This document shows positions 1 to 64,000 of a stretch of 64,000 nucleotides of DNA, piece by piece; within the stretch, counting starts at the first letter, position 1, and the number at the start of each line of letters is the position of its first letter. Source of the stretch: Fodinibius saliphilus (lineage in GTDB: Bacteria; Bacteroidota; Rhodothermia; Balneolales; Balneolaceae). The notes under the pieces were generated by a model, which had not been told where the DNA came from, made no database searches, and saw nothing but the letters and a program-made list of their open reading frames with translations. Both the position numbers and the translations under genes were made by a program. The stretch is taken from assembly GCF_005869845.1 (NCBI RefSeq), contig NZ_VAWF01000003.1:62001-126000 (forward strand), written 5' to 3'.

Positions 1-250
1 TGTCGATCTCAGCAAGAACAGTATCGTCATCAACACTTTTAACTTTAGCGATCATGCCGCCTGAAGTTATAATTTTATCACCCTTTTCAAGGTTGTTAAC
101 TTTCTCCTCAATTTCTTTCTGTTGCTGTTTTTGAGGACGAATAATAAAGAAATAAAAGATAGCAAAAATAGCCCCGAGGAAGATCAGATTCATCCATCCT
201 CCACCACCCCCTTCAGGGGCTCCCATCAAAAGTAACGCAATATTGAACAT
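1..250 (-). CDS. yajC: YajC, Sec translocon accessory subunit (C-terminus outside window)
   Basis: Read on the minus strand, this frame starts with ATG at 250 and stays open to the window edge, giving 83 residues. A Gly-rich N-terminus is followed by one membrane segment (about residues 20-37, ending IFYFFIIRP) and then the family hallmark RPQKQQQKE and the GDKIITSGGM motif. That order is typical of YajC, a single-pass inner-membrane protein that associates with SecDF-YidC. The family is usually about 90-110 residues, so only the tail is missing. secD often follows yajC, but that position lies outside the window. Confidence 0.93.
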   Translation of the reverse strand, partial: MFNIALLLMGAPEGGGGGWMNLIFLGAIFAIFYFFIIRPQKQQQKEIEEKVNNLEKGDKIITSGGMIAKVKSVDDDTVLAEID

Positions 251-564
251 GAAATAATTAGTTTTATTACAGCTGATTGTTAAAAATAGCTACTAAAGAT
301 ACCATTTTTGCCGGCCTGCTCCAATTTTACGAGATGATAAAAAGGCAATCCGCAGCAGCTAAGCCGAATTTCCCATAGAAGGCTTTGTAAAACTAGCTTG
401 TCATCCTCAACTCAGTTCAGGATCTTGGTTTAAACACCTATAACTGCATTGTAAGATTCTGAAACAAGGTCAGAATGACAAATGGAGATAGTTTCGCAAA
501 GCCCTCTCACATTTAAATTTCTTGGTTAGAATTCCGGACTTCTGGCTGTAGATACAACTGCGAC
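251..564. other. intergenic region between yajC and fadJ
   Basis: This 314-nt stretch has no supported gene. Its main content is the palindromic repeat at 377-507. It lies upstream of yajC and downstream of fadJ, so it should hold the yajC promoter, but I see no clear TTTG/TAnnTTTG pair. Confidence 0.6.
377..507. repeat. REP/MITE-like imperfect palindrome, 131 nt
   Basis: The two ends are inverted copies of each other: AGAAGGCTTTGTAAAACTAG at the left, and reversed at the right as AGAGGGCTTTGCGAAACTAT. The complementarity continues inward. TGTCATCCTCAACTCAGTTC at the left pairs with TGTCATTCTGACCTTGTTTC read from the right, and both arms reach a GG/GA-ATCTT core around a loop of about 26 nt. 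It has no coding capacity. It sits just past the fadJ stop and could act as an mRNA-stabilising or terminating hairpin. Similar TGTCATTCTGA palindromes are common dispersed repeats in Bacteroidota-type genomes (general knowledge). Confidence 0.7.
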
Positions 565-2688
565 TTAATCCTGGTGGAATTTTTTATCTGATTCCGCATA
601 TTTTTTTAGGATATCGGCCGGTGTAAATCGGGCTCCGTGTTTTTGCTCGTAATTTTGTAGACGTTCGACAATAGTACCAGCCCCTTCGCGGTCGATGTAG
701 CGGAACGGTCCGCCGAGGAATGGGGGAAATCCAAGTCCCAGTACAGCCCCAAGATCACCGTCAACGGGGTACCGTAAAATATCTTCTTGCAGGCACCAGG
801 CGGCCTCATTGACCATAGTCAGCGTCATGCGCTGCTGCACGGTTTCGGCATCCATGGAAGTGCGCCCGGAGCCCCCGAAAAATTCATAAATATCCTCATT
901 GGGTGCATCTTTCTTGGTTTCTCCGTTTTTCTGTTTGTAGCGGTAAAATCCTTTTTGATTCTTCCGACCTTTGTAGCCCGCCTCAAAAAGTTCTTCCGGT
1001 TTGGTACTGGGATTTACCCCGCGTTCAGCAAAAAGCTCATTGAGTACTTTGGTAATGTGGGCTGCCACATCAATACCCACTTCATCAAAGAGTGCCGCCG
1101 GCCCCACCGGAAAGCCGAAGTCTTTCATATGGCTGTCCAGCTCTTTAATAGCAATGCCTTCTTCAAGCAGCATCAGGGCTTCATTCATAAAGGGGGAGAG
1201 GATACGGGTAGTATAAAAGCCCGGTCCGTCATTTACTACAATCACATGCTTGCCCTGCTGAATGCCTACTTCTCGTGCTGTAGCGGTAACCCAGTCGGCG
1301 GTTTGATCTGTGGTGATAATTTCGAGCAGTGGCATCTTGGGCACCGGCGAAAAGTAGTGCATGCCCACCACCTGGTCCGGACGGTCGGCAGCATCTGCAA
1401 TGTCCCCAATAGGCAGGGAGGAGGTATTCGAAGCAAAGATAGTGTGGTCCGATGTGGCCTCCTCCACTTCCTGTAATATCGATTGTTTGAGATCCAGGTC
1501 CTCAAAAACGGCCTCGATAACCAGGTCCGTATTTTTAAAGCCCTTGTAGGTTTCCGTAGGAGTTACCAGGCTGGAGATGCGATCTCGTTCAAAAGAGGAG
1601 ATAATATGTTTCTCGCGTTTCTTTTCCAGCCGTTGCCAGATATCTTTCTTGCCTTCTCCGGCCTGTTCCACGGTTTGGTCTTTCAGTAAAACGCGGTAGT
1701 CATTATTGGCACTTACATCTGCAATACCCGAGCCCATGAGCCCGGCCCCAAGCACGCCAATTTTTTCGACTTCCCGAACCTTATCTTCGTCGGAATTTTT
1801 CTTGGCCCCCTGCATGGCAAAGAAGAGGTTTACCAGGGCTTTTGATTCCGGGGTGGCTGCCAGCTTACCAAAGTTGACGGACTCCAGCTCAAGTCCGGCT
1901 TCCATACCGTTTTCATAGCCCTCTTTTACGCAATCAATAATTTTGTCGGGGGCAGGGTAATTTCCTTTGGTTTTGGATTTTGAACGCTTGCGGGCCTGGG
2001 AGTAGATAATCTTCCGGAGCGGACTCAACCCCTCCATAAGCTGGTGGAGCAAGCTTCGCTTATCTTTTCGCTCAAAGTTACCTTTATTAATTTTTGCAAC
2101 TGCCTTTTTAGCTGCTGTGAGTACGGCATCGCGGTGGGTAAGCTCATCCAACAATCCCAGTTTATACGCTTTGCGGGGATAGATCGTTTTGCCCGTTAAC
2201 ATATAGGTGAGCGCATTTTGAACACCTATTAATCGGGGCAGGCGCTGGGTTCCTCCGCCGCCGGGAAGCAGTCCCAGCTGTACTTCGGGTTGCCCCATCG
2301 TGGTATCGGAATGCTCCGAAGCCACGCGATAGTTACAGGCCATGGCTACCTCCATGCCCCCGCCAATACAGGAGCCGTGAATGGCTGCTACTACGGGCTT
2401 GGCATAGTTTTCGAGCTTTAGCAGTAGCTTGTTGCCTCGCCGGCTCAACTCTTCAATACCTTCCGGGGCTGACTTGTTTTTGAGCATCTCCACATCGGCG
2501 CCGGCAATAAAATTGCTCTCTTTGCCGCTTACCAGCACAATCCCATCAATAGAGTCGGGGTCGGTATTTTGCAAGAGATCCTGGAATTCACCGATTAACT
2601 GTTCGTCCAGTTTATTTACTTTTTCGCCGGGTTGATCCAGCGTTACAACCAGTACACCGTCTTCATTTTCTGTCGATAGATAACTCAT
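565..2688 (-). CDS. fadJ: FadJ-type beta-oxidation multifunctional enzyme
   Basis: A 707-residue enoyl-CoA hydratase/3-hydroxyacyl-CoA dehydrogenase, about the length of E. coli FadJ. The N-terminal crotonase domain (about 1-190) shows the oxyanion segments IAGADVEML and [14 protein letters not shown], with the two catalytic glutamates at E113 and E135. The Rossmann NAD site [13 protein letters not shown] lies near residues 308-320. The dehydrogenase catalytic His is in GMHYFSP near residue 443, and C-terminal 3HCDH domains follow. It hydrates trans-2-enoyl-CoA and oxidises L-3-hydroxyacyl-CoA. The thiolase gene lies 32 nt upstream on the same strand, which makes a fadIJ operon. FadJ is preferred over FadB because the partner is FadI-like. 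Confidence 0.95.
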
Positions 2689-2720
2689 AATAGTAGTCTA
2701 TAAGAAATTGGAATCTGAAA

Positions 2721-4031
2721 TTAGCCGTCAAAGCGTTCCAGGACAATGGCATGTCCCTGTCCGCCTGCAGCGCAAGCGGCCACAAGTGCGAGCTCACCGT
2801 CTTCGTGATGAAGGCGATTTGCTGCGGTTGTTACAAGGCGGACGCCTGTAGCTCCGAAGGGGTGTCCCAGTGAAAGGGAGCCGCCCCAGCAGTTGAACGT
2901 ATCCATGGGGATTTCGCCCACCTTTTGATCGCGGTCCAGCTTCTCTTTGGCAAAAGTGTCGGAGTTTAATGCTTTGAGTACCGTCAGAATCTGTCCGGCA
3001 AAAGCCTCATGAAATTCAAACACATCGATATCGGAAAGTTGCAGGTCCATGGCATCTAACACCTTCGGGACCGCATAAGCGGGGCCCAGCAGCAGTTCAT
3101 CTTCGGGATCCTGAGCTACATAGGTATAGGCCCTTAAATACGCTTTGGGCGTAATTCCTTGTTGCAAGGCCGTTTCTTTCTCCATGATGAGAGAGGCAGA
3201 GGCTCCGTCGGTAAAGGCCGATGAGTTTCCGGCTGTAATGGTCCCGTGGGGCTTTATGAATGCCGGCGATAGTTTCTCCAGCTTCTCCATCGAGGTATCT
3301 TCGCGGAAGGTGTTGTCGTGTTCAATCGTATCGAAATCGGGAGGTACCGCTGCCGGCAGCAGCTCGGGATCGAGCCATCCTTCCTTTGTTGCTTTTGCCG
3401 CCAGCTGATGCGAGCGAAGCGCATACTCATCCTGCTCTTGGCGACTGATTCCGAAGTGGGCGGCCATCCGATCACAGCTTTCGCCCATCGTTTCGCCGGT
3501 CGAAAATTCAGCGATAGCGGGTATCTCCGGCAGCAGGTGGGAGGGGCGTAAGCCTTTGAAAAACTTCAGAAAATCGCTGATCGATTTATACTTACGCGCT
3601 TCCAACAGTTTTTGCCGAAACGTCTTGCGAAAGCGAATGGGGATGTCGGACATCGTTTCAGTGCCGCCGGCAAGTACCGCTTTGGCTTGTCCCGCTTTAA
3701 TCAGGTTGATAGCACTGGTAACGGCCTGGTTCGAAGAGATGCAGGCTTGCGTTACCGTATGGGCCGGAACGTGATTGGGGATGCCTGCGCCCAGTGCCGA
3801 CTCCCGCGCTACGTTGCTGGTGTTAACATCCTGTATAACCGTCCCCATGATAACCCGGTCGAGATTGCCGCCATCGATAGGGGCGCGGCTGATGATGCCT
3901 TCTACCGCCAGCCTGCCGAGGTCATAGGCCATTAAGTCGTTGTAGCCGGTCCCCGAACGCTGAAAGGGAATTCTGCCGCCGTCGACAATTACTGCTTCTA
4001 ACTGAGATCCATTGGTTGATTGATCAGTCAT
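2721..4031 (-). CDS. fadI: FadI-type 3-ketoacyl-CoA thiolase
   Basis: A 436-residue thiolase, the same length as E. coli FadI. The nucleophilic Cys is C97 in VTQACISSNQA. The active-site His lies in LSLGHPFGATG and the second Cys in VAACAAGGQGHA near the C-terminus. It cleaves 3-ketoacyl-CoA to acetyl-CoA and a shortened acyl-CoA. It is first in the operon, with fadJ 32 nt downstream. The extended insertion around residues 150-190 is typical of the FadI/trifunctional beta type. No fatty-acid regulator gene is adjacent. Confidence 0.94.
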   Translation of the reverse strand: MTDQSTNGSQLEAVIVDGGRIPFQRSGTGYNDLMAYDLGRLAVEGIISRAPIDGGNLDRVIMGTVIQDVNTSNVARESALGAGIPNHVPAHTVTQACISSNQAVTSAINLIKAGQAKAVLAGGTETMSDIPIRFRKTFRQKLLEARKYKSISDFLKFFKGLRPSHLLPEIPAIAEFSTGETMGESCDRMAAHFGISRQEQDEYALRSHQLAAKATKEGWLDPELLPAAVPPDFDTIEHDNTFREDTSMEKLEKLSPAFIKPHGTITAGNSSAFTDGASASLIMEKETALQQGITPKAYLRAYTYVAQDPEDELLLGPAYAVPKVLDAMDLQLSDIDVFEFHEAFAGQILTVLKALNSDTFAKEKLDRDQKVGEIPMDTFNCWGGSLSLGHPFGATGVRLVTTAANRLHHEDGELALVAACAAGGQGHAIVLERFDG

Positions 4032-4170
4032 AATATATATGTACGAGTGAAAGACAACGAATATGTTAATACAACTCTAAAATGGGTGAAACCAACCCCT
4101 AAATCAAGAGAAAACTTAACAGTGTTAACCTGGGGGAAATTCCCTGCTTTAAAATTGATTTAGAAATTGT

Positions 4171-4201
4171 TTTGTCAGATTGTAGATAATCCGTATATTT
4201 G
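4171..4201 (+). promoter_or_regulatory. Bacteroidota-type promoter for tRNA-Val
   Basis: TTTG at 4171-4174, a spacer of exactly 19 nt, and TATATTTG at 4194-4201 match the Bacteroidota sigma consensus TTTG-N19-TAnnTTTG. The mature tRNA begins 15 nt further on, so the predicted start site (about 4208) leaves a short 5' leader. Confidence 0.75.
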
Positions 4202-4216
4202 TGCTCTCTCAAAAAG

Positions 4217-4290
4217 GGGCGATTAACTCAGCGGTTTAGAGTGCTTCCCTTACAAGGAAGAAGTCGCAGGTTCGAATCCTGCATCGCCCA
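4217..4290 (+). tRNA. tRNA-Val (anticodon TAC)
   Basis: A full cloverleaf can be folded by hand. The acceptor stem is GGGCGAT/ATCGCCC, the D-stem ACTC/GAGT, and the anticodon stem CTTCC/GGAAG with loop CTTACAA (anticodon TAC at positions 34-36). The T-arm is GCAGG-TTCGAAT-CCTGC and the discriminator is A. The 3' CCA is not encoded. The length is 74 nt. A consensus promoter lies upstream and a strong terminator directly downstream, so it is a single-gene unit. Confidence 0.97.
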
Positions 4291-4294
4291 CTCT

Positions 4295-4331
4295 CAAGCC
4301 TTGCAAGTCATTGACTTGTGAGGCTTTTTTT
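4295..4331 (+). terminator. Rho-independent terminator after tRNA-Val
   Basis: AAGCCTTGCAAGTCA pairs with TGACTTGTGAGGCTT across a two-base loop (one internal mismatch region) and is followed by a run of seven T. It starts within 6 nt of the tRNA 3' end. Confidence 0.88.
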
Positions 4332-4557
4332 GTTTTTGTAGAAACCTTTTCTCGGTAGATATTGGAGAACCAAGAATTATCAGCCCTTCTAACTGGTGTC
4401 CAAATCCCTATGGTAATAAAAAGAGTGAAGAGTCCCTGTTTTGTAAAAAGTAAATTCTATATTTTAGCGCTGGGGTTTGACCAATCTTTCGAAATTATTA
4501 TGTTGCGTTACATTCTATCAAGAGAAATAGTGCCCCTGAAGCCATAGAAATGGAGTA

Positions 4558-5124
4558 ATGATGGTTTATGATCCCAAAAAACATAACCGCCGTTCTATCC
4601 GTCTAAAGGGACATGATTACGCATCGCCCGGTCTGTATTTTTTGACCATTTGTACCTATAAACGCCAATGTATTTTCGGGGAGATAAAAGGGGATAAAAT
4701 GTTGTTAAATTCTTGGGGAGAAATCGCCCGGGAAAACTGGATAAATACCGAATCCATTCGTGATAATGTGAGATTGGATGTGTTTGTCGTTATGCCGAAT
4801 CATATACATGGTATCATTGAGATTGTTGATTCTAAAAATATCGTAGGGGTGTATCGCAATACACCCCTACGATCAGACAGCCCTGTAAACCAATCGGAAT
4901 TTAAATCACCATCCGAAACTATTGGGGCAATTGTTCGGGGATATAAATCGACGGTTACCAAACAGATTAACAAGATTAGAAATTCACCGGGCGAAAAAGT
5001 TTGGCAACGAAATTATTATGATCACATCATCCGGGATAAAAAATCATTGGAGCGCATCCGCTATTATATTATTCAGAATCCAGCCCAATGGCAGGAAGAT
5101 CAGAATAATCCGATAAATGTTTAA
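4558..5124 (+). CDS. REP-associated tyrosine transposase (RAYT, Y1_Tnp family)
   Basis: This 188-residue single-strand HUH transposase has the double-His motif PNHIHG (H82, H84) and a candidate nucleophilic Tyr at Y129 in IVRGYKS. The RAYT C-terminal signature runs from KVWQRNYYDHIIRD to RYYIIQNPAQW. RAYTs act on REP/BIME palindromes and are usually single-copy domesticated relatives of IS200/IS605 transposases. Start choice: GGAG at 4552-4555 is only 2 nt from the first ATG (4558) but 5 nt from the second (4561), so the second may be used. The frame contains a perfect 34-nt palindrome at codons 95-105 that adds IVGVYRNTPLR without breaking the protein. Confidence 0.92.
   Translation: MMVYDPKKHNRRSIRLKGHDYASPGLYFLTICTYKRQCIFGEIKGDKMLLNSWGEIARENWINTESIRDNVRLDVFVVMPNHIHGIIEIVDSKNIVGVYRNTPLRSDSPVNQSEFKSPSETIGAIVRGYKSTVTKQINKIRNSPGEKVWQRNYYDHIIRDKKSLERIRYYIIQNPAQWQEDQNNPINV
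4840..4873. repeat. perfect REP-like hairpin inside the RAYT gene
   Basis: The arms ATCGTAGGGGTGTAT and ATACACCCCTACGAT are perfectly complementary (15 bp) around the loop CGCA. The start is in frame with the RAYT codons, and the palindrome is read as Ile-Val-Gly-Val-Tyr-Arg-Asn-Thr-Pro-Leu-Arg. It lies between the HUH motif and the Tyr helix, in a region expected to be a flexible linker. Confidence 0.93.
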
Positions 5125-5246
5125 TTTATATCATCACTGCTAATGGGGTTGTTTAAAAGGTTGGGAGTGCGATATCATCGGAGATGAGGATATAGGGTAC
5201 AGTGACTATTTACGGTCAGTCACATAGCTGCTGTTTTGAAAAAAAT

Positions 5247-6788
5247 CTAACCCTCAAAAACTTCCTGATATTTCTCCTCTAACATAGCAATCTCATCCTC
5301 GGTCATTGCTTCAAACTCCTTTGCCTTCGCACGTTTAGATAGTGTGCCATCATTTTGACGCAAAAAGCCGATAAGATTTTCCATATCCTTATCCGGCATA
5401 TCAAAGTGTTCAGAAATGAAGGTTCTCATCTTATCATGTCGCTCCAGGTACTGAACTTCTTCCGGTAACGTATCGGTAACCGTTTTTTCTACGCATTTAT
5501 AGAGAAATTCAGCATGTTTGGTAGCATCGAAGTAGCGATAAAGATTAATCGTATCGTTTAAGACTTCGACATTTCCATCAGGTGTTGCTTCCCACTCAAT
5601 GAAATCAAGACGTGGCTTGGAATAAGATTCCAGTACTTCCCTATACTCATCAATTCGGTCAAGGATCACTGATGAAACAGGAAAAATAAGTCCTTTGGGG
5701 GTGAACTCTTTTTTGGCCAATACATGATGTATTAAGTATCGATGTACACGGCCGTTTCCATCTGTAAAAGGATGGATGAATACGAAGCCAAATGCAATAA
5801 GAGTGGCTGCTAAAACTGGATCATAATCACTTTCTATTAATGATTCATTAGTATCTAATAAACCATCTATTAATTTAGGAACATCTTCCCATCTGGCTGA
5901 GATATGATCTGGGACCGGCTTACTATTCACACGGTTATGTACTCCTACAAAACCTCCTTCTTTACGCCAACCCATATCCACAAATCGCCGATCTTCTATA
6001 ACAATCTCCTGGAGTCGTAATAATTCATCCTTGGTAAGGTCTTTCTGGCCAGCCTGACCAATGGCTTTACCCCACCGTTCTGCACGATTTTCCGGAGGAG
6101 TTTCTCCCTCAATAGCATAGGATGCTTTGGAGTCTTGTAGCAGTAGAAAAGCAGCAGCTCTGGATAGTAAGTCCGGATGAATCTTACCTATAGTTTCTTG
6201 TACGTTTTCTTCTAATTCTTCTGTACTAAAGCTCTCTAGTTTATCTGTCCGTCGAATGAGTGGACAGAAATTTTTATTTCCCGGTAGGTTATTCCAAACC
6301 CGGTGCCTTTTGGATCTTTGCCTTGATCCGGGATATTGCAAATCTGGGTCAAGTGCTTCTATATAGTTCCCTGACTTGGCATCTTCCAGATCCAGTTTCT
6401 CACCTATCAGCCATTCATAGAAAAACCATATTCTTCGGCTATTACGGCCGGTGGGTTGATTCTTAACAATAGCTTCAATTTCGGTTTTATCTATTGCTTC
6501 AAATAGCTTTTTTAAGATCAGCAGATTAACTCCTTCATATCTAAAAGCAAAAGTTAAATGCCCAAGTAAGGTCGGGTCTGGTTCCTGTACTGTTCTAAAT
6601 ACCTGCCATTTACCTTCTGTGTAGCTTCTGTGTTTCTCACTTATTGCAGAAAGAAGTTCAGGCAATGGTACTTCTAAATCATACCGGTAAATTAATGCAC
6701 TATACCCAGCCAGCTTCATATCGATTTCAGGAAGGGTATATTTACGAAAAACGGTTACATTATCTGAAAATCGATTATTTTCGGGCAT
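5247..6788 (-). CDS. Fic-domain protein (predicted AMP transferase)
   Basis: A 513-residue Fic protein. The catalytic motif HPFTDGNGRVHR (H339 to R350) matches HPFx(D/E)GNGRxxR in full, so AMP transfer to a hydroxyl side chain is expected. An intramolecular inhibitory-helix motif, S-x3-E-G, is visible at S223-G228 (SYAIEG), which suggests a self-inhibited class II Fic. A long N-terminal region of about 200 residues has no domain I can name. The C-terminal part (about 410-513) resembles a helical winged-helix tail. No antitoxin gene is adjacent. Candidate operator repeats sit at 6851-6898, upstream of its start. Confidence 0.9.
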   Translation of the reverse strand: MPENNRFSDNVTVFRKYTLPEIDMKLAGYSALIYRYDLEVPLPELLSAISEKHRSYTEGKWQVFRTVQEPDPTLLGHLTFAFRYEGVNLLILKKLFEAIDKTEIEAIVKNQPTGRNSRRIWFFYEWLIGEKLDLEDAKSGNYIEALDPDLQYPGSRQRSKRHRVWNNLPGNKNFCPLIRRTDKLESFSTEELEENVQETIGKIHPDLLSRAAAFLLLQDSKASYAIEGETPPENRAERWGKAIGQAGQKDLTKDELLRLQEIVIEDRRFVDMGWRKEGGFVGVHNRVNSKPVPDHISARWEDVPKLIDGLLDTNESLIESDYDPVLAATLIAFGFVFIHPFTDGNGRVHRYLIHHVLAKKEFTPKGLIFPVSSVILDRIDEYREVLESYSKPRLDFIEWEATPDGNVEVLNDTINLYRYFDATKHAEFLYKCVEKTVTDTLPEEVQYLERHDKMRTFISEHFDMPDKDMENLIGFLRQNDGTLSKRAKAKEFEAMTEDEIAMLEEKYQEVFEG

Positions 6789-6850
6789 AATTTATACATA
6801 TCGATTACCAATTATTTTGATACTAATATTACCAAAATTGATTACTTTTT

Positions 6851-6898
6851 ATAAAAATCGTTTATATAAGGGGGTAATTTATAAAAAACGTTTATATC
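6851..6898. promoter_or_regulatory. paired inverted repeats upstream of the Fic gene (candidate operators)
   Basis: Two 18-nt units, TATAAAAATCGTTTATAT (6851-6868) and TATAAAAAACGTTTATAT (6881-6898), differ at one base and are spaced 30 nt apart, close to three helical turns. Each is itself an inverted repeat, TATAAA-N5-TTTATA. They lie 63-110 nt upstream of the Fic start. No binding protein is identifiable. Confidence 0.5.
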
Positions 6899-7147
6899 TT
6901 CCCGTCGGATTTATTCCAACCAAGTCCATTCCAGTTCGATCTAATTATTACGGCCATGAATCCCTAAAACGCAGGGTCTGATCCGCTGTTTGTGGCCGGA
7001 GGACCTAACAAACGCTTCTCTCTAGTATACGCTCCCGACTCTGCTATATTTCAAATATAGAAATAAAACGAAAGAAAAATATATATTTCGAAATGAAATA
7101 AAATATTATATCTTTTGTTTTTTTGAGTTTAATGAAAGATACCTAGT
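6899..7147. other. intergenic region with small palindromes
   Basis: No gene is supported here. 6952-6997 can fold into a stem of GGCCA with TGGCC enclosing CCCT/AGGG. 7044-7060 is a perfect palindrome, CTATATTT-C-AAATATAG. 7061-7105 is A-rich with GAAA and AAATGAAA repeats that resemble the agaS/susC intergenic region. The start of the DUF3472 lipoprotein follows. Confidence 0.45.
7086..7105. promoter_or_regulatory. candidate DeoR/AgaR-type site upstream of DUF3472 gene
   Basis: TTTCGAAATGAAATAAAATA carries two elements that reappear in the agaS-susC divergent promoter region: TTTCGAAATG (exact at 16154-16163) and AATGAAATAAAAT (near-exact at 16187-16200). DeoR-family regulators of the AgaR type bind TTTC-containing direct repeats (family knowledge). 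That this is an operator for the adjacent DeoR gene product is inference. Confidence 0.3.
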
Positions 7148-8503
7148 GTGATGAGAGATCAGTTATATTCGAGTGTAAAGAGGGTAAAGGCGGTTGTTTT
7201 ATTATTTGTAGTCCCCATTCTGTTGGGATGTGCCGGGAATACCCAGGTAAGTGGGCAAAATCAGGAGGAAGGGTTTAAAAAAGAAGTTGTTGTACCGCTA
7301 GGGGGCAATACCTATCAAACCAATCCCGAAAGTAATGAGTCGATTACTACGGAAGGTATTCAGCAGTGGAGCAATGTAAAGAGCATCTTCAGTACCTTTG
7401 TTAAAGTCACCGGGGCCGATAGTGTTAAGGTATCGGCCAAGGCTACGTTATCATCAGCCAACAGTACGATAGCTATTACAGTCGGGGGAAGCACCAAAGA
7501 GGTGGAGCTCTCTGAAAGTGATAGTTATGTGGCAACAGAAGCCCCTGTATTTCCCATTGAAAAAGAGGGGTATGTGCAGATTGACATAAAAGGGGTTGAT
7601 AAAACGGGCACCAATTTTGCAAAAGTGAGAGACCTTATTTTGCATATCCCGGAGCAGGCATCGGTAACGTATATCGAGAATAATGAAGAGAATAATTTCT
7701 ACTGGGGACGAAGAGGTCCCTCGGTGCACCTGCAGCATAAACTGCCTGAGAATACCGATTTTGAATGGTTTTATAGTGAAATAACAGTCAGAAAGGGCGA
7801 AGATCCCGTGGGGTCCTATTTTATGGCAAATGGGTTTTCGGAAGGGTATTTCGGGATACAGGTGAATTCGGAACAGGAGCGGCGCGTACTGTTTTCGGTC
7901 TGGAGTCCCTACAATACGGATAACCCGGATGATATTCCTGCGGATGAGCGTATACAGCTGCTTGCAAAGGGGGATGGGGTAGAGGCCGGTGAATTTGGTA
8001 ATGAGGGATCTGGGGGGCAGAGTTATTGGGTGTTTCCCTGGAAACCCGGTAATACGTATAAGTTTTTAAACAGGGTAAAACCGGACGGTGAAGGAAATAC
8101 CATTAATACGGCTTATTTTTATGCTCCCGAGCTTGGAGAGTGGAAGCTCATTGTCAGTTTCTTGCGGCCGAAGACTGATAAATGGATGACGGGGATCTAT
8201 TCCTTTTTAGAAAACTTTGCGGCAAGTAATGGATATAAAAAACGGAAAGGGTATTACGGCAACCAATGGGTACGAGACAAGGAAGGGAGCTGGCACGAAA
8301 TCACCGGAATTACCTTTACGGGAGATAAGATAGCTAATTCCGGATTTCGGGTAGATTTCTCTAGCGGCGTTGACGGTAAAAGGTTTTATTTACGAAATGG
8401 TGGTTTTGAGGTTGGAGAGGTGACTTTGCAAACAGAGTTTAACAGGGATGCCACAGGAACTCCTCCGGATATTGCTTTCGATAGCCTTCCAAAGGGGCAA
8501 TAA
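7148..8503 (+). CDS. DUF3472-domain lipoprotein
   Basis: A 451-residue secreted lipoprotein. A hydrophobic leader ends in the lipobox LLGC (Cys near residue 28). Residues about 50-165 look like the DUF5077 beta-sandwich often fused to this family. The rest carries the DUF3472 signatures PVGSYFMANGF, GYFGIQVNS, FSVWSPY, GEFGNEGSGGQSY and FLRNGGFEVG. DUF3472 proteins are common in polysaccharide-utilisation contexts of Bacteroidota, and no enzymatic activity is established to my knowledge. The gene precedes the DeoR regulator on the same strand and faces the sugar-catabolic operon, so a role in glycan binding at the cell surface is plausible but inferred. Confidence 0.88.
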   Translation: MMRDQLYSSVKRVKAVVLLFVVPILLGCAGNTQVSGQNQEEGFKKEVVVPLGGNTYQTNPESNESITTEGIQQWSNVKSIFSTFVKVTGADSVKVSAKATLSSANSTIAITVGGSTKEVELSESDSYVATEAPVFPIEKEGYVQIDIKGVDKTGTNFAKVRDLILHIPEQASVTYIENNEENNFYWGRRGPSVHLQHKLPENTDFEWFYSEITVRKGEDPVGSYFMANGFSEGYFGIQVNSEQERRVLFSVWSPYNTDNPDDIPADERIQLLAKGDGVEAGEFGNEGSGGQSYWVFPWKPGNTYKFLNRVKPDGEGNTINTAYFYAPELGEWKLIVSFLRPKTDKWMTGIYSFLENFAASNGYKKRKGYYGNQWVRDKEGSWHEITGITFTGDKIANSGFRVDFSSGVDGKRFYLRNGGFEVGEVTLQTEFNRDATGTPPDIAFDSLPKGQ

Positions 8504-8580
8504 AAAAAGTTGATTTCTTTTCTTATCTTGGCATTTGCTGTTATAAATGAGTGACCTTTAATAATGTCAGAAAGAAATAG

Positions 8581-9348
8581 ATGAAATCAACAGTTGACAG
8601 ACGGAATAAGATTATACAAAAGATTCAGAGTGAAGGTTCAGTACGGGTTGATGAGTTGAGCGAGGAGTTTGATGTCTCGACGGTGACCATTCGAAATGAT
8701 CTGGATTTCTTTGAGCAAAAGGGGTTAATCGATCGCACCTATGGTGGCGCGTTATTACGCAACAATGTATATAACGATCCCTCTATCGAGGAGAAGAAAA
8801 AAATAAATGCTGAGGAAAAGAAGCGCATTGGTGAATATGCTGCCGGTATGATCAGCGATGGGGAGTCGGTAATCCTGGATTCGGGGTCAACTACCCGAGA
8901 AATTGCCCTTCGTATTAAGGATAAAAAGAATATTACGGTTATGACCAATGCCCTTAATATCGGCTTGGAACTGGCCGGGGCATCAGGAGGAGTAGAGGTG
9001 ATGATGACGGGAGGAGTACTCCGTGATAAATCATATTCGCTCGTAGGGCCTGAGGCAGAGCGTAATATGAAGCACTATTATTTTGATACGCTCTTTTTGG
9101 GCGTTGACGGTATGGATTTTGAGCACGGGCTGACAACTTCGAACCCCCTGGAGGCTCAGCTAAACTGTGTGATGGTGGAACGAGCCAATCGCGTTATAGC
9201 TGTGACGGATTCTTCAAAATTTGACCGTCACAGTTTTTCTTTTATCTGTGATTTAGAACCCATCAATATGATCATCACAGATGATAAGATCTCTGCTGAA
9301 TTTGAGGAGAAGTTCAAGAAGCGAGATATAGAAGTGGTTAAGGTGTAA
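8581..9348 (+). CDS. DeoR-family sugar-operon transcriptional regulator (AgaR/GlpR-like)
   Basis: A 255-residue regulator. The N-terminal winged helix-turn-helix (about 5-60) contains the DeoR signature VDELSEEFDVSTVTIRNDLD. The C-terminal DeoRC sensor domain (about 78-240) has DSGSTT and GVDGMDFEHGLTT, which form the phosphosugar pocket in this family. It is convergent with the sugar operon, whose last stop is only 10 nt away. The metabolic neighbourhood makes tagatose- or galactosamine-phosphate plausible effectors. It is likely a repressor of the aga-type operon and the SusCD operon. Confidence 0.92.
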   Translation: MKSTVDRRNKIIQKIQSEGSVRVDELSEEFDVSTVTIRNDLDFFEQKGLIDRTYGGALLRNNVYNDPSIEEKKKINAEEKKRIGEYAAGMISDGESVILDSGSTTREIALRIKDKKNITVMTNALNIGLELAGASGGVEVMMTGGVLRDKSYSLVGPEAERNMKHYYFDTLFLGVDGMDFEHGLTTSNPLEAQLNCVMVERANRVIAVTDSSKFDRHSFSFICDLEPINMIITDDKISAEFEEKFKKRDIEVVKV

Positions 9349-9358
9349 GGGCTTTCGT

Positions 9359-11152
9359 TCACCTTCTTATCGCCAGTAGTTTCTTCCAGGCTTGATATAA
9401 AAGAAGGCCGGCTACCACTGTTATAACAGTTAAACTAGCTGCCGGAATGGTATTCCCGTAGATCCAGTAGCCCGTTGCCAGCAATGCGCCATATATCACG
9501 ATGGTACCCAGGACCATGCATAGAATTCCCTGTGGTACCATCCAGCCCCCTTCCTCTTCTTCAAAGGTATGTCCCCCGGCTTTGGCTTTTGCCCGCACTT
9601 TTTGCCATCCGGGCCCACCGGGCTTAACAAGATCTATAAATTTTACCAACTGTTGTTGGTGGGTGGGGCGAGTGAGCAGCATTACGGTTACCCATCCAAT
9701 TGTTGTAATAATGACGCCGCAAAGGAGTTCTTGCCAACTGGTTAATGGGGGAAGGCCGGTGTATAAATGGAAGAACTTGAAATAGATTGCTACCAGGAAT
9801 GAAATGATCATGGCAGCGATCTCACTTGCTGCATTAACACGCCACCAAAACCAGCGGAGGATGAATATTAAGCCCGTTCCGGCCCCAATTTGGAGCAAGA
9901 TCTGGAAGTTGTCCAGGGCCGAGCGCATAACAAGGGCCAGTGCCCCGGAGAGAACCATTAGTATAACGGTAGAAATTCGTCCGACGGTTACCAGTTCTTT
10001 CTCGGACGATTCAGGGCGAATAAATCGTTTATAGAAATCATTGACCAAGTAAGAAGATCCCCAGTTTAAATGGGTGGAGATGGTCGACATATAGGCCGCA
10101 ATGAGCGAAGCCAATACCAGTCCCACCAGTCCTTTGGGGAGGAAGGTAAGCATAGCCGGGTACCCCATATCATGGTCGGCAACATTGGCAGCAGCCGGGA
10201 ATGCTTCTTTTAGAGAAGCGATGTCAGGAAAGACGATCAGGGATGCCAGTCCTACAATAATCCATGGCCAGGGACGAAGTGCAAAGTGTGCCGCATTGAA
10301 AAAGAAGACGGCACCTACAGCGTGATTTTCATTTTTGGCGGCAAACATGCGCTGGGCTATATAGCCGCCTCCGCCCGGTTCTGATCCCGGGTAGTATACG
10401 CTCCACCACTGTACCGCTAATGGAATGATGAGTAGTCCCAGCATTTCAGAAGGATTATTAAAATCAGGAAAGATGTTAAGCTTGGGTACTACGTCTGCAT
10501 TGGTGATCAGTCCCTGTAGTCCGCCCACATCAGGATGTTGCAGGGCGTAGTAGGCAGCAGCAATGCCTCCAAGCAGTGAGAGAAAAAACTGGAAGAAATC
10601 GGTAATAAGGATTCCTTTTAATCCTCCCAGGGAGCTGTAGATAACGGTCACGGTGCCGGCAATAAGAATAGTTTGGAGGGGCGTAAGTCCCATAAGTACC
10701 GTACCCAGCTTGATGGCGGCCAATGAGACCGTCGCCATTACGATGATATTGAATAAAAAGCCCAGGTAGACGGCGCGAAATCCACGCAGAAAAGCCGCTG
10801 ATTTTCCGCTATAGCGCAGTTCATAGAATTCAACATCGGTGAGTACCCCGGAACGTTTCCAGAGCTGGGCATATACAAAAACGGTGAGCATACCGGTGAG
10901 AAGAAACGCCCACCAGCCCCAGTTTCCTGCTACGCCCTGGGTACGTACAATATCGGTGACCAGGTTTGGGGTATCTGTTGAAAAAGTAGTAGCTACCATG
11001 GAGATACCGAGCAGCCACCACGGCATATTCTTACCGGCGGCAAAAAATTCAGTAGAATCTTTGCCGGCCTCTCTGGCTACCCAAACGCCGATTACAAGGG
11101 AGAATACCAAATATGCAGCTATAATAATCCAATCAAAAGTAGTGAGTAGCAT
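9359..11152 (-). CDS. sodium:solute symporter (SSS family), probable sugar transporter
   Basis: A 597-residue integral membrane protein with about 13-15 hydrophobic segments. The N-terminal WIIIAAYLVFSLVIGVW is typical of the SSS family. Other SSS features are AAGKNMPWWLLGISMVAT, the SSLGGLKGILITDFFQF segment and the cytoplasmic-loop region SVYYPGSEPGGGGYIAQRM. It imports a solute with Na+. It is the last gene of the agaS operon, 17 nt after the amidohydrolase, so the substrate is probably the amino sugar or sugar the operon degrades. The exact substrate cannot be read from sequence. Confidence 0.9.
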   Translation of the reverse strand: MLLTTFDWIIIAAYLVFSLVIGVWVAREAGKDSTEFFAAGKNMPWWLLGISMVATTFSTDTPNLVTDIVRTQGVAGNWGWWAFLLTGMLTVFVYAQLWKRSGVLTDVEFYELRYSGKSAAFLRGFRAVYLGFLFNIIVMATVSLAAIKLGTVLMGLTPLQTILIAGTVTVIYSSLGGLKGILITDFFQFFLSLLGGIAAAYYALQHPDVGGLQGLITNADVVPKLNIFPDFNNPSEMLGLLIIPLAVQWWSVYYPGSEPGGGGYIAQRMFAAKNENHAVGAVFFFNAAHFALRPWPWIIVGLASLIVFPDIASLKEAFPAAANVADHDMGYPAMLTFLPKGLVGLVLASLIAAYMSTISTHLNWGSSYLVNDFYKRFIRPESSEKELVTVGRISTVILMVLSGALALVMRSALDNFQILLQIGAGTGLIFILRWFWWRVNAASEIAAMIISFLVAIYFKFFHLYTGLPPLTSWQELLCGVIITTIGWVTVMLLTRPTHQQQLVKFIDLVKPGGPGWQKVRAKAKAGGHTFEEEEGGWMVPQGILCMVLGTIVIYGALLATGYWIYGNTIPAASLTVITVVAGLLLYQAWKKLLAIRR

Positions 11153-11169
11153 AAAGGGAGTATGGGGTT

Positions 11170-12171
11170 CTACTTATTTGAAAGTTGATACCAGTGCATG
11201 GCGTTACCGCGATAGACTTTTTCTAATATGGATAGGGGGAGATTGAGGCCTTGAAAAGGAGCATCAACTTGTGGTGATGAAAGCTCTTTGTCCGTTGCTA
11301 AAAAATGCCAATGGTTCTTCCATCGATGGGTAAGTTCCTCAACAATATCAGAAGGATCGGTATCGGGGTCATCAATAATATCGGTTCCGTAGATAATACG
11401 ATCTTGGTATTTTTTAAAAAATCGAATAAGATGGTCACGATCTTCTCTTGCATGATAATAGAGATGAGAAATACGCTCAGCCAGATCAATGGCCATATTG
11501 GGGAATCGATCAAGCCGTTGTTCAACCTCCTCCAGGTTCCATTCAAGGCTGGCAATATGGAGCCCCACAAATTGCAGCTGGGGATGCCGGGAAAGAACAT
11601 TATCCCGTGCTTCAATATGACGCCAGTAGCCGGGATATTCATCATGTTGGTACATATGGTATTGGGGATGGGCCGAGAAATAGTCTTTGTCACTTTGTAC
11701 GGTCATATCATCAACGGGCAGCCAGCAATTTTTGGGTTCTCCCTGGTGGCCCAGTACCGGAATCTGCTGTCGTTCCAGGAATTCAAAGACTGCTTCGAGC
11801 TCCGGGTCATCGAGCATCAGAAAAGAACCATCGGGCCGTTGAATCGACATCCCTATATTTTTCCAGAACTTAATGCCGCAGGCTCCCTGTTCTATAGCTT
11901 GTTTAATTTGTAGTATAGCCTTATCTGCCCATCTATCTTCAAGGATGTTTTCTGTATTGATGGTAGCAGCATGGTGTATTGTGCAGTGTGAATTATTGCT
12001 ATACCTAATGGCCCGTTCCTGCTGGGTGCTGATAGCCGGAAATTCCGGAACCTCCGTATTTATCGTGAGCAGATCGAAACTATATTCTTCGGCTAATTCG
12101 GGAATTGTTGTGCGGTTGGCATTAAAATGGATATGAGCATCAATCTTTTGAAAATCGTCAATAAAAAGCAT
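11170..12171 (-). CDS. amidohydrolase (Amidohydro_2-type TIM barrel)
   Basis: A 333-residue metal-dependent hydrolase. The metal-binding HxH follows strand 1 (KIDAHIHF, H13 and H15). Further candidate ligands are the His of VLGHQGEP and GLHIASLEW and the terminal Asp of IIYGTDIIDDP. There is no signal peptide, so it acts in the cytoplasm. The family hydrolyses lactones, amides and carboxylated rings. It is not NagA/AgaA-like in sequence. Its place in the operon, 6 nt from the aldolase gene, suggests a step in the same sugar pathway, perhaps deacetylation or lactone hydrolysis. That assignment is inference. Confidence 0.82.
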   Translation of the reverse strand: MLFIDDFQKIDAHIHFNANRTTIPELAEEYSFDLLTINTEVPEFPAISTQQERAIRYSNNSHCTIHHAATINTENILEDRWADKAILQIKQAIEQGACGIKFWKNIGMSIQRPDGSFLMLDDPELEAVFEFLERQQIPVLGHQGEPKNCWLPVDDMTVQSDKDYFSAHPQYHMYQHDEYPGYWRHIEARDNVLSRHPQLQFVGLHIASLEWNLEEVEQRLDRFPNMAIDLAERISHLYYHAREDRDHLIRFFKKYQDRIIYGTDIIDDPDTDPSDIVEELTHRWKNHWHFLATDKELSSPQVDAPFQGLNLPLSILEKVYRGNAMHWYQLSNK

Positions 12172-12177
12172 CGTCGT

Positions 12178-12999
12178 TTACGCTTGGTTTATCATCGCAA
12201 TTTTTTCTTCGAGTAGAGATTGCACATGTTCAATGGCGGGAGGAAATATTTTGCGAAGATCAATTTCATCTGATTTAGGCACCTCTTGTCGCAAGGTATT
12301 CATAAAGCCGTTTTTAACTTCTGTAGCCACATTTATCTTACGAATGCCATTTGTAACGGCTGCCTGTATCTGGGAATCCGGAATGCCGGAACCGCCATGT
12401 AGGACCAAGGCGGCAGGGGTTTCTTCCCGGATCCGTTTTAATAATGGGATATCTAAGTTGGGCTCTTTGTCATAAAACCCATGGGCCGAGCCGATAGCTA
12501 CAGCCAGGGCATTAATGCCGGTTTGTTCAACAAAGTCGCGTGCTTCTTCGGGCTGCGTAAAAGCAGCTTTTTCTTTTGACTGACCCAGCTTTGCAATATA
12601 TCCGAGTTCGGCCTCAACATTGGCGCCGTACGGCTTAGCCATCTCTACAACTTGTTGTGTAACCTCGCGGTTTTCTTCGATGGGTTGTTCGCTCGCGTCG
12701 ATCATTACGGAATCATAGCCGGTATCCAGAGCTCGTTTTACGAGGTTTACATCTTGGGCGTGGTCGAGGTGTAGCCATGCTTCTACCTCGTACTGACTGA
12801 TTGCAGCCCGGGCTAGCTTGGCCGTTACCTCCAAGCCCAAATAATCGATGGTGCTTTTGGTGGATTGCAGGATGATTGCGGTATCCTGTGCTGCCGCTGC
12901 CCGAAGTACTCCGGAAAGTGTTTCAAAATTGTAGAAATTAACGGCCAGTAATGCTTTGTTCTGATTGTCCAGTTCCGAAAACTTATCTTGTAGGGTCAT
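12178..12999 (-). CDS. class II ketose-bisphosphate aldolase (GatY/KbaY-like, tagatose-1,6-bisphosphate)
   Basis: A class II aldolase of about 273 residues from the chosen ATG at 12999. An upstream ATG at 13023 would add 8 residues and enlarge the overlap with the preceding kinase from 17 to 41 nt. The LHLDHAQD motif supplies the catalytic Asp and a Zn ligand. Other Zn-binding His are in GSAHGFYD and VLHGGSGIP, and the phosphate site INVATEVK is present. It splits a ketose-1,6-bisphosphate to DHAP and GAP. With AgaS and a LacC-like kinase in the same operon, the tagatose form is the likely substrate. The family also includes fructose-bisphosphate aldolases. Confidence 0.9.
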   Translation of the reverse strand: MTLQDKFSELDNQNKALLAVNFYNFETLSGVLRAAAAQDTAIILQSTKSTIDYLGLEVTAKLARAAISQYEVEAWLHLDHAQDVNLVKRALDTGYDSVMIDASEQPIEENREVTQQVVEMAKPYGANVEAELGYIAKLGQSKEKAAFTQPEEARDFVEQTGINALAVAIGSAHGFYDKEPNLDIPLLKRIREETPAALVLHGGSGIPDSQIQAAVTNGIRKINVATEVKNGFMNTLRQEVPKSDEIDLRKIFPPAIEHVQSLLEEKIAMINQA

Positions 13000-13966
13000 C
13001 AATAGAGAATTTCTGTTTTGCAATTTTTTGTACGTGCTCCAAACTTTGAATGGCCTCGGTGCCCCCAGCCTTGGTGGTAGATACCGCTCCGGTAATGTTG
13101 CCTAACCTTATGCACTTTTCGATGGGTTTGCCGTTTAGGTATTCACAGACAAATCCCGCATCGAAGCTATCGCCGGCTCCTACGGTATCAACAGGTGATT
13201 CGTTAGTATATCCGCTAATTTGTTTTATTTCTTTGGCAGTTATATAGGTTGCCCCCTCGGTCCCTTGCTTTATAATGATGGCACCATTATGGAGATGGGG
13301 TTGCACCTTTTTCGCCCCCTCTTTGATTGTCGGGGAGTTGGTGATATTTAGAAACTCATCTTCATTGGGTATAAAAAAGTCGATCGCGCCAATAAGTCTG
13401 TTAAAATCAATATCCCATTGTTCATTGGGGTCCCACTGGGGATCGATAGAGATAGTCATTCCTTGAGATTGTGCCCGTTCAATAATATTAAACAGATCTC
13501 GTTTAATGCCGGGCTGTAAGAAAAGGGAAGAGATATGCAGGTGCCGTCCATTTTCAAAAGCTTCTACGGGAATATTGTCCAAGCTAAAGTGATCCATGGC
13601 GCCGGGGTAGGTAACCATTGCCCGGTCATCATCATATCGCAAGATGGCTGTAACGCCCGTTTTATGCGAGGGAGAGATTTCAACATGCCGAATATCGACA
13701 CCGAACGCTAGCAGCTGATCTCGTATTTGTTGTCCAAAATCATCGTCTCCTACCAATCCGCAAAATCCAACTGTTTTACCCAGTCGGGAGCAGTTTGCTG
13801 AAAATATGGCTGAAGAGCTTCCCATAGTGAGATTAAAGTTCCGGGCCACTTTCTCTTTTCCCAGTTCGGGGAAGGATTCCAGATCATTCAGGATGAGGTC
13901 CATATTGAGCTCGCCGATAACCAAGATATCCAGTGGTTGTGTGTCTGTTTTGTCCATAGTGGTCAA
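12983..13966 (-). CDS. PfkB-family carbohydrate kinase (ribokinase-like)
   Basis: A 327-residue PfkB kinase. The substrate-side segment VIGELNMDLIL lies near the N-terminus, and the ATP/catalytic motif DTVGAGDSFDAGF holds the catalytic Asp in GAGD. It is closer to the ribokinase/2-keto-3-deoxygluconate kinase branch than to the FruK/LacC branch. It overlaps the upstream LacC-like kinase by 4 nt and the downstream aldolase start, so it is translationally coupled to both. Two PfkB kinases in one operon imply two phosphorylation steps. This one may make the 6-phosphate (sugar or amino-sugar kinase), which is inference. Confidence 0.88.
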   Translation of the reverse strand: MTTMDKTDTQPLDILVIGELNMDLILNDLESFPELGKEKVARNFNLTMGSSSAIFSANCSRLGKTVGFCGLVGDDDFGQQIRDQLLAFGVDIRHVEISPSHKTGVTAILRYDDDRAMVTYPGAMDHFSLDNIPVEAFENGRHLHISSLFLQPGIKRDLFNIIERAQSQGMTISIDPQWDPNEQWDIDFNRLIGAIDFFIPNEDEFLNITNSPTIKEGAKKVQPHLHNGAIIIKQGTEGATYITAKEIKQISGYTNESPVDTVGAGDSFDAGFVCEYLNGKPIEKCIRLGNITGAVSTTKAGGTEAIQSLEHVQKIAKQKFSIDDPTR

Positions 13967-14886
13967 ATTATTTCGAGACGAACTTGGTTAAAAATCCTAT
14001 TTACATCTTGGGCATTGAACATTCCCAGTTGGGGATGAATACAGTTAGCACTACCACATGCCGTGGCCAACTTTGCCCACTCCCCGATATCTTCGCGCGT
14101 TAAAATCGCTTTGCAAAGTCCGGCAAGCAGGCAGTCGCCCGAGCCAATGGTACTTATAATATTTTTTTGATTGATCGTGTGGCGGCCGTGATAGATATGG
14201 TTGTCTGCGGCCAGGTATAATCCATCTTTACCCGCTGTTACGGCTGCTATTTGGCAATGTTCCCGGAGGGACGTTGCAATAGTAATGGGATCGTCATGGC
14301 CGGTTAATGCTTTACCTTCTTCCCGGTTAATATGAACAACAAAGGGTTGGGCTTCCAGCGCATGGTCTAATAGTTTATTGCTGGCATCAACATAGCTCGG
14401 GATATCATGGGATCGGGCCTCTAATACCATCTGTTTGTAGATATCTTTGTCCATTCCCGTTGGAACAGAGCCGCTTAATATGACGGCCTCAACAGATGAT
14501 TTATTGAGTTCTTGCGTATAAGAAGAAAGAAACTGCTCTGTTTGGCTTGCGGTTAGTGAAGGTCCCGCCCCTAAAAACTCAGTATCTTTCCATTGCGTAT
14601 TACTTTTATTGGTGATGCAGGTCCGGGTCCATTCTTTCACGTCCGGACCAATGGTCAAAATGTCTTTTTTATGACACTCTTCCTTTATCCACTGTCCTGT
14701 AATTCCTCCCCATACCCCCAGAGTAGCAACGATGCTATTAAGCTCTTTAAGTGCCAAGGCCACATGAATGCCTTTGCCTCCCGGAAAGTATTGTTCATTC
14801 GTTGAACGGTTGGTTGTCCCTTTCTGTATGTCATCAATATTCCAAAAGGCATCTACAGAAGGGTTGGCGCAGACAGCGAGTATCAT
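13963..14886 (-). CDS. PfkB-family 1-phosphofructokinase/tagatose-6-phosphate kinase (FruK/LacC-like)
   Basis: A 307-residue kinase, the usual size for FruK/LacC (about 310). The N-terminus ILAVCANPSVDAFW and YFPGGKGIHVALALKEL are hallmarks of the hexose-phosphate kinase branch, and the C-terminal motif is TIGSGDCLLAGLCKA with the catalytic Asp. It would phosphorylate tagatose-6-P (made by AgaS) or fructose-phosphate at C1. agaS ends 4 nt upstream, and the next kinase overlaps by 4 nt. Confidence 0.88.
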   Translation of the reverse strand: MILAVCANPSVDAFWNIDDIQKGTTNRSTNEQYFPGGKGIHVALALKELNSIVATLGVWGGITGQWIKEECHKKDILTIGPDVKEWTRTCITNKSNTQWKDTEFLGAGPSLTASQTEQFLSSYTQELNKSSVEAVILSGSVPTGMDKDIYKQMVLEARSHDIPSYVDASNKLLDHALEAQPFVVHINREEGKALTGHDDPITIATSLREHCQIAAVTAGKDGLYLAADNHIYHGRHTINQKNIISTIGSGDCLLAGLCKAILTREDIGEWAKLATACGSANCIHPQLGMFNAQDVNRIFNQVRLEII

Positions 14887-14890
14887 CTGG

Positions 14891-16081
14891 TTAGTTTTTT
14901 AAGTCGTTGGGTATGGAGTCCGGATAGATGTTCACGCCTTCTACTACCCGTGATATGGTGCCGTCGGGAGAGGGGTTGTCAGGGTTGTAACCAAGATCTA
15001 TGGATTTATAGAACCCAATTATTTGGGCAGGTATGGTACAGAGAATTGCCCAGAAGGCTTCATCAAGCTGCTGTTTCTCGCCCAATGTTATACAATAATC
15101 GATATTGGAAGAAATGCATTCGGTTTCGGCAATTCCCAGCGTAAGTAAACCGATATCATGCTGGTTGATTTGTCGGACTAAATCACTTTCGTACCTGTTT
15201 GTATCTTTATTATTGGAAATAAGATAGACCAAAAGGGTATTGTCATCAATAATAGCCTTGGGTCCGTGCCTGAAGCCAAGAAAGGAATCGAACTTCCCGA
15301 CTACCTGTCCATTGGTTAATTCCTGCACTTTAAGATGTGCTTCACGGGCAATACCCTGGAGGGGACCACTTCCCAGGAAAACGATCCGATTGAAGTCTTT
15401 ATGTGCTACCTCTTCGAGTAAGGTGCTATATTTGTTGAGCACCTTTTTACCATATGCGGAAAGAGTATCAATCTGAAAATCAAGATAGTCGGTTTCGGTT
15501 GTGAGAAGTTTCGGAATCAGTGTGGCTGCTAAAGCCATACTGGTAAAGCTGTTGGTCATAGCCAAGCTTCGGTCTTCGGCCTCGCGAGGGAGCAAGAAGA
15601 CACAAGTATTTTTATTTTTTTTCCTTTGGGCAAGCTGTCCATCCGGATTGCATGTTATGATAAGGTGGAAAACATTATCACATCCTCTGGTAAGCTGCTC
15701 AATGGCAGCAGTGCTTTCCGGGCTATTTCCCGACCGTGCAAAAGAGATTAACAGCAGGGGCTCGGAAGGTAATATGTAATTTTTCCAGTGAGTAACAAGG
15801 TCGGTAGTAGGAACAGCCTTTGCAGAATGCTTTGTTTCTTTTTGCCAGGTAGATGCAACTACATTTCCTACAAATGCGGATGAGCCGGCTCCTGTAAGTA
15901 CAATATTAAGCTTTTCCAGATCTATTACGTTCTTCAGGAAGGTTGTAAGTCTCTCCTTTTCTTCCTGAACCTTTTTCCAGGTCGATTCCCATGTTTCGGG
16001 CTGACGAATAATTTCTGAGGAAGTATAATTTTCCTTTGAAGGATTACCGTTTTCAATGTCTGAATTAAATAAGTCGGTCAT
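14891..16081 (-). CDS. agaS: AgaS-type SIS-domain galactosamine-6-phosphate deaminase/isomerase
   Basis: A 396-residue protein with two SIS domains (about 50-200 and 225-370). The first has VLTGAGSSAFVGNV and SFARSGNSPES, the phosphate-binding loops. The second has VFLGSGPLQGIAREAHLKVQELT followed by the strongly conserved FRHGPKAIID. Family AgaS proteins are about 380-390 residues and convert galactosamine-6-P to tagatose-6-P plus ammonia. It is the first gene of the minus-strand operon. Its start is 222 nt from the divergent susC start, and the candidate promoter and operator lie between them. Confidence 0.91.
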   Translation of the reverse strand: MTDLFNSDIENGNPSKENYTSSEIIRQPETWESTWKKVQEEKERLTTFLKNVIDLEKLNIVLTGAGSSAFVGNVVASTWQKETKHSAKAVPTTDLVTHWKNYILPSEPLLLISFARSGNSPESTAAIEQLTRGCDNVFHLIITCNPDGQLAQRKKNKNTCVFLLPREAEDRSLAMTNSFTSMALAATLIPKLLTTETDYLDFQIDTLSAYGKKVLNKYSTLLEEVAHKDFNRIVFLGSGPLQGIAREAHLKVQELTNGQVVGKFDSFLGFRHGPKAIIDDNTLLVYLISNNKDTNRYESDLVRQINQHDIGLLTLGIAETECISSNIDYCITLGEKQQLDEAFWAILCTIPAQIIGFYKSIDLGYNPDNPSPDGTISRVVEGVNIYPDSIPNDLKN

Positions 16082-16114
16082 ACAAAATGGTTTTAGTCAG
16101 CTACTGTAGTTCTA

Positions 16115-16145
16115 TAAAAATACTTATTAGTTGGTAATTTGCAAT
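16115..16145 (-). promoter_or_regulatory. candidate promoter for the agaS operon
   Basis: On the minus strand ATTG (16145-16142) is followed after exactly 19 nt by TATTTTTA (16122-16115), which fits TTTG-N19-TAnnTTTG with one mismatch in each box. The predicted start lies about 25-30 nt before the agaS ATG. Confidence 0.38.
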
Positions 16146-16153
16146 TAATAAGA

Positions 16154-16201
16154 TTTCGAAATGTATAAAAAATTAAATGAAAACAAAATGAAAATAAAAT
16201 G
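16154..16201. promoter_or_regulatory. candidate DeoR/AgaR operator in the agaS-susC intergenic region
   Basis: Read on the minus strand this stretch holds TTTTCATTT twice, 11 nt apart, i.e. direct repeats on one face of the helix, plus TTTCGAAATG (16154-16163) shared with the region upstream of the DUF3472 gene. TTTC direct repeats are the kind of site bound by AgaR-type DeoR proteins. The assignment is inferred. Confidence 0.35.
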
Positions 16202-16227
16202 GTTGCTTTTTGTTTACATAGTCTTAA

Positions 16228-16257
16228 TTTGTAAGCAAATGAAAGATAATATAGTTG
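16228..16257 (+). promoter_or_regulatory. candidate promoter for the susC-susD-GH109 operon
   Basis: TTTG (16228-16231), an 18-nt spacer and TATAGTTG (16250-16257) approximate the Bacteroidota consensus. The -33 box is embedded in the palindrome ATTTG-TAAG-CAAAT (16227-16240), which could be an overlapping operator. Confidence 0.4.
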
Positions 16258-16303
16258 TGATTTTTCGTTTAACAAGCAATAACGCTAATAATAGTTAGTT
16301 GAT

Positions 16304-19222
16304 ATGTCAGAAAAATTAAAAATAACCATAATAGGTTTCGTTTTGTTTCTATTTGGTACGCTTTCACTACAGGCGCAGGATATAACGGTCGGTGGAACTG
16401 TTACTTCTGCTGCTGATGGAGAGCCACTACCAGCAGTAAATGTAGGTGTAAAATCGAGTGATCGGGGTACTACAACATCAGCAGATGGTAAGTATGAGCT
16501 TACTGTTAGTTCTGATGCGGTCTTGGTTTTTTCGTTCATTGGATTTGAAACGCAAGAGGTTGCGGTGAATGGACGGGAAACCGTTGATGTGCAGCTGGTT
16601 CAATCGACAGAAGCGTTGGAAGAGGTGTTTGTACTAGGATATACCCAACAATCGAAAGAGAAAAGTTCCAGTTCGGTAGTGCAAGTGAGCTCAGAAGACC
16701 TAAATGATGTAACAACGTCTTCGGCTACTGAAGCATTACAGGGAAAGGCAACAGGTGTTTTTGTAACATCGAGTACCGGTAAGCCCGGAGAGGGAGCTGA
16801 TATCCGTATTCGGGGTACCGGCTCTATTTCAGCCGGCGCAAGTCCGTTGTATGTAGTAGATGGCGTGATTGGCGGTACCGTTGATCCCGGTGATATTGAA
16901 TCGATGACCGTACTGAAAGATGCTTCTGCAACAGCGATGTATGGTTCGCGAGCCGCTAACGGAGTGGTGGTTATTCAAACTAAGTCGGGCAGTAATGGAG
17001 ATACTCAAATTAATGTTAGTAGTACGGCCGGTTGGAACAGGCATACGAACGGGAACTTTGAAGTAATGAACAGTCAGCAGCTCTATAGCTATCAGCAAGC
17101 GTTTAACAGTCCTATTCTTGATCCCGCTTTTAAAGATGTGAACACCGACTGGGAAGATCTTGCTTTTAGACAGGGATTGACTACTAAGTATGAGGCAACG
17201 GCTTCTGGCGGTAATGAGAATACGACCTTTTATGTATCAGGAAATTATTACGAGGAAGAAGGTACGCTGGTAGCTACCGGCTTTGAACGATTTGGCGGAA
17301 GGGTCAATGTTGATCATCAGTTCACTAATGATTTTAAGGTAGAAGCTCGTTTGTCTGGCCGATATACCAATAGTGACAATAATCCGACCAGTGCATTATA
17401 TCAGTCGTATATTAATATGCCTTGGGATACACCCCGTACCAATAACGGAGAACTAAAAACAGGGAAAGAGACTGGTTGGATCGGGCGTGACCAATCCAAT
17501 TTCTTATACCCGTTGCAGTATAATTACAATAATGAGAACTCTAAAAAGCTCACCACGAATATACGAGCAGAATATGATATCACAGATTGGTTGTATGTAA
17601 CATCTACAAATAGGGTTACCTACTCCACATATCGTAATGAGTCATTTTTAGATCAACGAACATCGGCAGGGAGTACCAATGGTGGAGAGTTATATAATTA
17701 CTATTCACAGTCGAGTTCATTTCTGTCTTCAAACTTGGTTCATTTCAGTAAAGAGTTTGATAAACACAGTCTAAGTGGTGTTGCCGGTTTTGAGTACGAA
17801 AGAAACTTTTCTGACGGCATGGGGGGTACCGGTGTGGGTATTTTCTCGGGCCTAGAGATCCTTGACGTTACCGCTGAGGCTTTTTCTATTGGCGGGTTCA
17901 AAACAGAAAGTCGTTTTGCTTCGGCATTGACCCAGCTCACCTACGATTATGATACGACCTATTTCTTAAAGGCTTCTTATCGCCGCGATGGGTCTTCTCG
18001 TTTTGGGGATAACAACCGCTATGGAAATTTCTATTCCATTGGTGGTTCCTGGATTATCAGTAATGAGGCATTCTTAGAGGATGTTGATCCCATTACAAAC
18101 CTGAAATTACGCGCCAGTTACGGTACTGCCGGGAATGCCAATATCGGTAATTACCTTCAGAGTGGATTGTACAGGTACTCGGTACAGTATAGCGGTAACC
18201 CCGCCAGCCAGCCTGCACGAATAGCCAACCCTAATTTGACGTGGGAGGTTGCGCGAATGACTAATGTAGGAATCAATATTAGTTTGTATGATCGTGTGGA
18301 TTTGACGCTGGATATTTATCAAAAAGATAATGAAGATCTCCTGCAAAATGTTCGTCTTCCGGGTACTACCGGCTTCAATAGCATAACGAAGAATATCGGT
18401 TCCGTGCGGAATAGAGGAGTCGAAATTGGTATTACTTCTCAAAATATCCAGTCCTCAGCGTTAAACTGGACTACTGATTTTAATATATCATTTAATAGTA
18501 ATTCGGTGTTGTCGCTTAATGATGGGGAAGATATTCCCAACGGCCTGCAGCGTATTATGGAAGGGAGCGAGCTGCAAACATGGTATATGCGCGAATGGGC
18601 AGGCGTTGATCCTGATAACGGTGATCCGCTCTGGATTAAGCAGACCAAAGATGCAGATGGAAATGTAGTATCAGAGGAAACAACCAATAACTACAATGAA
18701 GCCACCTTACAAAAGGTTGGGTCCGCTTCACCAGAATTCAGTGGCGGACTTAGAAATGTTGTGGAATATAAAGGTATACGATTAAACACCTTTATCAATT
18801 TTGTGTATGGTAATAAAATATACCATTCGGCGCGCGAGCTGTTTGATTCTGATGGAGCTTATGCTACATATAATCAGATGGTGCTGAAAGACGATTGGAA
18901 TCGCTGGCAACAGCCCGGTGATGATGCTACCCATCCTAAGCCAGTATTTGGGGGCAATAAACAATCTAATAAACCATCGTCACGCTATTTAGAAGATGGT
19001 TCGTACCTGAGGTTGCAAAATGTTTCACTCTCTTACTCATTACCCGGCACTTTTGTTGAGCAGATCGGTATTCGTTCTGCCCGGATATTTGTCAGTGGTG
19101 ATAATTTAGTTACGCTGACTAACTTTTCGGGAATGGATCCGGAGGTCGGTATCGGAGGATATGCCGGTACCAAGTATCCGATAAGTAAAAAATACCTGCT
19201 GGGTATTGAATTAGGACTTTAA
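16304..19222 (+). CDS. SusC/RagA-type TonB-dependent outer-membrane transporter
   Basis: A 972-residue SusC-family barrel. A signal peptide ends near ...LSLQAQD. It is followed by a CarboxypepD_reg-like beta-sandwich (about 26-105) with the GTTTSADGKYEL segment. A plug domain (about 115-230) carries GKATGVFVTSSTGKPGEG, RIRGTGSI and PLYVVDG. The long barrel ends in the aromatic/hydrophobic C-terminus KKYLLGIELGL needed for BAM recognition. It imports oligosaccharides with its SusD partner, encoded 22 nt downstream. Its length is within the usual 950-1100. The GH109 gene in the same operon points to a GalNAc-containing glycan. Confidence 0.95.
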   Translation: MSEKLKITIIGFVLFLFGTLSLQAQDITVGGTVTSAADGEPLPAVNVGVKSSDRGTTTSADGKYELTVSSDAVLVFSFIGFETQEVAVNGRETVDVQLVQSTEALEEVFVLGYTQQSKEKSSSSVVQVSSEDLNDVTTSSATEALQGKATGVFVTSSTGKPGEGADIRIRGTGSISAGASPLYVVDGVIGGTVDPGDIESMTVLKDASATAMYGSRAANGVVVIQTKSGSNGDTQINVSSTAGWNRHTNGNFEVMNSQQLYSYQQAFNSPILDPAFKDVNTDWEDLAFRQGLTTKYEATASGGNENTTFYVSGNYYEEEGTLVATGFERFGGRVNVDHQFTNDFKVEARLSGRYTNSDNNPTSALYQSYINMPWDTPRTNNGELKTGKETGWIGRDQSNFLYPLQYNYNNENSKKLTTNIRAEYDITDWLYVTSTNRVTYSTYRNESFLDQRTSAGSTNGGELYNYYSQSSSFLSSNLVHFSKEFDKHSLSGVAGFEYERNFSDGMGGTGVGIFSGLEILDVTAEAFSIGGFKTESRFASALTQLTYDYDTTYFLKASYRRDGSSRFGDNNRYGNFYSIGGSWIISNEAFLEDVDPITNLKLRASYGTAGNANIGNYLQSGLYRYSVQYSGNPASQPARIANPNLTWEVARMTNVGINISLYDRVDLTLDIYQKDNEDLLQNVRLPGTTGFNSITKNIGSVRNRGVEIGITSQNIQSSALNWTTDFNISFNSNSVLSLNDGEDIPNGLQRIMEGSELQTWYMREWAGVDPDNGDPLWIKQTKDADGNVVSEETTNNYNEATLQKVGSASPEFSGGLRNVVEYKGIRLNTFINFVYGNKIYHSARELFDSDGAYATYNQMVLKDDWNRWQQPGDDATHPKPVFGGNKQSNKPSSRYLEDGSYLRLQNVSLSYSLPGTFVEQIGIRSARIFVSGDNLVTLTNFSGMDPEVGIGGYAGTKYPISKKYLLGIELGL

Positions 19223-19244
19223 TTTAAGTGCGAGAGATATAATT

Positions 19245-20774
19245 ATGAATTCTTTGATATACAGTAATATGAAAGACGTTAGAAAGATATTAGTAGCAAT
19301 ATGCGGACTAATGTTGTTTGTATTGAGTAGCTGTGATTTGGCTACCAATCCTTATGACGGAAAGTCCAGCGAACAGGCCCTTGATACGGTTCAGGGGCTC
19401 GAGGCCGCAACGCGCGGAAATTATCAGATCTTGGTTGGTGGTGATAGCTATTACTACTATGCCAAGCACTTGTTTTATATGAATGAGTTTCCCGGTGATA
19501 ATGTCTCGTTAAGTGGAACTACAACAGATCCTCTGTTTTACGCCTATAACTATGAGCATTTCAAAGGCATGGGTAATGCCGAACGCTTGTGGCGGGATGG
19601 TTATAAAGTTATTGCTGGAGCCAATAAGGTAATAGAGGCCATTGGAGATCAGTCTTCAGCTGAGTACGACCAGATAAAAGGGGAGAACCTCTTTTTACGG
19701 GCGCTGGTTCATCATCAGTTGGTTAGCATATTTGGCCGGCCTTATGTACAAAATCCTCAGCAGAATCTCGGTGTCCCCATTGTAGATTTTACGGATGTTG
19801 AAAAACGTCCTGAGCGAGCAACGGTAGCAGCGGTTTATGACTTTGTTATTGATGATCTGAAGACTGCAGCCTCTTTGATGACCCAGCAAAAGAATAGCAG
19901 TTTTGCGTCTACGGAGACAGCCTATGCACTGTTATCCAGGATATATCTTAATATGGAAGAGAATAAGCTGGCCAGGGAATATGCGAATAAAGTTATTGAT
20001 TCTAACAGGTACCAGCTTGTAGATACCCCAACTTTTCGTGAATACTTTACAATTCCCAATGAAAATAACCCGGAAACAATCTTTGCTATCAAGCATACCG
20101 AAGAAAACGATCATGGGTACGGAAATATCGGATCTATGTACCTGAAAGGACCTGATGGCGTTGGCTGGGGCGAGATGTATGCCTCAGAATCATATCGTGA
20201 TGCACTGGGCCGCTACGAAGATGACGCCCGTCACGATTTTATTGAACCACAATATAAGCGAGATTCTAATGGTAATATTATTACCGACCCCAATGGCGAC
20301 CCGGTATTGGAGAAGCGTAATGGTTATCCTAAGTATTATGTCAATAAGTTTTCATATCAAGGTGGGGTCGTTTCGCTGAGTTCGCCGGTGGTACTGCGGT
20401 TGGCAGAAATGTACTTGAATCGGGCCGAAGCAAATGCTAAGCTTGGTAATGATCAGGATGCTATTGATGATGTAAACCGCTTGCGTGAGCGAGCCGGTTT
20501 ATCTGGTAGTGAATTGTATACTGTGGGTAATTATAAGCATCATTCAACATTGTTGGATGTGGTGCTTGAAGAACGTCGTCTTGAACTTGCTTTTGAAGGG
20601 CACCGTAAGTATGATCTGTTGAGGAACGATCGTGCAGTAGTGCGTGACTATCCCGGAACACATTTGGAAGCAGGAGAAACGACCCAGGTTATTCAGCCGA
20701 ATGATCCTCGTATGGTGTTCTTTATCCCGGAAAGCGAGATGCAGCTGAATAGGAATTTAGAGCAAAATCCATAA
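19245..20774 (+). CDS. SusD/RagB-type glycan-binding lipoprotein
   Basis: A 509-residue SusD-family lipoprotein. The leader ends in the lipobox LSSC (Cys near residue 29). The start could also be the Met at residue 9 (MKDVRK), which leaves a more usual leader. TPR-like helices lie in the N-terminal half (AYALLSRIYLNM), and the C-terminal SusD signature is present (RLAEMYLNRAEANAKLG, VLEERRLELAFEGHRKYDLLR). It caps the SusC pore at the cell surface and selects the glycan. It is co-transcribed with susC and the GH109 gene. Confidence 0.95.
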   Translation: MNSLIYSNMKDVRKILVAICGLMLFVLSSCDLATNPYDGKSSEQALDTVQGLEAATRGNYQILVGGDSYYYYAKHLFYMNEFPGDNVSLSGTTTDPLFYAYNYEHFKGMGNAERLWRDGYKVIAGANKVIEAIGDQSSAEYDQIKGENLFLRALVHHQLVSIFGRPYVQNPQQNLGVPIVDFTDVEKRPERATVAAVYDFVIDDLKTAASLMTQQKNSSFASTETAYALLSRIYLNMEENKLAREYANKVIDSNRYQLVDTPTFREYFTIPNENNPETIFAIKHTEENDHGYGNIGSMYLKGPDGVGWGEMYASESYRDALGRYEDDARHDFIEPQYKRDSNGNIITDPNGDPVLEKRNGYPKYYVNKFSYQGGVVSLSSPVVLRLAEMYLNRAEANAKLGNDQDAIDDVNRLRERAGLSGSELYTVGNYKHHSTLLDVVLEERRLELAFEGHRKYDLLRNDRAVVRDYPGTHLEAGETTQVIQPNDPRMVFFIPESEMQLNRNLEQNP

Positions 20775-20804
20775 TTAGATTTTTAAAGAGAAATATTTAG
20801 CCAA

Positions 20805-22139
20805 ATGGGAAAGAAGATGAATCGTAAAGACTTTATTAAAACCTCAGCTCTTACAGGGCTGGGGCTGTCATTGGCACCCTACTCAACGCTTATGGGCAAA
20901 GATGACCGAACGGTGTCCCTTGGATTTCTAGGTGTAGGGGCTCGGGGAACCAGTCACCTGCGTGGCATTCTAAATCGTGATGATGTGGAAGTCAATGCCA
21001 TACTGGACCCCAAAAAAGAGAACCTGAACCGTGCACTGGATATGGTTGAAAAGGCGGGACAGGATCGTCCTGAAGGGTACTCCAATGAAGAGGATTATAT
21101 TATGCTCTGTGAACGCGATGATATTGACGGGGTGATTATTGCTTCACCCTGGGTGGATCATACCCGGCAGGCCGTGGCAGCCATGGAGAACGGTAAGTAC
21201 GCCGGCGTTGAAGTGCCTGCTGCACTCACCATCGAAGATTGCTGGGAGTTGGTACAGGTTTCGGAACGTACGGGTATGCCCTGTATGATGCTGGAAAATG
21301 TATGCTATCGGCGAGATGTAATGGCCATTTTAAATATGGTGCGCGAAGGATTGTTTGGAGAGATGATCCATGCACGATGTGGATATCAGCACGATTTAAC
21401 ACCCTATATTTTTAATGAGGATCTGGAGTATGGACCCGGTACGGGCAGTGTGTCAAGCTGGCGAACCGAGCACTATACAAAACGAAACGGGGATCATTAC
21501 CCAACCCACGGTATCGGTCCTGTAGCCCATTGGTTGGATATTAACCGTGGAAATCGATTTGTGAAGCTTACGGCCAATGCTACTAAAGCGAAAGGACTGG
21601 AAAGTCATATCGAACATTATGGTGGCAAGGATCATCCCAATGAAGAGGTTGACTGGAAGACTGGCGATATTGTTACCTCAACGATAACAACGGCTAATGG
21701 TGAGACGATCATCATTACCTTTGATACTACTCTTCCCAGACCGTATTCGTTGGGCTTTAGAGCGCAGGGTACTAACGGTATCTGGCAGATGGAACGCGAT
21801 GCCGTTCACATCAGGGGGCGCAGCGATGCTCACCGTTGGGAAGACTTCGACAAGTACCAGGATGAGTTTGATTCTGAACTTTGGCAACGGTACGAGCGTG
21901 AAGCAGAGGGGGCCGGACATGGAGGTATGGATTACTTCGTTCGGAATGCTTTTGTGGAAGCTATTAAGAACCAAGCGCCAACGCCACAAGATGTATATGA
22001 TGCTGCGGCGTGGAGCGTAATTTCACCTCTGTCAGAAAACTCCATTGCAGAGGGCGGGGCCCCGGTAGAGTTTCCCGACTTTACAGGTGGAAAGTGGATC
22101 GAAAATGATCGCATTTTTGATCCTAATGGCCCGTTTTAA
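20805..22139 (+). CDS. GH109-type alpha-N-acetylgalactosaminidase (Gfo/Idh/MocA fold)
   Basis: A 444-residue protein with an N-terminal Tat-like leader (NRKDFIKTSALTGLGLSL) and the NAD site GFLGVGARGTSH. The C-terminal domain has features I associate with GH109 rather than generic dehydrogenases: ARCGYQHDL, RNGDHYPTHGIGP (H235), DINRGNRF, RPYSLGFRAQGTNG, GAGHGGMDYFV and the ending GGAPVEFPDFTGG. GH109 enzymes remove terminal alpha-GalNAc by an NAD-dependent oxidation/elimination mechanism and were first known as blood-group-A-converting enzymes. It is probably periplasmic. Its operon with SusCD, opposite an agaS operon, supports GalNAc as the released sugar. Confidence 0.9.
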   Translation: MGKKMNRKDFIKTSALTGLGLSLAPYSTLMGKDDRTVSLGFLGVGARGTSHLRGILNRDDVEVNAILDPKKENLNRALDMVEKAGQDRPEGYSNEEDYIMLCERDDIDGVIIASPWVDHTRQAVAAMENGKYAGVEVPAALTIEDCWELVQVSERTGMPCMMLENVCYRRDVMAILNMVREGLFGEMIHARCGYQHDLTPYIFNEDLEYGPGTGSVSSWRTEHYTKRNGDHYPTHGIGPVAHWLDINRGNRFVKLTANATKAKGLESHIEHYGGKDHPNEEVDWKTGDIVTSTITTANGETIIITFDTTLPRPYSLGFRAQGTNGIWQMERDAVHIRGRSDAHRWEDFDKYQDEFDSELWQRYEREAEGAGHGGMDYFVRNAFVEAIKNQAPTPQDVYDAAAWSVISPLSENSIAEGGAPVEFPDFTGGKWIENDRIFDPNGPF

Positions 22140-22180
22140 AAAATAGCCAATATAATTGTACTGAATAGTGATAAGTGAGC

Positions 22181-22220
22181 ATAAAACCCCCTGTATATAG
22201 AGGCAGGGGGTTTTATTTTT
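22181..22220. terminator. bidirectional Rho-independent terminator after the GH109 gene
   Basis: ATAAAACCCCCTG pairs with CAGGGGGTTTTAT around a loop of about 10 nt, with A-runs and T-runs on the two sides, so it could work in both directions. It ends the susC-susD-GH109 unit. Confidence 0.9.
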
Positions 22221-22294
22221 GTAATTTTAAAATTTCTTACTGGCCCACTCCGACCTTTTGGGTAATGACTGCCCCCCTAGAATACGCCAAGGTA

Positions 22295-22396
22295 TTAATC
22301 TGTAGAAACTTCTAACGCAGGCACGTCTTCGATCAGTGTATGGTCGTTCGAGCCCGAGTACAGCCGCTTTCGGATGGCCAGAGGAATTAATTTCAT
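22295..22396 (-). CDS. possible 33-residue ORF, unknown
   Basis: An ATG-initiated frame of 33 codons, beginning MKLIPLAIRKRLYSG and ending ALEVSTD, lies between the terminator and the next gene. The rest of 22221-22468 shows nothing recognisable. The peptide could be a real small protein or chance. There is no homolog I can name and no clear ribosome-binding site. Confidence 0.2.
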   Translation of the reverse strand: MKLIPLAIRKRLYSGSNDHTLIEDVPALEVSTD

Positions 22397-22468
22397 GAGT
22401 GAGTAGAAAAATATAGTTATAATAGCTGAATCTGAGGGCAAAAATTGTATACCCTAAAATGTATAGTT

Positions 22469-23260
22469 ATGGTTAATTATCTATCGATCTTTTGTTGTGT
22501 CGTTCTCAGTTTTCTGGCTTCCCCTGCAGCTGGTCAGGATACCCTGACGGTAATGAGTTACAATATTTATCACGGAGAGCATTTTTATAAGAGCGGAGAA
22601 AGTAACCTGGAAGAGATCGCTTCGGTCATAAATCGGGTAAGTCCGGATTTAGTATCCCTGCAAGAGGTTGATAGCTTAACAGGGCGATCGGCTGACCTAA
22701 ACGATGGAGTTCCGGTTAACCAAGTGAAAAAGCTGGCTGAACAAACAGGCATGTATGGGTATTTTGGTAAGGCTATGGATTTTGATGGTGGAGGGTATGG
22801 GGAAGGGTTATTGGCGAATACATCTCTGAACGTTGAAAAAGTTGCACTTCCCATTCCTAAAGGTGGAGAGCCCCGTACTCTTATAGTAGCAGAATATCCA
22901 ATTGATAAACAGCAGTATATTAGATTTGGAGGAACACATCTGTGTCATCAGTATCAAAAAAACAGGGTTGCACAAATAGAAAAAATAAACAGCTATTTTT
23001 CTAATGGCGATTCCCCTGCCATCATTGCAGGGGACTTTAATTTTACTCCAGAACAGAAGCCATATCACATTACCGTTAAAAAATGGGTTGATGCTGCCAA
23101 GTTAGCAGGAAACATAAAACGAACAATACCGTATGATAATCCTTCAAGCAGAATTGATTATTTCTTTCTGTCAGAACAAAATTGGAAAATTATTGAAATG
23201 AAAGTTTTGCGAGAGAACAATTCCGATCATATGCCTCTTGTATTGAAGGTGGTAATTTGA
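22469..23260 (+). CDS. secreted endonuclease/exonuclease/phosphatase (EEP) family hydrolase
   Basis: The ATG at 22469 is chosen because it leaves a clean signal peptide (MVNYLSIFCCVVLSFLASPAAG). An in-frame TTG at 22445 would add 8 residues. The 263-residue product shows EEP motifs in order: SYNIYHG, LQEVDS with the metal-binding Glu, GDFNFTP, and SDHMPL near the C-terminus. The family cleaves phosphodiesters of nucleic acids, sphingomyelin or phosphoinositides. The signal peptide makes it periplasmic or secreted. The substrate is unknown and neighbours give no clue. Confidence 0.87.
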   Translation: MVNYLSIFCCVVLSFLASPAAGQDTLTVMSYNIYHGEHFYKSGESNLEEIASVINRVSPDLVSLQEVDSLTGRSADLNDGVPVNQVKKLAEQTGMYGYFGKAMDFDGGGYGEGLLANTSLNVEKVALPIPKGGEPRTLIVAEYPIDKQQYIRFGGTHLCHQYQKNRVAQIEKINSYFSNGDSPAIIAGDFNFTPEQKPYHITVKKWVDAAKLAGNIKRTIPYDNPSSRIDYFFLSEQNWKIIEMKVLRENNSDHMPLVLKVVI

Positions 23261-23410
23261 TTATTCCCTTTAAAATAGGGCTGTATATAAGGGGATTTGC
23301 CGAACGAAACTCTTGCAATCTCACGTTTAAACTGCTTTATTAGAAATTAGTGGGAAATTTTTTGCCCTGTTCCTACGTTAACAGATAAAAAAGAACCAAA
23401 CTTATTATCT

Positions 23411-23608
23411 ATGCCTGAGAAAGTTAAGAAGTTCGAAGAGATGATCGAAGATCCCACTGCGCATCAGTTAAAAGCCTACTATGATGCAAAAGAAAAAGCC
23501 TGTCTGGATGCAATGAAATCATCCACTTCAAAGAATCCACATAATAAGGGTTCTAACTTGGCAGATTTTTGGGATTATGTCTACAAACAATTTTACGAAA
23601 TACAATAA
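23411..23608 (+). CDS. small hypothetical protein (65 aa)
   Basis: A 65-residue, charged, probably helical protein (MPEKVKKFEEMIEDP...). There is no signal peptide, membrane segment or Cys pair (one Cys only). I do not recognise a family. A strong terminator begins 26 nt after the stop, and the gene stands alone between an EEP gene and another small gene, which supports a real, separately expressed unit. Confidence 0.6.
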   Translation: MPEKVKKFEEMIEDPTAHQLKAYYDAKEKACLDAMKSSTSKNPHNKGSNLADFWDYVYKQFYEIQ

Positions 23609-23633
23609 TTGATATAACTAAACATTCATGTTC

Positions 23634-23668
23634 AAAGTCTGTAGGATATTTTCCTGCAGACTTTTTTT
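23634..23668 (+). terminator. Rho-independent terminator after the 65-aa gene
   Basis: AAAGTCTGTAGGA pairs with TCCTGCAGACTTT (one G-T pair) around TATTT and runs into a T tract. Confidence 0.87.
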
Positions 23669-23788
23669 ATTGAATAATGAATGTATATAAGGCAATAATG
23701 GTTATTTGCTAATGTCATTAGTATGTAACGCAATATAATTTGTCTTATATTTTTCTAGAATGCTTTATTAATAGTTATAGGGTAAAAG

Positions 23789-24040
23789 ATGGATATTAAG
23801 TTTGTAGACAGGGAAAAGATATACAGCTCTAAAAAAAGGGCCTCTAAGTTTAAACCCTTGTTAAAGGCGCTTGATAAGCTTGAGGTAGGGGGAGAGGCTA
23901 TTGAAGTTGACTATGAAAGTGACAAAAGTGTTAACTCCATGCGGACAGCAGTATATCAATATAACCAAGAAAAAGGAGTTAAAATAAGAAGCGGAAAAGA
24001 CCCTGACAGAAAAAAAGTTTACTTCTATAGAGAAAAGTAG
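23789..24040 (+). CDS. small basic hypothetical protein (83 aa)
   Basis: An 83-residue, strongly basic protein (KKRASKFKPLL..., ending KDPDRKKVYFYREK). The second half, SVNSMRTAVYQYNQEKGVKIRSG, looks like a small helix-strand DNA-binding fold, but no family is recognised. There is no signal peptide. The start codon follows GGGTAAAAG. A nucleic-acid-binding role is only a guess from charge. Confidence 0.6.
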   Translation: MDIKFVDREKIYSSKKRASKFKPLLKALDKLEVGGEAIEVDYESDKSVNSMRTAVYQYNQEKGVKIRSGKDPDRKKVYFYREK

Positions 24041-24269
24041 AAATTGAAATAAGTCTTGATTGTAAAGTATTTCGATAGCTAAATAAGTTCCTGGAAGTTA
24101 TCTGTGATAAAAAAAATGCTACCATGCTTTTTGTTGTAAAAGTATACTGTTTTTCTCGTTACTCTTTATAGATATGCTGCTTAATCAAGCACTAAACGTA
24201 TCGACTTTTACAATGCTTAAAAAGAGGACTGATCACACATCAAACTATTCATAAATGTAGTCAATATCT

Positions 24270-25214
24270 ATGGATGATCGCGCTACAGTAAATCACGAAT
24301 CGATGTTGGAAGAGGTTTTAGAAGGATTACAACAGCAGCAAAAAGAATTACCGTCAAAATTATTTTATGATGAAAAAGGATCGGAACTGTTTGAACAGAT
24401 AACCTACCTGGATGAGTACTACCTGACGAGAACAGAACGCTCCATTTTACAGGAGAATATAGTGGAGATCGGTGAGCAGGTTGGTCCCAAATCACTACTT
24501 ATAGAACTAGGAAGCGGAAGTAGTTCAAAAACGCGGTTGCTTTTTGAAAAGCTTTCATCAGTTGCAGCGTATGTGCCGGTAGATATATCAGAAGAATATT
24601 TGCTTAAGGTGGTTAATAATTTGCGGATGGAGTATCCCCGAATATCGATTATACCGGTATTTGCTGATTACACCTCAGAGTTTGACTTACCTAACCTTGG
24701 TGACAGTTATCAAAAGCAGCTGGTGTTTTTTCCGGGATCGACTATTGGAAATTTTCGGCCTGCAGAAGCCCGATCATTTTTTGCTACCGTATGCTCAGTC
24801 ACCGATGCTGATTCAGCGATGTTGATAGGGGTTGATTTAAAAAAGGATAAGACAATAATAGAGAAGGCCTACAACGATGAGCAGGGGATAACCGCTGCTT
24901 TCAATAAAAATATATTGGTGCGGTTAAATCGAGAGTTGGGTACCGACTTTGATATCGATGCCTTCAAACATGATGCATTTTATAATGAAGAGTGCGGGCG
25001 GGTAGAGATGCACCTGGTATCCCAACAAGAACAGACAGTAACAATTGCCGGAGAGCAGATTTATTTTAAAGAAGGGGAATCCATCCACACCGAAAATTCG
25101 TATAAATACTCGTTACGTGATTTTGAGGAGTTGGTGAGTCAATGGTACTCCGTTGAGCAGGTTTGGACTGATAACAATAATTACTTTTCAATCCAATACC
25201 TCGAACGTAAATAA
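24270..25214 (+). CDS. egtD: EgtD-like L-histidine N-alpha-methyltransferase
   Basis: A 314-residue Methyltransf_33 protein. SAM-binding LIELGSGSSSKTRLL follows the characteristic N-terminal segment LFYDEKGSELFEQIT. The histidine-binding residues known from mycobacterial EgtD have clear counterparts: Y33 and Y50 (spacing as Y39/Y56), the Asn of PGSTIGNF, the Tyr of KAYNDEQG, and the E-x-S pair in HTENSYKYS. It makes hercynine, the first ergothioneine intermediate. No EgtB sulfoxide synthase is in the window, so ergothioneine synthesis would need a partner elsewhere. Confidence 0.88.
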   Translation: MDDRATVNHESMLEEVLEGLQQQQKELPSKLFYDEKGSELFEQITYLDEYYLTRTERSILQENIVEIGEQVGPKSLLIELGSGSSSKTRLLFEKLSSVAAYVPVDISEEYLLKVVNNLRMEYPRISIIPVFADYTSEFDLPNLGDSYQKQLVFFPGSTIGNFRPAEARSFFATVCSVTDADSAMLIGVDLKKDKTIIEKAYNDEQGITAAFNKNILVRLNRELGTDFDIDAFKHDAFYNEECGRVEMHLVSQQEQTVTIAGEQIYFKEGESIHTENSYKYSLRDFEELVSQWYSVEQVWTDNNNYFSIQYLERK

Positions 25215-25240
25215 ATTACGATGAAACAGTGAGGTCAGTT

Positions 25241-25381
25241 ATGATACGTTTCTTTAGCATGGATACGCAGGATGAATCAAACAACTCTCCGGTGAAGACC
25301 GTGATTTTTACACTGCTAATGATCTTAATTATTGGATCGTTCTTTTTACAGATGAGTATGGGAATCTGCCCGGTACCATAG
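25241..25381 (+). CDS. 46-residue single-pass membrane protein
   Basis: An ATG frame of 46 codons lies 26 nt after egtD with GAGG 7 nt before the start. The predicted protein has a polar N-terminus (about 18 residues, starting MIRFFSMDTQDE) and then one strong hydrophobic segment, VIFTLLMILIIGSFFLQM. It ends in a short tail with one Cys (GICPVP). I do not recognise a family. The Shine-Dalgarno match, membrane segment and operon position behind egtD support it. Confidence 0.55.
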   Translation: MIRFFSMDTQDESNNSPVKTVIFTLLMILIIGSFFLQMSMGICPVP

Positions 25382-25475
25382 AAAAATGTAAATCCCTGAT
25401 AAATCTGCTTTTATCTCTCCTTCTATTTCGTTAATTATTTTGCATTAAATACGGCGTTAATCAATAAGGGTATCT

Positions 25476-28400
25476 ATGAAATTGGTAAAATCAATTGCGG
25501 CAGGCTTTTTAATTTTCTTGGGAGGATGTTTTTTGTCTCCCCAACAGGTAGTAGGACAAGAAGAGCAATCCAATACCTATGACCATTCATTTTATCAAGA
25601 TCTGGAATTTCGCACAGTTGGACCTAGTCGTGGTGGACGTGTAACAGCAGTTGAGGGCCATCCGGGGCATCCCCACACTTTTTATATGGGGGCTGCCGGT
25701 GGTGGTGGAGTCTGGCGAACAACGGACTATGGCAGTTCATGGCAAAATCTTACCGACGGAAAAGGATTTAAGAGCACCAGCATAGGGGCTATTGAGGTAA
25801 CAGAATCGGATACGAGTACTATTTATGTAGGAACAGGCACTGATGGTATTCGTGCAAATGTGACGACCGGTCGTGGAATGTATAAATCTACGGATGCCGG
25901 CAACAGCTGGGAGTTTATTGGTCTGGAAGAAGCTGGACAAATAGGAGCGGTAGAGGTGCATCCTGAAAACCCTGATTTAGTGTATGTTGCAGCATTGGGT
26001 CATCCTTTTGGTAAAAATTCACAGCGTGGCGTGTTTCGTTCTAAGGATGGAGGAGAAAACTGGGAAAAGGTGCTTTTCCTTTCTGATTCTACCGGGGCGA
26101 TTGATTTGGAGTTGAATCCCCAGAACCCGGACGAAATTTATGCTGCCATGTGGCGGGCCGAACGAAAGCCGTGGACGATTATCAGCGGTGCGGCTAAAGA
26201 GGATGGTATCTATAAGTCTATGGATGGCGGTGATAACTGGAAAAAGCTGGAAAAAGGATTGCCACAGGGACTTATAGGGAAAGTTGATTTTGCGGTGACG
26301 CCTGCTAATCCGGATCGTATTTATGCCCTTGTTGAAGCTCCGGGTGATAAACAGGGACTCTATCGGTCTGAGGATCGCGGCGAGAGTTGGAAGCAGATCA
26401 GCGATAAAGAGGATATTATGAGCCGCCCCTTTTATTTCACGAATATTACAGCCCACCCTAAAGATCCCGATAAAATTTATGTGGGAAATGTACGCTACTG
26501 GGTTTCTGATGATGGAGGCGAAACGTTTGAACGCAAATCAGTAACACACGCCGATGTGCATGATTTGTGGATCAACCCCGACAATCCTAACATACAGGTG
26601 CAGGGGAATGACGGTGGTGCTACCGTAACACTGGATGGTGGAGAAAGCTGGTCTACGCAGTACAATCAGCCAACAGCAGAACTCTACCAGGTTAACGTGG
26701 ATAATCGTTTCCCGTATTGGTTGTACTCCGGTCAGCAAGATAATTCAACAATTTCAGTACCCAGCCTGCCCCCGGCTGAGAGTTCGGAAACCCCGCAAGG
26801 ACTTTGGCATATGATTGGAGGTTGCGAAACGGGGCCGGCAGTACCGCAAATTAATAATCATACTGTTGTATTTGCTAACTGTAAGGGGCGCTTTGGCAGG
26901 TACAATAAAGAGACCGGACAGGAGAAGCAGTATTGGGTGGGAGCGCAGTATATGTATGGACGAAATCCTGCCAAGCTGGAGTATCGTTTTCAGCGAGTAT
27001 CGCCTATTGAGGTATCGCCACACGATTCCAGCGTAGTGTATCACGGTTCACAGTTTGTGCATCGCACCACTAACGGAGGTGAAAAGTGGGAAACGATCAG
27101 TCCCGATTTAACGGCTTTTAAAGATAAGTACCAAGTAGCTTCGGGTGGACCTATTACGCGAGATATCACCGGGGAAGAGCATTATAGTACGCTCTATTCC
27201 ATTGAAGTTTCTCCCCATAGTCCGGATGTCATTTGGGCCGGGGCCAATGACGGGCCGGTTCATATTACTAAAGACGGGGGAGAAAACTGGATCAATATTA
27301 CGCCCGAGGATCTTCCAGAAGATGGTCGTGTGGATGGCATTGAGCCTTCTCCTCATACCGCGGGTACAGCCTATATTGCTGTGCAGCGTCGCCTGTTGGA
27401 TGATTTTCATCCCTATATTTATAAAACCACCGATTTTGGTGAAAGCTGGAAGCTGTTGAGCAATGGTGAAAACGGTATTCCCTCGGACTACCCGACGCGT
27501 GTTGTCCGGGAAGATCCTGATCGCAAAGGCCTGTTGTATGCAGGGACTGATTTTGGGCTTTTTGTTTCTTTTGATGATGGTACGCACTGGCAACAGTTGG
27601 AGCAGGGATTGCCTGTCTCACCCATCACGGAAATTAAGGTGCACCAGAAAGACCTGGTGTTGTCGACGATGGGGCGTGGTTTTTGGATTTTGGATAACCT
27701 GACGCCGCTACATCAGCTAAGTGATGAACTTAGTAAGACTAAACATCACCTATTCGAGCCGCGTGACGCTTATCGGATGGACTATTGGGGGTTCGGGTCT
27801 GATGTGCCGCAGTACCCAGAGGCAGGGGCAATGCTCGATTTCTACCTGGATGAAATACCAGAGGAGCCCGTTGTCTTGGATATTCTGACCGACGAGGGCA
27901 CGGTTATTCGTCAATTTGTGGGAAAAGCTGGTGGCGATGAAGAGACTGAGACTCCTAAAGCTGATCAAGCCAATATGAAAGCCCCTGGCCCTGAAAAAAT
28001 TGGAAAGCCTGACCGTTTTAAGATTAAGGAAGGGCACAACCGTTTTACTTGGGATCTCCGGTATCCCGATAAAACGATCGCTTCCTCCGAAGGGGAGCAG
28101 TACTTTGGCGTTGGTGCCGGACCGCTGGCCGTACCGGGTAAATACAAGGTACGTCTGACAATTGGCGACTGGAGTCAGACTCGTGAGTTAGATCTACAGA
28201 TTGATCCACGCATAAAAACCGATGGGGTAAGTAAAGCAGACTTGCAGGCACAGTTAGAGCTTAACCTGGATATTCGTGATGCCATTGGGAAGTCACAGAA
28301 AATGGCTGCAGCTATGGATACGATGCGGAGCCGCGTGGATTCTGCCAGGGTGCGTGGAGATATTACTGGTGACAAAGCCCAAGAAGTGACTAACACGCTT

Positions 28401-28628
28401 GACGAACTGTACCGCGAACTGGTGACCTCTGAAGAAGGGAGTTACCAACCACCTATGCTTATCGACCAGCTGGAGTATCTATATTATATGACCATTTCAG
28501 CGGATCAGCGTCCCGGTAATGATGCCTACAACCGTTTTGAAACGCTCAATGGAGAGCTTGAAAAAATTGAAAGTGAATGGCAGGAGTTTCAGAAAAAAGT
28601 GAAGTTACCTGGGGAGGTTATTGATTGA
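25476..28628 (+). CDS. large secreted Asp-box (BNR/sortilin VPS10-like) beta-propeller protein
   Basis: A 1050-residue secreted protein. The leader ends around VVGQEEQ. The first ~750 residues carry at least ten Asp-box repeats of the form S/T-x-D-x-G-x-x-W, for example TTDYGSSW, STDAGNSW, SKDGGENW, SMDGGDNW, SEDRGESW, TKDGGENW and TTDFGESW, which form one or two beta-propellers. The C-terminal ~270 residues are a beta-sandwich (HNRFTWDLRYPD, GPLAVPGKYKVRLT) plus a helical tail. Such proteins are abundant in Bacteroidota and are often annotated as glycosyl hydrolases, but no catalytic residues are evident. A binding or scaffold role is possible. Confidence 0.88.
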   Translation: MKLVKSIAAGFLIFLGGCFLSPQQVVGQEEQSNTYDHSFYQDLEFRTVGPSRGGRVTAVEGHPGHPHTFYMGAAGGGGVWRTTDYGSSWQNLTDGKGFKSTSIGAIEVTESDTSTIYVGTGTDGIRANVTTGRGMYKSTDAGNSWEFIGLEEAGQIGAVEVHPENPDLVYVAALGHPFGKNSQRGVFRSKDGGENWEKVLFLSDSTGAIDLELNPQNPDEIYAAMWRAERKPWTIISGAAKEDGIYKSMDGGDNWKKLEKGLPQGLIGKVDFAVTPANPDRIYALVEAPGDKQGLYRSEDRGESWKQISDKEDIMSRPFYFTNITAHPKDPDKIYVGNVRYWVSDDGGETFERKSVTHADVHDLWINPDNPNIQVQGNDGGATVTLDGGESWSTQYNQPTAELYQVNVDNRFPYWLYSGQQDNSTISVPSLPPAESSETPQGLWHMIGGCETGPAVPQINNHTVVFANCKGRFGRYNKETGQEKQYWVGAQYMYGRNPAKLEYRFQRVSPIEVSPHDSSVVYHGSQFVHRTTNGGEKWETISPDLTAFKDKYQVASGGPITRDITGEEHYSTLYSIEVSPHSPDVIWAGANDGPVHITKDGGENWINITPEDLPEDGRVDGIEPSPHTAGTAYIAVQRRLLDDFHPYIYKTTDFGESWKLLSNGENGIPSDYPTRVVREDPDRKGLLYAGTDFGLFVSFDDGTHWQQLEQGLPVSPITEIKVHQKDLVLSTMGRGFWILDNLTPLHQLSDELSKTKHHLFEPRDAYRMDYWGFGSDVPQYPEAGAMLDFYLDEIPEEPVVLDILTDEGTVIRQFVGKAGGDEETETPKADQANMKAPGPEKIGKPDRFKIKEGHNRFTWDLRYPDKTIASSEGEQYFGVGAGPLAVPGKYKVRLTIGDWSQTRELDLQIDPRIKTDGVSKADLQAQLELNLDIRDAIGKSQKMAAAMDTMRSRVDSARVRGDITGDKAQEVTNTLDELYRELVTSEEGSYQPPMLIDQLEYLYYMTISADQRPGNDAYNRFETLNGELEKIESEWQEFQKKVKLPGEVID

Positions 28629-28811
28629 TTTTTTTGGGATTCGGAGTATGAATTAATAGGTGATTAGGTGACAAGGGAATGTTGGGTTCTGAATGTTGAA
28701 TTATGAATTACATTTCTCCTGCTGGCATAACTTTGTAACTCAGACCGGCATGAAAAAGGAGTAACGTCCGACCGATTCATTCCTGTCCACTCGCTGTTCT
28801 CACAAATGCTA

Positions 28812-30482
28812 CTAGTCGCGCATCAGCTTCTTGTACTGTACGCGTTCAGGATGGTAGCGTGAGCCCAGTCGTTTCTCCCTGTTATCCTCATACTCCGAGT
28901 AGTTGCCGTGGAACCAGTATACCTGGCTGTTGCCTTCAAAAGCCAGCATGTGGGTAGCAATACGATCCAGGAACCAGCGGTCGTGCGAAATAACCACTGC
29001 ACAGCCCGCAAAATCAAGCAGGGCCTCTTCAAGGGCACGTAGCGTATGCACATCAAGATCGTTAGTAGGCTCATCAAGCAGCAGCACATTGGCCTCCTGT
29101 TTTAACATTTTAGCCAGGTGTACACGATTGCGTTCGCCACCCGATATTTCGCTGCAGCGCTTTTGCTGATCGCTGCCGCTAAAGTTAAACCGTGCGGTAT
29201 AGGCCCGTGAGTTGATCTCTCGGTTACCCAGTTTCACCGTATCTTTGCCACCGGAGATCTCCTCCCATATGGTTTTCTCGGGATTGAGCGGACGCTTCTG
29301 GTTCACATAGCCCAGTTCCACACTTTCTCCAATCTCTATTTCACCGCTGTCCGGCTCTTCTTCACCCGTAATCATTTTGAAGAGCGTCGATTTACCGGCA
29401 CCATTGGGACCGATGACTCCTACAATACCGCCGGGAGGCAGACTGAAATTCATATCCTCAATGAGAAGGCGTTCGCCAAAGCCCTTGGATACATCATTAG
29501 CTTCAATCACTTTATCACCCAGGCGCGGTCCGGCCGGGATAAAGATCTCCATATCTTCCCGCTTCTTTTTGCGTTCTTCAGAAAGAAGCTCTTCATACTT
29601 GTTGATACGCGCTTTGCTTTTTGAGCGCTTGCCTTTCGGATTTTGCCGAATCCACTCCAGCTCTTTTTGCAGGGTACGCTGTCGTTTCGACTCCTGTTTC
29701 TCTTCTTGTTTCAAGCGATCCTGCTTCTGCTCCAGCCATGAGCTGTAATTTCCTTCAAAGGGAATACCTTCACCACGATCCAGCTCCAGGATCCACCCTG
29801 CAACATTATCCAGGAAGTAACGATCGTGCGTAACAGCGATAACCGTACCTTCATAGCGATCCAGATGTTGTTCCAACCAGGCCACCGATTCTGCATCCAG
29901 ATGATTCGTAGGCTCATCGAGAAGCAGAACATCGGGCTTCTGTAGTAGCAGTCGACAGAGCGCAACCCGGCGTGCTTCACCACCCGAGAGCACTTCTACC
30001 GATGTATCGCCCGGTGGAGTGCGCAGGGCATCCATCGCCTGATCGAGCTTGCTGTCCAGGTCCCAGGCGCCCATCTGCTCAATCTTTTCTTGCAGCTTTT
30101 CCTGCTTTTCGACCAGCTTCTCAATATCGGCGTCGGGATCTCCAAAAGCCGCATTTACATCTTCATATTCCTGCAGTAGGTCGATCTTTTCCTGCACGCC
30201 TTCCTGCACAATTTCCTTTACCGTTTTATCGGGATTGAGTTTGGGTTCTTGCGGAAGCATTCCAAAGGTTACCCCTTTCTGTCGGGATATCTCGCCCCGG
30301 TACTCCTCATCGTTGCCGGCAATAATATTTAGCAGCGTACTTTTACCGGATCCATTATTACCGAGGACCCCAATTTTGGCTCCATAGAAGAAGGAGAGGT
30401 AGATATCTTTAAGTACAAAGTTGTTGGGCTTATAAACCTTACTGACCCCAACCATCGAGAATATTACTTTCTGATCACTCAC
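28812..30482 (-). CDS. ettA: EttA, energy-dependent translational throttle ABC-F ATPase
   Basis: A 556-residue ABC-F protein (E. coli EttA 555). Two nucleotide-binding domains are complete: Walker A GNNGSGKST and GPNGAGKST, signatures LSGGEARR and ISGGERNR, Walker B LLLDEPTNHLD and LLLDEPTNDLD. The linker (about 245-320) is basic and helical, as expected for the P-site tRNA interaction motif. There is no membrane segment. It binds the ribosomal E site and gates the first elongation step according to ADP/ATP. It stands alone between convergent and divergent neighbours. Confidence 0.96.
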   Translation of the reverse strand: MSDQKVIFSMVGVSKVYKPNNFVLKDIYLSFFYGAKIGVLGNNGSGKSTLLNIIAGNDEEYRGEISRQKGVTFGMLPQEPKLNPDKTVKEIVQEGVQEKIDLLQEYEDVNAAFGDPDADIEKLVEKQEKLQEKIEQMGAWDLDSKLDQAMDALRTPPGDTSVEVLSGGEARRVALCRLLLQKPDVLLLDEPTNHLDAESVAWLEQHLDRYEGTVIAVTHDRYFLDNVAGWILELDRGEGIPFEGNYSSWLEQKQDRLKQEEKQESKRQRTLQKELEWIRQNPKGKRSKSKARINKYEELLSEERKKKREDMEIFIPAGPRLGDKVIEANDVSKGFGERLLIEDMNFSLPPGGIVGVIGPNGAGKSTLFKMITGEEEPDSGEIEIGESVELGYVNQKRPLNPEKTIWEEISGGKDTVKLGNREINSRAYTARFNFSGSDQQKRCSEISGGERNRVHLAKMLKQEANVLLLDEPTNDLDVHTLRALEEALLDFAGCAVVISHDRWFLDRIATHMLAFEGNSQVYWFHGNYSEYEDNREKRLGSRYHPERVQYKKLMRD

Positions 30483-30666
30483 GGAGATATAAAATTGATT
30501 TAGGAATAGAATGAATGGAACTCAAAACAATGGCTGAAGATAAGCATAATCGGCACTCAAAATCATACTTTTTCGCTGATTTTGGAGTTCGATGTTTTTA
30601 CCGGGGATTAAGCTTTATAAGCAACTGGGCAACAAGACTCGATCGCTGACGGTGGACGGACGACCG

Positions 30667-30736
30667 CCAACCCAACATCCAACATTTAGCCTGCAACTTT
30701 TCAACATCCAACCTTTAACATTTAACCTTCAACCCC
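30667..30736. repeat. low-complexity CAACATCCAAC-type tract
   Basis: An intergenic run of short units of the form (C)AACAT(C/T)(C/T) and AACCTTT, e.g. CAACATCCAACATT and CAACATCCAACCTTTAAC, preceded by a GACGGACGACCG-type segment. Similar tracts occur at 31345-31412 and weakly at 33080-33130 and 53285-53325. The rest of 30483-30736 shows nothing else. Confidence 0.6.
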
Positions 30737-31207
30737 CTAACCTCTAAACCTTTCCGTCAGTCCCTTCAGGAAGTAGCGCAATATTTGATCCCCGCACTCG
30801 CGGTAGTTCTCATGTCCCTCACGACGGAACAGAGCACTCATCTCCGGTTTGGATATCGAAAAGCCGCCCTCCTCCAGTACATCATGCATATCTTCTTCGC
30901 GCAGTTTAAACGCCACTCGCAATTTCTTGAGCACAATGTTATTGGTAATGGGTGTTTTAATCGGTCGGGGTGGATGCTTATCGCTTTTGCCACGTTTATA
31001 ATAGATCAGGCCGTCCAGGAAATGGCCCATCAGCTCATGACTACAATCCGGGCCTTTTTCGCCTTCCGGCAGATCCTGGGTTTCAAAAATAGCAGCAACC
31101 TCTCCCCGTTCCGGTTTATAGCCGCGGAGTTTCAGAATCTTGGTAATTTCGTGATCATCAATATCCAGCATATAGCGGATGCTTTGGATGACGTCGTCAT
31201 TTCTCAT
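30737..31207 (-). CDS. yehS: YehS-like DUF1456 protein
   Basis: A 156-residue DUF1456 protein, the same length as E. coli YehS. It has two tandem DUF1456 repeats (about 4-65 and 85-150), each with a helix-rich core: RNDDVIQSIRYMLDIDDHEI and NNIVLKKLRVAFKLREEDM. Each repeat ends in a SKPEMSALFRREGHENY-like segment. The fold is small, helical and cytoplasmic. The function is unknown in any organism to my knowledge. The stop codon falls inside the low-complexity tract. Confidence 0.92.
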   Translation of the reverse strand: MRNDDVIQSIRYMLDIDDHEITKILKLRGYKPERGEVAAIFETQDLPEGEKGPDCSHELMGHFLDGLIYYKRGKSDKHPPRPIKTPITNNIVLKKLRVAFKLREEDMHDVLEEGGFSISKPEMSALFRREGHENYRECGDQILRYFLKGLTERFRG

Positions 31208-31516
31208 AAAAAGGGGAGTACTAAAAAAATTAGAAGTGGTTCGATGAAAGGTACGGTTTTGTTGAGGGGAAAGACACTTTTTTAGTGATTAAGTTTTAAG
31301 TGTGAATAACGGACGACGGGTGACCGATGACAGACGACCGACGAATCCAACCTTTAGCATCTAACTTTCCAACCTTCAACATCCAACATTTTAACATGTA
31401 ACTTTTAACCTCCAATAACACGAGTCAATTATCACCTTCCAAGCCCCGGAATAGAAATTGACGATGGTGGTAATTTTTAGTAGCTATGGGCATACTCATT
31501 AATCAACCCATATAGC
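31208..31516. other. intergenic region with low-complexity tract
   Basis: 309 nt without a supported gene. 31345-31412 repeats the CAACCTTTAGCATCTAAC motif family seen at 30667. The preceding 31303-31344 is rich in GACGA/CGACC units. The last 80 nt should hold the promoter of the small membrane-protein gene, but I see no clear boxes. Confidence 0.5.
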
Positions 31517-31714
31517 ATGAAAAAAGTCATCTTTTCAGCACTCTTGGTCGGTGGACTCCTGTTACTCTATTTCGGATATGATGAATACCAGTCCTTTCAA
31601 TCGGAGGTAGATAAATTCTTCGGGGGCTCTGGCTCTGATAAAGCCATCTGGATGATGGTGGGCGGAGCAGCTGCTACTGTTGGCGGTGCCGTAGGGCTGT
31701 GGAAAGGGAAGTGA
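31517..31714 (+). CDS. small DUF3185-like membrane protein
   Basis: A 65-residue protein with two hydrophobic segments (about 4-20 and 46-61) joined by a polar loop. The pattern VGGLLLLYFGYDEYQSFQSEV and DKAIWMMVGGAAATVGG agrees with DUF3185, a two-helix inner-membrane family of unknown function. A repeat element starts 10 nt after its stop. Confidence 0.75.
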   Translation: MKKVIFSALLVGGLLLLYFGYDEYQSFQSEVDKFFGGSGSDKAIWMMVGGAAATVGGAVGLWKGK

Positions 31715-31723
31715 CAAACGTCT

Positions 31724-31866
31724 GTCATTGCGATGAGTACCGTGGGTTAACGGAACGACGCGGCAATCTCCTTGAAGCAACTGGTTGAGGTGTGAAGGTT
31801 ATCTTTTAGCTACTAGGCGAGCGGTGATCGGGAGATTACTTCGTCGGCAAGCCTCCTCGTAATGAC
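31724..31866. repeat. palindromic repeat element, full unit
   Basis: The left terminus GTCATTGCGATGAG and right terminus CTCCTCGTAATGAC are inverted copies (2 differences). The internal landmarks shared with the other copies are CCGTGGGTTAACGG, CGACGCGGCAATCTCC, GGTTGAGGTGTG, TTTAGCTACTAGGCGAGCGG and GATTACTTCGTCGGCAAGC. It is followed by the conserved tail ACTGCTTTTA. It is non-coding, about 143 nt. The remainder of 31715-32001 contains a degenerate CCACCCCGCTCCGCC segment also seen at 42952. Confidence 0.85.
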
Positions 31867-32001
31867 ACTGCTTTTAAAACCCACCCCGCTCCGCCTGTCG
31901 GCCGAGTACCCGTGGAGCGGCTGGTGAGTATAACTGCTGGATCCGCTAAAGTTCTGGATCTGGGCGTTTTTAAAACGGTTTACTTACTGAAAACTAATTG
32001 A

Positions 32002-32886
32002 TTATTGCTGTTCAAAGCCATAATAGTCAGATACCGCCTCATAGTCCGAAATATCCAGCTGCTCAGGGATAATGGATTGTATCTGTGTTGTTTGATCTTC
32101 AGTACTACTGGATTCAATACGAACAATTTCAATGTGATCATATGCTTCCCCAGATCCCGTTTGCAAATGGATCCCAAACGTGGAGTTCCTGCGAAAGACC
32201 CGATATTCACTGGATCCATTTAATCCCCATCCCGGCATATGATAGGTGTAGCTACTAACTTGTAAATACACTACCCAGGCACTTTCCTCCGGATTAGTAA
32301 TTCCGGAAATACTGGCAGTGGCATAGTCATCAGCCGAAAAATCATGCCCGGGAAAGATATACCGTGTTACATTGGCATTACCATCAGCTCCCTTCAGGTT
32401 CAATGGAGTACTCCACCCATTACTGATTTTGTTAGGCCACGTTTTGGGACCATAAAGGTCGTAATTAGTTTTGTCCAGGTAAAAATCACCCACAGAACCT
32501 ACTGTGGCATCAGGCGGGCCGCTTCCGGAGTGGATTTCATTACCGTCAGCACCATCCTGTCCGTCGGCTCCGTCCTGTCCATCACTGCCCATTAATACGA
32601 TACCAGGACTTCCCCAGCCGTTACTGTCTTTTGGGCCGTATAGTTCACCGGTATTTTGATTCAGGTAATAATCACCACTTTTGCCGATATCAGCGGTTGG
32701 TGCCCCTTGGTCGGCATAGATGACACTGCCATCCTCACCGGACGGGCCAATCGGCCCTTGTGGACCTTCGATCCCTTGGGAGCCTTCAGGTCCCTGCGGA
32801 CCTTCACAGCTTACTAATGTCAACAAACAAGCTGCTGTTATGAGTAAAAAACTCTTTACGAATAGTTGTCTCAAGGTTGGTACCAT
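32002..32886 (-). CDS. collagen-like repeat lipoprotein
   Basis: A 294-residue lipoprotein. The leader ends in LVSC (Cys 28), directly followed by about eight Gly-X-Y triplets (GPQGPEGSQGIEGPQGP...). Two related modules of about 30 residues follow (GAPTADIGKSGDYYLNQNTG..LYGPK and GPPDATVGSVGDFYLDKTNY..LYGPK), separated by a second Gly-rich stretch (GQDGADGQDGADG). The C-terminal ~110 residues are a beta-rich domain without a family name. Such collagen-like lipoproteins are common in Bacteroidota and probably surface-exposed. The trimer-forming function is inferred from the triplets. Confidence 0.85.
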   Translation of the reverse strand: MVPTLRQLFVKSFLLITAACLLTLVSCEGPQGPEGSQGIEGPQGPIGPSGEDGSVIYADQGAPTADIGKSGDYYLNQNTGELYGPKDSNGWGSPGIVLMGSDGQDGADGQDGADGNEIHSGSGPPDATVGSVGDFYLDKTNYDLYGPKTWPNKISNGWSTPLNLKGADGNANVTRYIFPGHDFSADDYATASISGITNPEESAWVVYLQVSSYTYHMPGWGLNGSSEYRVFRRNSTFGIHLQTGSGEAYDHIEIVRIESSSTEDQTTQIQSIIPEQLDISDYEAVSDYYGFEQQ

Positions 32887-33319
32887 AGATATGTACTATA
32901 GAGTTGGAGGATATTATGAAAAAACACGTTGGTTACTATACCTATATGCGGGATGGCAATAACAACAGGCTCAAAAAATTCTCAAACACCAATGCCCGTT
33001 ATCGCGAACCGTCGGTCGGCAAAGAAGCAATCTCCTGTAACAAAGTGTGACCGATGATGGCCGACGGACTAAAATATCCAACCTCCACCATCCTGCCTTC
33101 ACTCATCACGAATTCCCAATTACCCCGTATCCTGAATCTGCTGCCTTTCAGATACTAGGCGAACCTGTTCCGGGAGATTACTTCGTCGGCAAGCCTCCTC
33201 GTAATGACATTGCTTTTATTATTCCCCATCAACGCCTGGCATGGTGAGCGTAGCCGAACCATCTCTTTGAATCGATTGGCACAGGTATAGGGGATGCCCT
33301 TTAGATTCTACACCACCGC
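32887..33319. other. intergenic region with partial repeat units
   Basis: 433 nt with no supported gene. 33152-33208 is the right half of the GTCATTGCG-type element (TACTAGGCGAACC ... CTCCTCGTAATGAC). The linker TTGCTTTTATTATTCCCCATCAACGCC follows, then a degenerate unit starting GGCATGGTGAGCGTAGCCG up to about 33310. 33048-33130 has the GACCGATGATGG/CCAACCTCC low-complexity sequence. Confidence 0.6.
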
Positions 33320-34429
33320 TTATTCAGTGTTCACCTTTACCTCATCCAGGAAGGGATAATCGGTATAGCCCTCTTCACCGCCGCCATAGAAGGTAGCCGT
33401 ATCCGGTTCATTCAGCTCCGCATTAATTGCAAAGCGCTTAGGCAAGTCGGGATTGGCCAGAAAGAGCTTGGCAAAGGAGACCATATCGGCCTTGCCTTCT
33501 TCAACGATGGCGATCGCCTCCTCGCGGCTGTAATCGCCGTTGGTCATTAACACGCCGTTGTAGAGCGGCCCGTAGGTATCCAGCACATTCTTCGCCAGGT
33601 GCTCATGATTACTCAAGTCCGCCAGCGGCTCCACCAGCTCCAGGAAGGCCAGCTCATACTCCTCGTCGAGGCGACGAATGACATACTCATACAGCGCCTT
33701 CGACTGCGAATCGTTGTCGGTGTTCATCAGGTTGCTGGGCGACAGGCGCAGCGATGTGCGTTCCGCTCCAACTTCCTCAATGACCGCATTCAGCACCTCA
33801 AAAAGAAAGCGGGCGCGGTTTTCGATGGATCCTCCGTATCGGTCGGTGCGATCATTAATGGAGTCATGCAGGAACTGCTCCACCAGGTAGCCGTTGGCCC
33901 CGTGGATCTGCACCCCGTCAAAGCCCGCGTCGATGGCATTGCGGGCGCCCCGGCGAAACTCTTCCACCACCTCCACAACCTCATCCGTGGAGAGGGCGCG
34001 CGGGGTAGCGGTAGGCTCAAAGCCGTTGGGGGTAAAGGATTTTCCCCCGGCATTTTTGGCAGATGATGAAACAGGGGCGTCGCCGTCCTGGAAATAGGCG
34101 TGCGATACGCGGCCCACATGCCAGAGCTGGCAGTACATCACCCCACCCTTCTCGTGCACCCGGTCGAGGACGGTCTTCCAGCCCTTCACTTGTTCCTTGC
34201 TGTGGATGCCGGCCGTGTCGATATAGCCCATGCCTTGTTGCGATACCTGGGACCCTTCGGAGAGGATAAGCCCGGCCGAGGCCCGCTGGCTGTAGTACTC
34301 GGCGTGGAGGTCGGTGGGCGCATTGGCCTCGTTATGGGCCCGGTTGCGCGTCATCGGCGCCATGGCCAGCCGGTTTGTTAAGGTGTTGTTTCCTACGGTA
34401 ACAGGGGTAAATAATTTCTGATCAGACAT
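33320..34429 (-). CDS. old yellow enzyme, NADH:flavin oxidoreductase/alkene reductase (NemA-like)
   Basis: A 369-residue FMN TIM-barrel enzyme, usual length for the OYE family. Motifs include LAMAPMTRNRA, CQLWHVGRVSH (FMN/substrate face), the long signature GANGYLVEQFLHDS...DRYGGSIENRARFLFEVL, and the phosphate-binding region VSFAKLFLANPDLPKRF. It reduces activated C=C bonds and related electrophiles with NAD(P)H. The gene is clearly richer in G+C than its surroundings (hand count 41/60 at 33901-33960), which suggests a different origin. It is immediately left of the AT-rich defence island. Confidence 0.94.
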   Translation of the reverse strand: MSDQKLFTPVTVGNNTLTNRLAMAPMTRNRAHNEANAPTDLHAEYYSQRASAGLILSEGSQVSQQGMGYIDTAGIHSKEQVKGWKTVLDRVHEKGGVMYCQLWHVGRVSHAYFQDGDAPVSSSAKNAGGKSFTPNGFEPTATPRALSTDEVVEVVEEFRRGARNAIDAGFDGVQIHGANGYLVEQFLHDSINDRTDRYGGSIENRARFLFEVLNAVIEEVGAERTSLRLSPSNLMNTDNDSQSKALYEYVIRRLDEEYELAFLELVEPLADLSNHEHLAKNVLDTYGPLYNGVLMTNGDYSREEAIAIVEEGKADMVSFAKLFLANPDLPKRFAINAELNEPDTATFYGGGEEGYTDYPFLDEVKVNTE

Positions 34430-34609
34430 TGCGGTAATTTATTTTCACGTTGAAATATTTCGCTACCACAACGCCTGAAAGTGGCGGAGCATTCCTGCCG
34501 GCCGGTCGATTTTTTCAATGGGTGGGATAGAGGGAATTGATGAATTACTTGAAAATACTTTCTCGTAAACTACTTAAATATTTGTGGAGTGCAGTAATAA
34601 GAAAGCTGC

Positions 34610-34882
34610 TCAGGTCAAGGACCATTCTTTTGTTTCTTCATCTTGTTCAACTACCCCTTCCTTTTCCATCATTGCAAGTAAGGTTCTTGAGATGTGACCT
34701 TCATGCCCCTCATGGCCAGAGTAAATGCCAAGGGAGCGGCCTATCTCTGCGTTTTTCAAGCTGGTTTTAGAACTGTTAGCTAATAAGGAATATATGGCTG
34801 CTTTTAAATCAGAAATGGCTGATTGGGCAAGATGGTATGGGGTAGGCATAAATAATTGTTTAACAGTTTTTTTGTTTTTCAA
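34610..34882 (-). CDS. small winged-helix-like protein linked to the restriction enzyme
   Basis: A 90-residue protein. The C-terminal half, NAEIGRSLGIYSGHEGHEGH followed by ISRTLLAMMEKEGVV, looks like a winged helix-turn-helix with an unusual His/Gly-rich turn. It overlaps the end of the EcoRII-type endonuclease gene by 23 nt, so the two are co-translated. The product may be a subunit, a specificity module or a control protein of the endonuclease. There is no membrane segment. The family is not named with confidence. Confidence 0.75.
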   Translation of the reverse strand: MKNKKTVKQLFMPTPYHLAQSAISDLKAAIYSLLANSSKTSLKNAEIGRSLGIYSGHEGHEGHISRTLLAMMEKEGVVEQDEETKEWSLT

Positions 34883-36074
34883 TGATTAGTTCAATGAATT
34901 CAGCAAGAGTTAACAAAGTATTCTTTTGAGAGTCATAATAAGTATTATGAAGACCTCTAGGTAGAACTAGTTGTAAGTCATTCGAGATCATTTCTGTTGT
35001 TTGATTCTTGCTAATTCCAGGCTCTAGAGTAAACAAGTGTTTTTTTTGAATTTTATCAGCCTCAGATAAAACCTGTCTCCATCTATCTTTACAGGTGGAC
35101 TTAACCCCAAGCATATTTAAGCATCTCTTAGGGTAATCTTCTTTATGGTATTTATTTTCTCCAGGGAAAATAAAATCAGGTCTTGCTTTGTTTTCAGTTA
35201 TTGCATTATGGGTAAATTTTAAATCACAATCGGTGAATATTTGTTGTAAATGGTTTTCTAAAGCATAACCCATTCTTGATTTTCGCCTATTTTGGACACT
35301 GAGAGAAAAGGATATAAATGAATCTACATCATTAAAACCTTTGTCTAATTTTTTCTCAACTAAGTATTCTTCAAAAGTCTTGAATAGTATTTCTTCGTGT
35401 TCAATCCATTCAAGAATAGCTGCATCAGGGTTTTTTTGAGGGTCTATTTCATAAGGAAAGCTTTCCCTAGCAAATTTTGAAAACTCTTTTGTAGTTGGAA
35501 AACTATTGCCATACTTATTTAATATTTGGTCAAGATAGTTATTATCTGTTTCATCAACTTCGACACCTATCGTTTCTAATATAAGACGCGAAGCAAATGT
35601 TAGTTGAGGATCTTTGTATCCTTCAAAACGTTCTGCATATACATCTTTTTCATTAGTAAATAAGTCAAAAAGCCAAATTAATTGGCTTTCGACTGAAGAG
35701 CCTTTAGGTGTAATTATCATTAGAAAATTACCAACTTTATCTTCACATATCACTAATATGTCATTTGGCTCTGCTCTATATATTATTTCCTCAGCTATTG
35801 TTTTGTAATATATTCGATATTCTGGGCTACGATTTTCATCCTTTTTTCTAGCATCTGTCCAAGTAATTGATGTGTTTAAATAAGTCTTGTCTTCATCATC
35901 TATCCATACTAATTGTACGGGAATGTCTTTTCGATTTTCAGTGCCGAAAATTTTTATAAAATCATTAATACCTTGAAATTGGTGTTGGTTTGAAACGTTA
36001 GGACTTACTTCTGATGCAGTTAACCTTTTTGCACCAACACCGGAAAAATAATTTGATAAATAGCCTTGTTTCAT
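34860..36074 (-). CDS. EcoRII-type (type IIE) restriction endonuclease
   Basis: A 404-residue protein, the same length as EcoRII. The C-terminal catalytic domain keeps the EcoRII active-site layout with identical spacing: D300 (in RPDFIFPG), Y309, K325 and K329 (LGVKSTCKDRWRQV), against EcoRII D299, Y308, K324, K328, and a Glu at E273 in ALENHLQ. The N-terminal ~170 residues correspond in position to the EcoRII effector-binding domain, so a two-site type IIE enzyme is expected. EcoRII cuts at CCWGG. Whether this one does is unproven. It is AT-rich (hand count 17/60 G+C at 35761-35820) and divergent from the MIG-like gene. Confidence 0.9.
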   Translation of the reverse strand: MKQGYLSNYFSGVGAKRLTASEVSPNVSNQHQFQGINDFIKIFGTENRKDIPVQLVWIDDEDKTYLNTSITWTDARKKDENRSPEYRIYYKTIAEEIIYRAEPNDILVICEDKVGNFLMIITPKGSSVESQLIWLFDLFTNEKDVYAERFEGYKDPQLTFASRLILETIGVEVDETDNNYLDQILNKYGNSFPTTKEFSKFARESFPYEIDPQKNPDAAILEWIEHEEILFKTFEEYLVEKKLDKGFNDVDSFISFSLSVQNRRKSRMGYALENHLQQIFTDCDLKFTHNAITENKARPDFIFPGENKYHKEDYPKRCLNMLGVKSTCKDRWRQVLSEADKIQKKHLFTLEPGISKNQTTEMISNDLQLVLPRGLHNTYYDSQKNTLLTLAEFIELIIEKQKNC

Positions 36075-36142
36075 TGTGGTGGATACTATCTTCTAATGAT
36101 TATTCGAGCAAGAAACTAATAATTTATTTCTAAATTCCTAAC

Positions 36143-36158
36143 CTTGTTACTAAACAAG
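36143..36158. promoter_or_regulatory. inverted repeat in the divergent restriction/glycosylase promoter region
   Basis: CTTGTT-ACTA-AACAAG is a perfect 6-4-6 palindrome, 8 nt before the start of the MIG-like gene and 68 nt before the endonuclease start. It is a candidate operator for coordinated control. No cognate regulator is assigned. Confidence 0.4.
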
Positions 36159-36166
36159 TTATTAGA

Positions 36167-36826
36167 ATGGATATTGAACAAGATAAAATCATTTTTTTCC
36201 GTGAACGTTTATTGGATTGGTTTAAGGAGAATGGAAGAAAATTTCCATGGAGAAAGGAAGAGTTAACGAGCTATGAACTTGTTATAGCTGAAGTGTTATT
36301 GCAGAGAACTAGGGCAGAAACAGTCGCGAAGAATTTTGAGTCATTTCTGGGTAATTTCCCTTCTTGGGAATCGATTAATAAAACAGGTAAAAAAGAATTA
36401 GAGAAAGTATTAAAGCCTTTTGGGTTATACCGACAGAAAGCAAAGCGCCTTAAAAATCTTGCAGAAAAAATGGTGCAAAAAGAAGGTCAGTTTCCGGTGG
36501 TTAGGGAGGAGCTTGAAGAGATCCCGCTAGTGGGGCAGTATATTGCAAGTGCAGTTATTTCTTATGTTCACGAAAAAAAAGCACCATTACTTGATGTAAA
36601 TATGGCCCGATTACTTGAACGTTTCTTCGGGCCACGTGAGTTAGCAGATATTAGGTATGATCCATACTTACAAGAGCTTTCAAAAAAGGTTGTTGATCAT
36701 CCCGATCATCAAAAAATTAATTGGGCTATATTGGATTTTGCTTCTTCTATCTGTAAGAAAAGGAATCCCAAATGTAAGGTGTGCCCAATATCAGGCAGGT
36801 GTGAATTCTTTCAGAATGAGGGTTAA
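36167..36826 (+). CDS. MIG-like thymine-DNA glycosylase (HhH-GPD, 4Fe-4S)
   Basis: A 219-residue HhH-GPD glycosylase. The helix-hairpin-helix is IPLVGQYIASAV and the catalytic Asp is D143 (LLDVNMARLL). The iron-sulfur motif C-x6-C-x2-C-x5-C is C196, C203, C206, C212. The residue at the EndoIII lyase-Lys position is Tyr (Y125). MutY has Ser there, and the T:G glycosylase MIG of Methanothermobacter has Tyr126 with Asp144. MutY-specific C-terminal NUDIX-like domain is absent. It probably excises T from T:G mismatches made by deamination of 5-methylcytosine, the job Vsr does beside Dcm. Its 3' end overlaps the response-regulator gene by 36 nt. Confidence 0.88.
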   Translation: MDIEQDKIIFFRERLLDWFKENGRKFPWRKEELTSYELVIAEVLLQRTRAETVAKNFESFLGNFPSWESINKTGKKELEKVLKPFGLYRQKAKRLKNLAEKMVQKEGQFPVVREELEEIPLVGQYIASAVISYVHEKKAPLLDVNMARLLERFFGPRELADIRYDPYLQELSKKVVDHPDHQKINWAILDFASSICKKRNPKCKVCPISGRCEFFQNEG

Positions 36827-37186
36827 TAATTCATCATGAACATTATTTCTTTGAGATATTTTAATGTTTTGCTCCCCATCAACCATATCTGTAAGAGTTT
36901 GATCCATTTCTGAACTATAGAATATTATTGGGGTATCATTATCATAAAGCCTTATTTCAACAATTAAATTAGCTCCATTAACACGGACATTATCTAGGTT
37001 GTGGTCCATCATTATGATATCAGGTTCCCAGTCACGCATAACATTCCTAAAACCATCACCATTTTTGCTTAATTCTGGATCTGCCAATGAAATACCATTG
37101 TCTTCTAACTCATCCTCGATTCTTAAATGTACAGTATTTCCAAATGTTAAATCGTCTTCGATCCAGAAAATTTTTATTTCATTCAT
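36791..37186 (-). CDS. REC-only response regulator in the defence island
   Basis: A 131-residue receiver domain. Acidic pocket residues E10, D11 and D12 (FWIEDD) and the phospho-acceptor D61 (IIMMDHNLDN) are present, and the switch Ser lies in PIIFYSSEM. There is no output domain, so it must act by binding another protein or by phosphotransfer. The expected conserved Lys-Pro after strand 5 is not evident, so it may be atypical. Its start overlaps the stop of the dual-ATPase kinase gene (ATGA), which indicates coupled translation and a cognate pair. Confidence 0.82.
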   Translation of the reverse strand: MNEIKIFWIEDDLTFGNTVHLRIEDELEDNGISLADPELSKNGDGFRNVMRDWEPDIIMMDHNLDNVRVNGANLIVEIRLYDNDTPIIFYSSEMDQTLTDMVDGEQNIKISQRNNVHDELLTLILKEFTPA

Positions 37187-39462
37187 GGGAGAAATATTTT
37201 GAATTTAGTTCCTTCGTTAATTTTGCTTTTTACTTTTAATTCTGCATTCATTCGATCAATAATTTCTTTTATGTGGTAAAGCCCAATTCCTGATCCACCT
37301 TTATTTGATGTGTAACCATATTCGGTGATTTCATTTATCTTATCCTCAGGAATACCTTTACCATCATCTTCTATAACCAAGTAATGTCGGCTTCCTTCAT
37401 TCTCAAGTCGAACTTCAAATTTTGAAGCACCTGCTTTTTTTGAATTACTCAACATGTTATCAACTAAAATATTTAACTCAATTGGTCTAGTTTTAAATAT
37501 TTTAGGATTGCCCTCAGTCTTATTTTTGAAGCTTATCTCAACACCGTCATCGTTATATAAATCAACAATATTAGATATATATTCACGCAAATATTCACCG
37601 ATGTTTATTTCGATAGCATCTGTGTAAAGTTTAAAGTTTGCCTTAGTAGCAAACTGGCTAATATTCATTATCTTTTTATTTTCAAATACAGCTTGTTTGA
37701 TTAGATCCTGAATCCTTTCATGTGATAATTCTTTACCTCTTCGTAGCTTATTAAAAAGTGCAGTCAGTATATTGTCAATTTTAGACGCTGAAATGCCCAT
37801 ATGATGAATAAAGCTGATAACTTCATCAAAATCTTGAGACTTTACTGATTTTAGGAATAGGTTCTGAGATTCTTTTTCTTCTAGTTTTTCTTCAGTGGCT
37901 ACCCTTTTATTCCTTTCTTCTTTTTCTTTTTTTTCAGCTTCACTTTTAGCCTTCTTTAATTCTTTGACTTGCGTATTAACTTTCTTTACATCCTTTAATA
38001 GGTCTTCATTTTTTTTCTTTTCGGCAAGCTTTTCAAGATTACCTAGTAATGTCTCTGTGCTTTCACTTTGGGCTTCCTCAAGTTGTTCTAATAACTTATC
38101 CCCATATTCAAAATCAATGAGATTATCATTGCCTGATAAGTCAGCAATTAATTTGCTTATTCTATCTTGAAAAGTTTTTTCATCTTGTTCAAGGTCTTCG
38201 TCCTCCAATTTTTCAATACTAAGACCCCACTTTTGAACATCTACTACATATTTTTCAAGTCTTTTTAGAGTGTCCCAAAAAAAACTTTCTAATTGTTCAT
38301 AAGCCTTGGTTTTGATTAATCCATCGCCTCTACTTGTTGTTTCTCTTAGCTCATCGTTATCAGAATTAATATTTATTTGTCCAATTAACTCTCTTGTTCC
38401 TAAGTATCTACCAAAACCTTGTGCTTTGCGAGCATCAATTTTTAATGGATCTTCACCTGGTTCACCATATGGATATATTCTAAAGCCGTTTTTATAGATG
38501 AATACATGTCCATATTCCTTAGATCTTAATCCCATTCTTCTAGTAAATGTTACCTTAGCCGATCGATTTAAATAAAATAAATCAACTGAGATATCATATA
38601 ATTTTTTGTAAGGGTTTTTTTCTTCAACCTTATATATAAGAGTCCCCCCATCTAATAATTCTGTCGTTATATACTCTTTATCTTCACTTATGTAAGACTT
38701 TATCTTAGTGGTTTTAATTTCTAGTGTATCGAATATTCTATTTTGTATTTCCCCATTTACACGTTTCCTGTAGTCTTCTTCTTTGCGATCTTGCTCTTTT
38801 TCTTCTGGGACATTTAGAAATATTTTGAAACTTTGGCTCCCTTCATCATTTGTTGGGTTTATTAACTTTGCCAAAGAGCGTTTTAAACGGAGTAGCTTTT
38901 TTCTATCCCAATCACTTCTTAAATCAGTGATTTCTAATACTGTACCATGTTCAAGCCCATAGTAACTTTCATCCCTTGTCTCGTGCTGTATCGTTACATT
39001 AATAAATTCATCTTGTAAATCCTCTTCAAAAAGGGTCCAATCAGTTACAATGACTTCTGTTTTAGCGTCTTTTTCTTTTTTGGTTGATTCAAGCAGCAGT
39101 TCTTTTCCTAACCTGTCACAAGAGAAACGGCCAATGCCTTTTGCTCCAGCAAATGCTCGCTTTTGATAAATATTGTCCCTATAGTCAAAAGAATCATCTT
39201 CAGTACCTTCTTTTTTAGCAGAATAAGCAACAAAAAGCCACTTATTTTTAATATCCTCCAAACCCATACCTTTTCCATTATCTTTAATAATAATCTTAGA
39301 GTTTTCGGAGTAGATATTTTCAAAGGTAATGTCTACCCTTGTGGCGTAAGCATCATAGGAGTTTTTCACAAGTTCGAAAACAGCAATGTGATCATCAGTA
39401 ATAAGATCCCGACCAATGATGTCTTTAAGGGCAGAGCTGATTTTAAATGATAAATCTTCCAT
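37183..39462 (-). CDS. dual Bergerat-fold protein: Hsp90/MORC-like ATPase fused to a histidine kinase
   Basis: A 759-residue soluble protein. The N-terminal GHKL ATPase (about 1-250) has the N-box FELVKNSYDA (E30, N34), IKDNGKGM (60-66) and GAKGIGR (106-112), like Hsp90/MutL/MORC proteins. A Glu/Lys-rich coiled coil covers about 460-540. Residues FIHHMG (H553/H554) resemble an H-box, followed by a second GHKL ATPase (about 640-759) with VDNMLSNSKKA, IEDDGKGIP and GGSGIGLYHI, typical of histidine kinases. There is no membrane segment, so it senses something in the cytoplasm. The REC partner is encoded directly downstream. GHKL ATPases linked to restriction systems are known, but this double fusion is unusual. 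Confidence 0.85.
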   Translation of the reverse strand: MEDLSFKISSALKDIIGRDLITDDHIAVFELVKNSYDAYATRVDITFENIYSENSKIIIKDNGKGMGLEDIKNKWLFVAYSAKKEGTEDDSFDYRDNIYQKRAFAGAKGIGRFSCDRLGKELLLESTKKEKDAKTEVIVTDWTLFEEDLQDEFINVTIQHETRDESYYGLEHGTVLEITDLRSDWDRKKLLRLKRSLAKLINPTNDEGSQSFKIFLNVPEEKEQDRKEEDYRKRVNGEIQNRIFDTLEIKTTKIKSYISEDKEYITTELLDGGTLIYKVEEKNPYKKLYDISVDLFYLNRSAKVTFTRRMGLRSKEYGHVFIYKNGFRIYPYGEPGEDPLKIDARKAQGFGRYLGTRELIGQININSDNDELRETTSRGDGLIKTKAYEQLESFFWDTLKRLEKYVVDVQKWGLSIEKLEDEDLEQDEKTFQDRISKLIADLSGNDNLIDFEYGDKLLEQLEEAQSESTETLLGNLEKLAEKKKNEDLLKDVKKVNTQVKELKKAKSEAEKKEKEERNKRVATEEKLEEKESQNLFLKSVKSQDFDEVISFIHHMGISASKIDNILTALFNKLRRGKELSHERIQDLIKQAVFENKKIMNISQFATKANFKLYTDAIEINIGEYLREYISNIVDLYNDDGVEISFKNKTEGNPKIFKTRPIELNILVDNMLSNSKKAGASKFEVRLENEGSRHYLVIEDDGKGIPEDKINEITEYGYTSNKGGSGIGLYHIKEIIDRMNAELKVKSKINEGTKFKIFLP

Positions 39463-39477
39463 TAAAATAGTTATTCG

Positions 39478-40479
39478 ATGAATATACTTGAGTTTTTAAG
39501 AAAAGATGTGGTTGCCAATTGTTATAAAACCAAATCTTTTAGTAACGCTTGGGAAATATGGGGCAAGTTAATTAAACAAAAACTAGGGAAAAATTATAAT
39601 TGGGATGACATTTTAAACTTAGGTGAAGAATTATCCGAGGTATTTTTATCAACAAGGGGAGATGTTGAAGAAGGATTAAGTGTTGCTGAAGCAAATAGCA
39701 AAGCTTCTACTTCGGGTACAGCTTGGGAATGCTTAGTTGCTTGGTACCTAAACCTAGTATTTGTTAATAGTAGGGCTGTTGTTTTTAAAAAGACAGGAGA
39801 CGTGCCAACTCCACTTACAGATGGTCTTGAAGTGTTACACAAAAATACTAAAACGAATTCTGAGTCAGATTTGCTAGTCGTAGTTTTTCCTGACACTCCT
39901 CATTTTACCGATGAAATATTACAAGTTCCTATAACTAATGAGCGGTCAGTGCCTTATGTGCCAGATAAAAATATGAGACCAGCAAATCTATTTTCGGACT
40001 CTTACCCAGATAAAAGTTCGATTCAAGCATATGTAGATAAAGTAACAGAAGAAAAAATAGATGAATTTGAGGTCGGGGTAATACAGTGTAAAACAAATTG
40101 GAATGAAAATTCACAAATTCCAATGCTTTGGGACATTATCTATAGGCTTGGGGATAATGTAGATCAAGACATTCCCAACTTTAAAATTGGTGCGAATGGT
40201 TTTAGTAAGATGCAGTTGAAAAAATTCACATATTCATTTGTTACTGTACCAACTAATCCCCGGGCAAATTACAAAGCAACTTCTCTTGCTGTAAATAGGG
40301 TTAAGAACTTAACTGGCGGTAACTATTGGGGGTTCCCAAGGAAGCAAAGTGTTGCTGGTTCAATTAAAGAAATTTTTGATAATAATTTCATGAATGCCTT
40401 TGATGGTAGTATCAGGGAAAGTTTACAAGGTGCATTACATAATGATCTTAATTCTTTCGAGTATTTTCGCTTGGATTAG
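39478..40479 (+). CDS. predicted PD-(D/E)xK-type nuclease of the defence island
   Basis: A 333-residue protein. A helix with GTAWECLVAWY (E84) is followed by the strand SESDLLVVV (D131) and the strand VGVIQCKTNWN (Q203, K205). This is the order E..D..(E/Q)xK of restriction-endonuclease folds. The trailing NENSQIPMLWDIIY is a strong family-like signature, but I cannot name the family. There is no signal peptide. Its start is 15 nt from the divergent kinase start and its stop overlaps the methyltransferase stop by 4 nt. It may be a second restriction enzyme for the same methyltransferase or an effector controlled by the kinase. Confidence 0.75.
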   Translation: MNILEFLRKDVVANCYKTKSFSNAWEIWGKLIKQKLGKNYNWDDILNLGEELSEVFLSTRGDVEEGLSVAEANSKASTSGTAWECLVAWYLNLVFVNSRAVVFKKTGDVPTPLTDGLEVLHKNTKTNSESDLLVVVFPDTPHFTDEILQVPITNERSVPYVPDKNMRPANLFSDSYPDKSSIQAYVDKVTEEKIDEFEVGVIQCKTNWNENSQIPMLWDIIYRLGDNVDQDIPNFKIGANGFSKMQLKKFTYSFVTVPTNPRANYKATSLAVNRVKNLTGGNYWGFPRKQSVAGSIKEIFDNNFMNAFDGSIRESLQGALHNDLNSFEYFRLD

Positions 40480-42299
40480 TCAATATTTGTAAGTATTTGC
40501 ATCGCTATAGCTCTAGCCATTAATGGAGGAACTGCATTGCCAACAAGTGTGTATTGGGGAACATCATGTTTTCTACGACTACCACCTGTGGTTCTTTTAC
40601 CCTGGAACACAAAGGAGTCGTCAAAAGATTGTAGGCGGGCCATTTCCCTAACACTTAATGCCCTAGGTTCTTTATAGTGAATAAAGTCATCAGGCAAAGT
40701 GACGATTGTAGGAGAGGTACTGTTGGGGTCGAGCAAGTTATAGTTTCGTTTCTTTGTACTTACTCCTTTCTCTTTTAATTCTTCTTTGGCGTTATCATAA
40801 CTGCCATTCTTTTGTATTATTTGGAGCCTCTTTATTATATCGGCAGTATGATTACTAGCTTTATGATTTGGCAGTTTAACGCGATTTAAGTTCGCACTAT
40901 TAATTTTTCCTCTACCATCATGGTAATAGTTTTCTTCAATCGAATACTTTTCTAGTAATCTGCCTTCTCTTGACCACTCTGAATAGGTTTTGCCATTTTT
41001 CTTATTTAGGCTACCATCAATATTTCTTTTGGGTAGATACTGGCCGTTCGTCGAGTTGGTACTATATTCTTTGATGTGTCCACCACTTTTAAGAGTTTCA
41101 AGGTCATGAAGCGCTTCTTTAATAGTGACTTTATTTTGTGATAAAACTGTAGGGGTTGGCTTATTTGTAATCTTATTTTGGCCTTTTTTTGAAGCTATAA
41201 ATATAACTCGATGACGTTCTTGGGGAACTCCATAATCAGAAGCATATAAGTCAAATTCTTTTTCAACATGATAAAGGCTAGCATTTTTTACTTTTTCAGA
41301 AAGAGTATTACCTGTTTCTTCTACAATTTCTACGAGATCATTAAGGCATTCGTCAAGAGGCTTTAGGAAAATATTCAATCCTTTTTTTAATAAGGAAAAG
41401 TGTTCAAAATCTAAGTTGTCAATGGCATTTTGGATATGATTTGTGATGCTTTGACCATCGATAAATTGTAAGAAGTTATTAAACCCTGCTTCAAAATTAT
41501 CGTTATCTATATCACAGGCTGACTTAAAGTTGAGAACACTCCTATTAATTTCTTTAAGCTGTTCCCAATTCGATAGTATTCTTAATCCATGTCGGATGGT
41601 ATTTATTTCCTCGTTATTTTTGCTTTTTGCATAGCTAATATGTTTTGCAGTTAAGTCTTTTAGGAGTTTTTGAAGGGTTGTTACGAATTCTGTATTGAAA
41701 GAAGTTGAACTATTATTTTTTTCGCTTTTTATACGTTGAATGTATAGGTCAAATGCTGCTTTGTTTTCATTTTTAATAGTATGTCTTAATTGCTCAGCTG
41801 TGTTAATAATATCGTCTAATTCAGAGCGGTCAACTATTGAATTAATTCTTTCAATAATTTTCTTCAGAAAACGCCCCCCTTCTTTATTTTTTAATCCTGA
41901 AACATTTTCCATAACAAAGTATTTAGGCTTTAAAACCTCAATAACTTCTAAGTACTTACTGAAAAGTTTATCTTTCTTGTCAAACTTTCTACGTCTACCC
42001 GCTAAGCTAAAACTTTGGCAAGGTGGCCCTCCTGTTATTACATCAATACTTTCCCCGTCAAGTTCATCTTGTAACACATTAATAAAATCTGGGTCAGTTA
42101 TATCTTTTCTTAAAAATTTCGTTTTAAGTCCAAGTTGTTCGTTATATCGAACTCTATGCGTCAATTCACAATTTTTGTTTATATCACTGGCTAATAGGAA
42201 ATCATACTCTTTCCCATCCTTTTTTGCCTGGAGGAATCCTTCACTGAATCCACCAGCGCCAGCAAATAGATCAATAAATGTGATTTTCTTGTTACTCAT
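40476..42299 (-). CDS. cytosine-5 DNA methyltransferase with a large helical insertion
   Basis: A 607-residue m5C methyltransferase. Motif I is FIDLFAGAGGFSEG (8-21), motif IV is GGPPCQSFS with nucleophile C94, motif VI is ENVSG (E131), and motif VIII is YGVPQERHRVIFIA (357-369). Motif IX/X is near ALSVREMARLQSF and YTLVGNAVPP. Between motifs VI and VIII there are about 190 extra helical residues (about 150-340) where most enzymes have 20-40. It should protect host DNA from the island's nuclease(s). The target sequence is unknown, and CCWGG is a candidate only because of the EcoRII-like partner. Confidence 0.93.
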   Translation of the reverse strand: MSNKKITFIDLFAGAGGFSEGFLQAKKDGKEYDFLLASDINKNCELTHRVRYNEQLGLKTKFLRKDITDPDFINVLQDELDGESIDVITGGPPCQSFSLAGRRRKFDKKDKLFSKYLEVIEVLKPKYFVMENVSGLKNKEGGRFLKKIIERINSIVDRSELDDIINTAEQLRHTIKNENKAAFDLYIQRIKSEKNNSSTSFNTEFVTTLQKLLKDLTAKHISYAKSKNNEEINTIRHGLRILSNWEQLKEINRSVLNFKSACDIDNDNFEAGFNNFLQFIDGQSITNHIQNAIDNLDFEHFSLLKKGLNIFLKPLDECLNDLVEIVEETGNTLSEKVKNASLYHVEKEFDLYASDYGVPQERHRVIFIASKKGQNKITNKPTPTVLSQNKVTIKEALHDLETLKSGGHIKEYSTNSTNGQYLPKRNIDGSLNKKNGKTYSEWSREGRLLEKYSIEENYYHDGRGKINSANLNRVKLPNHKASNHTADIIKRLQIIQKNGSYDNAKEELKEKGVSTKKRNYNLLDPNSTSPTIVTLPDDFIHYKEPRALSVREMARLQSFDDSFVFQGKRTTGGSRRKHDVPQYTLVGNAVPPLMARAIAMQILTNID

Positions 42300-42800
42300 A
42301 TCAATATTTGACCCGATTGTTATTACTCAACTTATATAGTAAAAAATTGGACTGACACCATTATGTCACCTCAATCTAGGAAAGATTGGGTGTAGCAATA
42401 ATATCTTAAGGAATAGAATTGAAAAAGTCCAGGATTTGATCCTGTTAAATTTAAGGTATAGATAACTAAAATATTAGCTAAATAATGAGGAAATATAGAT
42501 TTTTGGAAAAGTAAGTTATTCAGAAAGTTTAAGTTACCTATCTTAGTGATGATTCTTTATCCAGAAAGTCATATACGTTGTGCGTTTTTACTCGTAAAGG
42601 GAAATAGGGCAGTAATACTAGTGAACGAAATAACCGGCACTTCAAAAATAGGGGTGTGTAAGGTAAAGTAATTCGTTGATGCGTGAAGATTACTCTTTAG
42701 CTACTAGGCGCACTTGAAAAGGGAGACTGCCGCGGTCTTCCGGAAAGTCGCCGGAAGCCCTCGCAGTGACATTGCTTTTATTACAAATACATCAACGCCC

Positions 42801-42938
42801 GTCATTGCGAGGAGTGCCGTGGGTTGACGGGACGACGTGGCAATCTCCCTGAAGCAACTGGTTGAGGTGTGGGGAGGTTGCCCTTTAGATTCTACGCGGA
42901 TTGCCATCGGGAGATCCTTCCACTCCGGTCAGGATGAC
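42801..42938. repeat. palindromic repeat element, full unit
   Basis: It begins GTCATTGCGAGGAG and ends GGTCAGGATGAC. The internal blocks GACGACGTGGCAATCTCC, GGTTGAGGTGTG and CCCTTTAGATTCTACGCGG match the other copies. The linker TGCTTTTA follows. A right-half copy with GCCCTCGCAGTGAC ends at 42770, 30 nt upstream, so units are tandem. Confidence 0.82.
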
Positions 42939-43140
42939 GCTGCTTTTAGCACCCACCCCGCTCCGCCTGCCGGCCGAGCACCCCTCCGGTGGAGGGGAAT
43001 AGTGTGGAGTGCAATCAAGATCGTTGCTGAAATTCCGGGTTTAGCAGTAACCAAATACCCGGCACTACAAAGTCCCCTCTGGAGAGGGGTGAGCTTCTGG
43101 TGATTGCCCAGAAGGTCGGGGTGTGTATAGGAAAAGCAAT

Positions 43141-43227
43141 TTTTTGAAGCATGGGAGGCTCCCCCTTTAGCTACTACGCGAGCGGTGATGGAGAAATTAC
43201 TTCGTCGGCAAGCCTCCTCGTGATGAC
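43141..43227. repeat. palindromic repeat element, right half
   Basis: TTTAGCTACTACGCGAGCGG, ATTACTTCGTCGGCAAGC and CTCCTCGTGATGAC followed by ACTGCTTTTA match the right half of the full units at 31724-31866 and 45924-46070. Confidence 0.75.
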
Positions 43228-43463
43228 ACTGCTTTTATTTTTACAGAAATTCAGGGTGCAGTTTTTTTGTTGGAAAGGGCGAGTTCGATGTATGACAGAG
43301 GCGGCTCAGCTCTATGTTGCCGGTCCGGAATGTTGCAAATAAGTCCAGCAGTGCCTAACATGGCAGTAGTTATCATCCCGCGACAGTTATAGCTTTTAGG
43401 ATGATAGTATTTCTTTTGTACGACAGACTAGAACATATAACCTGTCATAAACTTGGGTTGTGT

Positions 43464-45689
43464 ATGGAAAATGAATCAGGAAAGAAATCCACGCTGCAAG
43501 AGCAAGTGGAGGATCATGAATCCACCATCCAACAGAAGTATGGTACTTTTGGGGGGGTATTTGTACCAACACTGCTGACCATACTGGGAGTGATTTTATT
43601 TCTGCGTCAAGGGTGGGTGATCGGAAATGCCGGTTTACTCGGGGGGTGGCTGAATATAACCCTTGCCTTTGCTATTGTTACCTTTACCGCGTTATCGATG
43701 TCGTGTATTACTACCAATATCCGTATTAAGGCCGGGGGTGCGTATTCGATTATTTCGCAGTCGCTGGGGCTTGAAGTCGGGGGCAGTGTGGGCGTACCGT
43801 TGTACCTGGCACAGACCTTTGCCATCACCATGTATATTTTTGGTTTCCGGGAGGGGTGGCTCTATATCTTTCCGGATCATTATGCTATTCTGGTTGATAT
43901 TTCAGTATTTACCATCCTCTTTATTGTCGCATTCTTAAGTGCGAAATTGGCCTTTCGTATCCAGTATATTATACTAGTGGTTATTGTCGGTGCGTTGGTT
44001 TCGGTAGGGGCTACGGTTTTTACCGGGGCGATGGAGCACAGCATACAGTGGTGGGGCGATTTTCCCGGTGACCCCGAGGGCAATTTTGAGGGCATAAGCT
44101 TTTGGGTGGTTTTTGCTGTTTTCTTTCCGGCGGCAACGGGGATCATGGCCGGGGCTAATATGTCGGGAGAGCTCAAAAATCCCAAAAGAAGTATTCCGCT
44201 GGGCACGCTCTCTGCCATTGCCGTGAGTTATGTGATTTATATTGCTTCCGGATACTGGATGGCCAGGGTGGCCCCGGTGGACGAGCTGGTTAGCAATTAC
44301 AACGTGATGATCGATTATGCGCTGTGGGCTCCGGCTGTGCTGGGGGGGCTGCTGGGGGCGACCTTTTCCTCGGCACTGGCTTCTATTGTTGGGGCACCGC
44401 GTATTCTGCAGGCGCTGGGGGACCATAAGATATTTCCGGGCGGTGAGATTTTCTCAAAACTTGCGGCCAATGGGGAGCCGCGCAATGCTATTCTAATGAC
44501 TGGCGGACTGGTACTGGCAACGTTACTGCTTCGGGATCTAAATACCATTGCCCCGCTCATCACCATGTTTTTCCTGATTACCTATATGATGATCAACCTG
44601 GTGGTGTTTATTGAGCAGCGGATGGATATGATCAGTTTTCGGCCAACCTTTGCGATCCCCAGGTTTGTGCCTTTCCTGGGTACGGTGGGCTGCCTGTTTA
44701 CCATGTTTATTATTAATTCTACTTTTGGGCTCATCTCTCTCGGCTTTGTCATTATTACCTATCTGTATCTTACCAACAGAAAACTTGAGGTTCCTTATGG
44801 GGATATGCGGAGTGGGCTTTTTGTATCCCTGGCTGAGTGGGCGGCCAAGCGGGTTTCCCTGCTTCCGGAAAATAATGAGCGGGCCTGGAAAGCCAACCTG
44901 TTGGTGCCGGTGCGCAGTACCCGGGAATTACGGGGGAGTTTCAGTCTGATCCGTAACCTGGTGTATCCGAAGGGATCGGTAAAGCTGGTGGGTATGAATG
45001 GCAGCAATGCAAGCAGTACGTTCAGGGATTCGCTGATGGATTTTGCTATGGCGTTCAGCAGAGAAAATGTTTACAGCCGATGGAGTGTCATTGATTCAGG
45101 TGATTTTAAACAGGCAGTTCTCACGTCACTACAGACGCTTCAGGGCACTTTTTTCAGGCCTAATATTCTCTTTCTTCGATTGCCGGGGCACAAACGGTAC
45201 GATGAAGAGCTTTACTCAATCATCAACGAGGCGCGCCTCAACAATATGGGTATTCAGCTCTATGTCGAAGATCCCATTGCGCAACTGGGGAGAAGTTCGT
45301 CTATCAATGTGTGGATTAGGGAGCAGAGTCCCGAGTGGGATCTGAGTATGGAGCTGGGCAATATGGATCTGGCACTGCTTACGGCTTATAAGCTCAAAGT
45401 TAACTGGAATGCACAGATGCGGGTCATTACTGTGGTAGAAGAGGATCATGAGGAAGAGGCGTACCGTTATCTGGATAACCTGCTGGATGCAGCGCGCCTG
45501 CCGGGTGCCGAGCCCCATGTTGAAGTGGGTACCTTTGATAAAGCTATTCAGAAGGCCCCGCAAGCCGATCTCGATCTGTTGGGGTTGCCTGAAAATCCGG
45601 ACTTGGATGAGCTGCGTTCGTATGTGGAGTTAACTCAGTCGGCCTGTGTGTTTGTGGCCGATTCGGGCAATGAGAATATATTGGCGTAG
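43464..45689 (+). CDS. SLC12/cation-chloride-cotransporter-like permease
   Basis: A protein of 741 residues from the ATG at 43464 (MENESGKK...). The ATG at 43401 would add 21 residues with no family-like character. The APC-fold core has about 12 hydrophobic segments beginning FGGVFVPTLLTILGVILFLRQG, the signature start of SLC12 transporters. It continues with RIKAGGAYSIISQSLGLEVGG and FFPAATGIMAGANMSGELKNPKRSIP. A ~250-residue cytoplasmic C-terminal domain follows. Family members move Na+/K+/Cl- or amino acids. Transport specificity cannot be read here. The gene is flanked by repeats on both sides. Confidence 0.9.
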   Translation: MENESGKKSTLQEQVEDHESTIQQKYGTFGGVFVPTLLTILGVILFLRQGWVIGNAGLLGGWLNITLAFAIVTFTALSMSCITTNIRIKAGGAYSIISQSLGLEVGGSVGVPLYLAQTFAITMYIFGFREGWLYIFPDHYAILVDISVFTILFIVAFLSAKLAFRIQYIILVVIVGALVSVGATVFTGAMEHSIQWWGDFPGDPEGNFEGISFWVVFAVFFPAATGIMAGANMSGELKNPKRSIPLGTLSAIAVSYVIYIASGYWMARVAPVDELVSNYNVMIDYALWAPAVLGGLLGATFSSALASIVGAPRILQALGDHKIFPGGEIFSKLAANGEPRNAILMTGGLVLATLLLRDLNTIAPLITMFFLITYMMINLVVFIEQRMDMISFRPTFAIPRFVPFLGTVGCLFTMFIINSTFGLISLGFVIITYLYLTNRKLEVPYGDMRSGLFVSLAEWAAKRVSLLPENNERAWKANLLVPVRSTRELRGSFSLIRNLVYPKGSVKLVGMNGSNASSTFRDSLMDFAMAFSRENVYSRWSVIDSGDFKQAVLTSLQTLQGTFFRPNILFLRLPGHKRYDEELYSIINEARLNNMGIQLYVEDPIAQLGRSSSINVWIREQSPEWDLSMELGNMDLALLTAYKLKVNWNAQMRVITVVEEDHEEEAYRYLDNLLDAARLPGAEPHVEVGTFDKAIQKAPQADLDLLGLPENPDLDELRSYVELTQSACVFVADSGNENILA

Positions 45690-46085
45690 GGTTTGTCACT
45701 GCTTTTATTATTCCCCCATCAACGGCTGTCATGGTGAGCCCATCTATGCTAAAGCTTCGAAGGGCAGGCGTAGCCGAACCATCTCCCAGAAATAATTGGT
45801 GCCCTTTAGATTCTACGCGGATTGCCATCGGGAGATCCTTCCGCTCCGGTCAGGATGACACTGCTTTTGGCACCCACTCACGAAATGACACTACTTTAAA
45901 AGGTACACATTAAAACAACGCTCGTCATTGCGAGGAGTACCGTGGGTTGACGGGACGACGCGGCAATCTCCTTGACGCAACCGGTTGAGGTGTGAAGGTT
46001 ACCCTTTAGCTACTAGGCGAGCGGTAATGGGTAGATTACTTCGTCGTTACAAGCAACTCCTCGTAATGACATTGCTTTTATTTTG
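45690..46085. repeat. tandem array of palindromic repeat units (two units)
   Basis: The linker CACTGCTTTTATTATTCC (45696-) precedes a degenerate unit 45728-45859 (GTCATGGTGAGC ... GGTCAGGATGAC). A second linker leads to the full unit 45924-46070 (GTCATTGCGAGGAG ... CTCCTCGTAATGAC), followed by ATTGCTTTTA. No gene is present in this 396-nt stretch. Confidence 0.82.
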
Positions 46086-46379
46086 TTAGCGTATAAGCTC
46101 TTCATACAAGTCCCGCCAGTCGGGGTTTAACTCTTCGATCAAGTCTATTTTCTTTTGTCGAGAACCTGCCTTAATCTGTTTTTCTCGGTCGATCGCATCT
46201 TGCGGATGGTCGTATTCATCAATATATACCATTTTTGTGCAGTTGTACCGTTTTGTAAAGCCATCTGTCAATTGTTGCTTGTGTTGCCAGCCCCGTTTTA
46301 TAATATCTCCCGTCATACCGGTGTAGAGTACGGTGTGGTGGGGATTGGTCATGATATAGACGTGGTATTTTTGCTCCAT
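46086..46379 (-). CDS. single-domain GIY-YIG endonuclease-like protein
   Basis: A 97-residue GIY-YIG protein (UPF0213-like). YHVYIMTN and VLYTGMTGD supply the paired GIY and YIG-type strands, Arg/His follow in IKRGWQHK, and the metal-binding Glu is in DREKQIK. The C-terminus ends LNPDWRDLYEELIR, common in this family. The function is unproven; the fold suggests DNA cleavage. The gene occupies the linker between a full repeat unit (45924-46070) and an identical left half-unit (46435-46505). Confidence 0.88.
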   Translation of the reverse strand: MEQKYHVYIMTNPHHTVLYTGMTGDIIKRGWQHKQQLTDGFTKRYNCTKMVYIDEYDHPQDAIDREKQIKAGSRQKKIDLIEELNPDWRDLYEELIR

Positions 46380-46434
46380 AAGGTGGTAAGACCTATTTGA
46401 GCGGTATCCCTTACGATCTTGTTAAACAACGCCT

Positions 46435-46505
46435 GTCATTGCGAGGAGTACCGTGGGTTGACGGGACGACGCGGCAATCTCCTTGACGCAACCGGTTGAG
46501 GTGTG
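46435..46505. repeat. 71-nt direct repeat, identical to 45924-45994
   Basis: From GTCATTGCGAGGAG to GGTTGAGGTGTG every base agrees with 45924-45994 by eye. The copy stops after the left half; the right half is missing. With the first copy it brackets the GIY-YIG gene. Confidence 0.92.
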
Positions 46506-46613
46506 TACGTAAAAGAAATTGGGTGATGGGAGTACTAACGTTCCTATTTGCCTCTTTCCTTGTGCCATTGTATATAACCGGATAAAATAGTTATACAATA
46601 GAGGAATAGGGCT

Positions 46614-47384
46614 ATGTCAGAAATCACTACTATTGACGGCGTACTTGATGAGCTCAATAATATCATCGAAACTACGGTGGAAGAGGGGAGCCCGCTGGCA
46701 ATTTTTGCCTTTGTATATCGCAGAACTACTGCCAAGATAGCGGAGGGGATTGCCAAGGGGCAGTTCGAAGATCCCCAAAGGATGGAGCGTTTTGACGTCA
46801 TTTTTGCGAAGAAATATATTCGGGCCTTTTGGTCTTACCGCCATGATAAGCCGGTAGCGGTTGTGTGGAAAATTGCTTTTGATGCTGCAGTGGATTCTGG
46901 CGGTCGAAAAGCGGTTATTCTTCAGCACCTTCTGTTGGGAATGAATGCACATATTAACCTGGACCTAAGTATTGCGGCAGCTGAGACTGTTCCAGAGGGA
47001 CAAATACAGTCCCTCAAGAAAGATTTTATGATGGTAAATACCCTGCTCGAGGAGTTGATAGATGAGATGCAAGAACGGATTGCCCGAGCGTCACCGCTGC
47101 TGTTTTTGATCGATTGGATGGGGAAGAAAAATGATGAGGCTGTTGTTAATTTCAGCATCAGGAGGGCCCGATATTTTGCATGGAATGCCGCTGTAACCCT
47201 GTCGCATGCCGATGAGCAGGAGAAGGAGCATATTATTCGTGATATGGATGAGCACATTGCAAAGGTTGCTAAGGGTGTGCTTGCTCCTCCGGGTTTTTTG
47301 ATTCCCAAAGTCCTTAGCCTGATAGGCATGTTTGAGGAAAAAGAAATCTTGGTGGTTGTTGAGAAGTTGAAGGGCGAGGGTTAG
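46614..47384 (+). CDS. DUF5995 family protein
   Basis: A 256-residue cytoplasmic, mostly helical protein. The segment VILQHLLLGMNAHINLDLSIA is the DUF5995 hallmark, preceded by YIRAFWSYRHDKPVAVVWKIAFDAA. The conserved His and Asn suggest a metal or ligand site, but no activity is known to me. The last ~40 residues (GVLAPPGFLIPKVLSLIGMFEE) are hydrophobic and may be membrane-peripheral. It stands alone between repeat regions. Confidence 0.85.
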   Translation: MSEITTIDGVLDELNNIIETTVEEGSPLAIFAFVYRRTTAKIAEGIAKGQFEDPQRMERFDVIFAKKYIRAFWSYRHDKPVAVVWKIAFDAAVDSGGRKAVILQHLLLGMNAHINLDLSIAAAETVPEGQIQSLKKDFMMVNTLLEELIDEMQERIARASPLLFLIDWMGKKNDEAVVNFSIRRARYFAWNAAVTLSHADEQEKEHIIRDMDEHIAKVAKGVLAPPGFLIPKVLSLIGMFEEKEILVVVEKLKGEG

Positions 47385-47454
47385 ATATTGAAAGTTGTAA
47401 GATTGAAGGTGCCTTTAGTTATTTTGTGAGAGTATCGGTGAAATAGGTTCTTTT

Positions 47455-47610
47455 GAAAAATTCCCCTCTAGAGAGGGTAGGCACTCGGTGGTTGTCCGGA
47501 GGGGCGGTGTGTATTAGTAGTAACTTGGCAACTGGACTCATCCCGTCTCATACCTCGGCATTCCTCCGGTGGGTTTCAATAATCGAGGTGTGTACGGAAA
47601 AGTAATTTTG
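47455..47610. repeat. second intergenic repeat type (CCCCTCTAGAGAGGG family)
   Basis: CCCCTCTAGAGAGGG (47463-47477) is a near-palindrome related to CCCCTCTGGAGAGGGG at 43074-43089. Both are followed by G-rich text ending in GGTGTGTA (47507 and 43121 regions), and a degenerate copy with CATTCCTCCGGTGGG and GAGGTGTGTACGGAAAAG ends near 47605. It fills most of the space between the DUF5995 and PAS genes. Confidence 0.55.
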
Positions 47611-47644
47611 TAATAAAATCTTCCTCATTCACTTTCTCAAAGCA

Positions 47645-49036
47645 TCAAGAAGCATGTGTATGTTTCTTTAGTTTTGAGGCCAATGATTTCAGATCTTTTT
47701 CTCTTTCTTTGTACTCCACTCCCATCTTTTGGTGTCTATGTATGAGGTTAGATAGTTTGTCGAGATGGTTTTGAGCTGTTGTTACCTCTTGTAACAATTC
47801 TTTAATAGTGGTATGAAAAGAATTTCCATCATCATTAAGACGGGCGACTTCTACTTTACCGGTATTATGGATTAATCGTAAAATAAGCAGGAATTTTTCG
47901 ATCTCTTCTACATTACCGAGAAGATTTTTCAGATAGTCAGGGAGTTTCCCCAAGCCGTTGCTGATAGAGGAGAGGCGAGGCAAAAAAGAATCGTAGAGCA
48001 GTTCTATCACTTTGTCAGGGGTAATGGTCGATTTTTTGTCTTCGTAAACTTTGTTTGCAATTTCATCCATAAAGTCGATAGCCATTTCGACTTGGAGCTT
48101 AGAGGATAGGATGTCAAAATTGAGCATGCTGATGAGGTCACTTAATCCCTGTATGTTATTTTTCATATCAAGGAGCTTTTCTTCACCTTCAATAGATTGA
48201 TCTCCCATCTGCTCAGCGATCACCGATAAGGCAATGTCGTCTTGATCCAGTTTTGAAGAGCCAATCTGTGCATTAATGGACAAGAGTAGAATAGAACGGG
48301 CCAGCTCCAGGATGTAGTCTGAATATTGAACCAAGTCCGAGTGAATGTCTTTGAGTGTATTCAGTGAGATAACCAATTCCTGGAGTACCGGTTCCAGTTC
48401 CAGTAAAGCGTCAGGGAATTCATCAGTATGAGTTTGGCTACGTGTGGTTTTGGATGTGTTAGCCAGTGCTTCTTCGCGTTTGTACATCTCTTGCCGCAAG
48501 GCATCCCACATAAAAGTTTCATAATTGGCAAAACCTTCATTTTTCAAAAGTTGCAGCAGGTACTGCTCAGATTGTTCTAAGGCTTCACGTTTTCCGACCT
48601 CCTTTTCTCTGCTCTTTTCCACTTGCAGCGTTTCGTCATAAATATCTTTTATCTTGCCAAAAAGATGGCTTGTGGGTTTTAAACGAATTGAGAGATAGCC
48701 GTCTTCACAGGGAAAGGCTAGTGCTTTAACCCAATAATATGAACCGTCTTTCGCCATATTTTTAACATAAGCACCAACCGGTTTATTGGCTTTCAATCGG
48801 TCCCAAAAGATTTTAAATAGGGCTCGCGGCATATCGGGATGGCGAATAAGCTTATGGGGCTGCCCGATAATTTCATCGTGATCGAATTTACTGACCCGCT
48901 GAAATATTTCATTGACAAAGGTCATATTTGATTTAGGATCGGTAACCGAGAAAAAGAGCTCGTAAATTTTAAATGGACTTTCCTGGTTTGTGGGAACAGC
49001 AGTTCGCAGATCTTTCAGTTTTTTTTCAGAAATCAT
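47645..49036 (-). CDS. soluble PAS sensor with degenerate MCP-like signalling domain
   Basis: A protein of about 463 residues from the ATG at 49036 (an in-frame GTG at 49069 would add 11). The N-terminal Aer-type PAS domain (about 20-130) has GQPHKLIRHPDMP, AYVKNMAKDGSYYWV and a terminal strand. The C-terminal half is helical, and LLLSINAQIGSSKL...VIAEQMGDQS matches the hairpin tip of chemoreceptors in outline, but the canonical EAARAGE is lost. There are no membrane segments or HAMP. It is probably a cytoplasmic redox or energy sensor, perhaps for a chemotaxis-like output. No che genes are nearby. Confidence 0.8.
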   Translation of the reverse strand: MISEKKLKDLRTAVPTNQESPFKIYELFFSVTDPKSNMTFVNEIFQRVSKFDHDEIIGQPHKLIRHPDMPRALFKIFWDRLKANKPVGAYVKNMAKDGSYYWVKALAFPCEDGYLSIRLKPTSHLFGKIKDIYDETLQVEKSREKEVGKREALEQSEQYLLQLLKNEGFANYETFMWDALRQEMYKREEALANTSKTTRSQTHTDEFPDALLELEPVLQELVISLNTLKDIHSDLVQYSDYILELARSILLLSINAQIGSSKLDQDDIALSVIAEQMGDQSIEGEEKLLDMKNNIQGLSDLISMLNFDILSSKLQVEMAIDFMDEIANKVYEDKKSTITPDKVIELLYDSFLPRLSSISNGLGKLPDYLKNLLGNVEEIEKFLLILRLIHNTGKVEVARLNDDGNSFHTTIKELLQEVTTAQNHLDKLSNLIHRHQKMGVEYKEREKDLKSLASKLKKHTHAS

Positions 49037-49323
49037 AGTTATGATATTGTGACTACTTATGTGCACCACTTTTATCGTCTATATCTTTAAAACCTTTAAT
49101 GATATACTTGTAGCTGATATAGTATCCATGAGAAAGGGAAAAGTTCGAAATATGGTCAGAAAAAAAGATCCTCTCCGGCGAAAAAACACAAATAGCCAGT
49201 TTGTAGATAGTGCGTAGTCAGCTGAGAATTGGAATAGACAAGAAGGGTAAGTGGCTCTTGCCGGAAGAGGAATATGGTTATCTAGTTAGTTAAATGAATA
49301 TTTATTTTTAGGCATACACATTA

Positions 49324-49800
49324 TTACTCCTTCTCATAATCACTTTCCATAGTTGTTTGTTTCGTCATGGGCATTGCTTCAACTTGGGTATGGAGGATAG
49401 CTTTCCAATCATTATCGGCATTGACCCATGTAGAGGTTGAATAATATTTGCCGTCAAATTCTGTGCCTTCGGCATTCATTCCTGATGCTTCTGCGGTATA
49501 TATTACAACCACTACATTATCAGCAGGATGCATGAATTTAAAGTCAGAAAGTTTATATGAATCCATTTGCATTCCGGATAACCGTTCTATTTCATCCATT
49601 CTGCTAGTATAGCCACTATTGTATACCGACATCATATCATCGGCGGTACTTTTTTTGAACACTTCTATGTCACCATTTTTAATAGCTTCATAAATCGCTT
49701 TTTCTTTGGCTTTTATCGCTTCTTTCACCTCTTTCATTTGCCCATATGAAACTGAGACTATAAATAAGAGGATTATTGTTCCTATTAGTGAACGTTTCAT
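49324..49800 (-). CDS. secreted SnoaL/DUF4440-like (NTF2-fold) protein
   Basis: A 158-residue protein with a signal peptide ending in SVSYGQ. The mature part begins with a helix KEAIKAKEKAIYEAIKNGD, then FKKSTADDMMSVY and beta strands with VVVVIYTAEASG and YYSTSTWVNADNDWKAILHTQ, the DUF4440 pattern. The role is unknown; the cone-shaped NTF2 fold usually binds small hydrophobic ligands. The neighbouring minus-strand gene (85 nt upstream) also encodes a small secreted protein. Confidence 0.82.
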   Translation of the reverse strand: MKRSLIGTIILLFIVSVSYGQMKEVKEAIKAKEKAIYEAIKNGDIEVFKKSTADDMMSVYNSGYTSRMDEIERLSGMQMDSYKLSDFKFMHPADNVVVVIYTAEASGMNAEGTEFDGKYYSTSTWVNADNDWKAILHTQVEAMPMTKQTTMESDYEKE

Positions 49801-49885
49801 AGTTACTCCCTTTGTATTTGTGTTTTGGTTAAAAAAGAAACAGGGGGGCTTTTTGTTAGTTATAAGCCCCTGAAAAATTATCTGA

Positions 49886-50356
49886 TTAGTTGTTACTACC
49901 CATGGTTTTGGAAGTCATCTCTTCTTGAGTGGTAGCTAAGTATGAAGTGGATTGGTTAATGAGATCCATATAATCAGTCATGACTTTCATAGCTTTTTCC
50001 ATCCCGCCTTCCTGTTTGGCCATGGCGGCCCACCATTTTTCGTCATTTGGATGCACTTCCCATTCCATTTCAGAAATATCTTTCATGGTCCAAATAAACA
50101 TCATATCCCATTCGCCGGTTTTCATCTCCATAACTTGCGGACCTGGTACGTCTGATTCCATACCGGCTTTTTCAAAATGGTTTTTGATAATATTCTTAGC
50201 TTTGTTGATAGTACCCGGTTTATATTTTACCAGTACTACCTGGTGCCAGGTATGGCCTTCCATCTTTTTTGCTTTTGGCATTTCTTGTGCATTTGCAGTA
50301 GAAATGCTCATCATAAAGAAACATATAAAAACACTACTCACTATTAGTTGTCTCAT
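49886..50356 (-). CDS. secreted protein, possible dimeric alpha-beta barrel (NIPSNAP/ABM-like)
   Basis: A 156-residue protein with a signal peptide ending in STANAQ. Mature residues WHQVVLVKYKPGTINKAKNIIKNHF and GEWDMMFIWTMKDI form a beta-helix-beta pattern like dimeric alpha-beta barrel proteins. It is rich in Met and Trp. No catalytic residue is evident. It is probably in the same transcription unit as the DUF4440-like gene downstream. The family assignment is tentative. Confidence 0.7.
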   Translation of the reverse strand: MRQLIVSSVFICFFMMSISTANAQEMPKAKKMEGHTWHQVVLVKYKPGTINKAKNIIKNHFEKAGMESDVPGPQVMEMKTGEWDMMFIWTMKDISEMEWEVHPNDEKWWAAMAKQEGGMEKAMKVMTDYMDLINQSTSYLATTQEEMTSKTMGSNN

Positions 50357-50640
50357 AACACCTCATCCTTTTGTTTATACTTTTTAGCATGTTAGTAGAT
50401 AGGATATAAGCGGCTACACCTTGGTAAGGTTTTGTGTAGTAGTTAAGGTGGGGAGAACCCTGACAGCAAGGGTGGGTATGATATTGGCAATGGGTTTAAT
50501 TTAGAATTCTGTATTCGGAAAGCGCCAATACATAGCCAGTCAATTTCTGAATCCCGTATTTCCTATTACTCTTTCTAAAACGCTATCTCTTACTTCGGGA
50601 TGAAAGGATGTTTTTTATCTGATCCGAAAGAACAGGATAG

Positions 50641-53142
50641 CTACCGAATCATAACTTCTTTAAAACCGGAGGTGGTGGTGAGTCTGTATACAGATTGTTT
50701 GCTGACTTCTTTTTCAAATGATACGGGCTCCCCATCAACGCTGATCTCTTCGGGGGCAAAAGGTAAGCCGATGAGACGTAGAAGAATTTTCGTATAAGCC
50801 GGCTTGTAGCTGCCACTTCGATCTACAGATAAGCTGGCCTTTGCATCAGCAACATTCGGTTGCCAGTGAAACCGGCTTTGTTGGTAGTTACCCTTCGTAT
50901 GCTCATAGCCTTCCCCGGCATCTTCATACAAGTGGCTGGAAGTTGCTTTATTCCCATAGTATAGATTAAGCTCCAGCTGGTTTTCGTCATGCTGACCGGT
51001 ATACTGCATCACCTCACGTAACGGCAATACGGTTCCTGCTTTGATGAAGAAGGGGATCTCATCCATAGGGGCTTCTACCGTTTTGGTAACGCGGCCATCA
51101 GAGGCCTCATTGGTTCGAAAGTTATACCATTGGCCCTTAGGAAAATAGGTTTCGACCTCTTTTTTACCCTTATTAAGAACGGGCGACACCATGATCTGAT
51201 CCCCAAACATAAACTGGTTGATCACTTCGGCGGCGCGTTCATCAGTTTGGTCGTAATAGGCGAGGGGGCGCAAAATAGGGGTGCCCTGTTGTACATACCG
51301 GTAAAAAGCGGTGTAAAGATAATGCAAAAGGCGGTAGCGCAATTCTATCACTGAGCGATTGATATCGGTATATGTATCACCGAAGGTCCAGGGTTCTTGG
51401 TGGCTGTCAGATTCCAGGCGCTTCTTTTTAACTTCCTCCTCTTTGACAGCCGCAGCCCCCTCCACATTATAGCCCATCGTGTGGTTGCGGAAGAGAGGGT
51501 GAAAAATACTCAGCTGCAGCCAGCGCGTAAAAAGTTCGGGACTGGGATTCTTAACAAAGCCCCCGATATCGGTTCCCACAAAAGAGTAGCCCGAAATGCT
51601 TAACCGCTGACACTGCTCATTGGCTAGCTTCAGGTGGTCCCAGTCGGCGATATTGTCACCGGTCCACAGGGCCGCATACCGCTGGCCGCCCGAAAAGTTG
51701 GCCCGTGTCAGCAAAAAGGGGCGTTTCCCGTTGTTATGCTTCTTGATTCCTTCATAGGAAGCCCGAGCCATCTGCATGCCGTAGATGTTATGTGCCTTTT
51801 TATGGCTAACCTTTTCGCCTTCATAAGAGTGACGGATATTTTCGGGAAAGGTTTTGCTTTCCACCTCAAAGACAGCGGGTTCGTTCATGTCATTCCAGAC
51901 TCCACTAACTCCCTTGTTGTTTAACAGGTTCTCATACAGATCTCCCCACCATGCTCTTACGTCCGGATCTGTGTAATCGGGAAAAACAGTTTCTGACGGC
52001 CAAACTGGACCAATCATCAGCTCCCCATCGGGACGCTTACAGAATACGTCTTGTTCTAACCCTTGCCGGTAAACCTCATATTCATCATCCACCTTTACAC
52101 CCGGATCGATCATCACAATCGTTTCAAAGCCATCCTCCTTAAGATCATCAATCAGCTTTCGGGGATTGGGAAAGCGATCTTTATTCCAGGTAAATATGCG
52201 ATAATCATCCATATAGTCGATATCCAGGTAGATAGCATCACATGGAATCTGCTTTTCGCGGAAAGTCTCGGCCAGCTCGCGTACTCTTTCCTCTGGATAG
52301 TAGCTCCACCGACACTGGTGATAACCCAGTCCCCACATTGGCGGCAGTTCAGGGGTGCCCGTAAGCCGGGTATATCGCTGGCTCACCTCAGTAAGTGTGG
52401 GACCATAAATGAAGTAATAGTTCATACAGCCGCCGGCCGCCGAAAAGGAGCAGGTATTATCCCCATCCGAATCAAAATCGAAGTGTGAACGGTAGGGACT
52501 ATCCAAGAAAATACCGAAAGCGCTTCCATCATAAAGCGAAGCATAAAAGGGGATACTGCGATACAGCGGATCATCACCGCGCTCGTAGCCATAGGCGTCT
52601 GTATTCCAGTTTTCGAAGACCTCCCCCCGCAGCCCTTCTTCACAAACTTTGTCACCCAGCCCAAAATACTGCATGCCATCGGGTGCATACTGCGTAACCC
52701 GAACCTCGGTAATTCCCTTCATTAAACTTTCCTTACGTCGGTATGGTTCGGCATCCTCACAAAGGGTGTTGCCCTCCTTATCCAAGAATGTTGCCTGCAT
52801 ATTTTCTTTTTTGATGCGGCAGCGGATGGTCCCGGACGAGATCTCGTAATAGTCTTCAGTTTCATGCACTTCAAAAGGGGTTTCGGGCGTTCCCCAGTCG
52901 GGGTCTATGGCATAAGAAAAATCAGTAGGCTGGTCTCCCGAGCAAATGTATTTAAGCTGAAATATTTTCGAGCTGTGGACGGTAATCCGTAGCTTAATCT
53001 CATTCTTAGATTGAAAAGTAACGTGCTTGCCTTCAATAGCATAGGAGGTGATTTCGCTAGGCTGTCTACTCTTACGGACATCAGCCTGTCGGTCGTTCTC
53101 TTCCTCTGTAGTATTACTAGTTTTGGAGGTATTGTCGGCCAT
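50641..53142 (-). CDS. glycoside hydrolase family 31 alpha-glucosidase
   Basis: An 833-residue GH31 enzyme. An N-terminal beta-sandwich (about 30-250) precedes the (beta/alpha)8 barrel. The nucleophile is D418 in GVWNDMNEPAVF, and the acid/base is D496 in LWTGDNIADWDHL. The -1 subsite region YSFVGTDIGGF is present, and a proximal/distal C-terminal sandwich follows. There is no signal peptide, so it is intracellular. It probably removes terminal alpha-glucose from oligosaccharides, though other GH31 activities are possible. It stands alone; glpD lies 210 nt upstream on the same strand. Confidence 0.93.
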   Translation of the reverse strand: MADNTSKTSNTTEEENDRQADVRKSRQPSEITSYAIEGKHVTFQSKNEIKLRITVHSSKIFQLKYICSGDQPTDFSYAIDPDWGTPETPFEVHETEDYYEISSGTIRCRIKKENMQATFLDKEGNTLCEDAEPYRRKESLMKGITEVRVTQYAPDGMQYFGLGDKVCEEGLRGEVFENWNTDAYGYERGDDPLYRSIPFYASLYDGSAFGIFLDSPYRSHFDFDSDGDNTCSFSAAGGCMNYYFIYGPTLTEVSQRYTRLTGTPELPPMWGLGYHQCRWSYYPEERVRELAETFREKQIPCDAIYLDIDYMDDYRIFTWNKDRFPNPRKLIDDLKEDGFETIVMIDPGVKVDDEYEVYRQGLEQDVFCKRPDGELMIGPVWPSETVFPDYTDPDVRAWWGDLYENLLNNKGVSGVWNDMNEPAVFEVESKTFPENIRHSYEGEKVSHKKAHNIYGMQMARASYEGIKKHNNGKRPFLLTRANFSGGQRYAALWTGDNIADWDHLKLANEQCQRLSISGYSFVGTDIGGFVKNPSPELFTRWLQLSIFHPLFRNHTMGYNVEGAAAVKEEEVKKKRLESDSHQEPWTFGDTYTDINRSVIELRYRLLHYLYTAFYRYVQQGTPILRPLAYYDQTDERAAEVINQFMFGDQIMVSPVLNKGKKEVETYFPKGQWYNFRTNEASDGRVTKTVEAPMDEIPFFIKAGTVLPLREVMQYTGQHDENQLELNLYYGNKATSSHLYEDAGEGYEHTKGNYQQSRFHWQPNVADAKASLSVDRSGSYKPAYTKILLRLIGLPFAPEEISVDGEPVSFEKEVSKQSVYRLTTTSGFKEVMIR

Positions 53143-53352
53143 ATACCAAATAATAATTGCTGGTTTATTGGGTTATTCGAAAATATGAAATCATCGCTTG
53201 AATACAACCTCTTAAAATGCTGTTTTTCAGGGGGCAGTGCTGAAGGTTTATGCGTTGATGTGGGAGAGTAAACTGACTGATGATGCTCCTCAACCTGTGA
53301 CCTTCAATTTTCAACCTCCACGATTTATATTCGCTACAAAAAGTACTGCTTG

Positions 53353-54942
53353 TTAAGAGGTTAGTAAATAACCCTTCGCAAGTTCCTGATAAGCTGCTAC
53401 CTGTTTGCTTTTCCACTGTTCATCTCGGCTGAGCTCTTCGGCAAGCAGATCGGCAACTAAATCGGCAATCTCTATACTGGCGCGAGCATCCAGAAGCAAG
53501 GCACGTGTACGGCGGGCCAATACATCCTCGACCGTGCGGGCCATCTCATTGCGGGCAGCCCAAACCACTTCGGCGGGAGTGTAGGGCAGGTTGGGATGCA
53601 TGCGACTGGCCCACCCTTCATGCTCTTGGGCGATTTTTTTTAGGGAGAGCGCATCAGAGCCATAGAGCTCAAAGGGTTCGGCAGCATCACTGTTTTTGAG
53701 CCAGCCATGCAGCCGCAGGTTTTCTGTTACCGATTCCCGTTCATCCAGGCCGGCAACCACAGTTGCTTCATTAATGGTATCTTCGGCCATTTTTCGATAA
53801 GTAGTCCATTTACCTCCGGCAATAGTTACAAGTCCGGAAGGGTCAATGAGCAGGGTGTGGTCACGAGAGATAGAAGCAGTATCATCATCACCGCCGGGAG
53901 AGACCAGCGGACGAATACCGGCAAAAACGCTGAGCACATCTTCGGGCTCGGGATCTTTTGTGAGGTAGCGTGCAGCGTGGGTTAGCAGAAAATTGATCTC
54001 CTCCTCGGTAGCACGTGGTTCGAGGGACGGTTCTTCGAGTGGGGTATCGGTAGTTCCCACAATGATGCGGTTATGCCAGGGTACGGCAAAAAGGACACGC
54101 CCGTCATCGGTTTTGGGCACCATAATAGCACTTTCACCCGGTTGAAATGATTTGTCCAATACAATATGCACGCCTTGGCTAGGCTGCATCAGTGAAGAAG
54201 CCTCAGGGTTGTCCATCTGCCGAATCTGATCGGTAAACATTCCCGTGGCATTAATAACGGCACGTGCTTGCAGTTCCATATTATGGTTACCTTCCTGGTC
54301 TTCCACTGTGACACCGGAGATCAGCCCATTAGCTTTGAGCAAGCCTGTTACTTTCATATAGTTAAGGGCGGTGCCCCCGTGATCAAAGATGGTTTGTAGC
54401 AGGTTTATAGCCAAACGTGCATCGTCAAATTGCGCATCATAATAGATAACCCCACCGTTTAGGTCTCCTGGTTCCAGCGTGGGAATATAATCCAGCGTTT
54501 CCTCTTTAGATAAGTTTTCGGAGGGACCGAGTCCCAGGTCGCCGGCCAACTTGTCATAGATCTTAAGACCGATGCCATAAAAGGGGCCTTCCCACCAGTC
54601 ATAATTAGGTACGATAAAGGATTGGTTTTTTACCAGGTGTGGAGCGTTTTTTCGGAGTAATCCGCGTTCACGCAGGGCTTCCAGCACTAGTGCTACATTC
54701 CCTTGCCGCAGGTAGCGCACACCCCCGTGGACGAGCTTGGTACTGCGGCTGGAGGTTCCTTTAGCAAAGTCGTGTTGTTCCAACAGCAGCGTCTTATAGC
54801 CCCGCGAGGCCGCTTCTACAGCAGTACCCAGCCCGGTCGCACCTCCGCCGATGATAATGAAATCCCATATTTCAGGATCGTCTTCGAGTTGTTCTATTAA
54901 TGTATTTCTATCCGGATTCATAGCAGGGTTTTTTTGTGTCAA
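53353..54942 (-). CDS. glpD: aerobic glycerol-3-phosphate dehydrogenase
   Basis: A 529-residue flavoprotein of usual GlpD length. The FAD-binding FIIIGGGATGLGTAVEAASRG is followed by the second FAD segment GTSSRSTKLVHGGVRYL. Later come LDPSG-type LLIDPSGLVTIAGGKWTTYRKMAED and a C-terminal DAO_C domain. It oxidises glycerol-3-P to DHAP and passes electrons to quinone at the inner membrane. No glpK or glpF is adjacent. An upstream Met at residue 8 (MNPDRN) is an alternative start. Confidence 0.94.
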   Translation of the reverse strand: MTQKNPAMNPDRNTLIEQLEDDPEIWDFIIIGGGATGLGTAVEAASRGYKTLLLEQHDFAKGTSSRSTKLVHGGVRYLRQGNVALVLEALRERGLLRKNAPHLVKNQSFIVPNYDWWEGPFYGIGLKIYDKLAGDLGLGPSENLSKEETLDYIPTLEPGDLNGGVIYYDAQFDDARLAINLLQTIFDHGGTALNYMKVTGLLKANGLISGVTVEDQEGNHNMELQARAVINATGMFTDQIRQMDNPEASSLMQPSQGVHIVLDKSFQPGESAIMVPKTDDGRVLFAVPWHNRIIVGTTDTPLEEPSLEPRATEEEINFLLTHAARYLTKDPEPEDVLSVFAGIRPLVSPGGDDDTASISRDHTLLIDPSGLVTIAGGKWTTYRKMAEDTINEATVVAGLDERESVTENLRLHGWLKNSDAAEPFELYGSDALSLKKIAQEHEGWASRMHPNLPYTPAEVVWAARNEMARTVEDVLARRTRALLLDARASIEIADLVADLLAEELSRDEQWKSKQVAAYQELAKGYLLTS

Positions 54943-55101
54943 ATTTTTAGCAGAATACAGGAAAATCAGGAATAGTGAAACGTGATTCGTGGATACTAGC
55001 GATTGGATGTTGGTAATTGGAAACTGAATGGTGGTAGTCGTCAGTCAACGGTCCTGCTTTGTTGCCCAGATGCTTAACACTATACACTTTAAAACTTACA
55101 C

Positions 55102-55626
55102 TTAATTACTATCCAAATTCATCACCAAATCTGAATATGATTTCGCAACCAGCTGTTCATCTGCTAAATCAAATAGCGCAAGATACTGCCGGCATTGTTG
55201 ATGAAGCTTTTTTTTGCCAATGCTGCCATCCTTATCAATAGCTTCGATCTCCACAAAATCACCCAGCTTTTCCACCTTATCGATATGAAATTTAACATTG
55301 TCGATGAAGTAGATTTCCCGTTCTTTGTCGACTACTACTTTTGTGCCCAAAGCATTATCCAGAAGAGCGTGCAATTGTTTGGGGTGTTCAGCCGGGACTA
55401 GGTTTATATCAGAGGCCTTGGGAGTTTTGGTGTTCTCCCGTTTATAGAAGATAAGATTTTGCTCAATTGTCCCTTGTCGCAGTTTAAGACGTCCATCCGG
55501 CACATTAAAATAGGTATCTACTTGGTGATCCGTGCCTTTAAATTCAGCTCCTTTGTTTTTTAGAATTGTACGTATGCGATCCGGCCCATTACAGCGTGCT
55601 TTAATCTCGATGTTAAGTATACTCAT
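55102..55626 (-). CDS. CYTH-domain protein (CyaB/thiamine-triphosphatase-like)
   Basis: A 174-residue single CYTH domain. The N-terminal EIKARC corresponds to the family ExExK-type triphosphate-binding strand. It is followed by DTYFNVPDGRLKLRQG, KVVVDKEREIYFIDNVKFHID and FVEIEAIDKDG, giving the alternating acidic and basic strands of the tunnel fold. Members are class IV adenylate cyclases or inorganic/thiamine triphosphatases. Which one applies is not decidable here. Confidence 0.88.
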   Translation of the reverse strand: MSILNIEIKARCNGPDRIRTILKNKGAEFKGTDHQVDTYFNVPDGRLKLRQGTIEQNLIFYKRENTKTPKASDINLVPAEHPKQLHALLDNALGTKVVVDKEREIYFIDNVKFHIDKVEKLGDFVEIEAIDKDGSIGKKKLHQQCRQYLALFDLADEQLVAKSYSDLVMNLDSN

Positions 55627-55904
55627 TCGTTGGTGTTAATTGAATTTACTTTCAGTATATAGAGAATTAATGATTTGAAATTGAGAATTAAAAATCTGGC
55701 TAAGTAATTCGTGAGAAGTGACTTGAGGACATGATGCATGTAATTCATTATTCAACATCCAAAATTAAACATTGCCTTTAGGCAGACCATGATAATATTT
55801 ACAAGGGAATTGGTAATATTGTACTAGAATACAGTCCGGTTATTGACTTTTATGCTAATCAAGTATCACAAAAGAAACTGTTAATTTAGAAAGTAGTGGA
55901 CTGT

Positions 55905-56831
55905 ATGAGTATGAATATCGACTGGCATGGCGTTTATCCCGCTATCACAACCAAGTTTAACAAAGATGAATCGCTGGACTTGAAGACATTTCGGGATCAT
56001 CTTCGCGTACAGGTAGAAGCAGGCATTCATGGAATTATTTTGGCAGGTTCGCTGGGAGAGGCCAGCACTCTCAGCAGGGACGAGAAGCTAGAGCTCTTGG
56101 ATACAGCTCTGGATGAGATAGGGAATGAGATACCTGTGCTACTGAATATTGCCGAACGCACACAACGAGATGCGATAAAACTCACTCAGGATGCTGAAGC
56201 AAAAGGGGCCTCCGGAATTATGCTATTGCCGCCCATGCAATACAAAGCCGATGACCGGGAAGTTGTGGCCTACTTTTCAGCAGTAGCCGAAGCAACAGAT
56301 CTGCCAATTCTGATATACAATAACCCGGTAGACTACGGCATCGAGGTGACGATGGGTATGTTTGAAGAGCTCATTTCCTATGATAACATTCAGGCTGTAA
56401 AAGAGTCGACGCGGGACCTGACAAATGTAACGCGTATGAAAAACCGTTTTGGGGATCGCATAAAAATACTGTGTGGCGTTGATACATTGGCGATGGAAGC
56501 CATGGTAATGGGCGCCTGCGGATGGGTAGCCGGTTTGGTCTCGGCCTTTCCGGATGAGACGGTAGTTATTTATGAGCTGGTAAAAGTAGGACGTATAGAA
56601 GAAGCCCTTAAAATATATCGTTGGTTCATGCCATTGCTTGAGTTGGACATCAACTCAAAGTTGGTACAGAATATTAAACTTGCCGAGGTGGCAGCAGGGG
56701 TGGGCACCGAGCATGTACGTAAGCCGCGTCTCCCGCTGGTTGGGGAAGAGCTTGAGCATGTACAGAATGTCATCACAGATTCATTAGAAAAAAGACCGGA
56801 ATTGCCCGAAGTCAAACAACCGGTCAGTTAG
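55905..56831 (+). CDS. lhpC: DHDPS-family 1-pyrroline-4-hydroxy-2-carboxylate deaminase (LhpC-like)
   Basis: A class I aldolase-fold protein of 308 residues from the ATG at 55905 (a GTG at 55896 would add 3, and the ATG at 55911 removes 2). Counted from the GTG, the Schiff-base Lys is K169 (AVKEST) and the Tyr is Y141 (LIYNNP). The GSLGEASTLS loop is typical of the N-acetylneuraminate lyase/DHDPS superfamily. The next three genes encode the other steps of hydroxyproline breakdown, so it should deaminate pyrroline-4-hydroxy-2-carboxylate to 2-oxoglutarate semialdehyde. Dihydrodipicolinate synthase is less likely in this context. Confidence 0.88.
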   Translation: MSMNIDWHGVYPAITTKFNKDESLDLKTFRDHLRVQVEAGIHGIILAGSLGEASTLSRDEKLELLDTALDEIGNEIPVLLNIAERTQRDAIKLTQDAEAKGASGIMLLPPMQYKADDREVVAYFSAVAEATDLPILIYNNPVDYGIEVTMGMFEELISYDNIQAVKESTRDLTNVTRMKNRFGDRIKILCGVDTLAMEAMVMGACGWVAGLVSAFPDETVVIYELVKVGRIEEALKIYRWFMPLLELDINSKLVQNIKLAEVAAGVGTEHVRKPRLPLVGEELEHVQNVITDSLEKRPELPEVKQPVS

Positions 56832-56891
56832 TATTAGGTCGTTCGTTATAGCACAGCATTGAATTTTTAAGAGTAAAAATGGTATAGATTT

Positions 56892-58439
56892 ATGATTGAA
56901 GGAGTAAATTTTATTGGGAACGCGACATCCAGCGAAGGAGCCGAAACGCTGCGGGCCTATAACCCCATGGAAAATAAAGAGCTTGCGGAGCAGTTTAGTA
57001 TCGCAACCCGCCAAGAAGTGAAGCAGGCCCTGCAGAAAGCACAAGCGGCATTTTTAGACTACCGGCATTTGAGCGGAGAAAGGAAGGCCGACTTTCTGGA
57101 TCAGGTTGCCGAGGAGATAATGAGTTTAGGCGATGAGTTGGTAGAGCGGGCTTCTGCTGAATCGGGGCTGCCGACCGGGCGCATAGAAGGCGAGCGAGGA
57201 CGGACCTGTAATCAGTTGAAGATGTTTGCGGACCTGCTGCGCGAAGGCAGTTGGGTTGATGCACGCATTGACCATGGAGAGCCGGATGTTCGTCGCATGT
57301 TGGTGCCGCTGGGACCGGTGGTTGTATTCGGAGCCAGTAATTTTCCGTTAGCATTTTCTACTGCTGGCGGCGATACCGCTTCGGCCCTGGCAGCAGGATG
57401 TTCCGTGGTGGTAAAGGGGCATGAGTCTCATCCCGGCACCAATGAACTTATTTCTGGGGCGATTATTGAAGCGGCAAAGAAAACGGAGATGCCCGATGGG
57501 GTCTTCAGTAGTCTTAACGGCGGGCCCAAAGTAGGCGGTGAACTTGTAACAGACCCGTTGACCAAAGCGGTTGGATTTACTGGATCTTTTAAGGGCGGCA
57601 AAGCCATATTTGATATGGTCCAGCAGCGTGATGAGCCCATTCCCGTTTATGCTGAGATGGGAAGTATTAATCCGGTGTTTTTGTTGGATGAGAAATTATC
57701 TGCCTCAGCTGAGGAGCTTGCCGAAGAATACGCGGGCTCGGTGAGTTTGGGCGTGGGTCAGTTTTGTACAAATCCCGGACTGATTGTTGCCAAAGCAGGG
57801 AGCAATCTGGATACCTTTAAAAATGTATTGGCTGAGAAGCTTAGTAATCAGTCGGCCGGCTGTATGTTGAATCCCAATATTTCGGATAACTACAAACAGC
57901 AGCGAGCTACTATGTTTGAACAACCGGGTATTGAGGTGGTGAAAGCTCCCGGCGAAGAACCTCAAACAAGGGGAGCCGGTGCCGTAGCCGCCACGACAGC
58001 AGAGCATTTTATTGCCAACGAAAAACTGGGTGAAGAAGTCTTCGGTCCCTATACTCTGGTGGTTTCTTGTAGCAACGAATCCGAGATGCATAAGGTTGCT
58101 GGCAGTCTAGCAGGACAGCTCACGGTGACTTTTATGGGAGAGGACGAGGAGCTTGCTGATTATAGATCCTTGATAAGTATCTGTCGTGAAAAAGCAGGAA
58201 GAGTCATCTTTAATGGGGTGCCCACCGGGGTACGGGTATGTCAGGCGATGCATCACGGCGGACCATTTCCTGCTACGACCGATTCGAAGTTTACCTCTGT
58301 AGGGACGACCGCTATTGAGCGGTTTGCTCGGCCGGTTGCTTTCCAGGATTGCCCTGAGGCATTACTGCCAGATGCACTTAAGGATGATAATCCATTGGAG
58401 ATTTATCGCAACGTAGATGGAAAGCGAATTAGTAAATAA
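56892..58439 (+). CDS. lhpG: 2,5-dioxopentanoate (alpha-ketoglutarate semialdehyde) dehydrogenase
   Basis: A 515-residue aldehyde dehydrogenase of the NADP-dependent KGSADH type. The cofactor region has PVVVFGASNFPLAFSTAGGD and VVKGHESHPGT. The general-base Glu is in VYAEMGSINPVF and the nucleophilic Cys in GVGQFCTNPG. It oxidises 2-oxoglutarate semialdehyde to 2-oxoglutarate, the last step of the hydroxyproline pathway. The deaminase gene is 60 nt upstream and the epimerase gene follows after 5 nt. Confidence 0.92.
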   Translation: MIEGVNFIGNATSSEGAETLRAYNPMENKELAEQFSIATRQEVKQALQKAQAAFLDYRHLSGERKADFLDQVAEEIMSLGDELVERASAESGLPTGRIEGERGRTCNQLKMFADLLREGSWVDARIDHGEPDVRRMLVPLGPVVVFGASNFPLAFSTAGGDTASALAAGCSVVVKGHESHPGTNELISGAIIEAAKKTEMPDGVFSSLNGGPKVGGELVTDPLTKAVGFTGSFKGGKAIFDMVQQRDEPIPVYAEMGSINPVFLLDEKLSASAEELAEEYAGSVSLGVGQFCTNPGLIVAKAGSNLDTFKNVLAEKLSNQSAGCMLNPNISDNYKQQRATMFEQPGIEVVKAPGEEPQTRGAGAVAATTAEHFIANEKLGEEVFGPYTLVVSCSNESEMHKVAGSLAGQLTVTFMGEDEELADYRSLISICREKAGRVIFNGVPTGVRVCQAMHHGGPFPATTDSKFTSVGTTAIERFARPVAFQDCPEALLPDALKDDNPLEIYRNVDGKRISK

Positions 58440-58444
58440 ATTTT

Positions 58445-59446
58445 ATGGCTAAAAAAAGATTCTTCTGTATTGATGCCCATACTTGTGGCAATCCCGTACG
58501 TTTGGTAGCGGGCGGCGGTCCTCTGTTGGAAGGGGATTCCATGGCCGAAAGGCGCCAACATTTCCTCGAAGAGTATGACTGGATTCGCAAAGGCCTGATG
58601 TTTGAACCGCGCGGCCACGATATGATGTCGGGGAGTATCCTCTATCCGCCAACAGATCCCGGAAATGATATTGGCATCCTATTTATCGAAACCAGCGGCT
58701 GCCTTCCGATGTGCGGGCACGGTACCATCGGTACGGTGACCAGTATGATCGAGGAGGGGTTGGTCACTCCCAATGAGCCGGGGAAGGTACGACTGGAAGT
58801 TCCGGCGGGATTGGTTGAAGCAGAATACACCAAAGAGGGCGGCCGGGTATCTTCGGTGAAAATAACGAATGTGCCTAGTTTTAAGGCAGCCGAAGAGCTG
58901 GAAGTGGAATGCCCCGACCTGGGACCGCTTTCCGTTGATGTGGCTTATGGGGGTAACTTTTATGCGATTGTAGATCCCCAGAGAAACTTTCAGGGGCTGC
59001 AGGACTATCGGGCGGATGAGCTGATTAGTTGGAGTCGAGAGATTCGCAAACGACTGAATGCACAATATGATTTTGTGCATCCCAAAGATGAGCGCATTCG
59101 GGGACTTAGCCATATCATGTGGACCGGAGATACCATGGATGATAGTGCAACAGCGCGTAACGCGGTGTTTTATGGGGGTAATGCTATTGACAGATCTCCT
59201 TGCGGTACTGGAACTTCGGCGCGCATGGCACAGTGGGCCGCCAAAGGAAAGCTCGAAAAGGGGGAGGAGTTCATCCACGAAAGTATTATTGGCAGTACAT
59301 TTATTGGGCGTATTGAGGATGAAACAACCGTAGGCGATCAGCCAGCCATTATCCCAAGCATCGAAGGATGGGCCCGCATTACCGGTTACAATACCATCGT
59401 GATTGATGATGACGATCCCTATGCTCATGGATTCCAGGTGATGTAG
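58445..59446 (+). CDS. lhpA: 4-hydroxyproline 2-epimerase
   Basis: A 333-residue proline-racemase-fold protein. Both catalytic cysteines are present: C90 in GCLPMCGHGTIG and C253 in DRSPCGTGTSA. Two Cys mark a racemase/epimerase; trans-3-hydroxyproline dehydratases of the same family have Thr at the second site. It converts trans-4-hydroxy-L-proline to cis-4-hydroxy-D-proline. It is 5 nt after the aldehyde dehydrogenase gene, so the two are co-translated. Confidence 0.94.
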   Translation: MAKKRFFCIDAHTCGNPVRLVAGGGPLLEGDSMAERRQHFLEEYDWIRKGLMFEPRGHDMMSGSILYPPTDPGNDIGILFIETSGCLPMCGHGTIGTVTSMIEEGLVTPNEPGKVRLEVPAGLVEAEYTKEGGRVSSVKITNVPSFKAAEELEVECPDLGPLSVDVAYGGNFYAIVDPQRNFQGLQDYRADELISWSREIRKRLNAQYDFVHPKDERIRGLSHIMWTGDTMDDSATARNAVFYGGNAIDRSPCGTGTSARMAQWAAKGKLEKGEEFIHESIIGSTFIGRIEDETTVGDQPAIIPSIEGWARITGYNTIVIDDDDPYAHGFQVM

Positions 59447-59516
59447 CTATTCCAATCTACTTCTACGGCTTTGCGGCAGAAGTAACTAGGGGACAAAACG
59501 AATTAATATCAGTATT

Positions 59517-60779
59517 ATGAGCGGTAGCAAAGATGTGATTATTATAGGGGCCGGTATCGCCGGTATCAGCGTAGCGTACTACCTGAACAAAGCCGGCGCG
59601 GATGTGACGATTCTGGATAAAGGGGACGGCAGGGATAACTGCTCTTATGGAAATGCCGGAATGATCGTACCCAGTCACATTATCCCATTGGCATCTCCAG
59701 GAATCATTAAAAAGGGACTTAAATGGATGCTCAGTGCAGAAAGCCCATTCTATATTCGCCCGCGCCTGAGTCGCGAATTATTCGATTGGGGATGGAAATT
59801 CAAAAAGGCTTCTACCGCTCAACATGTCGAGAAATCAGCGCCATTACTCAGAGATTTATTGTTTAAAAACCGGGAGCTGCTGGTAGAGCTGGAGCAGGAA
59901 GAGGAATTGGACTTTGATTTTCAGAAGAACGGGCTGTTTATGTTTTGCAAGACCGAAAAAGGACTAGAGGAAGAGGCCGAAGTTGCTCGTAAGGCAAGAG
60001 AGCTGGGCATTCCGGCAGAAGTGCTGTCTCCCGCAGAAGTTCGGAATAAAGAGTCTGCCCTTGACCTCGATATCATAGGCGCTACTTACTTTCCTAAAGA
60101 TGCCCACCTACACCCCGGCTTATTGATGGAAGGGTTAAAAAGGCTGTTGACTCTGAGAGGTGTACACTTTGAGTATAAAAGTGATGTGCAGTCATTTGTG
60201 AAGCAAGAGGGGCAAATACAAAAAGTGCAAACAGCAGATGGCAGGGTATTCAAATGTACAGATGTGGTCATAGCAACGGGGGCGTGGACCCCTGCATTGT
60301 GCCGAGCACTTGATGTTAAGATCCCGATGCAGGCTGGAAAGGGATATAGTATTACCCTCCCCGAAGCTCCGGTGATGCCACAACATTGTGGGATCTTTTC
60401 GGAAGCGAAAGTGACGATGACACCTATGAATGGTAGGTTACGGTTTGCCGGGACGATGGAGATCACCGGCACTGATACCAGTATCACTTCAAGGAAGATA
60501 GTTGGTCTCAAAAAATCAGTGTGTAGATACTTGCCAGAGTATAAAATGGAAGATCTTGATACTGACGATATCTGGGTAGGATTGCGACCGATATCCCCGG
60601 ATGGGTTGCCCTATGTAGGCCCCTTTGATGAATATAAAAATGTGTTTGCTTCTACCGGTTATGCAATGATGGGAATGAGCTTGGGGGCGGTGTGTGGTAA
60701 GACGGTAGCAGATCTAATCATGGGAGAGAAAACCGCATTTGAAGATTCTTTAATTGATCCTGACAGATATAATAGATAA
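59517..60779 (+). CDS. FAD-dependent D-amino-acid (cis-4-hydroxy-D-proline) dehydrogenase
   Basis: A 420-residue DadA-like DAO family protein. The N-terminal VIIIGAGIAGISVAYYLNKAGADVTILDKGD binds FAD. GNAGMIVPSH follows, and the C-terminal part has VGLRPISPDGLPYVGP and GYAMMGMSLGAVCGKTVADLI. It oxidises cis-4-hydroxy-D-proline to pyrroline-4-hydroxy-2-carboxylate, the substrate of the first gene in the operon. The gap to the epimerase gene is 70 nt. No dedicated hydroxyproline permease is seen. Confidence 0.92.
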   Translation: MSGSKDVIIIGAGIAGISVAYYLNKAGADVTILDKGDGRDNCSYGNAGMIVPSHIIPLASPGIIKKGLKWMLSAESPFYIRPRLSRELFDWGWKFKKASTAQHVEKSAPLLRDLLFKNRELLVELEQEEELDFDFQKNGLFMFCKTEKGLEEEAEVARKARELGIPAEVLSPAEVRNKESALDLDIIGATYFPKDAHLHPGLLMEGLKRLLTLRGVHFEYKSDVQSFVKQEGQIQKVQTADGRVFKCTDVVIATGAWTPALCRALDVKIPMQAGKGYSITLPEAPVMPQHCGIFSEAKVTMTPMNGRLRFAGTMEITGTDTSITSRKIVGLKKSVCRYLPEYKMEDLDTDDIWVGLRPISPDGLPYVGPFDEYKNVFASTGYAMMGMSLGAVCGKTVADLIMGEKTAFEDSLIDPDRYNR

Positions 60780-60874
60780 AAAGTTCACGAAATTATTATT
60801 ATCCTGAAGTTGACTTCTTAGAGTGTTATAATTGCTTTATAGAGCAAAATGACGAATTGATAAATCAGCAAAAT

Positions 60875-61924
60875 ATGCAGCGACTCAATAATATTATACC
60901 CCTCATTTGTTTCTCTATAATTTTAACGATTGTTGTTTCCTGTAGCCAGGAAAAGTCTTTTTCTTGGGAGATTGTTCATCAGCAGGAGAAACTTTCGTTC
61001 AGAGGTATTTCTGCTGTTGATAGCTCTGTTTGTTGGGTCAGCGGTACGGATGGAACGGTGCTAAAAACAACAGATGGTGGCAAGAACTGGGAGAATCTTG
61101 TTATCCCTGGGGTAGACACCTTAGACTTTAGAGATATTGAAGCTTTTGATCGCCAGACAGCAGTTGTTATGTCGGCGGGTAAAGGAAGTGCTTCGCAATT
61201 GTATAAAACAGCAGATGGCGGGAAAAGCTGGAAAAAGGTTTATGAAAATAAATATGGCGAGGGCTTTTTTAATGCTATAGCGTTCTGGGATGGCAAATAC
61301 GGAGTGTTACAGGGAGATCCTATAGGTGGACATATTTTTATCTTGGTAACCTCTGATGGAGGCGACAGTTGGACTGAAATTCCGAGACAGGAAATGCCCA
61401 AAGCTGCCGATGGAGAATACGGTTTTGCAGCCAGTGGTACTCATTTAACGGTAGAAGGAGAAAGTACGGGCTGGTTGGGCACAGGAGGCCATATGGCACA
61501 TGTTTTTAAAACTACTGACAAGGGACAGAGTTGGACTACGCATGAAACACCCTTTATTGCTGGTCGATCATCTACCGGGATTTTTTCTCTTTCTTTCCGT
61601 GACGAAGATTATGGGGTAGCCGTAGGGGGCGATTATAATCAAGAACTGCAAGAAAAGAAGAATGTGGCGGTAACAGAAGATGGTGGTGCTTCGTGGAAAC
61701 TGGTTGAAGATGCGGGTTTAGACTATCGATCGGTGGTTCGGTATACAACGCCCTATTTTATTGCGGCAGGTCCATCAGGTTCTGAATACTCCCCAGACGG
61801 AGGCTATAGCTGGAAGTCAATTGAAGGACCAGGTTTCCATTCTATCAGTGTTGGAGCTGAGGGGTTAAGTTCTGTTTGGGCTTCGGGAAGCAGTGGTCGT
61901 ATTGCCAAGCTCAATATTAAGTAA
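60875..61924 (+). CDS. Asp-box/YCF48-like beta-propeller lipoprotein
   Basis: The ATG at 60875 is chosen because it gives a proper lipoprotein leader (MQRLNNIIPLICFSIILTIV ending VVSC). An in-frame TTG at 60857 would add 6 residues. The 349-residue product carries repeated Asp-box motifs such as TTDGGKNW, TADGGKSW, TSDGGDSW, TTDKGQSW and TEDGGASW, which form one beta-propeller like photosystem factor YCF48. It is surface- or periplasm-anchored. The function is unknown. It follows the hydroxyproline operon by 95 nt and may or may not be co-transcribed. Confidence 0.85.
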   Translation: MQRLNNIIPLICFSIILTIVVSCSQEKSFSWEIVHQQEKLSFRGISAVDSSVCWVSGTDGTVLKTTDGGKNWENLVIPGVDTLDFRDIEAFDRQTAVVMSAGKGSASQLYKTADGGKSWKKVYENKYGEGFFNAIAFWDGKYGVLQGDPIGGHIFILVTSDGGDSWTEIPRQEMPKAADGEYGFAASGTHLTVEGESTGWLGTGGHMAHVFKTTDKGQSWTTHETPFIAGRSSTGIFSLSFRDEDYGVAVGGDYNQELQEKKNVAVTEDGGASWKLVEDAGLDYRSVVRYTTPYFIAAGPSGSEYSPDGGYSWKSIEGPGFHSISVGAEGLSSVWASGSSGRIAKLNIK

Positions 61925-61972
61925 ATAGAGGCTAGTTATATTCATTATTCTCCTATAAAATGGGAGGGATAG

Positions 61973-62884
61973 TTAGGTGTCATATTCTATAAGGTGAAGG
62001 CTGGAAGAAACACTGTCGAATTTATCAGCATACTTACGAGGGGTGGTATCTGTTATGCGCTTAAACTGCCTGTTAAAATTAGAAACATTGTTAAAGCCGC
62101 TTTCATAGCAAATTTGAGAAATGTTGAGATCGGTGTTCCGCAATAACTTACAAGCTTGGGCAATGCGCACTTCATTCAAAAATTGCGTAAATGTTTTGCG
62201 CGTTCTCTTTTTAAAAAAGCGACAGAAAGAGGTTTTGCTATAATTGGCAACTTCGGCAATAGTCTCTAGCTTAATATCCTCTTTATAATGATTCAGGATA
62301 TAGTTTATAATATTATTAATGCGTTCACTTTCCTTATCATCAGGAGGATGCGTACTGCTTTGTTGTGCTAAATAGGCATATTTCTCAGTTTGGGATAAGT
62401 CATGTAGAATAGATAGCGTTTCTAAAAATCGATCAAAGCCGGAGATATTGAGAAGGGCTTGCATACGATTGCCAATTTTTTGTGCTACTTCAGAAGAGAA
62501 AGCAAGGCCCCGGTTTGCACGTTTTATCAACTTTTTAATAATGGCTGTTTCGGAAATGTCAAAGAACCCTTTTCCCAATGAGGTTTTGTGAAAAAAGATG
62601 GAGACAGATCGCGAAAGCTGTTGACAGTCATCTTGGAAATATTTGTTATCGCTTTTGAGGATATGACTCTGGTTGGATCCGAATAGGAAAAGGTTGCCCG
62701 GTTTAAAGGTCGTGATCGAATCGCCAATAAAGAGGTCGCCGGTACCTTCAAGAATATACACTAACTGCAGCTCGGGATGATGGTGCAGCTGATCATAAAA
62801 ATGAGGTTGGTTGTCGTATTGTACTACTATACCTTCCTCGTCAATTTTTGGGATCTGAAAATAGATCGAGTTACTTGATGCCAT
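61973..62884 (-). CDS. AraC-family regulator with cupin sensor domain
   Basis: A 303-residue regulator. An N-terminal cupin-like domain (about 20-95) has HHHPELQLVYILEGTG and FKPGNLFLFGSNQSH. The C-terminal two-helix-turn-helix AraC domain (about 190-290) has LETIAEVANYSKTSFCRFFKK, then ISQICYESGFNNVSNFNRQFK and TPRKYAD. It is convergent with the Asp-box lipoprotein gene and is the only regulator near the hydroxyproline operon, so control of that operon is plausible. This is inferred from position only. Confidence 0.9.
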   Translation of the reverse strand: MASSNSIYFQIPKIDEEGIVVQYDNQPHFYDQLHHHPELQLVYILEGTGDLFIGDSITTFKPGNLFLFGSNQSHILKSDNKYFQDDCQQLSRSVSIFFHKTSLGKGFFDISETAIIKKLIKRANRGLAFSSEVAQKIGNRMQALLNISGFDRFLETLSILHDLSQTEKYAYLAQQSSTHPPDDKESERINNIINYILNHYKEDIKLETIAEVANYSKTSFCRFFKKRTRKTFTQFLNEVRIAQACKLLRNTDLNISQICYESGFNNVSNFNRQFKRITDTTPRKYADKFDSVSSSLHLIEYDT

Positions 62885-62980
62885 AGTACAATATTATCCA
62901 AAATAGAGACAAGATTCGATTTTCATAATAATATTAAACGGATATCGGAAGGATTAAAAAATTAATATCAACTTCCGTAG

Positions 62981-63748
62981 TTAGGCGATAGGTCGCACGT
63001 TATCATCTTCTACGCCTGCCCACTCCAGGTATTGTTCTCGAACTTCCTCTATATGCTCTTCCAGGTTCTCGAGAGTCCAATCAGAGGTGTCGATCGCATC
63101 GTGAATATGGGCCGTAAGTTCTCCTGATTTGGTGATAAGGGTACCACCTCTGCTTAATTGTCGGTTACCCTCGAAATAGATAGGTACGACGGGGTAATCC
63201 AAGTCCATAGCCATACGAAAAGGGCCCTTTTTAAAAGGACCGATAATACCCGGATGTTTTCGTGAGCCTTCGGGCGCCATCATAATAGAAAGTTCATCGC
63301 GATGGATACGCTGGTGTGTTTTCTTAAGTGTTTCTATTGCTTTGTCTGACTTTTCACGTTTGATAAAAATCTGCCCGGTTAAACGGCCGAGAATGAGGAA
63401 GATGGGATTGTACTGGAACTCCCACTTGGCAACAAAACGAATTTTAGGTAATCCTAGTGCCAGAAGTGTTAGAACATCCAGCGTAGAACTGTGATTGATG
63501 ATAAAGATCGCCGGGCTGGTTAGCTCATCGGTATGGTATTTTACATTAAACCGAATGCCACTGGCCCAAAACGCAGGGCGTACCATAATGGGGGCAATAT
63601 ATTCAACAACTAAATTGGATGCTTTCCCAAAACTTATGAGCAATAGAAAAAGAATGACAGGGGTAAAAATCAAAAAGGTGAAAAAAAATATGATGATCGT
63701 AAGAATGCTACGTACATACTCCCAAAAGCCAAAATCAGTTTTTTTCAT
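62981..63748 (-). CDS. plsC: 1-acylglycerol-3-phosphate O-acyltransferase (PlsC family)
   Basis: A 255-residue membrane-bound acyltransferase. A hydrophobic N-terminal segment (about 15-45) precedes the catalytic NHSSTLD (H-x4-D), then GQIFIKREKSDKA, the acyl-acceptor motif MMAPEGSRKHPG, and VVPIYFEGN. It would acylate lysophosphatidic acid to phosphatidic acid on the inner membrane. Paralogues acylating other lysolipids or ornithine lipids look similar, so the exact acceptor is not certain. Confidence 0.9.
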   Translation of the reverse strand: MKKTDFGFWEYVRSILTIIIFFFTFLIFTPVILFLLLISFGKASNLVVEYIAPIMVRPAFWASGIRFNVKYHTDELTSPAIFIINHSSTLDVLTLLALGLPKIRFVAKWEFQYNPIFLILGRLTGQIFIKREKSDKAIETLKKTHQRIHRDELSIMMAPEGSRKHPGIIGPFKKGPFRMAMDLDYPVVPIYFEGNRQLSRGGTLITKSGELTAHIHDAIDTSDWTLENLEEHIEEVREQYLEWAGVEDDNVRPIA

Positions 63749-63884
63749 AAGAGCGTTTGATCTAAGATCTAATGTCCGCGTAAATATAGCAAAATGATTA
63801 TGGAATGATAGGATAACTCCTATTTGATTTGATGCTCTGTTTTAAGCAGGTTAGAGTGACATTTTTAATAACAAAAAATACAGT

Positions 63885-64000
63885 ATGGCTGAATCTAAAG
63901 GGTATTCGTTATCGAATATTTCGCAAGGAAATTGGATCAACTTAAGCATCATCCTGGTAGTATTGGTTTTAGGGCTGGTTTTCGCTGGTGAGCTTCCTAA
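63885..64000 (+). CDS. N-terminus of a membrane protein, cut by the window end
   Basis: An ATG at 63885 opens a frame that continues past the last base. It begins MAESKGYSLSNISQGN and is followed by one strong hydrophobic segment, LSIILVVLVLGLVFAGE. The 38 visible residues are consistent with a signal-anchor or first transmembrane helix. No family can be named from this piece. Confidence 0.55.
   Translation, partial: MAESKGYSLSNISQGNWINLSIILVVLVLGLVFAGELP

Follow-up and report, generated by a model that had tools for sequence, protein, structure and literature searches.

The gene located at positions 36167-36826 (forward strand) of the window, that is, the whole 64,000-nucleotide stretch of the Fodinibius saliphilus genome analyzed here, encodes a 219-aa MIG-like DNA glycosylase of the HhH-GPD, 4Fe-4S type, as indicated by its open reading frame, the Pfam and PDB matches, the alignment, the phylogenetic tree, and the structural model. 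Its substrate and its in vivo role are what we infer: with a probability of about 0.82, it would be a monofunctional glycosylase that removes T (probably also U) opposite G, counteracting the deamination of the 5-methylcytosine (m5C) produced by the methyltransferase of the same island, and it would be interchangeable with Vsr. 5-Methylcytosine is a mutation hot spot to which the standard bacterial answer is Vsr, and MIG has so far been regarded as peculiar to a plasmid of a thermophilic methanogen.

Sequence, structure, and phylogeny of the glycosylase

Pfam recognized an HhH-GPD domain in the 219-aa protein (E = 2.8e-17), and the alignment showed that the Fe-S cysteines are complete (C196-X6-C203-X2-C206-X5-C212), as the preliminary description had stated. 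Its remark that the parts specific to MutY are missing was also borne out, since the protein ends at residue 219, right past the Fe-S loop, and therefore the C-terminal domain of MutY is absent; the V and Q residues of MutY, discussed below, are absent too. The best NCBIfam match was mutY (E = 4.4e-45), with 154 bits versus a curated cut-off of 286.5, and in this search no model reached its cut-off. The PADLOC model PDLC03398 (221 positions), called 'Type II nicking endonuclease', matches the glycosylase over its whole length; hence, this model was probably built on MIG, which would make its name misleading.

MIG (Mig.MthI, PDB entry 1kea) is the T/U:G mismatch glycosylase of the Methanothermobacter plasmid pFV1. 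It shares the fold, the size, and the Fe-S loop with the window protein, to which it is about 33% identical, and its gene likewise belongs to an m5C restriction-modification locus (L029). MIG was the best sequence match in the PDB (E = 2.9e-33 versus 5.5e-29 for the best MutY), and the AF2 model of the window glycosylase (pLDDT 97) was also nearest to 1kea, with a Z of 26.9 and 1.9 Å over 214 residues, compared with a Z of 24.9 for MutY. In a tree of 88 sequences, MutY formed a clade (100/99) that did not include the window protein, EndoIII was separate (100/100), and the window protein and MIG fell on one side of a branch with 93/80 support, the window protein being placed in a 38-row subclade (99/98) that leaves out MIG. 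The preliminary description had named a grouping inside MutY as what would speak against a MIG-like protein, and forcing the window protein into MutY was rejected (p-AU 0.0014). A single clade of MIG and MutY was not rejected (p 0.227), which makes the exact split between these two less sure.

Concerning the individual residues, Tyr125 and Asp143 do align with Tyr126 and Asp144 of MIG, as had been noted from the sequence. Nevertheless, their value as evidence for MIG was lost in the comparison: both are present in 22/22 MutY proteins, including MutY from the same phylum, and therefore they cannot tell MIG from MutY and exclude EndoIII only, the position of Tyr125 being K in 17/17 Nth (EndoIII) proteins. 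For this reason, they were rejected as proof of MIG, and it is Arg47, Ala50, and a residue other than Gln at position 186 that follow MIG instead. By mutagenesis, the specificity positions have been located at A50/L187 of MIG versus V45/Q182 of E. coli MutY; MutY reverted to A/L at these positions gained no T:G activity, and MIG acts equally on U:G and T:G (PMC2714593; the results of Horst and Fritz 1996 and Fondufe-Mittendorf 2002 are given here as related in that paper).

The window glycosylase presents Ala50 and Arg47 as in MIG, and Trp186 where MutY has Gln (Q182) and MIG has Leu187. Ala50 was found in 76/79 proteins of the glycosylase group versus 3/22 MutY, 18 of the 22 having Val at this position, and Gln at position 186 appeared in 0/79 versus 17/22 MutY. 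Positions 50, 125, and 186 were outside the pattern used to scan for relatives, which included LLQRT, so the frequency of R47 among the scan matches is biased. E42 and the equivalents of Y126/D144 are also shared with MIG, and the differences comprise Gln for Arg46 and Trp for Leu187, the latter being found in most of the clade. Because position 186 carries Trp and not the Leu of MIG, the window glycosylase is assigned to a mainly bacterial sister group of MIG, and is not MIG itself. Given this substitution, its base preference could differ from that of MIG, and T:G activity cannot be proven by sequence alone because the A/L reversion of MutY did not create it.

The gene could also be read as that of a shortened MutY or of a MutY paralogue, excising A from pairs with G or 8-oxoG and present in the island by chance, in agreement with the best NCBIfam match, with the superfamily and the catalytic Glu42, Asp143, and Tyr125 common to MutY, and with plasmid relatives of similar identity that are sometimes annotated as MutY. 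However, the score far from the curated cut-off, the lack of the C-terminal domain that reads 8-oxoG, the absence of the V and Q residues of adenine specificity, and the position outside the MutY clade make this reading very improbable. Furthermore, MutY genes show no linkage to methyltransferases (see below), and this genome has its own MutY.

The restriction-modification island

The glycosylase gene is located in an AT-rich island of ~7.8 kb (34.6-42.4 kb), with a G+C content of 31-36% versus roughly 46-54% on either side. The genes flanking the island are 9.0 kb apart here versus about 2.0 kb in the genus relative G351, and since they are much closer in the genus relatives, this restriction-modification island is an insertion in the F. 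saliphilus genome.

The island encodes a 607-aa m5C DNA methyltransferase (40476-42299, reverse strand), which is the sole m5C methyltransferase of the 3.6-Mb genome. The glycosylase had been described as being beside it, which is right as to the island but not as to the distance, since 3.65 kb separate the glycosylase from the end of the methyltransferase and three genes lie in between. The first of them (36791-37186, reverse strand) encodes a 131-aa response-regulator-like (RR) protein with a weak PF00072 match, and overlaps by 36 nt with the 3' end of the glycosylase gene and by 4 nt with the second one (37183-39462, reverse strand). The latter encodes a 759-aa paraMORC-like HATPase, with HATPase_c_3 at the N-terminus and HATPase_c at the C-terminus, for which homologues were found. 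This pair of HATPase and receiver-domain proteins (36791-39462) resembles a two-component system, yet it sits inside a restriction-modification island. The third gene (39478-40479, forward strand) encodes a 333-aa protein that belongs to no known family, has no match in Pfam, NCBIfam, or PADLOC, and recurs beside such methyltransferases: its homologues, 31-39% identical, adjoin m5C methyltransferases in loci L039, L067, L077, and L088. It is a possible candidate for the cognate restriction protein, which would belong to an unrecognized family of restriction endonucleases. Upstream of the glycosylase, the nearest gene is about 92 bp away and divergent, and encodes a 404-aa restriction endonuclease of the EcoRII-C family (34860-36074, reverse strand; PF09019, E = 5e-69). 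Its 3' end overlaps with a 90-aa open reading frame (34610-34882, reverse strand) that showed no family match.

The observation that the island has no Vsr gene can be extended to the whole 3.6-Mb genome, where a separate vsr was looked for and none was found in a search in which control genomes gave positive matches. No Vsr remnants were seen in the window, and a flanking vsr-type duplication like that of locus L136 (described below) was sought around the island, where only short intergenic repeats appeared. The genome contains three HhH-GPD genes, which are the island glycosylase, MutY (366-aa open frame), and EndoIII.

The arrangement is similar to that of the paraMORC/two-component-like modules, which likewise combine an HATPase, an RR-like protein, and an m5C methyltransferase, with EcoRII-C or MvaI_BcnI nucleases nearby (Bellieny-Rabelo et al. 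2021, PMC8011034). In these modules, vsr is often next to the RR-like gene, most often directly downstream of it, whereas the window has the glycosylase in the place of Vsr. The main text of that paper does not mention any glycosylase or MutY, and the window HATPase and RR proteins do not match its Pfam models PF19191/PF19192.

Linkage to m5C methyltransferases and the Vsr slot

The scan of 84,980 species genomes yielded 68 loci with relatives of the glycosylase, belonging to Bacteroidota, Alphaproteobacteria, Planctomycetota, Chloroflexota, Acidobacteriota, Omnitrophota, and archaea. The relatives are mostly bacterial, whereas MIG comes from a thermophilic archaeal plasmid, and the restriction partners also differ from those of MIG. 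An m5C methyltransferase was present within 6 kb in 53/68 relatives (41/48 with full flanks), at a median distance of 182 bp, versus 0/17 control loci of full-length MutY (0/14 with full flanks; Fisher p = 4e-9). For the remaining 15 loci, the stretch of 6 kb showed no methyltransferase; several of these are contig ends, and in four a methyltransferase lies 6-14 kb away. The three genomes of loci L056, L057, and L061 yielded no m5C methyltransferase; the glycosylase relatives of L057 and L061 adjoin HerA-like ATPase genes.

The linkage extends to plasmid relatives from Thermus, Caldicellulosiruptor, haloarchaea, and a Rhodobacterales strain. In Haloferax massiliensis, a second relative (L161:2193-3966) is 8 bp from the only m5C methyltransferase, and the L097 copy is distant from it. 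In Alisedimentitalea scapharcae (L024:6980-7645), a stop codon interrupts the glycosylase frame at the FPWR motif, where the conserved Trp should be, and this copy therefore seems to be inactivated; the methyltransferase and nuclease frames of the locus are open. In viral contigs, no relatives were found in the scans with the single protein and the first alignment, and one prophage locus emerged when a closer pair was used for the scan; the search of phage records gave only weak MutY-like matches (<32% identity).

The restriction partners vary across the loci (EcoRII-C, MvaI/BcnI, HATPase-RR, and the 333-aa protein) while the m5C methyltransferase is constant, and therefore the glycosylase is tied to methylation and not to one cutting mechanism. 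This pattern also weighs against the glycosylase being an offensive part of restriction that, in the manner of the PabI-type restriction glycosylases, would excise bases of foreign or modified phage DNA. Such enzymes are known (PMC10273834, PMC4357717), the gene resides in defense islands, and PADLOC places a similar model among type II nucleases, but intact nucleases are already there and, in homologous loci, what the glycosylase replaces is Vsr, a repair enzyme, so an offensive role is highly unlikely.

The proposal that the glycosylase takes the place of Vsr gained support from the methyltransferase linkage and from the homologous methyltransferase-HATPase-RR systems, in which either Vsr or the glycosylase is found and the two were never together (0/19). 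Ten of these loci were picked by HATPase alone, and they contained Vsr or a Vsr fragment in 4/10 and the glycosylase in 0/10; nine more bear the glycosylase with the same HATPase, and Vsr was present in 0/9. The contrast between 0/9 and 4/10 is suggestive and not conclusive, given the small samples (0.6^9 is about 0.01).

The position of the genes points in the same direction. In L038 and L050, methyltransferase-HATPase-RR and then the glycosylase are read in one direction, so that the glycosylase has the position that belongs to Vsr in L164. In L040, L041, L049, and L054 the glycosylase is immediately before the methyltransferase, the slot that a short Vsr open reading frame (72 aa) occupies in L165. 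Moreover, in L045/L136 (one contig), a glycosylase-MvaI/BcnI-methyltransferase cassette lies between direct repeats of 117 nt, 90% identical, at 39-155 and 7597-7713 of L136; both repeats include a vsr 5' end, which suggests that a vsr locus was the site of an insertion or a recombination. Exclusion of Vsr at the genome level was rejected, since Vsr was above the cut-off in 14/48 genomes of the relatives. In the four genomes of relatives where Vsr is beside a methyltransferase, this methyltransferase is a different one (26-40% identical).

Proposed function and its meaning

According to the proposed mechanism, the island methyltransferase would produce 5-methylcytosine, whose deamination would lead to a T:G mismatch. 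The glycosylase would flip the T (or U) out of the pair, and the chemistry of Glu42 and Asp143 would excise the base and leave an AP site. Because Tyr125 stands at the position of the EndoIII lyase lysine, the enzyme should be monofunctional, like MIG, and the AP endonuclease, polymerase, and ligase of the host would complete the repair to C:G. The glycosylase would thereby assume the mutation-avoidance role held by Vsr in other m5C restriction-modification systems. Vsr (PF03852) has the same slot beside m5C methyltransferases, and the T:G that deaminated m5C leaves is presumably the target of both, but the fold and the chemistry are unrelated, as Vsr nicks the strand and the glycosylase is predicted to excise the base. 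The EcoRII and MvaI/BcnI nuclease families presumably hint at CCWGG/CCSGG-like targets, the kind of site where Vsr acts.

The glycosylase could also repair a different lesion, mainly U opposite G or a side product of the methyltransferase and not T. This would suit the Trp186 of most of the clade and the equal activity of MIG on U:G and T:G (PMC2714593), but it is the least probable alternative, as T:G is the mismatch indicated by the m5C linkage and by the replacement of Vsr, and plain uracil repair would not need the methyltransferase linkage.

No description of the bacterial family was found in the open literature, most subscription papers and REBASE being beyond the search. It is reasonably probable that T:G repair by the window glycosylase is one case of a widespread, unnamed family of T:G glycosylases from bacteria and archaea, which would be mobile with m5C restriction-modification systems and freely swapped with Vsr. 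If true, 5-methylcytosine mutagenesis would have a second general solution, one that is not only of thermophiles and that has been hidden under the MutY label. A broad and mostly mesophilic family in the Vsr slot (Bacteroidota, Rhodobacterales, Planctomycetota, Chloroflexota, and others) would correct many annotations of 'A/G-specific adenine glycosylase', would explain how m5C systems without Vsr are tolerated, and would supply mesophilic T:G glycosylases for work on the mechanism and for tools. It would also make directly testable the question of whether every m5C methyltransferase brings its own T:G repair.

Follow-up and report, generated by a model that had tools for sequence, protein, structure and literature searches.

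What might be the function of a protein that carries two Bergerat-type ATPase domains in a single chain? This question is raised by an open reading frame of Fodinibius saliphilus at positions 37183-39462 (minus strand) of the window, the whole stretch of 64,000 nucleotides that was analyzed here. The reading frame encodes 759 amino acids, and the same span on the plus strand is full of stop codons. The original prediction described the product as an Hsp90/MORC-like ATPase joined to a histidine kinase, with the N-terminal ATPase as a possible sensor. It included neither the response regulator gene overlapping the kinase gene, nor the surrounding restriction-modification (R-M) island, nor the earlier description of this protein architecture.

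Domains and ATP sites of the sensor kinase

For identification of the domains we applied Pfam, sequence alignment, AlphaFold2 and structure comparison. Pfam revealed HATPase_c_3 at residues 25-140 (6.1e-26) and HATPase_c at residues 660-759 (2.6e-24), both well above chance. The AlphaFold2 model of the monomer (73 homologs as input, mean pLDDT 78) consists of a GHKL domain with an S5-like domain (residues ~7-413), a linker and coiled coil (~425-538), a helical DHp hairpin (544-574, which carries H553, and 581-606) and a second GHKL domain, the CA/HATPase_c domain (~617-759). Confidence is low for residues 79-108, which form the ATP lid region, and for residues 530-543. Residues 7-413 were aligned by VIA-align with the ATPase cassette of MORC3 (Z 19.9 over 289 aligned residues, 4.2 A) and with Hsp90 (Z ~18), residues 546-759 with HK853 and YycG over their DHp-CA regions (Z ~19). 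Foldseek concurs with these matches. Two ATPase domains in one protein had been predicted, and both the Pfam matches and the two separate GHKL folds of the model bear this out. The same is true for the charged coiled coil between them (50% D/E/K/R over residues 463-540) and for the absence of a membrane segment, the maximum of the 19-residue hydropathy being 0.89. A PADLOC scan of the kinase gave weak partial GHKL matches only, no plasmid record covering 80% of the kinase was found, and scans for promoters and terminators gave results at or below chance.

Both ATP sites are intact, as had been proposed. The N-terminal site contains E30/N34, D61-G63-G65 and G106-K108-G109-G111, the C-terminal site D668/N669/N673, D699-G701-G703 and G723-G725-G727. 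We aligned 88 relatives of the kinase, 86 of which extend to the C-terminal features. The N-terminal ATP-site residues are 100% conserved among the 88 relatives, E30, N34, D61, G63, G65, K108, G109, G111 and K303 being invariant, and N673, G725, G727 and G751 are present in 86/86 of those reaching that far. In MutL and Hsp90 the catalytic glutamate goes along with ATP hydrolysis. By analogy, the conservation of E30 suggests that the N-terminal module may truly hydrolyze ATP.

An H-box had been assumed at H553/H554. H553 is located in the DHp hairpin and was found in 86/86 relatives, but position 554 is variable (Q in 40, H in 32), and only the first histidine of the pair could be retained. A DHp hairpin with a conserved histidine beside a CA domain is characteristic of two-component kinases; unlike in HisKA H-boxes, no acidic residue directly follows H553. 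Phosphotransfer at this histidine is predicted from its conservation and from the fold. The N-terminal half is closest in structure to MORC3 and Hsp90, in line with the original prediction, but the S5 motif specific for MORC proteins is absent from all 73 relatives compared. A role of the N-terminal ATPase as the sensor is the natural reading, because the module is structurally closest to the MORC3/Hsp90 clamps, and the overall interpretation of the protein is supported in part.

Gene neighborhood and operon in relatives

The kinase gene is located in a low-GC island of ~8 kb (34600..42400) which two sister genomes lack. The GC content of the island is 33.6%, compared to 45.3% elsewhere in the window. 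The oxidoreductase and permease genes that flank it are 1.9 kb and <0.1 kb apart in the two sister genomes, which belong to the same genus, with no island gene in between. Therefore, an insertion most likely brought in the island, which was acquired horizontally.

Downstream of the kinase gene lies a gene for a single-domain response regulator of 131 amino acids (36791..37186, minus strand), the start of which overlaps the stop of the kinase gene by 4 bp. The Response_reg match of its product (3.9e-06) is below the Pfam cut-off. The phospho-acceptor D61, the acidic pair E10/D11 and S91 are present, while a clear conserved lysine is missing in the last active-site loop. The phospho-acceptor was found in 79/79 sequences having a residue at this position, which together with the gene overlap marks the protein as the cognate receiver of the kinase. 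A PADLOC scan of the regulator gave no match. Because it consists of the receiver only and has no output domain, it would have to act by binding a partner, the most plausible being the EcoRII-type nuclease, the product of the 39478-40479 gene or the methyltransferase of the island.

The last of these is a DNA cytosine-5 methyltransferase of 607 amino acids (40476..42299, minus strand, identified by Pfam), which shows only distant similarity to the ~410-aa methyltransferase family accompanying most relatives of the kinase. Between both genes lies the gene for an orphan protein of 333 amino acids (39478..40479, plus strand). This gene diverges from the kinase gene, 15 bp separating the two start codons, and runs towards the methyltransferase gene. 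The orphan protein gave no match in Pfam, PADLOC, NCBIfam, PDB sequences, plasmids, viral contigs or 296 genomes of the phylum. A PD-(D/E)xK-like motif, SDLLVV...IQCK, was seen by eye, and the protein is a possible nuclease; the regular expression D-x(8-30)-[EQ]xK failed to pick out this motif. On the other side of the regulator, Pfam identified an HhH-GPD DNA glycosylase of the MutY/EndoIII type (36167..36826, plus strand), which is a candidate repair gene for the deamination of 5-methylcytosine. The same glycosylase gene adjoins the regulator in a related locus, L048. It is followed by an EcoRII-C type restriction endonuclease of 404 amino acids (34860..36074, minus strand; PF09019 over the full profile length, 5.2e-69) and by an overlapping gene for a small protein of 90 amino acids with a TTG start and no family match (34610..34882, minus strand). 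Adjoining the island, a collagen-like protein of the lipoprotein type is encoded (32002..32886, minus strand), whose GPQG/DGADG repeats are specified by 18-bp tandem repeats.

A genome scan revealed 244 relatives of the kinase, and the best 80 of these loci were fetched, which are the closest relatives by conserved peptide patterns, so that more distant architectures are under-sampled. The relatives belong to Bacteroidota, Bacillota, Pseudomonadota, Verrucomicrobiota, Planctomycetota, Chloroflexota and other phyla. The lineage is widespread and largely undescribed. The gene order among the best 80 loci is C5-methyltransferase, kinase, response regulator. The methyltransferase gene is found immediately upstream of the kinase gene in 73/80 loci and within two genes in 76/80, and the regulator gene lies downstream in 79/80, mostly with the 4-bp overlap seen in the window. 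In 15 viral or provirus contigs from a separate collection the regulator was detected in all 15 and a linked methyltransferase in 14. In a viral or provirus contig (L148, 5001..9895) an opposite-strand ORF of 494 amino acids, which may belong to an inserted mobile element, interrupts the kinase gene.

Most relatives have one conserved methyltransferase family in common; the window and the group of L074, L078 and L086 have unrelated ones. In these three loci the kinase-regulator pair occurs with an HpaII endonuclease, and in L102 a type III-like ResIII gene adjoins the pair instead. The pair has thus been re-partnered with HpaII, with ResIII and with the R-M genes of the window. An HNH nuclease directly follows the regulator in only 4/76 loci, and the core of methyltransferase, kinase and regulator is usually without a restriction nuclease directly downstream (not all other neighbors were annotated). 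A second methyltransferase and conserved companions (clusters c16 and c42) recur downstream of the core operon in L098, L103, L112 and L122, which suggests a larger compound system.

Three kinds of regulators were found among the relatives. Most have ~270-340 amino acids and a helical C-terminal domain. In this domain R246 and H251 (R-x4-H) are invariant in 54 regulators, and N247 and A250 are conserved to at least 90%. Matches below the Pfam threshold among 52 regulators were HEPN_Swt1 (9), HEPN_MAE_28990 (8) and HEPN_RiboL-PSP (6; best 2.2e-06). The C-terminal domain is likely a HEPN-like RNase, judging from these sequence features. It is mostly helical in the predicted model of a regulator of this type. 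In a structure search with this regulator nearly all matches were receiver-like, receiver domains filling the lists, and a profile search of PDB sequences with just the HEPN-like domain gave no match. In a Sulfurimonas genome, a calcineurin-like phosphoesterase gene (L127:13213-13887) overlaps the gene of a HEPN-type regulator. The second kind has ~225-248 amino acids and is followed by a separate protein with GHG...C.S motifs, whose histidine and cysteine are invariant in 9/9 sequences. This protein is predicted to be caspase-like from the motif; its PADLOC scan gave no match. Regulators of the third kind, including that of the window, consist of the receiver only (124-142 amino acids).

The outputs swap on the kinase tree, where two changes are required for receiver-only regulators, at least four for caspase-like and at least five for HEPN outputs. 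The window represents one of the two receiver-only origins. Its clade comprises eight members, all of them receiver-only (SH-aLRT 98). An association with conventional R-M systems has arisen at least twice among the receiver-only branches. Defence systems typically exchange their effectors while the sensor stays the same. HEPN or caspase outputs of this operon were not described in the literature searched, which lay outside most subscription journals and bioRxiv.

Proposed function and alternatives

The window system is most likely a defence or R-M surveillance phosphorelay. More precisely, we consider it somewhat better than an even chance that the protein is a soluble two-component kinase with a MORC/Hsp90-type ATPase as input, which serves an R-M or methylation-linked defence island. 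ATP binding would close the N-terminal module into a dimeric clamp around DNA or an R-M protein, the signal being methylation or R-M status. Closure may reorient the coiled coil and allow the C-terminal domain to phosphorylate H553, from where the phosphate would move on to D61 of the neighboring receiver. Once phosphorylated, the regulator of most relatives would switch on the fused HEPN RNase or the neighboring caspase-like protease and stop an infected or methylation-compromised cell.

For the core operon, a methylation-linked abortive defence can be proposed tentatively, at a little less than an even chance: the methyltransferase would mark self, the kinase would read unmarked DNA or loss of the methyltransferase, and the phosphorelay would fire an exchangeable effector. 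It is just as tentative that the HEPN RNase or caspase-like protease takes the place of the restriction nuclease in such a system, and that the window represents a receiver-only branch which has become associated with a restriction system of the conventional type. If true, self/non-self recognition based on DNA methylation would be tied to two-component signalling whose killer outputs can be exchanged; no description of this combination was found in the literature searched. It would also suggest why many methyltransferases have no restriction nuclease alongside. Furthermore, what a bacterial clamp of the MORC/Hsp90 type senses would become tractable, since it could be read out directly as kinase activity.

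The same genes could belong to ordinary R-M regulation, in which kinase and receiver tune the expression or activity of methyltransferase and nuclease, e.g., on entry into a new host, without any shutdown of the cell. The receiver-only regulators of the window clade and the partnering with complete R-M systems like HpaII fit this explanation, and signalling that controls R-M systems was proposed by Bellieny-Rabelo et al. (2021; PMC8011034). However, a DNA-binding domain is absent from the receiver-only regulators, HEPN-like or caspase-like outputs occur in most relatives, and an HNH nuclease is rarely found directly downstream. We therefore regard it as rather unlikely, if worth keeping in mind.

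It is still less probable that the N-terminal module is a DNA-remodelling or scaffold ATPase of an R-M complex and the kinase half mainly a nucleotide-gated dimerization unit instead of a phosphodonor. Such a role in R-M complexes was proposed for MORC/paraMORC proteins, and it would agree with the match to MORC3 and Hsp90, with the R-M context and with an H-box that lacks the usual acidic neighbor. Nevertheless, the strict conservation of H553, of the CA domain and of the receiver aspartate as well as the nearly constant presence of the receiver gene are hard to explain without phosphotransfer. A chance fusion or degenerate remnant without function has next to no probability. Only the low-GC, horizontally acquired setting would speak for it; both ATP sites are intact and conserved across several phyla, neither the open reading frames nor the 4-bp overlap has been lost, and this conservation refutes a chance fusion as well as a degenerate remnant. 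The defence or surveillance phosphorelay is compared below with described systems.

Comparison with known systems

The architecture of a two-ATPase kinase beside a C5-methyltransferase and a regulator is not new. Proteins with HATPase_c_3, HEF_HK and HATPase_c domains and Response_reg_2 regulators beside C5 methyltransferases were described by Bellieny-Rabelo et al. (2021; PMC8011034), and the N-terminal ATPase was proposed there as the sensor. The HEF_HK system (PF19191, PF19192) and the window lineage have in common a soluble kinase with N-terminal HATPase_c_3, DHp and C-terminal HATPase_c, a linked C5 methyltransferase and regulator in the order methyltransferase, kinase, regulator, and an R-M neighborhood. 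The gene order was the same in three HEF_HK loci inspected, but their kinases have ~1000 and their regulators 528-575 amino acids, compared to ~760 and 125-340 in the window lineage. HEF_HK (PF19191) did not match the window kinase or its relatives L043 and L036 at E values up to 1, and no match was found in the whole genome of the window. The window regulator and the sampled relatives match PF00072-type receivers only and not Response_reg_2 (PF19192). The window lineage is thus a parallel to HEF_HK which is missed by these Pfam models. HEPN-like and caspase-like outputs are present in the window lineage, whereas the accessible part of PMC8011034 does not mention them for HEF_HK.

MORC/paraMORC ATPases (Iyer et al., 2008; PMC2292703) share with the window kinase the N-terminal GHKL domain with intact ATP motifs, the S5-like fold and the location in R-M operons. 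The window kinase differs by its histidine kinase C-terminal half, and it does not belong to MORC proper, the motif GhXhhpXXRhl being found in 0/73 sequences. In R-M loci, Ymh HEPN-paraMORC fusions also link a paraMORC ATPase with a HEPN RNase, and an action like that of the PrrC/RloC guards was proposed for them (Anantharaman et al., 2013; PMC3710099). There, HEPN is fused to the ATPase, whereas the link in the window lineage runs via histidine kinase and receiver.

The sensor of Detocs carries TPRs, and the system is not known to include a methyltransferase. By its description in PMC11249213, Detocs shares with the window lineage a two-component defence with a cell-harming effector, the best-described one being an ATP-cleaving PNP domain. 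In BbrUII/HgiDII (NF050001) and the GHKL-type Shedu VcSduA (PMC12137116), an N-terminal GHKL ATPase is likewise thought to gate a C-terminal defence effector. The match of NF050001 to the window kinase covers the N-terminal 200 residues only and is far below the cut-off. In both systems the chain that carries the ATPase also carries a nuclease as the effector, whereas the window protein has a histidine kinase.

Follow-up and report, generated by a model that had tools for sequence, protein, structure and literature searches.

The window analysed here, a stretch of 64,000 nucleotides, contains an intact open reading frame of 97 residues (46379-46086, reverse strand) that encodes a single-domain GIY-YIG protein and lies between copies of a palindromic repeat. 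To the left of this gene there is a complete REPIN-like unit of two inverted CGTC/TGTC-tagged halves (45923-46071, forward strand, as are all repeat features given below), which forms a long hairpin when folded (z = -3.5 versus 200 shuffles), and to the right there is a half unit (46434-46505). The two flanking copies are identical over 71 nt (45924-45994 and 46435-46505) and share 98% identity over 82 nt; when 45913-46085 and 46424-46590 are compared in register, the mismatches fall at offsets 9, 10 and 82. We call the right copy a half unit because it departs from the unit beyond 46505. Between the repeats and the gene lie the ends of a linker, TGCTTTTATT on the left (46073-46082) and AACAACGCC on the right (46425-46433, then TGTCATTG). 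The first-pass annotation had described both the gene between linker ends and the 71-nt identity, and both descriptions hold. The plain linker TGCTTTTATT..CATCAACG occurs without a gene near 42774, 33210 and 45702, and the gene occupies the place where other units in the window carry just this short linker. Read from the sequence, the gene and one duplicated half unit stand next to an existing unit, within the linker.

The unit has the form of a CGTC tag, ATTGC GAGGAG ... GCAAT CTCC and then GTAGATTAC ... CTCCTCGTAATGACA, and consists of two oppositely oriented hairpins whose tags lie on the outer sides. In the half unit, an ATTGC/GCAAT stem encloses a long interior and is followed by a CTC tail, and around the gene the tags of the flanking copies face the gene. 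Judged by sequence, each half unit in the window is a CGTC/TGTC-tagged hairpin that matches the published pattern of CGTC-tagged REPs. Another complete unit of the same repeat family, with 90% identity to the left unit, is found without a gene at 31723-31867, and right halves alone are found at 43163-43228 and, followed by the linker, at 33145-33209. Two further gene-less units have unlike halves as read by eye, one with a ATTGCGAG-type head on the left and an ATCCTGA-type head on the right (42800-42939), the other with a ATGGTGAG-type head on the left and an ATCCTGA-type head on the right (45727-45860). The first description needs one qualification, in that the repeat units are spaced unevenly across 31.7-47.6 kb and are dispersed repeats rather than a regular tandem array. 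The repeat block is adjoined by a gene for a 256-aa DUF5995 protein (46614-47384, PF19458), which the congeners keep with different upstream neighbours. Elsewhere in the window there are a cluster of direct repeats that resemble AACATCCAACCTTTAACATTTAACC in degenerate form (30669-31406) and a C-5 cytosine methylase gene (40476-42299, PF00145) facing a 333-aa ORF (39478-40479), the two being possibly a restriction-modification pair (39478-42299).

The window protein belongs to the GIY-YIG superfamily, as it has the Pfam domain PF01541 (E=2.3e-12) with its Tyr, Arg and Glu residues present. Among 31 aligned sequences Y8, Y19, G21, R29 and E66 are invariant, and Y8, Y19, R29 and E66 are presumably the catalytic residues of the domain. 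The AlphaFold model of the protein is confident (pLDDT 96.3); its nearest solved folds are the UPF0213 protein BH0048 and then Slx1, and a comparison by sequence places UPF0213 proteins and the N-terminal domain of a UvrC closest to it. Going by this model, the protein is a putative minimal Slx1/UPF0213-like GIY-YIG nuclease. Slx1 is a nuclease acting on branched DNA, and by analogy extruded REPs, whether hairpin or cruciform, would offer an Slx1-like enzyme a natural substrate. The host genome has three GIY-YIG genes. The product of the second is 73% identical to the window protein, and both sides of this gene are direct copies of another tagged repeat (TGTCATCCTGAGCCTG..GAAGGATCTC); the third is only 27% identical and has no such repeat flanks. 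The ATCCTGA-type head of the hybrid units in the window resembles the head around the second gene (L002), and two REP families appear to build these hybrid units (42800-42939 and 45727-45860).

The GIY-YIG family is carried by 73 of 128 genomes of the order, with up to 11 copies each among the genomes tabulated. We scanned a wider collection and fetched 80 loci at 59-77% identity. A hairpin with an unpaired CGTC or TGTC tag and a stem starting with AT, the pattern that defines CGTC-tagged REPs, lies within 400 bp of the gene in 78 of these 80 relatives, compared to a mean of 5.5 of 80 loci for 11 scrambled tags. Its density falls from 9.1/kb at 0-100 bp from the gene to about 0.2/kb beyond 1 kb and 0.17/kb at 7-10 kb. 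Thus, the expectation that other gene copies would have the same flanks holds at the level of the repeat superfamily, but the repeat sequence itself varies with the nuclease subfamily (see below). For a larger set we started from 195 gene matches, of which 189 remained after dropping fragments shorter than 60 residues and 174 had at least 300 bp of clean flank per side. When the left and right 400 bp were matched to each other without reference to the tag (score of at least 20), 124 of the 174 genes had matching flanks versus 6 of 243 control ORFs taken from these loci; under a looser tag rule, a hairpin was present at 158 of 186 genes versus 51 of 238 control ORFs. Altogether, a tagged hairpin, or a match between the left flank and the right, is present at 179 of the 186 non-duplicate genes, leaving seven, the 27% paralogue among them, as homologues at non-repeat positions, where the first-pass annotation had looked for evidence against itself. 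Three loci (L062, L063 and L108) duplicate L031, L033 and L032; they were removed in the 186-gene count and in the paralogue-pair test below, and kept in the 78/80, tag-orientation, 124/174 and Mantel counts.

In 31 of the 50 loci with REPs on both sides, both tags point outward and the gene is flanked by inverted REPs; a MITE or transposon would be expected to have terminal inverted repeats and a target-site duplication. In five of the 50 the tags point inward, like in the window, and the orientation of the gene relative to the REPs varies among loci. Hairpin-flanked homologues are found in Neisseria gonorrhoeae, where the hairpin adjoining the gene has an 8-bp stem and a 4-nt loop, in Sinorhizobium meliloti, Azospirillum lipoferum, Rhizobium sp. 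CIAT894 and Shinella, and in Sphingobium, Novosphingobium, Planktothrix and Spirosoma records. Our plasmid search returned 32 records, flanks were fetched for 12 (L051-L061 and L143), and among the 11 of these examined the weak exceptions were Rhizobium tumorigenes (L055), for which at most a weak repeat, some 200 bp downstream, can be discerned, and Photobacterium (L060), with a repeat on one side only. A tblastn search of phages gave no match to the nuclease. In the protein tree of 73 relatives, 59 rows could be labelled, falling into 21 phylum-level groups, and the host phyla are mixed, with 33 label changes versus the least possible 20; many forks of this tree are unresolved and paralogy is possible, so that horizontal transfer among host phyla is suggested by these sequences at most. 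One may ask whether the window locus is a local accident, in which a repeat was duplicated around a bystander or the assembly is at fault, given that half units sharing 71 identical nt might be misassembled; with the same arrangement present in unrelated genomes, including complete records, we give this explanation almost no weight.

Gene-less versions of gene-bearing sites, which the first-pass annotation had proposed to look for in close relatives, do exist. We compared filled and empty sites by reading the sequences, as MAFFT alignments misplaced the flanks. In one genome of the order (G041) a site reads flank-REPIN-gene-REPIN-flank, and in its sister genome (G038) the same site reads flank-one REPIN-flank, the site flanks being 91-92% identical; the two G041 REPINs agree exactly over their first 101 nt and diverge in their second halves, like in the window. 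The single REPIN of G038 is cut near its end by an IS110-type transposase (PF02371, PF01548; L225, G038:C1, about 3719-5009, reverse complement). G038 is the one genome that has many REP1 copies (see below) and in which no family gene is found at the window-protein threshold, though a second protein query gives one weak match. Gain and loss are indistinguishable at this site, because insertion within a REPIN and deletion between identical halves both fit. On Sphingobium plasmids the same intergenic place holds REP-gene-REP, or a single REP tagged at both ends, or neither. In TomTYG64 (L148:935-1090) the place of the REP-gene-REP of relatives is taken by a single hairpin tagged at both ends (CCGTCACCCCGGGTCAAGCCCGGGGTGACGG), whose sequence reads as the outer halves of the two REPs joined. 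A homing endonuclease would be expected to leave its recognition sequence interrupted at occupied sites and intact at empty ones; the G041/G038 and Sphingobium sites fit insertion into a REP, and loss by recombination fits them too. Among Sinorhizobium strains, REP-gene-REP is accompanied by a truncated second copy in Ak57, and a single hairpin is found in K101. On pSymB of Sinorhizobium meliloti (L052:3600-4500), a truncated copy of the gene's 3' end is placed between two inverted REPs next to the intact gene, and this copy looks like a decay form toward a gene-less REP pair.

Other sites lack both gene and repeats, or the gene alone. In Azospirillum lipoferum the whole REPIN-gene-REPIN block is found between sufB and sufC, and three relatives have neither. 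Planktothrix PCC7805 has repeats without the gene, and the neighbours further on differ; on a Planktothrix plasmid (L053) an MmeI-type enzyme and the DISARM gene drmA enclose a GIY-YIG/REP block, and another strain has the repeats, but no gene, adjoining defence genes. Runella lacks both the gene and the REPs seen in Spirosoma, and is too distant to place the junction. One candidate, the L212 site (G028/G031 versus G029), was not counted, as just one flank matches. The empty sites have diverged, and we could read no clean target-site duplication in them. For the window locus itself, the five congeners (L015-L019) yielded no empty site to compare; the upstream neighbours of the 256-aa gene differ in them.

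The REP type follows the type of nuclease. Over 160 genes, protein distance correlates with the distance between REP heads (Mantel r=0.56, reached in 0 of 2000 permutations), and the correlation is equally seen among 75 pairs of paralogues, each pair from a single genome (r=0.565, 0 of 500 within-genome shuffles). Counting a head as shared when at most two of 10 letters differ, 11 of 12 paralogue pairs at a protein distance <0.3 share their head, compared to 0 of 3 at 0.3-0.45 and 11 of 60 at >=0.45. Distinct sets of heads include ATCCTGAACTTGTTTCAGGAT, ATTCCTGCGGAGGCAGGAAT and ATGCTGAA..TTCAGCAT, beside the ATTGCGAG of the window, and both stem arms are changed together between the ATGCTGAA set and the ATCCTGAA set. 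As far as these sequence comparisons reach, the nuclease subfamily predicts the REP stem sequence, both across genomes and between paralogues.

We obtained a similar picture from the presence of two REP patterns and two nuclease types in the 128 genomes. GIY1 occurs in 13 of the 16 genomes with REP1 versus 11 of the other 112, and GIY2 in 18 of the 24 with REP2 versus 1 of the other 104; the bit-score cut-offs (90 for GIY1 and 100 for GIY2) were set after viewing the tables, and the co-occurrence is partly circular, since the REP patterns were chosen from gene flanks and the flanks themselves count. When labels were permuted within genera, 25 (REP1-GIY1) and 7 (REP2-GIY2) of 20000 permutations reached the observed value for the matched pairs, compared to 8874 and 17035 of 20000 for the swapped pairs, which show no association. 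We removed the flank copies for REP2 only, and REP2 copies more than 1 kb from the gene still track GIY2 (14/20 versus 5/108), with a weaker within-genus result (545/20000). The rule has departures on both sides: REPs without a close cognate gene are found in G038 (REP1) and in G008, G010, G013, G032, G059 and G067 (REP2), and 11 of the 24 genomes with GIY1 have no exact REP1 match, reflecting either variant repeats or an imperfect rule.

These results bear on the possibility that the protein is a housekeeping enzyme for DNA repair, and that the adjoining REPs are ordinary terminators or regulators. The protein matches the UPF0213, COG2827 and bacterial Slx1-like proteins (1zg2, 1ywl) in sequence and fold; the UPF0213 structures are titled hypothetical, and COG2827 genes of Caulobacter have been proposed as UvrC-like repair back-ups (PMC1839093), a role in keeping with a fold near Slx1 and UvrC. 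A survey of the GIY-YIG superfamily (PMC1564403) describes a large non-eukaryotic Slx1-like group, and its text contains no word beginning with 'palindrom' or 'intergenic'. However, the patchy presence and multiple copies of the family, its insertion inside the suf operon, a repeat type that follows the protein subfamily, and the much lower frequency of tagged hairpins at control ORFs all argue against a housekeeping role, which we consider highly improbable.

The repeats themselves resemble a known class. According to Di Nocera et al. 2013 (PMC3733652), CGTC-tagged REPs have a CGTC/TGTC tag, a stem of 8-9 bp starting with AT, a loop of 4-5 and a CCA-like tail, form inverted pairs, and occur in several phyla, including Neisseriae, rhizobia such as S. 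meliloti, A. lipoferum and Wolbachia; they were said there to lack a dedicated transposase. The tag, the AT stem and the inverted pairs are what we see beside the gene in N. gonorrhoeae, S. meliloti and A. lipoferum, but the halves in the window are longer (about 50-70 nt) than the published REPs, and here they have a GIY-YIG associate. The main text of a 2025 REP survey (PMC12306157) contains neither GIY nor transposase, and our search of titles and abstracts of open-licence PMC articles found no report of a GIY-YIG/REP link.

The arrangement also recalls REPIN-RAYT systems, in which a small nuclease gene is likewise flanked by REPs and the genome holds many gene-less REP pairs. However, the gene adjoining the REPs is here a GIY-YIG gene rather than a Y1 transposase of the unrelated HUH fold, the tag is CGTC rather than GTAG, and the Y1 genes in these genomes are without CGTC REPs. 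Y1/RAYT-type genes are present in 81 of the 128 genomes, and 16 of 20 sampled Y1 loci have matching flanks of their own, while one has a loosely tagged hairpin. GIY-YIG homing endonucleases, namely those of the I-TevI type and the freestanding seg genes, offer another comparison. They share the catalytic domain, and the contrast between repeat-only and repeat-gene-repeat sites recalls that between empty and occupied homing sites, but the very small protein described here has no DNA-binding tail domain and is not encoded in an intron, and the sites are dispersed REPs rather than one conserved gene.

With this comparison in mind, the nuclease could be a hitchhiker, that is, a homing-type parasite that lands in REPs spread by something else. 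Gene-less REPs are indeed more numerous than those beside genes (of 124 exact REP2 copies, 99 are remote from the gene), G038 keeps its REPs without a family gene at the window-protein threshold, REPINs are also hit by other elements, such as the IS110-type transposase in G038, and a pairing of nuclease and REP is predicted by this explanation as well. On the other hand, we found no other enzyme with these REPs, since the Y1 transposases of the same genomes carry different flank repeats; REP2 and GIY2 occur together in three genomes that gave no Y1 match (G002, G007 and G009), and REP2 away from genes tracks GIY2. We therefore regard the hitchhiker explanation as rather unlikely, though the most serious of the alternatives.

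We consider it probable instead that the GIY-YIG gene and its cognate REP make up one selfish element, similar to REPIN-RAYT but built on an unrelated enzyme. The sequence evidence for this reading lies in the REPs that flank nearly every gene, in the match between nuclease subfamily and REP type, and in sites that bear the gene in one genome and the repeat alone, or neither, in another, and it supports the association between gene and repeat family that was first proposed for this locus. Cleavage, homing and mobilisation of the gene-less repeats by the nuclease would follow from such an element. The REPs would be CGTC-tagged hairpins, either single or in inverted pairs of about 150 bp (REPINs), and the nuclease would nick or cut its cognate REP, perhaps while this is folded into a hairpin or cruciform. 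Through repair, or through recombination between copies of the REP, REP-gene-REP might then enter a site that already has a REP or, more rarely, a new one, and the gene-less REPs would be miniature, non-autonomous dependants of that nuclease. REPs can nevertheless persist without the nuclease, since most gene-less copies lie away from the genes and some genomes have REPs without a close cognate gene.

In a wider form, single-domain GIY-YIG nucleases would be dedicated mobilisers of CGTC-tagged REPs across bacteria, each subfamily recognising its own hairpin, and would constitute a second, independent REP-enzyme system that has converged with REPIN-RAYT; we put this generalisation at about even odds. 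The pairing of CGTC-tagged REPs with one small nuclease offers a testable answer to the question of how these REPs spread, and many natural nuclease-hairpin pairs are available for its study. Genes that are often annotated as excinuclease subunit C, or proposed to be repair back-ups, would be recast as parts of selfish elements.
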